A stretch of DNA of 44,560 bases from a bacterium. Lineage in GTDB: Bacteria; Myxococcota_A; UBA9160; SZUA-336. The notes under the pieces were generated by a model. It ran no database searches. It had not been told where the DNA came from and saw only the letters and a program-made list of their open reading frames with translations. Below, in pieces: positions 1 to 44,560 of this stretch. The DNA is taken from positions 1-44,560 of the forward strand of contig JAAELY010000489.1 in assembly GCA_024226335.1 (NCBI GenBank), read 5' to 3'. Made by a program: the position numbers and the translations under genes. Numbering within the stretch: position 1 is the first letter of the stretch; each line of letters starts with the position of its first letter.

Positions 1-159
1 GCTGCGAAGCTCGATGCATCCGCCTGCGCTGCGTCGCGCGACCCTCTGCAGATCTACGGATCTGCGATCGGATCACGCTTCTTGCTCAGGCGGCGACTCC
101 CGCTTCTCGCTCGAATCCTCCCTGTGCAGAGATTCCCTAGCCCGCGAGCGATCGCCTGG

Positions 160-762
160 CTACGAACTGCTTCTCCTGCCCAGCGCCCCGCCCGGATGCC
201 GTCGGTGGTACTCCTCGCGCGTCAGACCCTTTGCGTCCTGTAGCGCGACCGAGAGTGCCATCAGCACGAGGTTTTCGGCCAGATAGCTTGCCCGTGGCGC
301 AAGTCCCAGGGGCCCACCCTCGTCATCGACCCGCGCCTCCAGTACCAACTCCGAGGCCCGTCCGAGTGGGGAATCGGGATTCGCAGTCACGGCAATCAGA
401 CGCGCTCCGTAGGATTCGAGTGCGCCGACAGCGTTGAGCAACTCCTCGGTGCTACCGCTGTTGGAGATCGCAATCACGACGTCGCCGGGACGAATCTGTC
501 CCAGACTTCCGTGCGTGGTTTCGGTGCCGTGCAAGAAAACCGCGGGCGTGCCAGTACTGGACAGAAGTGACGCCGCATAGCGCGCGAGATGCTCGGGCTT
601 GCCGATCCCCGTAACCGCAACCCGTCCCCCTTCCGTCTCGGCCTTGTGAATCAGATCGACGGCCGCGGCGATCGCCTCGCGATTACAGCGCTCCGCGACC
701 CCGGCAAGCTCTCGCAGGGTGACGTCAAAAAAGTGATCGAGTGTGGCGCGCTTCGAACTCAT
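160..762 (-). CDS. SIS-domain sugar-phosphate isomerase (KpsF/KdsD-like, no CBS domains)
   Basis: This 200-residue protein is a single SIS domain that resembles the isomerase half of KpsF/KdsD arabinose-5-phosphate isomerases. Visible motifs are TGIGK (residues 51-55), the SNSGSTEE phosphosugar loop (100-107), a P-L-G-L-A-P segment and a C-terminal HPGGALGRR. The usual family member is about 320 residues with two CBS domains; here the protein stops straight after the SIS domain. Single-domain versions are known, so this need not be a truncation. The ATG overlaps the stop of the upstream DapA-family gene by 4 bases (ATGA), so the two are co-transcribed and probably act on one pathway. Aldose/ketose phosphate isomerisation is a family inference; the exact substrate is unknown. 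Confidence 0.85.
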   Translation of the reverse strand: MSSKRATLDHFFDVTLRELAGVAERCNREAIAAAVDLIHKAETEGGRVAVTGIGKPEHLARYAASLLSSTGTPAVFLHGTETTHGSLGQIRPGDVVIAISNSGSTEELLNAVGALESYGARLIAVTANPDSPLGRASELVLEARVDDEGGPLGLAPRASYLAENLVLMALSVALQDAKGLTREEYHRRHPGGALGRRSSS

Positions 763-1859
763 TGCTCGTCTGCCTCTTGTGGATCGCTAATCCAGATCTC
801 CGGAAGAGTCGCACGCATTTCCGCGCGCAGGACCTCGAGACTTGCGTCGAAGCTCGCGGCCTGTTCCGCGTTCATGGCGGGCGTTCCGCGCGCCACGGCG
901 TCGCTCGAGATGACTCCACTGCTGAAAAGTCCACGCTTGTGAGCAGCCAGGCTGCGCTTGCCCTCGGGAAAGCGGTACAGCTGGCCGAAGCGCGTGAACA
1001 GATGCTTCATCTGATCCATGCGCTCAACGTCTCCTGCCGAGGCCACCTGCCACGCGCGTTGCCATTCCCGCGGCCACAGGTTTCCGGGACCGGTGATCAC
1101 GCCGGCCGGCAACAGATCGTGCAGGAGAAAGCGGTTCCACTGTTCGACGATGCGCCCCCAGAACCCCTCGTGCGGGCGCATCATGTCCAGGATGTACAGC
1201 GCGTTGCCCACGTAGATCCCAAACGATCCGCTGTCGCGAAACTGCCGGGCGGCCTTCGTGTAGTGACCGAGTTTGCGCGGGGGTGCCGATACCTTGATAC
1301 CGCGCACGAAATCGAGACGGCTCAGTTGTTTGACCCAGCGGGTACGTAGGTAGGGCACTTCACCTGCGGCGATTTCTTGATTGTCGTACAGGAAAACCGG
1401 CAGGCAGCAATTTCGCTCGTCGAGGAGATCGGCCACGTCGCGGGTCAGGAAACGCACCGGATCGTCCACGTCGGAGATCGCCAGGGGTGCGATCACGACC
1501 GCGTCTGCATCGATCTCCAGGGAGAGTTCCAGAGTCTCCAGAGTTTCGGCGCGGGTGGGCGCGGTCGCGCCGACCCACGCTTCGACCGGTCGTTCGCCAC
1601 TCTGGACGTGTCGATCGGCAAGCTTGTGGACTTCGTCGACGCTCGCGCGAATGACCTGGTGACGTCGCGCCTGATCGAGCACGTTCCACTCGCCTGTGGT
1701 TCCCATGGCGAAAATCACATCGGCGCCGCGGCCGGATTGCGCCAGGAAACGGATCAGGCGGCGCTGATCTGCGTCAATCGGATTTCCATCGGGATCCAGT
1801 ACGGTCACACACGGGATCGATACCCCGCGGCGCCCCGAATAACCTTCGAGCGTCCTCAT
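759..1859 (-). CDS. DapA-family (dihydrodipicolinate synthase/N-acetylneuraminate lyase) aldolase
   Basis: This is a class I Schiff-base aldolase of the DapA/NanA superfamily. It shows the GTTGE substrate loop (residues 53-57), a tyrosine in YDN (Y158) and the Schiff-base lysine in GIKVS (K189), in the order and spacing of the family. At 366 residues it is longer than the usual 290-310, with the extra length at the C-terminal end (about 300-366). It lies 28 bases after the dppC-like permease and overlaps the SIS isomerase gene by 4 bases. With a sugar-phosphate isomerase as partner, catabolism of a 2-keto sugar acid is more likely than lysine synthesis, but this is inference. The substrate cannot be read from the sequence. 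Confidence 0.85.
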   Translation of the reverse strand: MRTLEGYSGRRGVSIPCVTVLDPDGNPIDADQRRLIRFLAQSGRGADVIFAMGTTGEWNVLDQARRHQVIRASVDEVHKLADRHVQSGERPVEAWVGATAPTRAETLETLELSLEIDADAVVIAPLAISDVDDPVRFLTRDVADLLDERNCCLPVFLYDNQEIAAGEVPYLRTRWVKQLSRLDFVRGIKVSAPPRKLGHYTKAARQFRDSGSFGIYVGNALYILDMMRPHEGFWGRIVEQWNRFLLHDLLPAGVITGPGNLWPREWQRAWQVASAGDVERMDQMKHLFTRFGQLYRFPEGKRSLAAHKRGLFSSGVISSDAVARGTPAMNAEQAASFDASLEVLRAEMRATLPEIWISDPQEADEQ

Positions 1860-1887
1860 GCACTGGAGAATAGCAGGCGCCGGAGCT

Positions 1888-2913
1888 TCAGCCCCCGGTC
1901 ACACGCGGATCCATCGCGTCCCGCAGGCCATCGCCCAGCAGGTTGTAGGCGGTCACCGTGACGAAGATCGCCAGCCCGGGGAACACCGCGAGCCACCAGG
2001 CGAACGTATTGGCGCGCGCTTCAGCCAGGATCGAGCCCCATGTCACGACGTGCGCGGGAACACCGATTCCCAGAAAGCTCAGGGATGACTCGGCCATGAT
2101 TGCACCGGCGACTCCAAAGGCCATCGCCACGAGGACCGGCGCAATGGCATTGGGCAGGATGTGGCGGAACATGACCCGCGCGTCCGTGCTGCCCAGGCTG
2201 CGCGCGGCTTCCACGAACTCCATGGCCCTCACTCTGAGGAACTCACTGCGGATGTAGCGGGCGATACCCGTCCATCCCGTCACGCCCAGAATGACCATGA
2301 TCAAGAAGATCGATGGCGGAAAGATCGCGGCGACCGTGATCAGGATAAAGAAGGTGGGTATACCGAGCATCATCTCTATGAAACGCGAGATGGCGATATC
2401 GACCCAGCCACCGTAGTAACCGGCGAGCCCGCCGAGCAGGATTCCGATCGTCGCCTGGATCGCCACCACGACCAGCCCGATCGTCAGCGAAATTCGTGTG
2501 CCGTGAATCAGACCTGCCGCTACATCGCGCCCCAGTCGATCCGTTCCCAGCAGATGCTCCGCCGAAGGGTTCGCGAAGACCTCACCGCGAATATCCACGC
2601 GCTCGGGCGAATACGGAATCGGCGCGAAGATCACGCTCTGCGATTTTTCGGCGAGTCTCTTGAAGTCGGCGTTGAGCAAAGGTCGGGGCCAGTTGCGCAG
2701 GCCGAGCCAAACGCCGTAGTCGATGAAGGCGGGAAAGTACCCTTCGCCTTCCACTTCGATGTAGTAGGGCTTTTCGTTTGCGATGAAGTCCGCGCTCAAG
2801 GCGACGACGCCCATGGCAATCACCATGCACAGGCTGGCAAAAGCGGCGCGCCGACCCTTGAAGTCCCGCCAGACCCGCGCCAGAAATTTCTGGCTGGAAG
2901 TGTGCTGACTCAT
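1888..2913 (-). CDS. Peptide-type ABC transporter permease (DppC/OppC family)
   Basis: This is an inner-membrane permease of the dipeptide/oligopeptide ABC importer family, 341 residues from the chosen ATG. It has a cytoplasmic N-terminus, a first membrane span near residues 20-40, a long periplasmic loop and a C-terminal transport domain. The EAA loop (EAARSLGSTDARVMFRHILP) contacts the ATPase. A GTDRLGRDV motif typical of DppC precedes the transport domain. The open frame extends 173 codons upstream, but that stretch is antisense-like and overlaps dppB; the ATG at 2913 overlaps the dppB stop as ATGA and is the start used here. Partner ATPases are not in the window. Confidence 0.92.
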   Translation of the reverse strand: MSQHTSSQKFLARVWRDFKGRRAAFASLCMVIAMGVVALSADFIANEKPYYIEVEGEGYFPAFIDYGVWLGLRNWPRPLLNADFKRLAEKSQSVIFAPIPYSPERVDIRGEVFANPSAEHLLGTDRLGRDVAAGLIHGTRISLTIGLVVVAIQATIGILLGGLAGYYGGWVDIAISRFIEMMLGIPTFFILITVAAIFPPSIFLIMVILGVTGWTGIARYIRSEFLRVRAMEFVEAARSLGSTDARVMFRHILPNAIAPVLVAMAFGVAGAIMAESSLSFLGIGVPAHVVTWGSILAEARANTFAWWLAVFPGLAIFVTVTAYNLLGDGLRDAMDPRVTGG

Positions 2914-3938
2914 CCCTGGCTCCGCTGGAAGCTGATGCGCGGGTCGACGAGTGTGAGTGCGATGTCGGAGATCAGGATGCCGATCAACGCCAACGCCGAA
3001 CTGATCGACAGCAGGGCCAGTACGACCGGATAGTCGCGCGCGAGAACAGACTGATAGCTGAGCTGGCCGAGCCCGGGCAGTGAGAAGATCGTCTCGACGA
3101 TCACCGAGCCACCGATCAACGCGGGCAGCAGGCCGCCGATGTTCGTGACGATCGGAATGATCGAATTGCGCAGAATGTGTCGCAGGATCACGGTTCGCTC
3201 GGAGACCCCCTTGGCCCGCGCTGTGCGCACGTAATCGAGCGCCTTCACTTCCAGCATCGACGAGCGCAGGACTCGCGACTGAAATGCGAATGAAGCGTAG
3301 GTCGTGATGAATACCGGCATAGCCAGGTGATGGGCGCGGTCGAGCGCGCGCTCGAGGAAGGACCAGTTTGGATCGTATTGAAGCGAACGGACACCCGCGG
3401 GTGGGAACCAATCGTAGAAGTCGCCACCGCACAGATAGATGATGATCAGAGTTCCGATCCAGAACGAAGGCAGAGAGACGAGCATGAACATGATCAGCGT
3501 AGAAGCCTGGTCGGCCAGGCTGCCTTCGCGCGTGGCCGACAGGATTCCAAGGGGGATCGAGAGCGCGAACATGATCACGATGGCGTAGATGTTCAGCTCG
3601 ACCGTCAGCGGCACGCGCTCTTTGATCTTGGTCCAGACGTCGCGGTCGTCCTTGAAGCTCGTGCCGAAATCACCGCGCAGCGTCCTGCCTAACCAGATCC
3701 CGTATCGAACGGGCAGAGGCCTATCGAGTCCGAACTTCTGGCGCAGATCCGCTTTCGCGCGCTCGATATCGGCCAGCTTCTCGGGCGAGACACCCTCGGT
3801 ACCTCCTGCAACTCCCCCGGAAAAGAACATTTCGACGGGATCGCCGGGGGCCTGGTGGATGAGCACGAACTGGAGAACCGTGATCGCGATGAACGTCAGG
3901 CTCAGCAGAATCACGCGCTGAAGCAAATACGAAGCCAT
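2910..3938 (-). CDS. Peptide-type ABC transporter permease (DppB/OppB family)
   Basis: This is the first of two permeases of a peptide-type ABC importer. The 342-residue protein opens with the membrane segment typical of DppB (residues 9-30) and the LIHQAPGDPVE motif. It contains further spans and the EAA-type loop RTARAKGVSERTVILRHILR near residues 240-260. Translation is coupled to the downstream permease by a 4-base overlap. It starts 9 bases after the stop of the binding-protein gene, so binding protein, DppB and DppC form one transport unit. Substrate could be peptides, nickel or other solutes carried by this family. Confidence 0.92.
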   Translation of the reverse strand: MASYLLQRVILLSLTFIAITVLQFVLIHQAPGDPVEMFFSGGVAGGTEGVSPEKLADIERAKADLRQKFGLDRPLPVRYGIWLGRTLRGDFGTSFKDDRDVWTKIKERVPLTVELNIYAIVIMFALSIPLGILSATREGSLADQASTLIMFMLVSLPSFWIGTLIIIYLCGGDFYDWFPPAGVRSLQYDPNWSFLERALDRAHHLAMPVFITTYASFAFQSRVLRSSMLEVKALDYVRTARAKGVSERTVILRHILRNSIIPIVTNIGGLLPALIGGSVIVETIFSLPGLGQLSYQSVLARDYPVVLALLSISSALALIGILISDIALTLVDPRISFQRSQG

Positions 3939-3947
3939 CGACGCGCG

Positions 3948-5750
3948 TCAGTTGTACTTCTGTTCGTTCTTCGGCACCCACCACTCGCCGAGATCCGTAC
4001 TCTCACTCGGATACCAGGTAACACCGTGAAAACGCCGGTCCCAGGCAGTAACGGCCCTCTTCATGAAGAGGAATGCGTAGGGCTGCTCTTCAAAGAGGAT
4101 CATCTGGAAGCGATCGATCAGCTTCTTGCGCCGAGCCGGATCGAACTCGACCCGGTAGTCCTCCAGCAACTGATCCACCTCATCGTTCTTGAAAGACACG
4201 TGGTTCGAACCGCCCTGTACCGCCTGCGAAGAGTGCCAGAGTTGATAGGGGTCCGGCGATACCACGCCCATCTGCCAGCCCAGGATCACGGCATCGTACT
4301 TCTGCCCGCGAACCTGTTCGAGCATGATGCCCCAGTCGATCTCGCGGAAGGATGCACCGATGCCCGCGCGCTTCATCTCGTCGATCACGACCAGGCCGAT
4401 CGCCTTGCGAATATCATTGCCGCTATTGGAGATGATCTCGAAGACCAGATCGCGCTTCTTTCCGCCCTGCGTCTTGTCCAGGACACCATCGCCGTCGGAG
4501 TCCTTCCAGCCCGCCTCCGCGAGCAACTTCTTGCCCTTCTCCGGATCGAACTCGTGCCCGGGCAGGCTCTTGTTGTACTCGCTGCGCCCGATGAAGATCG
4601 AACCCTCGACGGGAACTCCGAGGCCCAGAAGAACCTTGTCGATGATGCTCTGTTTGTCGATGAAGTAGCGAAGCGCGCGGCGCACGCGAACGTCCGAAAA
4701 GATCGGCTTCTTGGCATTCCATCCGATGTAGGTATAGCCCGGCGATACGTGCTCCTTCTTCTGGGCCTGCGCCTCGAAGCGGGTCGTACCGGTCTGGCGT
4801 TTGTGCTGTATGGGAGTCAGACCCATCACGTCGATATCGCGTCCCTTGAACGAAACCAGCGCGGCTTCCTTGTCGTTGATCACACGAAACAAGATCTTGT
4901 CGACGTAGGCATCTCCGAGTTCGGGATCTTCCGGCGCCCAGAAATCCGGGCGACGTGTCAGGAGAATCCGTTCCCCGGTGATGATATCCGTCTTCGGGTC
5001 CTTCAAAGTGAATGCGCCAGCGCCCATGACTTTGCGATCGTACTGTTCGTTGAATTGCTTGGCGAACTTCTGCGCGTTCGTCTTCTTCTTGCCGGTGAGC
5101 TTGTCGAATGCGTCGAGTTCGGGGATCGAGACCTCGGCCATCAGATCGTCAGGGTCGTAGAAGTGGCGCGGCAGTGGCTGAATCGAGCCGAGTACCAGGG
5201 TATTGCGGAAGTAGCGTTTTCTCAGGTCGAAGCGCACGGTGTACTTGTCCACGGCGACCACGTCGCGCACCGAGTCGAAGTAGTTGCGCGTCTGCGGGGC
5301 CATGACCTCGGGGTTCTTGATCGCCTTCATCGTGAAGACGACGTCCTCGGCGCTCAGCAGCTTGCCATCTGCGAAGGTCACGTCATCGCGCAGGCGGAAG
5401 GTGTAGGTGAGCTTGTCCTCGCTGATCTCGGGCAACAAGCTGGCGATGACCGGCCTCTGCTCGAGCGTCTGATTGTCGAGTGTCAGAAGAGGAGCCATCA
5501 TCAGGCTGAGGATGCTGTTGGACGACGCATCGTTGGACGTGAGCGGATTGAGGTTCTCGGGATCGGCCAGCAGCCAGCGCACCATCCAGTCACCCCGTAC
5601 GGGATGCCCGTTCTGCTCTCCGGAGTGCACTTCGGACGCGGGTGCATCGGCGGAATCGCCGCCGCCGCCACACGCCAACACCAAGCCGGCCAACAGAACC
5701 GCCAGCGACCGAGCCCGGACAGAGTGCCCGAGTTCTTCGCGATCTTGCAT
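3948..5750 (-). CDS. Peptide-type extracellular solute-binding lipoprotein (SBP_bac_5)
   Basis: This is the substrate-binding component of the adjacent importer, 600 residues, in the family of DppA/OppA binding proteins. The N-terminus is a lipoprotein signal: a basic stretch, a hydrophobic core and the lipobox L-V-L-A-C with Cys27. Family motifs follow, including NLNPLTSNDASS, the FRLRDDVTFADGKLLSAEDVVF region and the C-terminal dehydration of Pro/Trp-rich loops. The start at 5750 was chosen because the lipoprotein signal begins there and AGGGGGAGAG lies just upstream; the open frame continues 72 codons further without signal-like sequence. It is the first gene of the five-gene operon running left. 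The long open frame on the opposite strand is not a gene. Confidence 0.92.
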   Translation of the reverse strand: MQDREELGHSVRARSLAVLLAGLVLACGGGGDSADAPASEVHSGEQNGHPVRGDWMVRWLLADPENLNPLTSNDASSNSILSLMMAPLLTLDNQTLEQRPVIASLLPEISEDKLTYTFRLRDDVTFADGKLLSAEDVVFTMKAIKNPEVMAPQTRNYFDSVRDVVAVDKYTVRFDLRKRYFRNTLVLGSIQPLPRHFYDPDDLMAEVSIPELDAFDKLTGKKKTNAQKFAKQFNEQYDRKVMGAGAFTLKDPKTDIITGERILLTRRPDFWAPEDPELGDAYVDKILFRVINDKEAALVSFKGRDIDVMGLTPIQHKRQTGTTRFEAQAQKKEHVSPGYTYIGWNAKKPIFSDVRVRRALRYFIDKQSIIDKVLLGLGVPVEGSIFIGRSEYNKSLPGHEFDPEKGKKLLAEAGWKDSDGDGVLDKTQGGKKRDLVFEIISNSGNDIRKAIGLVVIDEMKRAGIGASFREIDWGIMLEQVRGQKYDAVILGWQMGVVSPDPYQLWHSSQAVQGGSNHVSFKNDEVDQLLEDYRVEFDPARRKKLIDRFQMILFEEQPYAFLFMKRAVTAWDRRFHGVTWYPSESTDLGEWWVPKNEQKYN

Positions 5751-6011
5751 CGAATCTCTCCCCCTGAACGCAAAACAGTGCGAGTCGGAATACTCGCGCC
5801 TACACATGGTGCGCGCTTGGATCGTCGCCAGCCAGTCCCTACCTGTAACTCGGCGAAGCTGGCCTTTCCGAACTGGCGTAGACTGCCGGTCGTTTCCTCT
5901 GACGACGGAAGAATCCTCGCTTGTCACAATCAGAATGCTACGATTTTTCTCGCTTATCCTGCGCATCCTTCATAACGCCCCCATCCTAAAGTCCTCCCCG
6001 CGAGGGACTCG

Positions 6012-6239
6012 ATGGAACAAAACGCGAGGCACAGCGAGACTGGATTGCAACCACCGATGCACATCCGCGAAGGTGCGGCCTTCAAGCTGTACATCGGTTG
6101 CGAGGTGATCGAAGTTCGATTCGACGCGCGTGGAATCTGTTTTCGGCACGCGGATAGATCTGACACGGAGGGCTTTTTGCCCTGGGATACCGCGATTGCG
6201 CTTTCCCTTCTTCCCGAGGAGATGAAGCGGACGTCTTGA
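6012..6239 (+). CDS. Small protein of unknown function (75 residues)
   Basis: I do not recognise a named family. The 75-residue product has a soluble, beta-rich look (FKLYIGCEVIEVRFDARGI) followed by an LPWDTAIALSLLPEEMKR tail, with no membrane span. A GAGGGA element lies about 6 bases before the ATG. It is divergent from the binding-protein gene and 121 bases before a kinase-like gene on the same strand, so it may be the first gene of a short transcript. Composition looks like protein rather than a shadow frame, and nothing competes on the other strand, but it is short. Confidence 0.6.
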   Translation: MEQNARHSETGLQPPMHIREGAAFKLYIGCEVIEVRFDARGICFRHADRSDTEGFLPWDTAIALSLLPEEMKRTS

Positions 6240-6360
6240 GTATCGGCGGCCTGAATCCCGGGGGAGATTGGCCGCGATTGCTTCTGGAATCGGTTACTGT
6301 GTGCGGTGTTGTTGATTTCGAGTGGCTGTGTTTGCGGCTTCACCGGGGGGTGATCGCCTG

Positions 6361-7161
6361 ATGAGCCCCTGGCTCTGGGCAGTAATTGGATTTTCGGGCG
6401 GCATCGGCGTGATGGCTGCGTGGGGTGTGTTGCGGCGTCAGCGCGATGCACGACGCGCAAGATCGCCGCTACCCGCATCGGAACTCCTGCGCGTCGTGCC
6501 CGATCCGATCGCCAGGCCCGAACCCGCCGCCAGACACGCTTCCAGGGGCGCCTCGGGCGGCATTGCAGGCGGCGGCGCGGAATGCGAAGCCACCGAGGTT
6601 GCACCGCCCCATCTGATCACTCTGCTCGGCCAGGCGATCCGCGGCTCATTGCGACAACTGCGACGCTGCGACGGCTTTTCGCCCGAAGCGCTCGCCCCGC
6701 TCGAGCGCATCGTCTGGCAGACGCGCATGCTCGTATCGCGACCGCGACCGATGCAGGCCAAACCCACCTCTCCAATCTCTCTCCTGCAGGAAGCGGCCGA
6801 GGAAGTTCCGCAGCTGCGCGACGGTATCGTCGGTGCATCCTGGAGTCTTTTGAACCGACAGCCCGCGCATGTCGATCCAGAGCGCATGCGCGCCGCCTTC
6901 CGCGAGTTATTGGTGTCCGGCGCCGAGATCGCCGGGAAGAACGGGCGAATGGGAATCAAGATCCTCCAGGGTTCGGAGCCTGGATTTCCAGTGCGCATCG
7001 AGATCGAGATCGGACGGCGTGGCACCGAACCCGATCCACTCACGATGCTCGTAACTCGTCATCTGATCGAGGCACAGGGGGGTCGGCTCGAAGTCGACGG
7101 GAATGTCACGCGTATCTTGCTGCGCAACGCGGCGCCAGAGGTCGAGAGTTCGGTCGCCTGA
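6361..7161 (+). CDS. Membrane-anchored protein with degenerate histidine-kinase-like ATPase domain
   Basis: The 266-residue product has one N-terminal membrane span (residues 5-23, followed by basic residues), an Ala/Pro-rich linker and a region resembling the core of sensor histidine kinases. The stretch near residues 110-165 reads like a dimerisation helix pair but I see no clear phospho-acceptor His with its usual neighbours. Residues 176-260 resemble a HATPase domain: an N-box-like segment (AAFRELLVSGAEIAG) that lacks the catalytic Asn, and a final IEAQGGRLEV segment like the kinase end motif. The GLGL box is not recognisable. It may therefore be a pseudokinase or scaffold. It converges on a receiver-domain regulator 16 bases away. 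ATG 6361 has a G-rich element upstream; an upstream GTG at 6322 is less likely. Confidence 0.7.
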   Translation: MSPWLWAVIGFSGGIGVMAAWGVLRRQRDARRARSPLPASELLRVVPDPIARPEPAARHASRGASGGIAGGGAECEATEVAPPHLITLLGQAIRGSLRQLRRCDGFSPEALAPLERIVWQTRMLVSRPRPMQAKPTSPISLLQEAAEEVPQLRDGIVGASWSLLNRQPAHVDPERMRAAFRELLVSGAEIAGKNGRMGIKILQGSEPGFPVRIEIEIGRRGTEPDPLTMLVTRHLIEAQGGRLEVDGNVTRILLRNAAPEVESSVA

Positions 7162-7177
7162 AACGATCGACGTCGGC

Positions 7178-7783
7178 TCAGATGCCCTCGAACAGATAGG
7201 CCATCGTCACACCGAGGGCGGTAGCCAGCTTGCGCAGTGTCGATACCGAAGCCGCGCTCTTGCCAAGTTCGATCTGCGAGATCAGGCTCACCGATAGCGC
7301 CGTCTTGTTCGCAAGCTGCTTGAGCGTCAGCGTCCGCTCCTTGCGCAACATGCGAATCTTCGCGCCGAGCACCTGGTTCACGCGCTCTTCTGCGTCGATC
7401 ATCAGGCCGCGCTCGCGAACGGCGCGCTGAATTACACCGCGCAACTGATCCAGATCGAACGGTTTGCGCAGATAGTCGAAAGCGTCCGCCTTCATGGTAT
7501 CGACGGCGCTCTCCACCGATGGGTAGGCAGTCATGATGATCACGCAAATATCGGAATCGATCGCGCGAATCTGGCGAAGCAACTCGACCCCGTCGGTTCC
7601 TGGCATGCGCACATCGAGCAACACGATCTGGTGGCGACCTTCCTTGATTTCGGGAAGGGCGTCGATCGGTTTGGTGATGGTCGAGACCCGGTAGCCTTCG
7701 CGGGTCAGAAATTCCTTCAGGTACAGACAGATATCTTCGTCATCGTCGATGACGAGAAGCCGCAGCTTCATCCGCTGTGACAT
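7178..7783 (-). CDS. Response regulator with receiver domain and XRE-type helix-turn-helix
   Basis: This 201-residue regulator joins a receiver domain to a C-terminal XRE/Cro-type helix-turn-helix. The receiver shows the acidic pocket (VIDDDED), the phospho-acceptor Asp in LLDVRMPG, the conserved Thr in IIMTAYPS and the Lys in LRKPFD. From about residue 138 the sequence LGAKIRMLRKERTLTLKQLA starts an XRE domain with a SVSLISQIELGKSAASVSTL recognition region. Most DNA-binding regulators of this kind carry OmpR, NarL or Fis-type output domains, so receiver-XRE is uncommon. The start at 7783 has GAGGGAG 5 bases upstream. The gene converges on the kinase-like gene; its cognate kinase is not otherwise visible. 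Confidence 0.93.
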   Translation of the reverse strand: MSQRMKLRLLVIDDDEDICLYLKEFLTREGYRVSTITKPIDALPEIKEGRHQIVLLDVRMPGTDGVELLRQIRAIDSDICVIIMTAYPSVESAVDTMKADAFDYLRKPFDLDQLRGVIQRAVRERGLMIDAEERVNQVLGAKIRMLRKERTLTLKQLANKTALSVSLISQIELGKSAASVSTLRKLATALGVTMAYLFEGI

Positions 7784-7955
7784 AGGGACTCCCTCTCGGA
7801 ACTGCTTGTACTGTGTATGGAATTGCGCCTGAACTCACACGACTCCGCTGAGTCTGGAATTCGACCGACGCTTTGCATCGGTATCTGGGGATCTGGCGCT
7901 CGAAGTTCAAGCACAGTGTAATCCGTTCGAGAACTCCTTGGCCAGTGGAATTTTT

Positions 7956-8627
7956 TCAAGGGGCGCGAGTTGCGGGTGCGCCTTCGACCCAGGCCCGAGA
8001 AAGATCGCTCTCCCCGAGATCTCGGTGAGGCGAGACTCTTTCGACCGACAACGACCCGACTTCCCCAACACCTTCCAAAATGGTGATTTCGCTCGGGAAA
8101 CGCTGGTCTTCCCAGTCCCGATAGCGACTCATCGCCAGTTCGCGACCGCCGGGCCGGACGACTCGGAGCACTTCAAAGCGATCTTTGTCGACCCACAATT
8201 GCCCACCGGAGAAGCGATTGCCCACCAGAAAACAGTCCCGCTCCCCGCAACGCGCCAGTTCACTTTCCAATAGGTTTACATCGTGGCGTCGGGCCCATCG
8301 GGTCAAATCAGCCTCTTCCCGCAGGACTAGAATTTCCAGGTCCGGCACCCAGGTCGGCGGCGGCATCAGGGTTCCCGCGACCACCTGACCCCTGCGAATC
8401 AGCCAGCGCCCCCCTTGTCCATCCCAGACCCGCGTCCCCAGTTCGGGGTGCATCTCGATGATGACCGTCGCAGGCCAGTCTTCTCCCAGTCCCGAAAGCG
8501 TGGTTTCGACGCGCAGCGGAAGTTGCTCGACGCGCCGTTCGGAGATCTGCTTGACGATGCGCGAACCGGGTAATACAAACGCCAGGAGACCCAGCGACAG
8601 CAGAGCGATGCCGAAGCGCCTGCTCAC
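7956..8627 (-). CDS. Exported or membrane-anchored protein of unknown function
   Basis: The 223-residue product begins with a basic tripeptide and a hydrophobic stretch (residues 5-20), consistent with a signal peptide or anchor. The remainder is soluble and beta-rich. The C-terminal half has a [15 protein letters not shown] segment followed by a FPSEITI strand, which recalls LolA/LolB-like periplasmic lipoprotein carriers; that resemblance is by eye only. Two cysteines flank ARCGERDC. The GTG start overlaps the enolase stop as GTGA, which argues for translational coupling and against the longer frame running into eno. It ends the minus-strand run that begins with the ABC importer. Confidence 0.75.
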
Positions 8628-9925
8628 GAACCCACCGAAGTCGCCGAGCGGAGAGCATCGGCACCTCGGAAGCGAGCCTTCGGCCCCAACTCCTGTTCGA
8701 TGCGCAGTAGTTGGTTGTACTTCGCAACGCGATCGGAACGGCACAGTGAGCCGGTCTTGATCTGTCCTGCATCTCGGCCAGCAGCCAGATCGGCGATCGT
8801 CGTGTCTTCAGTCTCGCCAGAGCGGTGTGAGATTACGGTCGTGTAGCTGGCGTCGTCGGCGATCTCGAGCGCCTCGAGCGTTTCGGTCAGCGTTCCGATC
8901 TGATTCAGCTTGATGAGGATCGAGTTCGCGACTCCGCGCTGTATACCATCCCGGAATATGGCCGGATTGGTGACGAAGAGATCGTCGCCCACGAGTTGCA
9001 CGCGATCCCCAATCGCGTCGGTCAGTTGCTTCCAACCATCCCAGTCGGTCTCGCCCAGACCATCTTCGATCGTCACGATCGGATAACGTGTGATCCAATC
9101 CTCGTACAGACGGATCATCTCGTCGCACGAGCGCGTAACACCCTCGCCGTAAAGCACGTACTGGTTGTCCTTATGAACCTCGCTCGCCGCGACATCCAGA
9201 CCGATCTGAATATCCTCACCAGGTCGGAAACCGGCCGCCTCGATACCCCGCAAGACCATTTCCACCGCCTGCTCGTTCGAATTGAGATCCGGCGCAAAAC
9301 CGCCTTCGTCTCCGACTCCAGTGGCGAACCCCGCCTGCTGTAGAACGTCGCGCAATGCGTGAAACACGCCGACGCCGTAACGCAGGCTCTCGGCGAAACT
9401 CTCGGCGCCCGTAGGCAGGATCATGAACTCCTGGAAATCGACCTTGTTCGCAGCGTGGGCACCTCCGTTGAGAATGTTCATCATCGGCAGGGGCAGCGAT
9501 GGCGTCCGAGACCCGGCGAGCCAGCGGAATAGCGATTGGCCGGAATCCACTGCCGCCGCGTGCGCGGCGGCCAGTGAGACCCCCAGGAGTGCGTTCGCTC
9601 CCAGGCGCGATTTGGTCGGTGTTCCATCGAGTTCGATCATCGCCGCATCGAGCGCCGCTTGTTCTTTGAGACCTCCGATCTCCAGAGGCTTCACGGCTTT
9701 TGCAAGCTCACCCGTGACATTGGCAACCGCGTTGGCCACCCCCTTGCCCTGGTAGCGCTCGCCGCCGTCGCGAAGCTCGAGCGCCTCGCGAATGCCCGTC
9801 GAAGCACCCGACGGCACGGCGGCCCGCCCCAGAGCTCCGGAATCCAGTTTTACATCGACTTCGACTGTCGGGTTGCCCCGGGAGTCGAGGATCTCGCGCG
9901 CGCTGACCTGCTCGATACGACTCAT
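8624..9925 (-). CDS. eno: Enolase
   Basis: Enolase converts 2-phosphoglycerate to phosphoenolpyruvate in glycolysis and is also part of the RNA degradosome in some bacteria. The 433-residue length is standard. Recognisable motifs are SGASTG near residue 40, [10 protein letters not shown] near 205, the metal ligands in VTIEDGL, and the C-terminal [14 protein letters not shown] and [16 protein letters not shown] blocks that carry the catalytic Lys and the substrate-binding Ser. It starts 46 bases after the importer ATPase gene and overlaps the following unknown gene, an unusual setting because eno often follows pyrG or precedes a divIC-like gene. Confidence 0.98.
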
Positions 9926-9971
9926 GGCGGCGGAGCATACTGAACTGAGAACCGACTCGCCGGAGGCGTGC

Positions 9972-10778
9972 TCAGTCTTCTGCCCGATCGGGTCGCGTTC
10001 CCAGTGGAGTCACGCGCAGGTTTCCCTCGGGGTCGCGATCCACGCGCGCATCCACTCCGTAGACCTCGGCAATGCGCTGCCGGGTCAGGACCGTTTCGGC
10101 GGGTCCGCTGCACACGACTGAGCCGTGATGCAGCAATACCAGGGTGTCGGCGAAATGGGCAGCCAGCATCAGATCGTGCGTGATGACGGCAGCCGAGCGC
10201 AGTCCGTGGGCCGCATCGAGCCAGGAACGAAGCCACTCGAAGCAGTGCAGTCGGTGCCCGATGTCCATGTGTGCCGTCGGCTCATCCAGCAGAAGCTTGT
10301 CGGTGTCCTGCGCACGTGCCCGGGCCAGCAGGACTCGTTGCTTTTCGCCTCCCGAAAGCGTGCTGTAGTCGCGCTGGTACAGATCGACGAGGTCCAGTTC
10401 GGCAAGTGCGCCGGCAACAGTCTGGCGATCCACCTCACTCTCCCGGCCCAACGCCCCGAGAAACGGAGCCCTGCCCATCGCCACCATTTCTTCGACGCTG
10501 TAGGGAAAAGGAATAGAAGTGTCCTGGGGCACGACCGCTAGGCTCTGTGCGATCTTCCGATGCGAGAGAGTCGCCAACTCCTGCCCGTCGAGCAGAACGC
10601 GACCGGACTGCGGCTTCAGCACGCCCGAGAGAATACGCGCCAGCGTCGTCTTGCCGGAACCATTGGGCCCAACCACGATCACGAGTTTCCCGGATGCAAA
10701 GCTGAAGTCCACGTCGCGCAATACGCGGGAACTTCCATAGGCGTGACTCAAGCCCGTTGCCGAAAGAGGAGAACTCAC
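9972..10778 (-). CDS. ABC transporter ATPase (cobalamin/iron-siderophore type)
   Basis: This is the ATPase of a FecCDE/BtuCD-type importer, 268 residues. It shows Walker [10 protein letters not shown] (about residues 38-46), a Q-loop at VVPQDTS, the signature LSGGEKQR and Walker [12 protein letters not shown]. The GTG start overlaps the permease stop (GTGA), so ATPase, permease and binding protein are translated as a coupled unit. The substrate could be cobalamin, haem or an iron chelate; no riboswitch or Fur-box-like sequence was found to decide. Confidence 0.93.
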
Positions 10779-11737
10779 GTCACTCGCCTCGCCAGTTCGC
10801 GACGCAGCAGAACCAGGAATAGCGGGCCGCCGAAGAGTGCGGTAATTGCTCCGACTGGAAGTTCAGTCGGAGCCAGAATCGTGCGCGCGACGGCATCGGT
10901 CGCCACGAGAAAGGCTGCGCCTAGCAATGCCGAAGCGGGCACGAGCAGGCGGTTGTCGGAACCAATCAACAGTCTCAATAGGTGGGGAACGATCAGCCCT
11001 ACGAAGCCGATCAGGCCCGATACCGAAACGGACGCGCCTATCATCAGGGCGGTCGCAAACAGGATTCGCTTCCGCGTTCTTCGCACATCGACGCCGAGAT
11101 TGGCCGCAGTGTCGTCTCCTTGCGAAAGGAGATTGAGCGGATAGGCGTAGTACATACCGACCGAGAGCCCGAGCAGGAGCAGCACGGCAACGGCGCCAAT
11201 CATCGTCGGATCGACCAGTCGGATCGACCCGATCAGCCACAGGAAAACCCCCGCGACGCGGCTCAGGTCACTCGCCGTGGTCGCGAACACGATCAGTGAA
11301 GACGCGAAGGCGTTGAACACGACTCCCGTCAACAAGAGGCTGTGCGCCGGTGCGCGCCCGCCCGCACCGGCGACGAGATACAAGAGAGCCGTCGCGACGA
11401 GCGCCCCGATAAAGGCGACCCCCGGAACCGTGAGCGCGCCAACTCCGACACCCAATCCGAAGGCCAACGCCAGTACTCCACCCAACGCTGCCCCCCCGGA
11501 AATGCCCAACACGTACGGGTCGGCGAGCGGATTCTGCAGCAAGGCCTGCAGGAGCGCTCCGGCCGTCGCCAGGCCTGCACCGACCAGCGCCGCCAGGATC
11601 GTGCGCGGCAGGCGAATCTGTAGGATGATCTCACTCGTGGGGTTCTCCGCCGAACCGAGCGCGAGACTCGCCAGGAAGGCGAGCACGAGCATCGCAATCA
11701 GCGAAGCGAACAGGAGCGTCGGTGTCGCGCGCTTCAC
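10775..11737 (-). CDS. FecCD/BtuC-family ABC importer permease
   Basis: This 320-residue protein is an inner-membrane permease with about ten hydrophobic segments, typical of FecCD/BtuC importers. Diagnostic stretches are RLPRTILAALVGAGLATAG near residue 45, the NPLADPYVLGISGGA loop near 72 and the C-terminal GLIVPHLLRLLIGSDNR segment that faces the ATPase. GTGA overlaps couple it both to the binding-protein gene upstream and to the ATPase downstream. The length is slightly below the family average of about 335 because the N-terminus is short. Confidence 0.93.
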   Translation of the reverse strand: MKRATPTLLFASLIAMLVLAFLASLALGSAENPTSEIILQIRLPRTILAALVGAGLATAGALLQALLQNPLADPYVLGISGGAALGGVLALAFGLGVGVGALTVPGVAFIGALVATALLYLVAGAGGRAPAHSLLLTGVVFNAFASSLIVFATTASDLSRVAGVFLWLIGSIRLVDPTMIGAVAVLLLLGLSVGMYYAYPLNLLSQGDDTAANLGVDVRRTRKRILFATALMIGASVSVSGLIGFVGLIVPHLLRLLIGSDNRLLVPASALLGAAFLVATDAVARTILAPTELPVGAITALFGGPLFLVLLRRELARRVT

Positions 11738-12579
11738 GGCACCTGACTCAAATGGAGATCCGGGTGGATCTGTTCGCGCAGGAGCCGCGCACCTTCAGCG
11801 AGGTCCGTACCGGGAACGGTGGCTACACCCGGCGCGATGAATTCGACCCGGCCGATCCAATTGAAACGCGCCCAGTGTGCCCGTGCTTCGGCCATCCGGG
11901 CCGGATCCAGATCTGGAACCGTTGAGTCGATCAGGAGATCCGGCGCGCGCTCGGCGAGCAGTTCGAGAGATACCTGTGGGTATCGACTCTGCAGGTCGCC
12001 AAACACATTGCGCCCACCCGCCACGCGAATCAGTTCATCGACAAAAGTACCCCCGGCGGCCACGTATACGGGATCGCGTTCGATCACGAGCGCGACGCTC
12101 GGACGAGGACGATTCAGCGACGATGCGCGGATTTGTTCGAGTTCGGCACGGATGCGAGCGATCAGGGGCTCGGCATCCCGATCGAGCAGATCCCCGATCT
12201 CTCGGTAACTTTCGAACACTTCGCCCAGTGTATACGGCTCCAGTTCGCGCACGCGCACACCGCGAGCGCGTAGCTGCGCGAAAAAGCCGGTCTGTTGCGC
12301 ACTCGAAACGGCCAGCACGAGCGTCGGCCGCAACTCGACCGCCCGTTCCAGATCGGGCGCGAACAGTCCGCCAAGGGAGGGAAGATGCCCTACGCCTTTC
12401 ACGTCGCGGGAGTAGCGATCAATTCCCACGAGTTGATCGGTCGCACCGAGCGCTACCACGATCGCGGTGATCGAAGGAGAAAGCGAGATCACTCGCAGAC
12501 CCGAATCCGCCGGAATGCTCTCGGGCGAGCAGCCGAGCGCGAGCCAGAGCATCAGCCCGGCGAGCGATTGTCGCAGCAT
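11734..12579 (-). CDS. Periplasmic-binding lipoprotein of cobalamin/iron-type ABC importer (BtuF-like)
   Basis: This 281-residue protein belongs to the PF01497-type binding proteins. A lipoprotein signal with lipobox L-A-L-G-C (Cys17) is followed by the family opening RVISLSPSITAIVVALGATDQLVGIDRY, the PDLERAVELRPTLVL segment and a long central helix. The start was set at ATG 12579 because AGGGAGAAGG lies about 8 bases upstream and the signal peptide begins there; a GTG at 12606 would add nine residues. It heads the three-gene importer operon. In BtuF/FhuD relatives the ligand is cobalamin, haem or a siderophore; the absence of any siderophore synthesis gene mildly favours cobalamin, but this is open. 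Confidence 0.88.
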   Translation of the reverse strand: MLRQSLAGLMLWLALGCSPESIPADSGLRVISLSPSITAIVVALGATDQLVGIDRYSRDVKGVGHLPSLGGLFAPDLERAVELRPTLVLAVSSAQQTGFFAQLRARGVRVRELEPYTLGEVFESYREIGDLLDRDAEPLIARIRAELEQIRASSLNRPRPSVALVIERDPVYVAAGGTFVDELIRVAGGRNVFGDLQSRYPQVSLELLAERAPDLLIDSTVPDLDPARMAEARAHWARFNWIGRVEFIAPGVATVPGTDLAEGARLLREQIHPDLHLSQVP

Positions 12580-12640
12580 TCGGAAAGCCTTCTCCCTGGT
12601 TTCCACACCGGTTTCCAGTCTCAGAAGACCGACGGCCTGG

Positions 12641-12714
12641 CGCTGGCGAACTTCTGGAACAGGACACTAGTGCCCTGTTCCAGAAGTTCGCCAACTATCG
12701 CGACGCCCGCCCAT
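12641..12714. repeat. Dispersed inverted-repeat element, copy A (head-to-head tips)
   Basis: A perfect 19-base inverted repeat (12645-12663 and 12674-12692) flanks a central CACTAGTG palindrome; counting the centre the arms reach 24 bases with one mismatch. The right half continues to 12714 with a 41-base stretch that matches 26998-27038 at 38 of 41 positions. The two arms therefore look like two element tips joined head to head. It sits between comEA and the BtuF-like gene and encodes nothing recognisable. Confidence 0.8.
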
Positions 12715-12736
12715 ACCGGGTGAAAACGGGCGAAGA

Positions 12737-12768
12737 GGAGGCCGCGGCGCTGAAGCACCGCGACCTCC
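12737..12768 (-). terminator. Candidate hairpin downstream of comEA
   Basis: Read on the minus strand, GGAGG-tc-GCGG and CCGC-gg-CCTCC form interrupted 9-base-pair arms around a 10-base loop. This lies 7 bases after the comEA stop. There is only a weak, delayed T-rich stretch after it (TTTTC about 10 bases later), so it may be a poor rho-independent terminator or simply part of the neighbouring repeat element. Confidence 0.35.
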
Positions 12769-12774
12769 GAACGA

Positions 12775-13128
12775 TCAGCGCGTGATTCTAGCGGTAGTCT
12801 TACCTTCAAGTGCAGCGTGTGGGCGGATCTTCTCGAGCGCCTTCTCGCCGATTCCCTTGATCTGCGTCAGGTCCTCGAGCTTCTTGAAGCCGTCCTGCTT
12901 CTTGCGCTGTTCCACGATGGCCAGCGCGCGTGCAGGCCCCACACCCGGGAGCAGGCCCAGTTGTTCGGGGGTTGCGGTGTTCACATTGACCACCCCGACG
13001 ACCCGTGGTTTTGTCGACTCGACCGCCGACTTGTCCGATGTCGTCTCGACCGCAAACGCGCCGGCCGAACCCCAGAGAAACGCGAGCGCCGCGATCAGCG
13101 CCCCAGTGCGAACAATCAGATGGCTCAT
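12775..13128 (-). CDS. ComEA-like helix-hairpin-helix protein, exported
   Basis: The 117-residue product has a signal peptide (hydrophobic residues 8-26 ending at AFA) and a tandem helix-hairpin-helix domain: VNVNTATPEQLGLLPGVGPARALAIVE followed by LTQIKGIGEKALEKIRP. This is the DNA-binding domain of ComEA, the periplasmic receptor that pulls in DNA during natural transformation. Many stand-alone ComEA-like proteins exist outside competence loci, and no comEC or pilus genes are nearby, so a competence role is possible but not shown. GGAGGA lies 6 bases before the ATG. It follows the polyprenyl synthase gene by 48 bases. Confidence 0.88.
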   Translation of the reverse strand: MSHLIVRTGALIAALAFLWGSAGAFAVETTSDKSAVESTKPRVVGVVNVNTATPEQLGLLPGVGPARALAIVEQRKKQDGFKKLEDLTQIKGIGEKALEKIRPHAALEGKTTARITR

Positions 13129-13176
13129 GGTCCATCCTCCGTTGTTTTTGGGGCGAGGCGAGGGAAAAGAAGCCGG

Positions 13177-14187
13177 CTAACTGCGGCGAGTGACGATGAA
13201 CTCGGCCAGTTGGTTCATTGCGTCCTTTGCTTCGCAGTCGACAAACGGTTCGATGCAAGCTCTGGCACGGGCTACACGTTCGCTGGCGCGATCGAGTGCG
13301 TGCTGCACGCCGTTGTTTCGGTGCACGGCGTCGGCGACACGTGCGATCTCTGCCGCGTCGGGATCCTTGCCCTGTAGCGCGGTATGGGAAAAGGTCTTGA
13401 TTGCCGAGATGATCGAGTCGCGCTCCCCGACGCTACAGCGCTTGAGCGTCGATAGAAGCGGAAGCGTGATCTTGCCCTCTGCCAGATCGGCCAGCGGGGG
13501 CTTGCCCAGCTCGCTCCCCGACGCGTCGTAATCCAATGCGTCATCGACCAACTGAAAAGCCAACCCGACCTCGTGTCCGTACTCGCGGACGGCTCGCCGT
13601 TCGGCCCGCGTAACGCCGCCGAGGATCGCGCCGGATTCAGCCGCAGTGGCCAGGAGGCTGGACGTCTTGCGACCGATTACATCGATGTAGGTGGACTCGC
13701 TGATCTCCGGATCGAAGCTGCGCGACAGCTGAAGCACCTCGCCCTCTGCCATGGAGCGGATGCTCTCGGAAAAGATCGCCAGGATGTCGCTATCGCCGTC
13801 TTCGACCAGCGTCTGGCAGGTGCGCGCGTACAGAAAATCACCGACGAGGATTGCGAGGCGCATGCCGAAGCGAACATTGACGCTCGCCTTGCCGCGGCGC
13901 GTTTCCGCTCCGTCGACCACGTCGTCGTGCAGCAGGGAGGCGCTGTGCAAATATTCCGCTGCTACGGCAATCTGGATCGAGCGCGGGCCGCGATAACCGC
14001 ACAGGCGGGAGGCCAACAGGACCATGACCGGGCGAATGCGCTTGCCGCCGCTGCCGAATGTATAATCCCCGATCTCGGGAATCAGGGGCGCGACCGAGTG
14101 CATACCCTCCCGCATGACGCGCTCGACCTGTTCGAGATCGTCTCGCAGGAACGAGATAACAGAGTCGAGGGTAGTGTCGTTTGCCAA
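13177..14187 (-). CDS. ispB: Polyprenyl (octaprenyl-type) diphosphate synthase
   Basis: This trans-isoprenyl diphosphate synthase extends isoprenoid chains for quinone side chains or related lipids. At 336 residues it has the length of long-chain IspB enzymes. Both aspartate-rich motifs are present: LLHDDVVDGAETRRGK (first motif) and QLVDDALDYD (second), together with GKRIRP near the N-terminus and the LAEGKITLPLL block. The start is a TTG at 14187 (MANDTT) with GGATGAG just upstream; the nearby ATG is in another frame. A strong promoter-like sequence lies 28-56 bases upstream, so this gene probably begins a transcript. The chain length of the product cannot be read off safely, so the symbol is tentative. 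Confidence 0.9.
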   Translation of the reverse strand: MANDTTLDSVISFLRDDLEQVERVMREGMHSVAPLIPEIGDYTFGSGGKRIRPVMVLLASRLCGYRGPRSIQIAVAAEYLHSASLLHDDVVDGAETRRGKASVNVRFGMRLAILVGDFLYARTCQTLVEDGDSDILAIFSESIRSMAEGEVLQLSRSFDPEISESTYIDVIGRKTSSLLATAAESGAILGGVTRAERRAVREYGHEVGLAFQLVDDALDYDASGSELGKPPLADLAEGKITLPLLSTLKRCSVGERDSIISAIKTFSHTALQGKDPDAAEIARVADAVHRNNGVQHALDRASERVARARACIEPFVDCEAKDAMNQLAEFIVTRRS

Positions 14188-14214
14188 GTTCTCATCCGAC
14201 CAAAAGCTCGGCCG

Positions 14215-14243
14215 AGTCTAACCGGACGAGCCCGAATTGTCAA
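14215..14243 (-). promoter_or_regulatory. Sigma70-type promoter for the polyprenyl synthase gene
   Basis: On the minus strand a perfect -35 TTGACA (14238-14243) is separated by 17 bases from TAGACT (14215-14220), a 4-of-6 match to the -10 consensus. Transcription would start near 14208, leaving a short leader of about 20 bases before the TTG. The -35 overlaps the proposed TTG start of bioF on the other strand. Confidence 0.7.
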
Positions 14244-15469
14244 AACAGATAAGGCAGAAACCCCTGGAAAATCAATCAGTTAATAGGTTTTCACGGTCCG
14301 GAGTAGGAATTCCCTCAGACGGGCTGGACGCGGCGCTCGAGGCCGAACTCGCAGAGCTTCGGGATGCAGATCTGTATCGCAGCCTGCGCCGGGTCTCAGG
14401 CCTGCAGGGTCCGCGCATGCGCGTCGACGGACGCGATGTCCTGATGTTCGCCGGGGCAAACTACCTCGGGCTGGCGGGCGATCCGCGGGTGATCCGGGCG
14501 GGCGTGGAAGCCGCCGAGGCCCACGGCTGTGCCGCAGCGGGATCGCGCCTGATCAACGGCAATCTGGAACTGCACGAGGCCCTCGAGCAAGAACTTGCCA
14601 CCTTCACCGGGCGCGACGCGGGTCTGGTCTATAGCAGCGGCTACATGGCCAACGTCGGCGTGATCACCGCCCTGGCCGGGCCCGATGACGTAATCGTGAG
14701 TGACGCACTCAATCACGCCAGCACGATCGACGCCTGCCGTCTGAGCCGCGCCCAGACACGCGTTTTCCGACACAACGACCCCGCCGATCTGGCACGGGTG
14801 GCGGCCGGACTCTCCGGTTTTCGCCGGCGCATCCTGGTCGCAGATGGCGTCTACAGCATGGACGGGGACATGGCGCGTTTGCGAGAGATGATCCCGATCG
14901 CGCGCGAACACGACATGGTCTGCGTACTCGACGACGCGCACGGCCTGGGAGTGCTTGGAGACCTCGGGCGCGGAGTCGAGGAAGTCGAAGGCGTTTCGGT
15001 CGACGTCTCGATCGGAAACCTGGGCAAGGCGCTAGGCAGTTTCGGAGCCTTCGTGACCTGCTCTGAACGCATGCGCGAATACCTGATCAACGTGTCGCGC
15101 CCATTCATCTTCACGTGCGCCGTCGCACCGTCGGCACTCGGCGCTGCACGGGAGTCGCTGCGCCTGCTGAGAACGGAACCCGAGCGGCGGGCCCGCTTGC
15201 ACACGCGTGCCGAGCAGCTGCGCAACCTGCTGCGAGACGCGGGTTTCGACACGGGTGCGAGTACCACTCATATCGTTCCGGCAATTGTCGGTGAAAATGA
15301 CACGGTCATGCGCCTGTGCGAAGCCGGCCTGGAACGCGGCATCTACGCGCAGGGAATCCGTTACCCATCGGTTCCGCGCGGCTCAGCTCGTATCCGCTTC
15401 ACGCCCATGGCCGAGCACACGCAAGAAGACATCGAACGCGTCGCAAAAACCTTCGCGGAGCTTCTCTGA
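14237..15469 (+). CDS. bioF: 8-amino-7-oxononanoate synthase (BioF)
   Basis: BioF joins pimeloyl-ACP or -CoA to alanine in the first committed step of biotin ring assembly. The protein is a PLP-dependent alpha-oxoamine synthase with AGSRLINGN near residue 101, the cofactor-stacking His in DALNHAS (H160), the Asp/His pair in LDDAHGLGVLG (232-235) and the Schiff-base lysine in GNLGKALG (K264). Glycine acyltransferases look alike; the adjacent bioA and bioD decide for BioF. The start is uncertain: no ATG or GTG precedes the conserved region, so a TTG at 14237 (410 residues) is the best candidate. It overlaps the -35 of the divergent gene. TGATG overlap couples it to bioA. Confidence 0.93.
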   Translation: MSKQIRQKPLENQSVNRFSRSGVGIPSDGLDAALEAELAELRDADLYRSLRRVSGLQGPRMRVDGRDVLMFAGANYLGLAGDPRVIRAGVEAAEAHGCAAAGSRLINGNLELHEALEQELATFTGRDAGLVYSSGYMANVGVITALAGPDDVIVSDALNHASTIDACRLSRAQTRVFRHNDPADLARVAAGLSGFRRRILVADGVYSMDGDMARLREMIPIAREHDMVCVLDDAHGLGVLGDLGRGVEEVEGVSVDVSIGNLGKALGSFGAFVTCSERMREYLINVSRPFIFTCAVAPSALGAARESLRLLRTEPERRARLHTRAEQLRNLLRDAGFDTGASTTHIVPAIVGENDTVMRLCEAGLERGIYAQGIRYPSVPRGSARIRFTPMAEHTQEDIERVAKTFAELL

Positions 15470-16851
15470 TGCCCGATCCAACCCTCAGCGAGACCGAGAA
15501 ACGCGATCTTCAAGATCGCGATCGGCGCTCCGGCTGGCATCCGTTCACACAGATGAGTGAGTGGATGGACGGCCATTCCGTGGTCGTCGAACGAGGTGAA
15601 GGCAACTACCTGATCGATACGGACGGCAATCGCTATTTTGATGGCGTGTCGTCGCTCTGGGTGAACCTGCACGGCCACGATCACGAAATCCTGCGCCGCC
15701 GCATCCACGAGCAGTTGGACAAGATCGCGCACTCCACACTCCTGGGACTGGCGGGCATTCCGTCGATCGAACTGGCCGACGCGCTGGTCGAGGTGACGCC
15801 ATCGGAGCTTTCGCGGGTTTTCTTTTCGGACAACGGTTCCACGGCGATGGAGGTGGCCATCAAGATCGCCTTCCAGTACTGGCAACAGTCCGCGCTGGAG
15901 ACCGACCGAAGGCGCACGCGCTTCGTCGCGTTGAAAGACGCCTACCACGGCGACACTCTCGGAGCCGTGGCCATCGGCGGTATCGAGCGCTTTCACGAGG
16001 CGTTTCGCCCGCTGGTGTTCGACGTTTTGCGCGCCGAGAACGCCCCCTGCTATCGCTGTCCGCGGGGCCTGGAATACCCGAGCTGCAAGATCAAATGTCT
16101 GGAATCCCTCGAGGGCATTCTCGAGCAGCACGGCGGTGAAGTCGCCGGCGTGATCGTCGAGCCGTTGGTACAGGCAGCGGCCGGAATGTTGATGCTGCCC
16201 GATGGCTGGTTGAAACGGGTCCGCGAGCTCTGCGATCGCCACGGCACTCTGCTGATCGTCGACGAGGTGGCCACGGGTTTCGGCCGTACGGGCGAGATGT
16301 TCGCGTGCGACCACGAAGACGTCTCGCCCGATATCATGGCGCTGGCCAAGGGTCTGACGGCTGGCTTTCTTCCCCTGGCAGCCACTCTGACTACGGAACG
16401 CATCTTCGAGGGTTTCCTCGCTCCGGTTCGGGACTCGCGCCAGTTTTTCCACGGTCACTCGTACACGGGAAACGCCATGGGCTGTGCTGCAGCGCTCGCC
16501 AATCTCGAGATTTTTCGGGAAGAAGACGTGATACCGCGCGTGCAGAAGCTGGCCGCTCGACTCGAACAACGACTCGAAGCACTTCGCGTACTCCCGGCGG
16601 TCGGGGAAATCCGTTTTCGGGGATTGATGGTGGGCGTCGAGCTGGTGCGCGATCGGGAGACTCGTGAATCCTTCGATCCGGGCGACCGGGTGGGACATCT
16701 GGTGTGCATGGCCATGCGCAAGCACGGCATCATCTTGCGGCCGCTGGCCGACACGGTCGTCATCATGCCCCCGCTGTCGACCACGCCAGAGGAACTCGAC
16801 AAACTGGTCGAGTCTCTGGCCGCATGCATCGTCGAGGTTACCGGCGGGTGA
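15469..16851 (+). CDS. bioA: Adenosylmethionine-8-amino-7-oxononanoate aminotransferase (BioA)
   Basis: BioA transfers an amino group, classically from S-adenosylmethionine, to make 7,8-diaminopelargonate. The 460-residue class III aminotransferase has WHPFTQMSEW at the N-terminus, the PLP phosphate loop FFSDNGSTAMEVAIKIA, the YHGDTLG block, the cofactor Asp in LIVDEVATGFGRTG and the lysine in MALAKGLTAG. A Cys-rich insertion (CYRCP...SCKIKC, about residues 189-206) marks the longer subgroup of BioA and is not in the E. coli enzyme; four cysteines there could bind a metal. The start ATG overlaps the bioF stop by one base, and the end overlaps bioD by GTGA. Confidence 0.96.
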   Translation: MPDPTLSETEKRDLQDRDRRSGWHPFTQMSEWMDGHSVVVERGEGNYLIDTDGNRYFDGVSSLWVNLHGHDHEILRRRIHEQLDKIAHSTLLGLAGIPSIELADALVEVTPSELSRVFFSDNGSTAMEVAIKIAFQYWQQSALETDRRRTRFVALKDAYHGDTLGAVAIGGIERFHEAFRPLVFDVLRAENAPCYRCPRGLEYPSCKIKCLESLEGILEQHGGEVAGVIVEPLVQAAAGMLMLPDGWLKRVRELCDRHGTLLIVDEVATGFGRTGEMFACDHEDVSPDIMALAKGLTAGFLPLAATLTTERIFEGFLAPVRDSRQFFHGHSYTGNAMGCAAALANLEIFREEDVIPRVQKLAARLEQRLEALRVLPAVGEIRFRGLMVGVELVRDRETRESFDPGDRVGHLVCMAMRKHGIILRPLADTVVIMPPLSTTPEELDKLVESLAACIVEVTGG

Positions 16852-17528
16852 TCGGAGTCTTCGTAACGGGCACCGACACCGATTGCGGAAAGACCGCCGT
16901 CGCCTGCGCCCTGGCACGCGCGGGTCGGGGGTCGGGAGCACGCGTTCGGGTCGTGAAGCCCGCCGAAACGGGCTGCGAAGAGCGTGACGGCAGGCGCCTT
17001 CCGGCCGACGCCCTGGCCCTGGCGAATGCCGCGGGAGATTCGCGCCCGATCGAGCGGATCTGCCCGTATCGATTGGGGTTGCCGGTGGCTCCCGCGCTGG
17101 CCGCGCGGGAAGAGCGCACGCGAATCGAGCAGTCCACACTCGAAGCCGCCGTGAACGACGCGGCGACGGACGCAGACCTGGTCATCGTGGAGGGAGCCGG
17201 TGGACTTCTGGTACCGCTGAACGAAACAGCCAACATGGCGGATCTCGCGTCGCATCTCGATTTGCCGCTGCTCGTGGTCGCTCGCGCGCGACTGGGAACA
17301 CTGAACCACACGCTGCTCACGCTGGAAGCTGCCCGCGCACGAGGCCTGAACGTCCTCGGAGTTGCAATCAGCCACGTGGATCCCGATCTGACCCCGGCGG
17401 ATCGCAAGAATCTGGACCTGTTGCTGGAAATGCTCCCCGTTCCGCTTGTCGGCGAGCTTCCGCACGGCGCCGCTGAACTGAATTCTTTCGATTTCGGCGC
17501 TTTCTGCCGGGCGGTTGCCGGTCCCTGA
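16848..17528 (+). CDS. bioD: Dethiobiotin synthetase (BioD)
   Basis: BioD closes the ureido ring of dethiobiotin using ATP and carbon dioxide. The 226-residue product starts GVFVTGTDTDCGKT, the family P-loop, and has the VKPAETGC block, the VEGAGGLLVPL motif and a LPLLVVARARLGTLNHTLLT segment. The GTG start at 16848 overlaps the bioA stop; longer in-frame starts inside bioA have no support. It completes a bioF-bioA-bioD operon; biotin synthase (bioB) and the pimeloyl-ACP genes are not in the window. Confidence 0.95.
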   Translation: MIGVFVTGTDTDCGKTAVACALARAGRGSGARVRVVKPAETGCEERDGRRLPADALALANAAGDSRPIERICPYRLGLPVAPALAAREERTRIEQSTLEAAVNDAATDADLVIVEGAGGLLVPLNETANMADLASHLDLPLLVVARARLGTLNHTLLTLEAARARGLNVLGVAISHVDPDLTPADRKNLDLLLEMLPVPLVGELPHGAAELNSFDFGAFCRAVAGP

Positions 17529-17565
17529 CTCAAGCCCACAGTTTCTCCGACCGATTCCGGTTCTG

Positions 17566-18195
17566 ATGGGCTTTGAAGAAAAACAGACCGAGCAGGAAGC
17601 GATCGATGAGGAGCTGGCCGTGCTCGACCAGGGCATCAAACGCCTGCGCATCGACCACGATCAGTACTTCCTCGGAATCTTGAAACGGCCCCCGACGGTG
17701 CTGCTGGCGAAGGTTCAAAAGATCATCATCCAGTTTTCTTCCGCACCGCCCCGAAATACGCGTCAGAAGTTCCGCTACAACCAGTTGAACTCGAGATTCC
17801 AGGTGATGCGGCAACAATGGGGCCGAATTCAGCGTCAGATCGACGCGGGAACTTACAAGCCGCATCGCTTCAAAGCCGACCTGCGCGAGAAGGTCGCCAT
17901 CGAAAACGCCGATGGGAATCCTTCGGGCGGGGCCTCCGCAGATTCCAGCTCGGCGCCCGGGGGCGTCACCGCACCCGGCGCAGCGTCCTCCGGGATGGAC
18001 CGACTCTACAACGCGCTGCAATCCGCCCGTCGCAAGACCGGTGAGCACGGCGGTCTGGACGCGACAGCCCTGGCCAAGGTGGTGCGTCAGCAGACGACGG
18101 CCCTCAAAAAGCGCTACGGAGACGCCAAGATCCGTTTCAAGGTCGTGATCGAGGACGATCGCGCCAAGATCAAGGCGACCGTTTCCAAGACCTGA
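17566..18195 (+). CDS. MXAN_5187-like conserved protein of unknown function
   Basis: The 209-residue product resembles a family of uncharacterised myxobacterial and other deltaproteobacterial proteins known from MXAN_5187. The recognisable part is the N-terminal helical segment IKRLRIDHDQYFLGILKRPP followed by NTRQKFRYNQLNSRFQVMRQ and a QIDAGTY stretch. A low-complexity Gly/Ala/Ser linker (about residues 121-147) leads to a second domain rich in Lys and Arg ending in a beta-rich VIEDDRAKIKATV. No membrane span is seen. Charge and helix content would suit binding to nucleic acid or a partner protein, but no function is known to me. It lies 37 bases after bioD; the ribosome site is weak, and a TTG at 17515 inside bioD is an alternative start. 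Confidence 0.75.
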   Translation: MGFEEKQTEQEAIDEELAVLDQGIKRLRIDHDQYFLGILKRPPTVLLAKVQKIIIQFSSAPPRNTRQKFRYNQLNSRFQVMRQQWGRIQRQIDAGTYKPHRFKADLREKVAIENADGNPSGGASADSSSAPGGVTAPGAASSGMDRLYNALQSARRKTGEHGGLDATALAKVVRQQTTALKKRYGDAKIRFKVVIEDDRAKIKATVSKT

Positions 18196-18228
18196 GTCCA
18201 GACCCCCAGCTGCGCTACCCTGCGCGGT

Positions 18229-19336
18229 GTGAATTCCAAGATTCCCATGCTCCGGCTCGACGACCAGATCTCCCAGCTGTGGCCGGAGCTGGAAAAGGCA
18301 GTTCTCGACGTCATTCGCTCGGGGCATTTCATCCTGGGTCCCAATGTCGAAGCTTTCGAACGGGAGGCCGCGGAGTTCCTGGGCGTGCGTCATGCCGTCG
18401 GCGTCAGCTCGGGAGCCGACGCGCTGATCATCGCTCTGCGTTCTCTGGGCATTGGGCTGGGCGACGAAGTCATCGTCCCGTCCTTCACCTTCTTTGCCAC
18501 CGTCGAAGCCATTGCGCTGATCGGGGCGACACCGGTCTTTGCCGACATCCAGCCGGCGAGCTTCTGTCTGGATCCGGATTCGGTAGCCGCCGCAGTCACA
18601 GCGCGAACTCGGGCGATTCTACCGGTGCACCTGTTCGGTCATGCGGCGGAGATGGGTCCGCTTCTGCAAATCGCAGAAGATCGCAATCTGGTGGTCGTGG
18701 AAGATGCCGCGCAGGTCTTCGCGGGCACCTACGAGGGCCGTCGCCTGGGCAGTCTTGGAGCCGCCGCTGCCTTCTCGTTCTTCCCCAGCAAGAACCTCGG
18801 AGCCATGGGCGATGGCGGTCTGTTCGTGACGCAGGATGACGCGGTCTCCGAGCAGGCGCGTCTGTTACGAGGTCACGGCTCCGTACGGCGCTATGTCCAC
18901 GAGGCCATTGGCTATACGGCCAGGCTCGACGAGATTCAGGCGGCGGTGCTGCGCGTCAAGCTGCCGCATGTAGAGCGCTGGAACGAGGAACGGCGTCGCA
19001 TTGCCGCGCGCTACAGCGAAGCCTTGAGCGAAATCCCGGGGTTGACGGTCCCGAGCGAGGCCGCTGACGTGAAGCACGTGTATCACCAGTACACCTTGCG
19101 CGTTGCGGATGGACGCCGCGATGCGCTGCTCGACACCCTGGCCGAGCTGGGCGTGTCGGCAGTCATCTACTATCCGACACCGTGCCACGGTTTCAGCATG
19201 TTCGACCCACCCGCAGGTGGTCTTCCAGAGACCGACCGCGCCGCGGCCGAAGTGCTCAGCCTGCCGATCTGGCCTGAGATGGAAGATGCGGCCGTGGAAC
19301 GCGTGATCGAAGCCACGCGCCAGGCGATGCAGCGGA

Positions 19337-19344
<8 letters not shown>
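18229..19344 (+). CDS. DegT/DnrJ/EryC1-family sugar aminotransferase
   Basis: This PLP-dependent enzyme transaminates nucleotide-linked keto sugars in cell-surface polysaccharide or antibiotic-sugar synthesis. The 371-residue product has [10 protein letters not shown] near residue 61, [15 protein letters not shown], the cofactor Asp in VVVEDAAQ (D159) and the Schiff-base lysine in [14 protein letters not shown] (K188), all typical of the family. A GTG at 18229 is the start used; ATG 18247 would remove six residues. Neighbours give no sugar pathway, so the donor sugar is unknown. Its last 8 bases overlap the convergent LamG gene. Confidence 0.93.
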
Positions 19345-20665
<1,321 letters not shown>

Positions 20666-21011
20666 CCATCCTTCTCATGGGTCGGCCCAGCGCAGTGGAC
20701 CGCCCCTCAAACTCTTGCGTCTGATATGCGTTACGGGATTGCGCGCAACTAACCCGTGATCGCCGTCACGTATCAACATATTCCGTTCTGGCGGGAATCG
20801 GAACGGCATCCCGCCGTGTGGCGGGTTGCCGCCTAACGTCGCTGTTGAACGGAAGTGGCCAAGTACAGGTCCACAACGGTTCAGAAAGCGGGTTCCGGGC
20901 AAGAAGAACGCCGCTTCGGCGAGGGTAGCGCAAGGAAGGAAACGTGATTCAAATCCAGCAGTTGCACTGTGGATTTGCCACTAGATACAGGACTGGGAGC
21001 GTCGCTCCTGA
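20666..21011. other. 346-base gap between atpC and the LamG gene
   Basis: No gene is supported here. Two inverted repeats are visible: CCGTTC...GAACGG (20783-20806) and CCCGCC-gtgt-GGCGGG (20810-20825). The latter could end atp transcripts coming from the right but lacks a T tract. A palindromic GGAGCGtCGCTCC lies just after the atpC stop. I see no RNA gene. Confidence 0.5.
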
Positions 21012-21286
21012 TCAGGCCTTCTCGCTCCCGATCTCGGCGCCGTCGGCACTCTGTGCGAGAACGATCACGCGATCGTGACCGACCTCGGCAAAGCCGCCTC
21101 CAATTTCTACTTCTGTCGTGCGTCCATCGGCCGTGTAGCAGAGCACACCACCTTCAATCGGAGCAAGAAAGGGTTCGTGCGACGCAAGAACGCCGAAGTC
21201 ACCTTCCTGTCCCGGGACCACGACGGTCTCGACTTCTCGGTCGAGCACCGGGCGTTGGGGCGTAACGATTGTCAGCTGAAAACCCA

Positions 21287-21287
<1 letters not shown>
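21012..21287 (-). CDS. atpC: ATP synthase epsilon subunit, short form
   Basis: Epsilon couples the rotor to F1 and, through its C-terminal helices, can brake ATP hydrolysis. The 91-residue product contains the N-terminal beta-sandwich (QLTIVTPQRPVLDREVETVVVPGQEGDFGVLASHEPF and GGGFAEV) but ends at about residue 91 where the usual 130-140 residue protein continues into two helices. No continuation is present in any frame after the stop. Short epsilons are known in green sulfur bacteria and relatives. The GTG start overlaps the atpD stop as TAGTG. Confidence 0.93.
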
Positions 21288-23564
<2,277 letters not shown>

Positions 23565-23576
23565 CGCCTACTCCGG

Positions 23577-25111
<1,535 letters not shown>

Positions 25112-25115
<4 letters not shown>

Positions 25116-25666
25116 GAAACGGATCCCTTCTTGAGGTTCGCTCCCAGCGTCTCGAGCTGAGTTCGGATACTTGCGTCGAGCAGGCGGTCACCAACGCGCG
25201 CGATCAGACCGCCGATGAGGCTCTCGTCGACGTCGAGTTCCAGAGTGATCTGCGCTCCAAAGCGCTGTGACAGAACCTGTCGCAGTTGTTCCTGCTGTTC
25301 GTTGCCAAGCGGTCGCGCCGAGGTCACCTGTGCTTCTAGTTTGCCTTCAGCGCGGTCGACCAGTTCGCGCAACGCCGAGCGGATCGCCGGGAGCGAGTGG
25401 ATGCGGTTCTCTTCGACGAGCAGGCGGGCAAAGGCGCGGACTTCGATGGACAGCTCGAGTTTGGTCGCCAGCTCCCCGATGACCTCACGGCGCTCGGCCC
25501 GCGGGTGGATGGGCTGAAAAAGCACGTTCTGGAGTTCTTCGCTCTCCAGGATCTGGTCGGTCAGGGCATCGATCTCGTCCGCGAGGCGACTGCTTCCCGC
25601 CGCGTCATCGCCGAGTCCGAAGACCGCCCGCGCGTAGCGCAGGGCCAGAGCTCCACCTGCGCTCAT
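25112..25666 (-). CDS. atpH: ATP synthase delta subunit
   Basis: Delta links the top of F1 to the b/b' stalk. The 184-residue product has the family shape: [15 protein letters not shown]-like N-terminus, a middle helical domain with [17 protein letters not shown], and the C-terminal [28 protein letters not shown] motif. ATGA overlaps join it to atpF before and atpA after. Confidence 0.96.
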
Positions 25667-26244
25667 GACTGGCTCCCTACCCGCTCGACGAAGTCAGCCA
25701 CGATGCGCTGATCGTCGTCCGGCGTCAGGTTTTCCCGCAGGATGTCGCCGGCGAGCTTCGTCGCCAGAGATGCGGCCTCGATCTGCAATTCCTTGCGCGC
25801 GCGCGCGATTTCCTGATTGGCAACCCGGACTGCGTCTTCCTGGATGCGAATCGAAGTCTCGTTGGCGCTTTCGATATTTCGGGTGGCTTCGGAACGCGCG
25901 TTGTCCTGGGTTTCTTGGATGAACCTGACTTTTTCGGCTTCGAAACTGCCAAGCTGCTGGCGCAGTGCCGCGATCTCCTGCTCGGCTTCGGCCAGACTGC
26001 GCTCCGAAGCTTCGATCTGCTCGCGGATTCCGCTGCTGCGCTGCTTGAGGAAATCGCTCAACGGTTCGCGCACGAAGCGGAAAAGGATGAAACCGATCAG
26101 GGCGATGTTGAAAACCTGAAGCCCGAGAGCCTCCCAGTTGTGCCCGTGGTGCTCGGCGCCGGCCGCATCGCCAGCCGCGAGCGCACTGGTGCTGATCAGC
26201 AGCAACGCGATCACTGACGGCAGCAGAATTCCGAAGCGCTTCAC
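25663..26244 (-). CDS. atpF: ATP synthase b subunit
   Basis: This is one of two b-type peripheral stalk subunits. The 193-residue protein begins with a hydrophobic, signal-like stretch (residues 6-24), followed by a second span (about 36-54, LQVFNIALIGFILFRFV) and then a long charged coiled coil (SERSLAEAEQEIAALRQQL and onward) that contacts delta. An extra N-terminal hydrophobic segment is seen in several deltaproteobacterial b subunits. The GTG start overlaps the stop of atpF' as GTGA. Confidence 0.94.
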   Translation of the reverse strand: MKRFGILLPSVIALLLISTSALAAGDAAGAEHHGHNWEALGLQVFNIALIGFILFRFVREPLSDFLKQRSSGIREQIEASERSLAEAEQEIAALRQQLGSFEAEKVRFIQETQDNARSEATRNIESANETSIRIQEDAVRVANQEIARARKELQIEAASLATKLAGDILRENLTPDDDQRIVADFVERVGSQS

Positions 26245-26756
26245 AGTTCTCTCCCCAAGATCTTCGAGGCCGCTTCTTGCGCCAGCGTCTGGGCGTCGGA
26301 TTGCAGAGACTGGCGCGCCTCACCGAGTTCGAGTGAAATCGTGCGGCGCACATCGTCGATGGACTCGCCTGCGCGCTCGCGGGCCTGTTCGAGAATCGAT
26401 CGTTCCTGCTGATCCGCGTCGCCCAGAATCTCCACGCGTTTCGACTGGGCCTCGACCCGCATCGCGACCAGCTGAGTTTCCAGCTCTTGCTGAGCGGCCA
26501 GTGACTCCTGACGCACGCCGTCTGCGCGCTCCGCAGTCCCGGTGGAAAGCTCCTCGCGTTCCTGGATCACACCGAGCAGGGGTTGGATCACCAGCTTGTT
26601 CACGGGGTAGATGAGCAGTGAAAAGACGAGCAGGTTCAACCCGACGAGTTGGAAGTCGGGTGAAAGATTGAGTGCGGCCGCTGCAGCGTCGAAAGGGGTG
26701 CCGAGCACCGTCAGCGCGGCAATCGGGAGCAGCAGGATTCTGGATACGTCCCGCAA
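26241..26756 (-). CDS. atpF': ATP synthase b' subunit
   Basis: This is the second b-type stalk subunit, 171 residues. An N-terminal hydrophobic, signal-like segment (SRILLLPIAALTVLG) ends in a run of alanines and is followed by the membrane span FQLVGLNLLVFSLLIYPVNKLVIQPLL and a long coiled coil starting REELSTGTAERADG. The open frame extends a further 51 codons upstream without conserved sequence; the TTG at 26756 with GAGG five bases upstream starts exactly at the hydrophobic segment, so it is used here. It is the first gene of the atpF'FHAGDC operon and lies about 137 bases after its candidate promoter. Confidence 0.92.
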   Translation of the reverse strand: MRDVSRILLLPIAALTVLGTPFDAAAAALNLSPDFQLVGLNLLVFSLLIYPVNKLVIQPLLGVIQEREELSTGTAERADGVRQESLAAQQELETQLVAMRVEAQSKRVEILGDADQQERSILEQARERAGESIDDVRRTISLELGEARQSLQSDAQTLAQEAASKILGREL

Positions 26757-26899
26757 AGTGACCTCGCTCTCTGTGCAGCTTTGGCGATGCGATTGGACAC
26801 GGTGGGAGCAATGCTCTGCGTGCAATCCCGACTCGAGATGAGTCGAATCGAGGCCACACCCGTACACAAGGGGCAGGCCCAAGCTCCCGCGCGGACCGG

Positions 26900-26927
26900 A
26901 GTATGGCAAAGACGTCCCTCAAGTCAA
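26900..26927 (-). promoter_or_regulatory. Sigma70-type promoter for the atp operon
   Basis: On the minus strand TTGACT (26922-26927) is separated by 16 bases from CATACT (26900-26905). The -35 matches 5 of 6 and the -10 matches 4 of 6. The position fits a transcript starting near 26893 and reading into atpF'. Confidence 0.6.
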
Positions 26928-26992
26928 TAAACCCGGGACTGCCGCAATTCGTTGCGGCGTGAGGGCAGGGCAGGCCTCGGGAAAGACGTGGG

Positions 26993-27156
26993 AGTGTCCT
27001 GTTCCAGAAGTTCGGTGACTATCGCGACGCCCGCCCATCCCCGCCGGCTGCGTTGGAAAGGCCTTGAAGTATCAACGGATACTCCAGCGGCCTCCCGCCT
27101 TGCCAGCGTGGCGTCCGGGCACCTGGATGGGCACCGAACTTCTGGAGCAGGACGCT
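26993..27156. mobile_element. 164-base MITE-like inverted-repeat element, copy B
   Basis: Terminal inverted repeats of 25 bases (26993-27017 and 27132-27156, two mismatches) bound a 114-base interior without an open frame of note. The interior has its own small hairpin (AGTATC-aacg-GATACT). Its left 41 bases match copy A near 12.7 kb at 38 of 41 positions. The right tip touches the stop codon of the bactofilin gene (27155-27157). The structure fits a non-autonomous miniature transposable element or a REP-type repeat; I see no target-site duplication that can be trusted. Confidence 0.75.
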
Positions 27157-27484
27157 AAGCGATCTCTCCCATTTCGACCTTGGCCTCGATCCGCGCACCT
27201 TCGTGCACCACGAGTTTGGGCGTGTGGATGACGCCTTCTACAAAAGCAGCCGGGCCGATCTCGACCAGCTCCTTCGCGACGATCTTTCCCCGGATCGATC
27301 CGCGCACGATCAGGCCGCGAACCGAAAGATCTGCCTCGACCGTACCGGTTTCGCCGATGACCAGCGTACCCTCTGCGATTGCATCGCCTTTGAAGTGCCC
27401 GTCGACGCGTACCGTACCGCTGAACGAGACCTTGCCTTCAAACGAGGTCCCCACATCCAGAAATGCCTGCAGTTCGTCCTTCAC
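27155..27484 (-). CDS. Bactofilin
   Basis: Bactofilins polymerise into filaments that act in cell shape, polarity and, in myxobacteria, chromosome positioning with ParAB. The 109-residue product is nearly all bactofilin domain: repeated short beta-helix turns such as FSGTVRVDGHFKGDAIAEGTLVIGETG and VRGLIVRGSIRGKIVAKELVEI. There is no membrane span. The GTG start is 2 bases after parB, and GGAGGATAA at the parB end supplies its ribosome site, so it is in the parA-parB operon. Its stop codon overlaps the tip of the inverted-repeat element. Confidence 0.95.
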   Translation of the reverse strand: MKDELQAFLDVGTSFEGKVSFSGTVRVDGHFKGDAIAEGTLVIGETGTVEADLSVRGLIVRGSIRGKIVAKELVEIGPAAFVEGVIHTPKLVVHEGARIEAKVEMGEIA

Positions 27485-27486
27485 CG

Positions 27487-28380
27487 TTATCCTCCGAGCA
27501 AAAGGTCGGCGAGCCGATCCAGCTCACCTTCTCCGAAGTAGTGTAGTTCGATTCGGCCTTTGCCGGGGCGACCGATCACACGGACCTTGGTCCGCAACTC
27601 CTTTCGCAGGTTGTCCTCCAGGTCCACGATGTGGATGTCGCGGGTCGGACCTTTGGCCAGCGTCTTGCCGCCGGTATTTGACGCAATGCGTCGACCTAGT
27701 TCTTCGGCGCCGCGCACACTGAGCGCACCGCGCACGATCTGATCGCGCACCATTTTGCGATGCGATTGGGGAACCTGCAAAACGGCCTTTGCGTGACCGA
27801 GTGTGAGGTTGCCGTCGATCACGTCCTGCTGGATTTCGCGGTCGAGTTCCAGTAGCCGTAGGTTATTAGCCACACTTGAGCGATCGAGGCCGACCCGGCG
27901 TCCGACCTGCTCCTGCGTCATGCCTTCGTTTTCGATCAAGACCCGGAACGCCTCGGCGAGCTCGATGGGATTCAGGTCGGCGCGTTGAACGTTCTCGACC
28001 AGAGCCATTTCCACGACTTGCCGGTCGCTGGCGTCGAGCACGACCACCGGCACTTCGTCGAGCCCGGCGAGCTGGGAGGCCCGCCAGCGGCGTTCCCCGA
28101 TGATCAGCTCGTAGCCGTGTTGCTGGCGGCGCACGACCAGGGGCTGGAGGATCCCCTGTTCTCGTATGGAGGCGGCAAGCGTGTTGAGATCCTGGTCTAC
28201 AAACGCCTTGCGGGGCTGATTCGGATTGGGGTGAATCGAAGAAATCTCGAGGTAGAGCGGTGCCGTGTCCTCGGGTGTTTCCTTTTTGATTTCAGCTACT
28301 TCCGCCACTTCCGGACGTGGCGTAGGGGTCTGCGGAATCAGTGCGGAAAGTCCTCGACCCAGTGCCTTACGCGTCGCCAT
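27487..28380 (-). CDS. parB: Chromosome-partitioning protein ParB
   Basis: ParB binds parS, loads as a CTP-dependent clamp and works with ParA to segregate origins. The 297-residue protein has the ALGRGLSALIP N-terminal tail that stimulates ParA, the CTP-binding GERRWRA motif, ENVQRADLNPIE, and the parS-reading helix-turn-helix MTQEQVGRRVGLDRSSVANNLRLLEL. A C-terminal dimerisation segment ends DRLADLLLGG. It overlaps parA by 14 bases. The parS-like sites about 0.8-1.3 kb upstream are its expected targets. Confidence 0.98.
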   Translation of the reverse strand: MATRKALGRGLSALIPQTPTPRPEVAEVAEIKKETPEDTAPLYLEISSIHPNPNQPRKAFVDQDLNTLAASIREQGILQPLVVRRQQHGYELIIGERRWRASQLAGLDEVPVVVLDASDRQVVEMALVENVQRADLNPIELAEAFRVLIENEGMTQEQVGRRVGLDRSSVANNLRLLELDREIQQDVIDGNLTLGHAKAVLQVPQSHRKMVRDQIVRGALSVRGAEELGRRIASNTGGKTLAKGPTRDIHIVDLEDNLRKELRTKVRVIGRPGKGRIELHYFGEGELDRLADLLLGG

Positions 28381-29146
28381 TTTCCCCGATCCTTTCCAGC
28401 AACTCCTCCGCGAGTTGGAGGTAGCTCATTGCGCCCTTCGAGCTGATGTCATAGAGCAGCGCCGGCTTGCCGTGACTCGGAGCCTCCGAGAGCCGGACAT
28501 TTCTGGGAATCACCGACTTGAACACCCGGTCTCCGAAATGCTCGCGCGTCTCGCGAGCGACCTGCAACGACAGATTGTTCCGGGGGTCGTACATGGTCAG
28601 AACCAGACCCTCGATCTCGAGTCGGGGATTCATCTGTCCCCGCACCAGCTCGATGGTCTGCGTCAACTTCGCGAGCCCCTCGAGGGCCAGGTATTCGCAT
28701 TGCAGCGGAACGAGCACCGAATCCGCGGCCACGAGGGCGTTCAAGGTAAGGAGTCCCAGCGATGGTGGGGTGTCGACCAGAATGACGCGGTAGTGATCTC
28801 GCACGCTCTTGAGGGCGGACTCGAAGCGGCGCTCGCGCCCTGGAGCATTCGCCAGCTCGACCTCCGCACCGACCAGCTCCGTGGAAGAGGGCACCAGCTT
28901 CAGGAATTTGAGCTCGGTCTCGAGCGAGATCTCGTCCAGATCCACCTGATCGACGAGCGCGTCATAAATATCGCGATCGACGTCCGACGGCATGAATCCG
29001 AGGCTCGATGTGCTATTGGCCTGCGGATCCATGTCGATCAGCAGCGTCGGACACTCGGCCGCTGCAAGAGACGCGGCGAGATTGACCGAGGTGGTCGTTT
29101 TCCCGACTCCGCCCTTCTGGTTGGCTACTACGATTACGCGAGCCAA
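28367..29146 (-). CDS. parA: Chromosome-partitioning ATPase ParA
   Basis: ParA is a Walker-type ATPase that binds DNA non-specifically and moves ParB-parS complexes. The product starts ARVIVVANQKGGVGKTTTSVNLA with the deviant Walker A, has MDPQANSTSS, and the ILVDTPPSLGLLTLNAL Walker B block. The start was set at TTG 29146, which gives the family's usual length of 259 residues; the open frame runs 43 codons further but that part reads through the parS-like site and is not conserved-looking. A run of ten G residues lies 4 bases upstream of the TTG. Confidence 0.96.
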   Translation of the reverse strand: MARVIVVANQKGGVGKTTTSVNLAASLAAAECPTLLIDMDPQANSTSSLGFMPSDVDRDIYDALVDQVDLDEISLETELKFLKLVPSSTELVGAEVELANAPGRERRFESALKSVRDHYRVILVDTPPSLGLLTLNALVAADSVLVPLQCEYLALEGLAKLTQTIELVRGQMNPRLEIEGLVLTMYDPRNNLSLQVARETREHFGDRVFKSVIPRNVRLSEAPSHGKPALLYDISSKGAMSYLQLAEELLERIGENGDA

Positions 29147-29150
29147 GTTT

Positions 29151-29160
29151 CCCCCCCCCC
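29151..29160 (-). repeat. Homopolymer of ten G just before the parA start
   Basis: The plus strand shows ten C in a row, read as ten G on the parA strand, ending 4 bases before the TTG start. This is where the ribosome site should be; the G-run is the only purine-rich candidate. Confidence 0.9.
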
Positions 29161-29195
29161 GAGGCCGTGAAATCAGCGCGCTTAGTGTACTGCAT

Positions 29196-29211
29196 TGTTC
29201 CACGTGAAAGG
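29196..29211 (-). other. parS-like site 1 (upstream of parA)
   Basis: TGTTCCACGTGAAAGG matches the canonical TGTTTCACGTGAAACA at 13 of 16 positions and keeps the CACGTG core. It lies 50 bases upstream of the parA start. Confidence 0.75.
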
Positions 29212-29367
29212 AAGTCGGTCCGGTGAGATGGCGGCGGAATTCTTCCTGAGGCCGGCGATAATTGCGCAGCGACATGGGTAGCGGGGCAGAGAGAGGCCAG
29301 GGGGGCCCGGTTCATCCGGTTTTCCGATCGGATTCGCGCTCAGCAGGCGACGGCAGGCGACGGGCGG

Positions 29368-29383
29368 TGTTCCACGGGAAACG
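29368..29383 (+). other. parS-like site 2
   Basis: TGTTCCACGGGAAACG, identical to sites 4 and 5 below and part of a 22-base identity with 29691-29712. Compared with canonical parS it has G for T in the core and C at the fifth base. Confidence 0.72.
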
Positions 29384-29610
29384 CTCGCCATCCGCCGCGG
29401 TTCGAGAGACGTGGTTCGAAGAATGGGCTGGAACCGCTCGAAACACCCGGTTCGCACCCGGCCAGATGGATGGATGGAATTTCCCGAATCGCGTTCGCCG
29501 GTATCGGAGCCTTTTCTCTGGATCAACGATCTCTTCGACGGAGGGCAGAGGGGGAGGAGTTGCTCGGCGGGCCTCCGGGTGCCGCTTTCGGTGTCAGGCG
29601 CGGATTCCTA

Positions 29611-29712
29611 TGTGTTCCATGGGGAACATGTGGAACAACGAGACTTCAGTGTGTTCCACGGGAAACGTGTGGAACGGCAGGACCTCAGTGTGTTCCACGG
29701 GAAACGCTCGCC
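29611..29712. repeat. 39-base tandem repeat carrying parS-like sites
   Basis: Two full 39-base units (29611-29649 and 29650-29688, about 31 of 39 identical) and a partial third from 29689 each begin with TGTGTTCCA. Unit 1 contains the near-palindrome TGTTCCATGGGGAACA (29613-29628), unit 2 TGTTCCACGGGAAACG (29652-29667) and the third TGTTCCACGGGAAACG (29691-29706). Units 1 and 2 also carry an opposing half-site, GTGGAAC (29630-29636 and 29669-29675). The third site lies inside the last codons of rsmG. Confidence 0.85.
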
Positions 29713-30257
29713 GCTGAGATGCGCAAGACGGATCCGCGCTTCCCCAGCGAGATCTCCGCGTGAGGATCTAGCGAATGGCGATCCGCACTCGATCCCACCC
29801 ACACCCAGATCTCTCCCTCATCCTTGACCCACGGCCTGGCGATTTCCACGGCCTTAGAAGGTATGGCAACGGCTCGGAGCGTCGCGACGTCGTACCGCTC
29901 TGCGGGTGGCTCTGCGGGCGGTTCTTCGATCTTGGCGCGGAGAACTCGCGCGCCGAGCCCGAGTGTGCGGACACAGTGCCGCAGGAAATGAACGCGTTTT
30001 TCGCGGATCTCGACGAGCGTCATCTCCACGTCGGCCCGGGCAATCGCCAGCGGGATGCCCGGAAAACCGGCTCCACTACCGAGATCGACGACGCGACTAC
30101 CGGGACTCAGATACTCCGCCGCAGAAAGCGAGTCGCTGACGTGCTTGGCCAGCGCAGCGGGGTCTGTGGACCCGACGAGATTGATGCGCTTCGCCCAGGT
30201 GCTGAGCTCGCTCAGGAAGGCGTTGATCTGGGAGCGAGTCCCAGAATCTTCGCTCAC
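29685..30257 (-). CDS. rsmG: 16S rRNA (guanine527-N7) methyltransferase RsmG
   Basis: RsmG (GidB) methylates G527 of 16S rRNA. The 190-residue product has the SAM motif VVDLGSGAGFPGIPLAIA, a following LVEIREKRVHFLRHC strand-helix, and the family N-terminus with INLVGSTDP. It is slightly shorter than the 200-210 residues usual. The last six codons (V-S-R-G-T-H) are encoded by the parS-like tandem repeat, so the C-terminus has been shaped by that DNA. Its start overlaps the jag/khpB stop as ATGA. Confidence 0.95.
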   Translation of the reverse strand: MSEDSGTRSQINAFLSELSTWAKRINLVGSTDPAALAKHVSDSLSAAEYLSPGSRVVDLGSGAGFPGIPLAIARADVEMTLVEIREKRVHFLRHCVRTLGLGARVLRAKIEEPPAEPPAERYDVATLRAVAIPSKAVEIARPWVKDEGEIWVWVGSSADRHSLDPHAEISLGKRGSVLRISAASVSRGTH

Positions 30258-31021
30258 GCGGGTACGAGTTTGACCCGTCTCGCCCGGCCTTCGCCTTCAC
30301 TCTCCGAGCGAACCCCGGACTCGTCCTTCAGCGCGTTGTGGATTACCCAGCGCTCACGCGAGTTCATCTCGCGCATCACCAGGGATTCCCCGTCATCCCT
30401 TACCTTTGCAGCGGCGTCCCGGGCCTCTTTCTCGAGTCCGGCCTCGTCGATCTCCGGACGCGGCCCTCGAGTATCACGACCTCGGTTGTCGCCGCGCCGT
30501 CCATCGCCATCGCGATCCCCGCGTCCGCGACCACCGCGCTCCCGGCCACCGCGTTCCCGATCGCCGCGATCTCCCCGATCCCGGGCTGCGGGACGGCCGT
30601 TCTCCGCGAGCTCGACGCGCGCGGACGATCCTTCGCCTTTCAGCTTCTCGGCCACGCGCTCGACCAGGTGGGAAAGCGAAGGCAGGACTCGCGAGTCACG
30701 AGAGTCGAGTTGCATGATCCCGGTGCCGCGAAGCGTGAACACCTGCTCACCCTCTTTGCCCTGGCTCTCGCTGATTCGCACGCCGTCTGTGCCCATGTGG
30801 CTCAGGACCGTGTCGAGAAATTCTCCAACCGGGCTTAGTTCTTCCGGTTCGTCCGAGATGGACACGATGATCAGTGAGCGCCCCCCGAGCCCGGAGACTT
30901 CGCTGGAGTCGGGGACCACGTGAACACGGAGCTTGCCCTGTTCAACACCGTAATGTGTTACTGCTTTGGCGACCGCTTCGTCGCTTGTATCGGCAACGAA
31001 CTCTTTGACATCTTCGAACAC
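30254..31021 (-). CDS. khpB: Jag/KhpB RNA-binding protein with Arg-Gly-rich insert
   Basis: KhpB (Jag) is a membrane-associated RNA-binding protein with a Jag N-terminal domain, a KH domain and an R3H domain, usually next to yidC. The 255-residue product has the Jag N-terminal part (residues 1-45), a KH-like region (about 60-140, ending VLPSLSHLVERVAEKLKG) and an R3H part with EMNSRERWVIHNAL. Between KH and R3H lies an insert of about 45 residues rich in Arg, Gly and Asp (around 146-190), not seen in the best-known Jag proteins. A clear GKRG loop of KH domains is not visible (RGTGIMQL stands there), so KH binding may be altered. ATGA overlap with rsmG. Confidence 0.9.
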   Translation of the reverse strand: MFEDVKEFVADTSDEAVAKAVTHYGVEQGKLRVHVVPDSSEVSGLGGRSLIIVSISDEPEELSPVGEFLDTVLSHMGTDGVRISESQGKEGEQVFTLRGTGIMQLDSRDSRVLPSLSHLVERVAEKLKGEGSSARVELAENGRPAARDRGDRGDRERGGRERGGRGRGDRDGDGRRGDNRGRDTRGPRPEIDEAGLEKEARDAAAKVRDDGESLVMREMNSRERWVIHNALKDESGVRSESEGEGRARRVKLVPA

Positions 31022-31043
31022 GACTGCGTTCCTTCGCTTGGTT

Positions 31044-32738
31044 TCAGGCGGGGTCGGGGGCCGAGCGGTTCACGAACAACTGCTGGGCTATGCCCAGTAG
31101 ATTGCTAACAAACCAGTACAAGACCAGGCCCGACGGGAATTGATAGAAGAGGAAAATGAACATGACGCTCATCATCATCATCATCTGCTTCTGCTGCGGA
31201 TCCGCATTGGGAGTCGGCGAGAGTTTCTGCTGAAGTAGCATCGATCCGCCCATGAGCAGCGGCAGGATGCGCAACGGCACCGGTCCGATTGCGAATAGAT
31301 TCTCTGGCGCCGACAGATCGTTGATCCAGAACGCGAACGGCGCATGACGCAGATCGATCGACGACTGAAGAGCAAAATACAACGCGATCATGAACGGCAT
31401 CTGGATCAGCATCGGAATGCAGCCGCCGCCCATCGCCGTCAGCGGGTTCATCCCTTTCTGCTTGTAGAGTTTCATCAACTCTTCTTGCAGCTTGCCGCGG
31501 TCGTCTGCGTACTTCTCCTGGATGGCCTTCATTTCCGGAGCAATCAGGCTGAAACGCTTCATCGACTTCATCGAGCGCTGCGTCAAAGGAAAGGTCAGCA
31601 GACGCAGCAAGATCGTGAGCAGAATGATGGCGACGCCGTAATTCCCCCAGATATTGGTGTAGGTCCAGTTCAACAACCCAGCGAAGAGATCGACCAGCGG
31701 TCGCACCCACACCCAGCCAACGACCGTCGCCGGGTCGAGCTTTGGGCTGACCACGGCCACGTGCTTCGCGATCTTCGGCCCCATGTAGAGGCGATAGGAT
31801 CGCTCCACACCCGTACCGGGCGGTACGGGGATGGGTGCGTAGCGTATGACCGCCTGTCCCAGATCCCGGCCCAACGGCCCCAGATAGGCCGACGCATCGC
31901 GCGAGTTCTCGACGATACCGGCCAACAGGAAATACTGGCTGTCGATGCCCGTCCACTCGACCGGCGCCGGTATCTCGAAGCCCGGAGTCCCATTTCCCCC
32001 GAACAGGCCCGAGAAGAAACCCGGAGATTCGATCCCGCGGATGGCCGTGCGCTCAATGCCGTCTTCGGCCAGCGCCACGACGCTGTAGTTCATGTAGTGA
32101 TCCGGAGCGTCGCTCGCCCGCTCCATACCGTAGAAGGCCAGCTGGAATAGCGGCCGAACCTCGGCGGATCCGCGGTTCTTCAGCGCCAGCTCGAGCCGGG
32201 CCCCGTAGCCGGTTTCGTCCAAAGAGATGCGCCGAGTGACTTCGACACCGTCTCGCACCACGCGCAGTTCTATGTGACGCGGCCCCTGCGAAGTGATCTC
32301 GTGTTCCACGCTCTCGAGTCCCGCGAGCGGCTCGTCGCCGACTCCCAGAAAACTCACTAGAGTGGCGCGCCCGCTCCCGGTTACCAGTTGTACGGGCTGG
32401 GCGTCATCCCCCAGGCGATCGCGGAACTGAGACAACTCGATGCTTTCGATACGCCCACCCAAGCTACTGACGCTGATTTTGACTGCGTCATTTTCCAGTC
32501 CCACGAGCGAAACCGGCCGAATGCTCTGACGCGGTGTGTCAGGTTCTGCAATCGCTCCGGGTTGGGAAGGAACGGGGGGCAGCCCTGTATCGGGCGCGCG
32601 ACCGGGTTCCGGTGCTTGCGTCGTGGCGGCCGGCAAAGGCTGAGGGGGTGTCAGCGGAGGCGGAGGCGGTTGGTTGAACAGCGCCAATGCGATGAGCACG
32701 GCAGCCAGGGCGATAATGGCAATCTGGACGCGATCCAC
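31044..32738 (-). CDS. yidC: Membrane protein insertase YidC
   Basis: YidC inserts and folds inner-membrane proteins. The 564-residue product has the N-terminal span (IAIIALAAVLIALALF), a Pro-rich stretch, the large periplasmic P1 domain and the five-span core that begins near WTYTNIWGNYGVAIILLTILLRLLTFPLT. The groove Arg in LLRLLTFPL and the coiled-coil cytoplasmic loop with MKAIQEKYADDRGKLQEELMKLY are present. The GTG at 32738 is the start (TAGGA about 6 bases upstream, start at the first span). It starts 7 bases after yidD and is 22 bases from jag. Confidence 0.97.
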   Translation of the reverse strand: MDRVQIAIIALAAVLIALALFNQPPPPPLTPPQPLPAATTQAPEPGRAPDTGLPPVPSQPGAIAEPDTPRQSIRPVSLVGLENDAVKISVSSLGGRIESIELSQFRDRLGDDAQPVQLVTGSGRATLVSFLGVGDEPLAGLESVEHEITSQGPRHIELRVVRDGVEVTRRISLDETGYGARLELALKNRGSAEVRPLFQLAFYGMERASDAPDHYMNYSVVALAEDGIERTAIRGIESPGFFSGLFGGNGTPGFEIPAPVEWTGIDSQYFLLAGIVENSRDASAYLGPLGRDLGQAVIRYAPIPVPPGTGVERSYRLYMGPKIAKHVAVVSPKLDPATVVGWVWVRPLVDLFAGLLNWTYTNIWGNYGVAIILLTILLRLLTFPLTQRSMKSMKRFSLIAPEMKAIQEKYADDRGKLQEELMKLYKQKGMNPLTAMGGGCIPMLIQMPFMIALYFALQSSIDLRHAPFAFWINDLSAPENLFAIGPVPLRILPLLMGGSMLLQQKLSPTPNADPQQKQMMMMMSVMFIFLFYQFPSGLVLYWFVSNLLGIAQQLFVNRSAPDPA

Positions 32739-32745
32739 GATTTTC

Positions 32746-32940
32746 CTACGGCAGGTCCAGGCCGCCACCGGCGAATGGATGGCAACGACCCAGGCGACGC
32801 ATCGCCCGCCATCCGCCTCTGAGAACACCGTCTTGCCGGATCGTGGCGACGGCGTATTCAGAACAGCTCGGATAGTAGCGGCACGCGGGACCCATGAATG
32901 GGGAAATGGCGCGCTGGTACAAACGGACCAGTGCGATCAA
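32746..32940 (-). CDS. yidD: YidD membrane-insertion accessory protein
   Basis: YidD is a small, membrane-associated protein that assists YidC-mediated insertion. The 64-residue product has the family core [40 protein letters not shown], with the CRYYPSCS signature, and CHPFAGGG at its end. The start is unusual: a TTG at 32940 that overlaps the rnpA stop as TTGA. No ATG, GTG or TTG closer to the usual family N-terminus is present in frame; the 55 further residues that the open frame would allow come from antisense of rnpA. It is a few residues shorter than E. coli YidD. Confidence 0.9.
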
Positions 32941-33314
32941 GACAATTTGTCCGATGTGCGGTCTCGGGAGCCGTTCATCGGGGGCTTCCGAAGCACTCGA
33001 TCGAGGTCTGTCTGTACCTCGATCAGCTTCAGGGACGAGGGTATGGACCGTTTCGCAATCACGATGAGGTCTCGTGCTCCCAACTCGTAGCGGCGCTGTC
33101 GGAACCACTCCCGAACGACCCTCTTGATGCGATTGCGGCGAACCGCATTACCGACCTTGCGTGTGACGGTGATGCCCAGGCGGGTAGGCTCGGTGTCGTC
33201 ACGGTCGGAAATGAAGACGATGAAGAAACGGGTCACCACCCTGCGACCCTGACGCGTTCCCCTCAAAAAGTCGGAGCGCCGCAAGCGGCGCCGGAACTCG
33301 ACCAGCCCGGTCAT
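32937..33314 (-). CDS. rnpA: Ribonuclease P protein component
   Basis: RnpA is the protein subunit of RNase P and helps bind the 5' leader of pre-tRNA. The 125-residue product starts with [19 protein letters not shown] and holds the RNR-type motif [19 protein letters not shown]. It lies 13 bases after rpmH, the usual partner. No RNase P RNA gene is seen in the window. Confidence 0.96.
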
Positions 33315-33327
33315 ATCGACCGAATGG

Positions 33328-33480
33328 TTACTTCCTGTCGTTCGTGTTCGGCGTCAGCCGGTGGCGGCCCTTCGCGCGTCGACGGGCGAGGACCCGACGT
33401 CCACCCTTGGTAGACATACGGGCACGGAACCCGTGAGATCGGGCCCGACGAATTCGACTGGGCTGATATGTGCGCTTCAT
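33328..33480 (-). CDS. rpmH: 50S ribosomal protein L34
   Basis: L34 is a very short, basic ribosomal protein. The 50-residue translation begins [20 protein letters not shown] and continues with the [19 protein letters not shown] motif that identifies it, then a six-residue tail ending NDRK that is longer than in E. coli (46 residues). It is the first gene of the left-running transcript that starts opposite dnaA. GGAG lies about 9-13 bases before the ATG. Confidence 0.98.
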
Positions 33481-33645
33481 GGAGGTGGCTCCGCTCGTAC
33501 GAACGCGATGAAACTAGATGGGAGCATAGGCCTCCGAGTGTGTCAATGAGCGCGGGAAAGAGCCCCGGGTGCGTTGAAGGCCGTTTTCCGGGGGTGAGCC
33601 ATCCGCGCGCTTTCACGGCTGTTTTTCGACGCGGAAGATCTCTCC

Positions 33646-33675
33646 TTGCAATGCTGCGCGGCGCTCTGATATGAG
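33646..33675 (+). promoter_or_regulatory. Weak candidate promoter for dnaA
   Basis: TTGCAA (33646-33651) and TATGAG (33670-33675), each matching 4 of 6, are separated by 18 bases and lie 40-70 bases upstream of dnaA. This is the best plus-strand match in the 240-base rpmH-dnaA gap, but it is not strong. Confidence 0.35.
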
Positions 33676-33720
33676 CTGTGCTTATCCCACCCACTTCGAG
33701 CCGAAAGGTTGACGCCTGTG

Positions 33721-35037
33721 ATGTTCGGCGGTTCGCTCGTCCTTTCTTCCGACGACGAAGCCAGCGTGCTCTGGTCCTCGGTACAACACTCTCTCATTTC
33801 GAGACTTCCGGCCGAAGTGTGCGCGGCGCTCGCTCAGCACTCTCGATGCCTGGGCCGAACTGCGTCTACTCTTCGGATCGCGGCGACGGCAGAAGAATTA
33901 TTGGGCTGGGCTCGAAACGGTCACCTGGCCGCCCTGGAATCCGCGGCTTCGCAGCTTTCCGAAGGTGCCTGTGAGCTCGCGATGCTGCCCGTCGACGACG
34001 CGCGCGACCTCTCCGTTGATCCCAGTCACGACTTCGCCAATTTCATCGTCGGACCATCGAACCAGGAATCGCTCCGACGAGCTGAGGATTTCGCACCCGG
34101 GGCTGGAAAGAAGCCCGGGTTGCTCTTCATCCAGGGTCCTTCGGGTTCGGGAAAATCACACCTGCTTCACGCGCTTGGCCATCGTTTCCGCGAAACCCAC
34201 GGAAACGCGGCGGTTCTACTCGGCAACGCCGAAGAGCTCTCGCTGGAGCTGATCAACGCGATCTGGAACAACGAACTGGCGGGTTTCCGTGCTGTCCTGC
34301 ACGGCGCGCGGGCGCTTTTAATCGACGACGCGCAAGCGCTGGCAGGCAAAGAGGCGACCCAGGAAGAGATCGTGCACGCAATCGACGCGCTCGCCGAAGC
34401 CGGGGTGCCGGTCGTGGTCGCCAGCACGCGCGCTCCCTCGCGGATCGCAGGATTGATCGAACCACTGCTCCAACGCCTGGAAGCCGGCCAGCACCTGCAG
34501 TTGAATGCCCCCGAATGGGAGACAAGGGTCGCGATCGTTCTGGATCGCATCCAACGCTGGCAGGTGGATGCATCCGCGCCCGTGGCTTCTTTTCTGGCGG
34601 GTAAGCTGCGCAGCAATCTGTCGCGCCTCGATACACTGCTCACCTCACTGATGACGCACTCCTCGTGCGCTCAGAGCCTGGCGGATCTCAACGCCGTCAA
34701 ACACGCGCTCAACGAGGCCGGTAATCGAGCGATTCGCGTATCGCCTGAAGATGTTTTTTCCGTAGTCTGCCGTCATTTCAGCGTCAAGATGCGCGACCTG
34801 CGCTCTCCGAGCCGAAGCCCGCGGGTAACCACACCGCGCCAGATCGCCATGTATCTGATCCGGCGCTATTGCGGTCATTCCTACCCGGAAATCGGACGCC
34901 GCTTTGCTCGGCACCACACCACGGCCTTGCACTCAGATCGATTGGTCCGACGTCATCTCGACCAGAACGGAAGTCTGCGCGCAGCGGTCGTGCTGCTGGA
35001 AAAAGAACTACTTCGCCTGTCAGAGGATGGTGGATAA
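33721..35037 (+). CDS. dnaA: Chromosomal replication initiator DnaA, divergent
   Basis: DnaA opens oriC. The 438-residue product has domain I-like (about 1-80), AAA+ and DNA-binding parts in order, and sits beside rpmH and dnaN as usual. Walker A is GPSGSGKSHLLHA rather than the usual GGVGLGKTHLLHA; Walker B is LLIDDAQALAGKE. The Arg finger position is kept (QRLEAG). Sensor 2, normally NVRELEGAL, is NLSRLDTLL, so the conserved Arg is Ser. Domain IV keeps PRQIAMYLIRRYCGHSYPEIGRRF, but the signature GGRDHTTVLHA is A-RHHTTALHS, one residue shorter with Asp replaced by His. The gene could be a fast-evolving true initiator. Start uncertain by 1-4 codons (GTG 33718 or TTG 33709). Confidence 0.88.
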   Translation: MFGGSLVLSSDDEASVLWSSVQHSLISRLPAEVCAALAQHSRCLGRTASTLRIAATAEELLGWARNGHLAALESAASQLSEGACELAMLPVDDARDLSVDPSHDFANFIVGPSNQESLRRAEDFAPGAGKKPGLLFIQGPSGSGKSHLLHALGHRFRETHGNAAVLLGNAEELSLELINAIWNNELAGFRAVLHGARALLIDDAQALAGKEATQEEIVHAIDALAEAGVPVVVASTRAPSRIAGLIEPLLQRLEAGQHLQLNAPEWETRVAIVLDRIQRWQVDASAPVASFLAGKLRSNLSRLDTLLTSLMTHSSCAQSLADLNAVKHALNEAGNRAIRVSPEDVFSVVCRHFSVKMRDLRSPSRSPRVTTPRQIAMYLIRRYCGHSYPEIGRRFARHHTTALHSDRLVRRHLDQNGSLRAAVVLLEKELLRLSEDGG

Positions 35038-35219
35038 CCGTTGGAGAAAACCGGTTCGAGAGAGTCCCTGTCGAGACTCCTCACCGACGACCCACTGGTT
35101 CTCCACACTCCGATGTGAAAAACAAGTCGCTCATTCACGGGGGGTTGAGCGACTTTTCCACGTTTCCACCGGCCCGACTACTCCCCCTATTCTTCTTGGG
35201 TTAAGATCAATTAGAAGGA
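35029..35219. other. Candidate replication origin (oriC) between dnaA and dnaN
   Basis: Several sequences resemble the DnaA box TTATNCACA. TGTGAAAAA (35114-35122) is, on the minus strand, TTTTTCACA, a full match to TTWTNCACA. TTCTCCACA (35099-35107), TTTTCCACG (35154-35162) and GGTGGATAA (35029-35037, inside the dnaA end) each match 8 of 9. Near 35186-35219 the sequence turns AT-rich before the dnaN ribosome site, which suits an unwinding element. Between dnaA and dnaN is a known oriC location, but the rpmH-dnaA gap is the other classic site and shows no good boxes. Confidence 0.6.
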
Positions 35220-35226
35220 GAGCGGT

Positions 35227-36330
35227 ATGAAGTTCCAAATCGAGCGCGAAGAACTCCTGCGCGGACTCGGAAGAGTCCAGGCCATTATCGAGCGACGCGG
35301 AACACTGCCGATTCTCGCCAACGTTCTGATCGATACCGGTGACGCCAAGATCACTCTGGCTGCGACCGATCTCGAAGTCGGCGTCGTGGCAACTCTTCCC
35401 GCCAGCGTCGAGGCACCGGGATCCGCCACCATCGGGGCGAAGAAGCTGTTCGAAGTCGTGCGCGAGTTCGACGGTGAGCAGGTATCCCTCGAGCTCGACG
35501 GCAACGCCCGCGTTTCGATTGATTGTGGCGGTGCGCATTTCTCCATGATGTCGATCTCGCCCGAGGAGTATCCAACCCTGCCCGACGGTGAGGGGGTGGC
35601 CTATGTCTCGCTCGAAGCCGGACTCCTGGCCTCGATGATCGATCGCACGATCTACTCCACCTCGACCGACGAGACCCGTTACAACCTGAACGGCGTCTTC
35701 ATGGAAGGCAAAGAAAAGCGGGTCCGCTTCGTGGCGACCGATGGCCACCGCATGGCCATGATCGATCGCACCCTGCAGGAGCCGGTGGGCTTTCTGGACG
35801 CGGGCATCATCGTTCCGCGCAAGGGAGTGTCTGAAATTCGCAAACTGTGCGACGAGACAGACGGTGGAGTGGAGATCGGCCTCGGAGACGGGTTCCTGAT
35901 CGTTCGGCGCCCCGATCTCCTTCTGACGAGCCGCCTGATCGATGGTGAGTTTCCGAACTACCGGCAGATCCTGCCCAAGGATCACAAGATCCGGCTGGTG
36001 ATCGAGCGCGAACGACTGGTGCATTCCGTGCGTCGCATGTCGCTGATGGCCCACGAGCGCTCCCACGGTTTCCGTTTCGCCCTGGCGGACGGGCAGATCG
36101 AGCTTTCTGCCAGCAATCCAGACCTCGGAGAGGCCCGGGAGGCGATTCCGGTCGATTACACCGGGGAGGCGCTCGAGACCGGCTTCAATGCCCGGTACGT
36201 GCTCGACACCCTGAGTGCGATGACCTGCAAGGAAGTGGTGCTCGAACTCAGCGAGGAACTGACACCGGCCGCTTTCCGGCCGGCCGACGACCCCGACGAG
36301 ATCGCGGTCATCATGCCCATGCGGTTGTAG
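35227..36330 (+). CDS. dnaN: DNA polymerase III beta sliding clamp
   Basis: DnaN is the ring-shaped clamp that tethers polymerase III. The 367-residue product has the family start MKFQIEREELLRGL, the TLPILANVLID and NLNGVFMEGKEKRVRFVATDGHRMAMID blocks, and the C-terminal VIMPMRL end that closes the ring and forms part of the partner-binding pocket. AGAAGGAGAG precedes the ATG. The next gene, gyrB, is 313 bases away, where recF would usually be. Confidence 0.98.
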   Translation: MKFQIEREELLRGLGRVQAIIERRGTLPILANVLIDTGDAKITLAATDLEVGVVATLPASVEAPGSATIGAKKLFEVVREFDGEQVSLELDGNARVSIDCGGAHFSMMSISPEEYPTLPDGEGVAYVSLEAGLLASMIDRTIYSTSTDETRYNLNGVFMEGKEKRVRFVATDGHRMAMIDRTLQEPVGFLDAGIIVPRKGVSEIRKLCDETDGGVEIGLGDGFLIVRRPDLLLTSRLIDGEFPNYRQILPKDHKIRLVIERERLVHSVRRMSLMAHERSHGFRFALADGQIELSASNPDLGEAREAIPVDYTGEALETGFNARYVLDTLSAMTCKEVVLELSEELTPAAFRPADDPDEIAVIMPMRL

Positions 36331-39085
<2,755 letters not shown>

Positions 39086-39094
39086 GCCTGAACC

Positions 39095-41596
39095 ATGGCC
39101 GACACTTCAGATACACCGCCGCCGCCAGAAGAACCGACCGGGTCAATCCTGCCGGTCAACATCGAAGACGAGATGCGCCGTGCGTTTCTCGACTACTCGA
39201 TGTCGGTCATCATCCAGCGCGCGCTACCCGATGTGCGCGACGGCCTCAAACCGTCGCAGCGCCGCATCCTGGTCACGTTCAACGATCTGAATCTGAGCTT
39301 CGATCGGCCCTACCGGAAATGCGCCAAGATCTCGGGTGACGTTTCGGGTAACTACCACCCGCACGGCGAGGCGGTCATCTACCCGTCGATCGTGCGTCTG
39401 GCCCAGCCGTTTTCGCTGCGCTACCCGCTCGTCGACGGGCAGGGCAACTTCGGTTCCATCGACGGCGATCCGCCCGCGGCCATGCGCTACACCGAAGCGC
39501 GCCTCTCGCGGATTGCCTCGGAGATGCTCTCGGACATCGACCGCGATACGGTCGACTTCGTCCCTAACTACGACAATACGCGTACCGAACCCCTGGTTCT
39601 GCCGGCGCGAATTCCAAATCTCCTGATCAACGGCTCCGCGGGCATCGCGGTCGGTATGGCGACGAATATTCCGCCGCATAATATCGGCGAAGTGATCGAC
39701 GCCCTCTCCATGGTGGCGAAGGATCCGGAAACTCCGCTCGAAGACCTGATGGAGAAGATCCCCGGGCCCGACTTCCCGACCGGCGCAATGATCTGCGGTG
39801 TTGCCGGGATCCGGCAGGCCTATCGTACGGGTCGGGGTTTGCTGGCCGTGCGCGCGCGCGCGGATGTCGAGGAGTTCAAGGGAAATCGCCAGCGCATCGT
39901 CGTGACCGAAATTCCGTACATGGTCAACAAGGCCTCGATGATCGAGAAGATGGCCGACCTGGTACGCGACGGGAAGATCGAGGGCATCAGCGATCTGCGC
40001 GACGAATCGGATCGCCGCGGCATGCGCGTGGTCATCGAGCTGAAAAAGGATGCCGACGATCAGATCGTCCTGAACCAGCTGTACAAGATGACGCCGCTGC
40101 AGAGCACGTTCGGCGTGAACATGGTGGCGCTGGTCAACAATCGACCGCGTACGCTGGGTCTGGTCGAGCTCCTCAAGCACTTCCTGGAATTCCGTCGCGA
40201 AGTCGTGCGCCGCCGCGCGGCCTTCGATCTACGCCAGGCCGAAGCCCGAGCCCACATCCTGGAGGGGTTCGCGCGCGCGCTCGACAATCTCGACGCCATC
40301 ATCGCGTTGATCCGCGCAAGCGCCAGCCCCGCTGCCGCGCGTAGCGGCCTGATCGATCAGTTCGAACTCTCCGAGCGACAAGCCCAGGCAATTCTGGAGT
40401 TGCGGCTCCAGCGACTGACGGCGATGGAGCGCCAGAAGATCCTCGACGAACTCGCCGAAATTCGCGCAAAGATCGCGGAATTGAAGGCTCTGCTCGCGAG
40501 CGACGAGCGCGTGACCGAAGTCATCCTGGAAGAGCTCGCGGAGATGCGCGAAAAGTACTCCGACCCGCGTCGATCCGAGATCACGGCGGCCGTCGAGGAC
40601 CTGACCACTGAAGACCTGATCACCGAAGAAGACATGGTGGTCACGATCACGCACAAGGGCTACGCCAAACGCCACGTTCCGGGCCTGTACCGCGCACAGC
40701 GACGGGGCGGCAAGGGCAAGATCGCCGCTACGACCCGGGACGAGGACTTCATCACGAATGTCTTCGTGGCCTCGACGCACGCCTACCTACTGTGTTTCAC
40801 AGATCGCGGCCGTGTGCATTGGCTCAAGGTGTTCCGAATACCCGAGCTGTCCAGAGGTGCGCGCGGCAAGGCCATCGTCAATCTGCTGCAACTGAGCACG
40901 GAAGAACGAGTCCAGGCGATTCTTCCCGTGCGCGATTTCAACGAGGCCGGTTTCGTGGTTCTGGCAACGCGCAATGGTTCGATCAAGAAGACGGCGCTCG
41001 AGTCCTATGCGAATCCGCGCCGCGGCGGCATCATCGCCATCAACATCAACGATGGCGACGAGCTGATCGGAGCCGAGCGCACGACCGGCGATTCCGAGAT
41101 CCTGATCGCCACCGAAGACGGCAAGGCGATTCGCTTCAACGAAGAGCAGGTGCGGCCCATGGGTCGCGCGGCCGCTGGGGTGAAATCGATCTCCACGCGC
41201 GAGGGCGACGCCGTCGTCGGCATGGAAGTCCTGGAACCGGGCAAGACGATTCTGACGGTGACCGAGCGGGGATACGGCAAGCGCACTCCGCTCGACGAGT
41301 ACCGGGAACAGAACCGAGGCGGCCAGGGCATCATCACCATCAAGACATCGGATCGAAACGGCAAGGTCGTGGGAATCCTGCAGGTCGGTAGCAGCGACGA
41401 GATCATGGTCATCACCAGCGGTGGCAAGGTCATTCGAATGCTGGTCGACGGTATCTCGACGATGGGTCGCAACACGCAGGGCGTGAGAGTCATGGATACT
41501 TCCGGCGAGGAACGCGTGATGTCGATCGCGCGCATCGCCGATCGCGAAGAAGATCCACTCGGTATCGAAGGATCTTCCGAAACCGCCAGCGCATGA
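39095..41596 (+). CDS. gyrA: DNA gyrase subunit A
   Basis: GyrA cuts and rejoins the gate DNA. In this 833-residue protein the catalytic Tyr is Y132 (MRYTE), corresponding to E. coli Y122. The GyrA box (QRRGGKG, about residue 536) and a following beta-pinwheel show it is GyrA rather than ParC. The quinolone region reads HPHGEAVIYPSIVR: the E. coli Ser83 and Asp87 positions are Ala93 and Pro97, and Asp82 is Glu. KPSQRRILVTFNDLNL replaces the more common KPVHRRILYAM; I recall similar text from planctomycetes and relatives. Tail after the pinwheel is short. hemL overlaps its stop (ATGA). Confidence 0.98.
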   Translation: MADTSDTPPPPEEPTGSILPVNIEDEMRRAFLDYSMSVIIQRALPDVRDGLKPSQRRILVTFNDLNLSFDRPYRKCAKISGDVSGNYHPHGEAVIYPSIVRLAQPFSLRYPLVDGQGNFGSIDGDPPAAMRYTEARLSRIASEMLSDIDRDTVDFVPNYDNTRTEPLVLPARIPNLLINGSAGIAVGMATNIPPHNIGEVIDALSMVAKDPETPLEDLMEKIPGPDFPTGAMICGVAGIRQAYRTGRGLLAVRARADVEEFKGNRQRIVVTEIPYMVNKASMIEKMADLVRDGKIEGISDLRDESDRRGMRVVIELKKDADDQIVLNQLYKMTPLQSTFGVNMVALVNNRPRTLGLVELLKHFLEFRREVVRRRAAFDLRQAEARAHILEGFARALDNLDAIIALIRASASPAAARSGLIDQFELSERQAQAILELRLQRLTAMERQKILDELAEIRAKIAELKALLASDERVTEVILEELAEMREKYSDPRRSEITAAVEDLTTEDLITEEDMVVTITHKGYAKRHVPGLYRAQRRGGKGKIAATTRDEDFITNVFVASTHAYLLCFTDRGRVHWLKVFRIPELSRGARGKAIVNLLQLSTEERVQAILPVRDFNEAGFVVLATRNGSIKKTALESYANPRRGGIIAININDGDELIGAERTTGDSEILIATEDGKAIRFNEEQVRPMGRAAAGVKSISTREGDAVVGMEVLEPGKTILTVTERGYGKRTPLDEYREQNRGGQGIITIKTSDRNGKVVGILQVGSSDEIMVITSGGKVIRMLVDGISTMGRNTQGVRVMDTSGEERVMSIARIADREEDPLGIEGSSETASA

Positions 41597-42879
41597 AGAC
41601 CGCCAAGTCCAAGAGGTTGATGAAGCGTGCCCGGGCGCATATTCCCGGCGGTGTGAACAGCCCCGTACGGGCCTTCGGTTCCGTGGGCGGCACTGCCCGC
41701 TTCATCAAGCAAGCCAGTGGTTCCCGCATCGAAGACGAAGACGGAAACCGCTACATCGACTACGTATCGTCGTGGGGCGCAGTGATTCTCGGTCACGCGC
41801 ATCCCGTGGTCATCGACGCGGTGCGCAGCGCGGCCGCACGCGGCACCAGCTTCGGGGCGCCGACCGAATCCGAAGTCGAATTCGCCGAGTTGATCTCGCG
41901 CCTCGTGCCGTCGATCGAAATGATGCGCCTGGTCAGTTCTGGCACCGAAGCGGTCATGAGCGCGGTGCGCCTGGCGCGCGGCGCGACGGGTCGCGACAAG
42001 GTGTTGAAATTCGACGGCTGCTACCACGGCCATCCCGATCACATGCTGGCCGCGGCGGGTTCCGGCGTAGCGACGCTGGGCATTCCCGGAACCGACGGCG
42101 TACCGTCGAGTGCGGTGGCCGACACGATTGTCGTGCCCTTCAACGATCTGGAAGCAGCAGCCGAGTGCTTTGCGCGCAGCGGCGAAGAGATTGCAGCGGT
42201 GATCGTCGAGCCGATCGCCGCAAACATGGGTCTGGTCCTACCCGAGGACGGATTCCTCGCGGGTCTGCGCGAACTCTGTGATGCCAATCAGAGTGTGTTG
42301 ATCTTCGACGAGGTGATCACCGGTTTCCGGGTCGCGATTGGCGGCGCGCAGGGGCGCTTCGGTGTGATTCCAGACCTCACGACCTTCGGCAAGGTGATCG
42401 GCGGTGGACTTCCCGTCGGCGGTTACGGAGGCAAGCTGAGTTTGATGCAGGAAATCGCGCCGGAGGGCAGCGTTTTCCAGGCCGGCACGTTGTCTGGCAA
42501 TCCGCTCGCAACGGCCGCGGGCGCGGCCGCGCTCGGTCTGCTTTCACAGCCCGGCGTATACGAGGGACTCGAAGCCGTCTCCGAGAAATTGTCGAACGGG
42601 CTGAACGAACTGGCCGAAGAAGCCGGCGTGCCTTTCGGATGTCGCTACGTCGGCGGGATGTTCGGGTTTTTCTTCCACCCCGGACCCGTTCCCAACTACG
42701 AAGAGGCGAGCAAGGCCGACCATAAGCGCTTCAAGACGTTTTTCCACGCGATGCTCGAGCAGGGCGTGTACCTGGCGCCCTCGCCCTATGAAGTGGCCTT
42801 TGTTACGACGGCCCACGGAGACGAGGAAGTCGAACTCACGCTGGATGCGGCGCGCAAGGCGTTCAAGAAGGCGCTCTGA
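41593..42879 (+). CDS. hemL: Glutamate-1-semialdehyde 2,1-aminomutase
   Basis: HemL makes 5-aminolevulinate, the first common precursor of haem and related tetrapyrroles, by the C5 pathway. The 428-residue PLP enzyme has HIPGGVNSPVRAF at the start, the YVSSWGAVILGHAHP and LVSSGTEAVMSAVRLARG blocks, and LIFDEVITGFR with the Schiff-base lysine in TTFGKVIGGGLPVGGYGG. It is translationally coupled to gyrA by ATGA and lies 3 bases before atpZ. No other haem genes are nearby. Confidence 0.98.
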   Translation: MKTAKSKRLMKRARAHIPGGVNSPVRAFGSVGGTARFIKQASGSRIEDEDGNRYIDYVSSWGAVILGHAHPVVIDAVRSAAARGTSFGAPTESEVEFAELISRLVPSIEMMRLVSSGTEAVMSAVRLARGATGRDKVLKFDGCYHGHPDHMLAAAGSGVATLGIPGTDGVPSSAVADTIVVPFNDLEAAAECFARSGEEIAAVIVEPIAANMGLVLPEDGFLAGLRELCDANQSVLIFDEVITGFRVAIGGAQGRFGVIPDLTTFGKVIGGGLPVGGYGGKLSLMQEIAPEGSVFQAGTLSGNPLATAAGAAALGLLSQPGVYEGLEAVSEKLSNGLNELAEEAGVPFGCRYVGGMFGFFFHPGPVPNYEEASKADHKRFKTFFHAMLEQGVYLAPSPYEVAFVTTAHGDEEVELTLDAARKAFKKAL

Positions 42880-42882
42880 GTC

Positions 42883-43143
42883 ATGGCCCTCCGTCCGAGC
42901 GCACAGCCGAGTCAGGCTGGCCGAGCCCTGGAACTCGGCTTCGAGATCGGCGGCTGCATCCTGATCGGCCTGGCGATCGGCTACTACCTGGACCGCTGGC
43001 TCGACACTTCGCCCGCGCTGCTCTTCGTGTTCATGGCCTTCGGTTTTGCCGCTGCGGTTCGCGTGATGATCCGCTTCATGAAGCAAGCTCAGATGCAACA
43101 AGATGATGCGGCGGGTTCGAAAGAACCGGGTCCGGAAGCCTGA
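42883..43143 (+). CDS. atpZ: AtpZ/AtpI-family small membrane protein
   Basis: This 86-residue protein has two membrane spans (about 18-36 and 44-64) joined by the family motif GLAIGYYLDRWLDTSPALLFVFMAFGFAAAVRVMIR. AtpZ-type proteins of atp operons assist ATP synthase assembly or Mg/Ca handling; their exact role is debated. It starts 3 bases after hemL and heads the Fo part of the operon. The C-terminal tail is acidic and soluble. Confidence 0.85.
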   Translation: MALRPSAQPSQAGRALELGFEIGGCILIGLAIGYYLDRWLDTSPALLFVFMAFGFAAAVRVMIRFMKQAQMQQDDAAGSKEPGPEA

Positions 43144-43144
43144 G

Positions 43145-43516
43145 ATGGCGATGTCATCCCTCGGCAAGAAACACGCCCTCGTGTTCGCAGTTGCACTCGT
43201 CTGCGCCATTTCCTATGGAAAGGCCGCGCTGGCGAGCCTCGCGCTGGGCGGAGGGATCCAAATCGTGAACCTACGGGCTCTTGAGAAGGGCGTGGTCGGC
43301 ATGCTCGGGCTCGCAGCTTCAGGTCACTCCGCGGCTATGATGTTCCTGCTTCACATGCGTTGGTTATTGGTAATGGGCAGTGTCGGCGCGTTGCTCCTTT
43401 TGTATCCGGTCGAACCCATCGCATTTGTGGTAGGACTCTCGACCGTGGTGCCAGCGGTGATCTGGCACGGTCTCAGTACCGCTCGCGCACTGACCGATTC
43501 GAATCCGGAGAGCTGA
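43145..43516 (+). CDS. atpI: ATP synthase subunit I (AtpI-like)
   Basis: AtpI helps assemble the c-ring but is not part of the finished enzyme. The 123-residue product has about four hydrophobic segments (near residues 12-32, 38-48, 56-90 and 92-108) and an alternative upstream start 14 codons earlier that would overlap atpZ. ATG 43145 sits one base after the atpZ stop and is preferred. Sequence is poorly conserved in this family, so the assignment rests largely on length, membrane pattern and position before atpB. Confidence 0.75.
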   Translation: MAMSSLGKKHALVFAVALVCAISYGKAALASLALGGGIQIVNLRALEKGVVGMLGLAASGHSAAMMFLLHMRWLLVMGSVGALLLLYPVEPIAFVVGLSTVVPAVIWHGLSTARALTDSNPES

Positions 43517-43520
43517 GTAA

Positions 43521-44213
43521 ATGCCCCACGTACCGACCATCTTCGATTTCCTGCCCGAGGGCGTGCCCGCGCCGGTCGCAACCATGTTGTTGACCCTGGC
43601 GATCACGCTGCTTCTGGGCGCAATCGTGGCGGCCAGCCTGCGTAAGGGTCGCGGAATCGTACCGGCCGAAAAGCTCACTCCCCGCAATATTCTCGAGTTG
43701 CTCCTCGAAGGCCTGACGGGCCAGATGGCCGCCGTCATTGGACCCGAGTGGCGCAGATTCGCACCGGTGGTCTGCACCCTGGGACTGTTCATCCTGATTT
43801 CGAACCTGACCGGGCTGGTCCCCTTCTTTACGGGGCCGACCTCGTTCATCGAGACGAATCTCGCCTGGGCCGCCATCAGCTTCGGGGTCTACAACTACGC
43901 CGGCATCCGGCACCACGGCGCCGGCGGCTATCTGAAGCATTTCATGGGTCCGGTGCCCTGGCTGGCACCGCTGATGTTCCCGATTGAGCTGATCAGTCAC
44001 GCATCGAGACTTCTGTCTCTCACGGTGCGCCTGACCGCCAATATGTTCGCGGACCACACGCTGGTCGCGATCTTCCTGTCGCTTCCCGTGGTCAATTTCA
44101 TCGCCCCCTCGGCGATGATGGGCCTCGGGCTGTTCGTCGCCTTCCTTCAGGCATTCATCTTTGCCTACCTCACGGCCATCTACATCGGACAGGCTGTCGA
44201 GGATGCACACTAA
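43521..44213 (+). CDS. atpB: ATP synthase a subunit
   Basis: Subunit a provides the half-channels for ion passage. The 230-residue membrane protein carries the conserved ISNLTGLVPFF segment and the essential arginine in LTVRLTANMFADH (R170, E. coli R210). The rest shows the usual long, bent helices at PIELISHASRLLSLTVR and a C-terminal AFLQAFIFAYLTAIYIGQA. It starts 4 bases after atpI with GGAG about 10 bases upstream and is 33 bases before atpE. Confidence 0.97.
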   Translation: MPHVPTIFDFLPEGVPAPVATMLLTLAITLLLGAIVAASLRKGRGIVPAEKLTPRNILELLLEGLTGQMAAVIGPEWRRFAPVVCTLGLFILISNLTGLVPFFTGPTSFIETNLAWAAISFGVYNYAGIRHHGAGGYLKHFMGPVPWLAPLMFPIELISHASRLLSLTVRLTANMFADHTLVAIFLSLPVVNFIAPSAMMGLGLFVAFLQAFIFAYLTAIYIGQAVEDAH

Positions 44214-44246
44214 CCTCGACTCCCAATCCCCAGGAGGATTCTTCAG

Positions 44247-44555
44247 ATGCGCACAGTTACAACCATGATTCTATTCTTCGTCGCCCTGGCCCTCGTGCCG
44301 GACATCGCCTTCGCGGCCGACGGCGGAGACTACAAATGGGGTATTGGCCTTGGAGCGGGTATCGCCATCGGCCTCGGCGCCCTGGGCTGCGGTATCGGCC
44401 AGGGCATCGCCGGTTCGGGAGCCGTGCAGGGCATCGCCCGCAACCCCGGAGCCGCCGGTCAGATCCAGACCCCGATGATCATCGCGCTGGCGCTGATCGA
44501 GTCGATCTCCCTGTACGCCTTCGTCATCGGGATCCTGCTCACCAACGCGCTCTAG
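44247..44555 (+). CDS. atpE: ATP synthase c subunit with N-terminal signal-like segment
   Basis: The c subunit forms the rotor ring. The 102-residue product starts with a cleavable-looking hydrophobic segment (residues 5-24, ending AFA), then helix 1 with the glycine-rich run ending GIGQGIAGSGAVQGIARNP and helix 2 LALIESISLYAFVIGILL. The ion-binding Glu is E85, followed by Ser86 and, five residues after the Glu, Tyr90; Gln52 faces it from helix 1. AGGAGG lies 10 bases before the ATG. It is the last gene in the window. Confidence 0.97.
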   Translation: MRTVTTMILFFVALALVPDIAFAADGGDYKWGIGLGAGIAIGLGALGCGIGQGIAGSGAVQGIARNPGAAGQIQTPMIIALALIESISLYAFVIGILLTNAL

Positions 44556-44560
44556 TCGCA

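Follow-up and report, generated by a model that had tools for sequence, protein, structure and literature searches.

The locus and its question

Can a membrane protein that keeps the shape of a sensor kinase and has lost its catalytic residues still serve in signalling, and is the response regulator encoded tail to tail with it a dedicated partner? These questions are raised by two convergent open reading frames in the window (the whole stretch of 44,560 nucleotides that was analysed), one encoding a kinase-like protein and the other a receiver joined to an XRE-type DNA-binding domain, which the initial annotation had proposed as an unusual signalling pair. The features of the locus are collected in Table 1; for the kinase-like frame a further candidate start, GTG at 6322, is available in the same frame.

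Table 1. Genes and key codons of the locus, numbered along the window
Feature	Position	Strand	Description
Divergent gene, oligopeptide-transporter binding protein-like	3948..5966	-	Label by eye
Small upstream gene	6012..6239	+	75 aa; four strands and one helix predicted; without known family
Pseudo-histidine kinase	6361..7161	+	266 aa; ATG start
Codon of Q91	6631..6633	+	Aligned with phospho-acceptor His in both profile-profile comparisons
Codon of S186	6916..6918	+	Aligned with catalytic N-box Asn
Gap between convergent stop codons	7162..7177	.	16 bp; 6 bp in G005, 15 bp in G009
Receiver-XRE response regulator	7178..7783	-	201 aa; receiver residues 10-118, HTH_3 residues 143-197; DigR-type architecture

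The small protein encoded upstream, on which the initial annotation is silent, gave no Pfam match in six of its seven members, the remaining one matching DUF4224 at E 0.13, below the cut-off; a PDB search likewise returned nothing at E<=0.001. On the other side of the locus, a conserved gene (7956-8744, minus strand; cluster c6), whose product has no Pfam match at E<=10, is located between the regulator and an enolase-like gene. Promoter and terminator scans gave nothing exceeding chance.

A kinase fold of kinase descent

Neither Pfam nor NCBIfam gave a match at E<=1 for the kinase-like protein of the window, and among the seven homologues the best Pfam match, to HATPase_c, was found in a single member and was weak (E 0.088, under the cut-off). 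Comparison of a profile of the seven homologues with eight kinases gave a match of 98.5% (E 3.5e-15, score 113). An AlphaFold model, built from 7 alignment rows, reached a mean pLDDT of 79.6, with 10-residue means of 89-97 over residues 131-250 and of 83-92 over residues 81-130. This model matches the DHp and CA domains of kinase structures; among the matches listed, which are histidine kinases and their relatives (phytochromes and one pyruvate dehydrogenase kinase), the best Foldseek E was 1.7e-9 and the best VIA Z 16.6 (188 residues, rmsd 6.2), the CA domain of ThkA being aligned with Z 15.8 over 124 residues at rmsd 2.1. Profile matches in the PDB to DNA polymerase III psi (E 0.12-0.16) were taken as chance.

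The domains follow one another as a hydrophobic helix (residues 3-33), a low-confidence linker (about 35-78), a DHp-like hairpin (85-125) and a CA-like domain devoid of a lid (about 131-258). The hairpin is short, consisting of two model helices of 18 residues each whatever the register adopted, and a gap of 9 residues in its second helix was seen both in the profile alignment and in its rerun. One hydrophobic N-terminal stretch followed by basic residues is visible by eye in all seven homologues; this stretch and the model helix at 3-33 (pLDDT about 70) suggest that one anchor holds the protein in the membrane, its kinase-like portion being probably cytosolic. The profile match, the model and the PDB neighbours together indicate that the product has the DHp and CA fold of a histidine kinase and is of kinase descent.

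Proteins combining an AAA+ sigma-54-type domain, a HisKA domain and a CA-like domain lacking both the Asn and the lid also occur in the class (L087, L198-L207, L208). Matches to them at E<=1e-12 were found in 81 of 90 class genomes, the weaker ones being ordinary kinases, and Pfam was run on L087 only. The acceptor His is kept in all 10 of the non-f1 copies aligned (f1 being the family to which the window belongs), and the copy in the window's genome (G000:C49:16011-16631, in L208:2099-4138, plus strand) has Gln at this position. Descent of the pseudokinase from these proteins was considered and not adopted, the profile match (95.5%, score 61) being weaker than that to ordinary kinases.

Loss of the catalytic residues

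The register of the hairpin helix is not unique, since residue 91, 84 or about 77 can be placed at the acceptor position, in steps of seven residues. Residue 91 takes this place both in the comparison with ordinary kinases and in that with the profile of the AAA+ proteins, and in this register an H-box-like string is found, with R(+3) and L(+6) in seven of seven homologues and P(+5) in six. When the profile comparison was rerun under a different column rule, its start was shifted by one heptad, which brings H84 to the acceptor position; an HMMER alignment to L085 is shifted by yet another heptad, to about residue 77. On alignment grounds the residue-91 register appears the best supported, and that of H84 less likely. 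Residue 91 reads Q, D, T, D, N, E and A across the seven homologues, the acid that should follow the acceptor (A92 in the window) is Ala in all of them, and the phosphatase T/N position reads G, E, G, E, P, G and E. His is present at position 84 in five of the seven, lacking the usual H-box context, and no acceptor His in normal context is found in either register.

The CA-like domain has been stripped to a similar extent. The first N-box Asn position (E182 in the window) is occupied by E or A and the catalytic one (S186) by S, S, S, S, A, A and A; the G1 Asp position (I217) is I or V in all seven homologues and one G1 Gly position (R219) is R or S, the other G1 glycine (residue 221) being kept in five of the seven. 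The G2 glycine positions, P226 and T228, read P, A, S, P, S, P, P and T, S, S, V, A, P, A, respectively, and glycine is likewise missing at 227 and 229. In the model the ATP lid, which is the segment between G1 and G2, is deleted, eight residues linking the end of a strand at 217 to the start of a helix at 226. By profile, alignment and model, then, the protein lacks the residues and the lid required for ATP binding and autophosphorylation. The initial annotation, which had described a sensor-kinase outline devoid of both the phospho-acceptor His in its normal context and the catalytic Asn, was correct on these three points, and two of the examinations it had recommended agree with it: the profile searches gave no HATPase or HisKA match over the cut-off and profile alignment no clear active-site set, and structure prediction yielded the kinase fold with short hairpin and no lid.

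Could one His nevertheless be put to use? Phosphotransfer proteins of the Spo0B/ChpT kind need no ATP site, and it may be imagined that the kinase half is dead and that H84 carries phosphate between other proteins, as the one-heptad-off register and the occurrence of this residue in five homologues would allow. H84 is missing from the other two homologues, however, it precedes the modelled helix, which starts at residue 85, and the H-box context fits residue 91 instead, which makes this explanation highly unlikely.

Distribution and maintenance of the pseudokinase

The pseudokinase was found in 7 of 11 genomes of f1, the window included, and in none of 48 other genomes of the class, the six other homologues being 43-62% identical to the window protein. 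A seven-member profile run against 90 class genomes recovered the same seven strongly (E<=1.5e-100) and none of the 79 genomes outside f1; two f1 genomes gave a weak second match each, and 8 of the 79 also matched, but weakly (E 4e-6 to 9e-4). At E<=1e-5, matches were obtained in 11 of the 329 phylum genomes sampled, six of them strong, all from f1, and five weak. Ten weak-match proteins were aligned, eight of which have the usual N-box Asn, L087 and L090 being degenerate. A pattern-based scan of a collection of 84,980 species, which was not exhaustive as it missed G007 and G009, returned at least four pseudokinase loci (G010, G005, G004 and G006). Within what was searched, the pseudokinase is restricted to f1. 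A separate kinase-like frame with neither His nor Asn in its H and N boxes was noted in another family of the class (L090:1357-2385, minus strand; G015:C50).

The lost catalytic residues and the want of a family match might be taken to signal a decaying pseudogene or a chance open reading frame. Against this, the frames are intact in 7 genomes belonging to 6 genera, the invariant residues are non-catalytic (LRR 100-102, PRPM 128-131, W161 and F180), and dN/dS lies below 1 in 21 of 21 pairs, at values of 0.17-0.80 that are rough, dS being high. This explanation is largely refuted, the chance left to it being next to negligible; on the invariant residues and dN/dS, the pseudokinase is a maintained protein under selection.

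The receiver-XRE regulator

The product of the convergent gene matches Response_reg (7e-28) and HTH_3 (2e-13) in Pfam, and its receiver set is complete (D13, D14, D57, T85 and K107). A search at E<=1e-25 recovered the regulator from 36 of 59 genomes, usually as one strong copy, with two in G051. Of the 329 phylum genomes sampled, 154 gave a match at E<=1e-30, 47 of these belonging to the class and 107 not, although the weakest matches, at about 1e-31, may be other regulators. In the class its gene mostly lies near enolase-like and cobalamin-transport-like genes, as labelled by eye. In G230, a phylum genome of 10.3 Mb in a single contig, one of 20 HTH_3 matches falls in a receiver protein, and one other HTH_3 locus has a weak receiver match in a different frame. 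By its architecture the window regulator may be classed as DigR-type. Four matches to the DigR palindrome with 2 mismatches were counted in the window against 5.7 expected, and none within 6012-7783. A universal stress protein-like gene (cluster c7, labelled by eye) is convergent with the receiver-XRE gene in 11 pseudokinase-free loci of the class (L046, L047, L049, L056, L059, L061, L067 and L070-L073), occupying the same position in each.

The composition of the receiver pocket sets f1 apart from the rest of the class. The second acidic residue is Asp in all four f1 receivers and in all 20 receivers from outside the class, the latter chosen by hand among the 107 genomes that matched outside the class, and is kept in none of 27 class receivers outside f1, where R (9), P (9), H (3), S (3), Q (2) and T (1) are found; these 27 come from 30 loci, L060, L062 and L068 having been dropped as the ORF picker had selected a different frame. 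All 51 receivers retain D57, and among the 27 the first acidic position holds D or E, the T position holds T or S, and K is present in 26. In a tree of the 51 regulators, rooted only for drawing, the f1 proteins are placed between those from outside the class and those of the rest of the class. The simplest reading would be that this metal ligand was lost once, following the divergence of f1, and it is possible that the non-f1 class receivers (L046-L075) are under altered or phosphorylation-independent control. Family f1, which carries the pseudokinase, is also the only family sampled in the class whose receiver is complete, but as it is a single clade this may be coincidence. The regulator is older and more widespread than the pseudokinase.

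Pseudokinase and regulator do not form a fixed pair

The two genes adjoin in four of the seven pseudokinase genomes (G000, G005, G009 and G004), the pairing in G004 resting on the last 22 aa of the regulator at a contig start, and in the three genomes with the full sequence of both genes the stop codons are 6-16 bp apart. In the other three (G006, G007 and G010) the regulator is missing from the locus: in G006 and G007 the pseudokinase runs directly into the next gene, and in G010 two contig ends, overlapping by 29 bp, put this same next gene beside it. No receiver-XRE copy was found elsewhere in these three genomes, whose gaps as MAGs could hide a moved one. The reverse situation is met in G003, where an intact locus holds the regulator and the transporter-like gene without the pseudokinase or the small gene, and G008 has neither pseudokinase nor regulator and keeps the small gene and the transporter-like gene; the status of the pair could not be called for G001 (58% complete) and G002 (73%; the contig ends inside the regulator). 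In an enolase tree G007 groups with G009 and G008 with G010, most other branches being unresolved; as G007 and G009 belong to one genus, the regulator has been lost recently at least once. Since the pseudokinase is kept in three genomes that lack the regulator, the pair is not obligate, and the two proteins do not constitute a fixed signalling pair.

What the initial annotation had said of the neighbour and of the pair fares unevenly in this light. The regulator is, as described, a complete receiver with an XRE domain, and the view that another kinase supplies the phosphate is judged right, since any phosphate must come from elsewhere. Receiver-XRE is not the uncommon output it was held to be, given its occurrence across the phylum and the characterisation of DigR reported in PMC3509222. 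As to the signalling pair and its conservation among relatives, a pseudokinase with an adjoining regulator stands for four of the seven pseudokinase genomes, and a dedicated pair does not, with three genomes lacking the regulator and a solitary regulator in G003.

The pair proposed by the initial annotation may be put in more concrete form. In histidine kinases the surface on which the regulator docks lies on the DHp hairpin, and the pseudokinase could dock the receiver of its neighbour in the manner of DivL; the receiver, with its phosphate supplied by another kinase, would then be read, held or sequestered at the membrane. The tail-to-tail arrangement in four genomes and the complete acidic pocket of the four f1 receivers, against none of the 27 from other families of the class, are in favour, as is the precedent of DivL, described in PMC4211667 as having neither kinase nor phosphatase activity and yet binding DivK~P. 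On the other hand, the pseudokinase persists intact where the regulator is absent, the regulator for its part occurs without the pseudokinase both in G003 and beyond f1, and the short hairpin may have removed part of the docking surface, the place of the missing residues depending on the register. The convergent adjacency and the intact pocket seen only in f1 would fit a link, though in one clade they amount to at most one event. The DivL precedent keeps the idea alive, but because the pseudokinase has been retained where the regulator is gone, such docking is considered unlikely.

The neighbours on the other side are more constant. The small upstream gene accompanies the pseudokinase in seven of seven loci, and the transporter-like gene adjoins the two in all of them, whether or not the regulator is present. 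It could be proposed on this basis that the pseudokinase and the small protein serve the divergent transporter, in its assembly, sensing or control, and now stand outside two-component signalling. The argument is one of adjacency alone, however, and the transporter-like gene also occurs without the pseudokinase in G003 and G008; this proposal is regarded as decidedly unlikely.

Proposed mode of action

A pseudokinase that lacks the residues for ATP binding and autophosphorylation, as well as the lid, most likely acts by contact and not by catalysis. Its DHp-like hairpin and CA-like domain would bind a partner at the membrane, and this putative partner would most plausibly be an active kinase whose gene lies elsewhere, or the product of the small gene immediately upstream. 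The regulator, by analogy with DigR and its kinase SgmT, would receive its phosphate, if any, from a kinase with its gene at another locus, and the pseudokinase may influence it where both occur. Taken as a whole, the reading tentatively preferred here, to which not quite an even chance is given, is that of a catalytically dead, probably membrane-anchored kinase derivative which acts by contact and for which the DigR-type neighbour is not an obligate partner; a non-catalytic membrane adaptor is the most likely function.

A more elaborate scenario may be drawn up for f1, in which the small beta-rich protein and the stripped kinase core were recruited together between the transporter and the DigR-type regulator, as a contact-only membrane adaptor that would set the phosphorylation or the location of the orphan regulator, the receiver having stayed functional, within the class, in f1 alone and having become pocket-deficient in the sister families. 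This scenario is regarded as quite unlikely.

Comparison with known systems

What the locus does present is an extreme, lineage-restricted pseudo-histidine kinase beside a known type of regulator. No description of this pseudokinase was found in the literature searched. For the regulator, the nearest known system is DigR of Myxococcus xanthus, reported to be an orphan with a C-terminal HTH_Xre domain and to be phosphorylated at D53 by SgmT, a kinase whose gene lies apart from it (PMC3509222). The window regulator has the same receiver and HTH_Xre architecture and is an orphan in the sense that no functional kinase gene adjoins it; the likeness is one of architecture alone, and the window gene is set among enolase-like and transporter-like genes and the pseudokinase.

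For the kinase-like protein, two pseudokinases invite comparison. DivL of Caulobacter also has its acceptor His replaced and shares the DHp and CA fold (PMC4211667), its structure 4q20 being among the structure matches of the window protein; according to the same report its N, G1, F and G2 boxes are preserved and it contains PAS domains, whereas the window pseudokinase is devoid of PAS domains and its boxes are gone save for one G1 glycine. RocA of group A Streptococcus, as described in PMC7028121, is a pseudokinase that acts on the kinase CovS, and a comparison by description brings it close, as a membrane protein of kinase fold that works without kinase activity by interacting with a kinase; it differs in having six putative transmembrane helices and a dispensable His, H246. 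The window pseudokinase has one predicted transmembrane helix, a deleted lid and a short hairpin, and its partner is only putative.

The Spo0B and ChpT phosphotransferases are likewise kinase-like dimers with a dead CA domain, and the likeness of fold extends this far; they keep the His that carries the phosphate, whereas the pseudokinase has none in the better register and one in five of seven homologues in the other. The pseudo-histidine kinases that have been studied, DivL among them, usually keep much of the kinase core. That of f1 has lost nearly all the core residues in 6 genera and the protein still persists, so that it would provide a clean natural test of a kinase fold without phosphate chemistry. 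The receiver-XRE regulators supply a comparative frame in which, among the sampled proteins, the pocket is intact outside the class, has lost its second acid in the rest of the class, and is intact and accompanied by the pseudokinase in f1.
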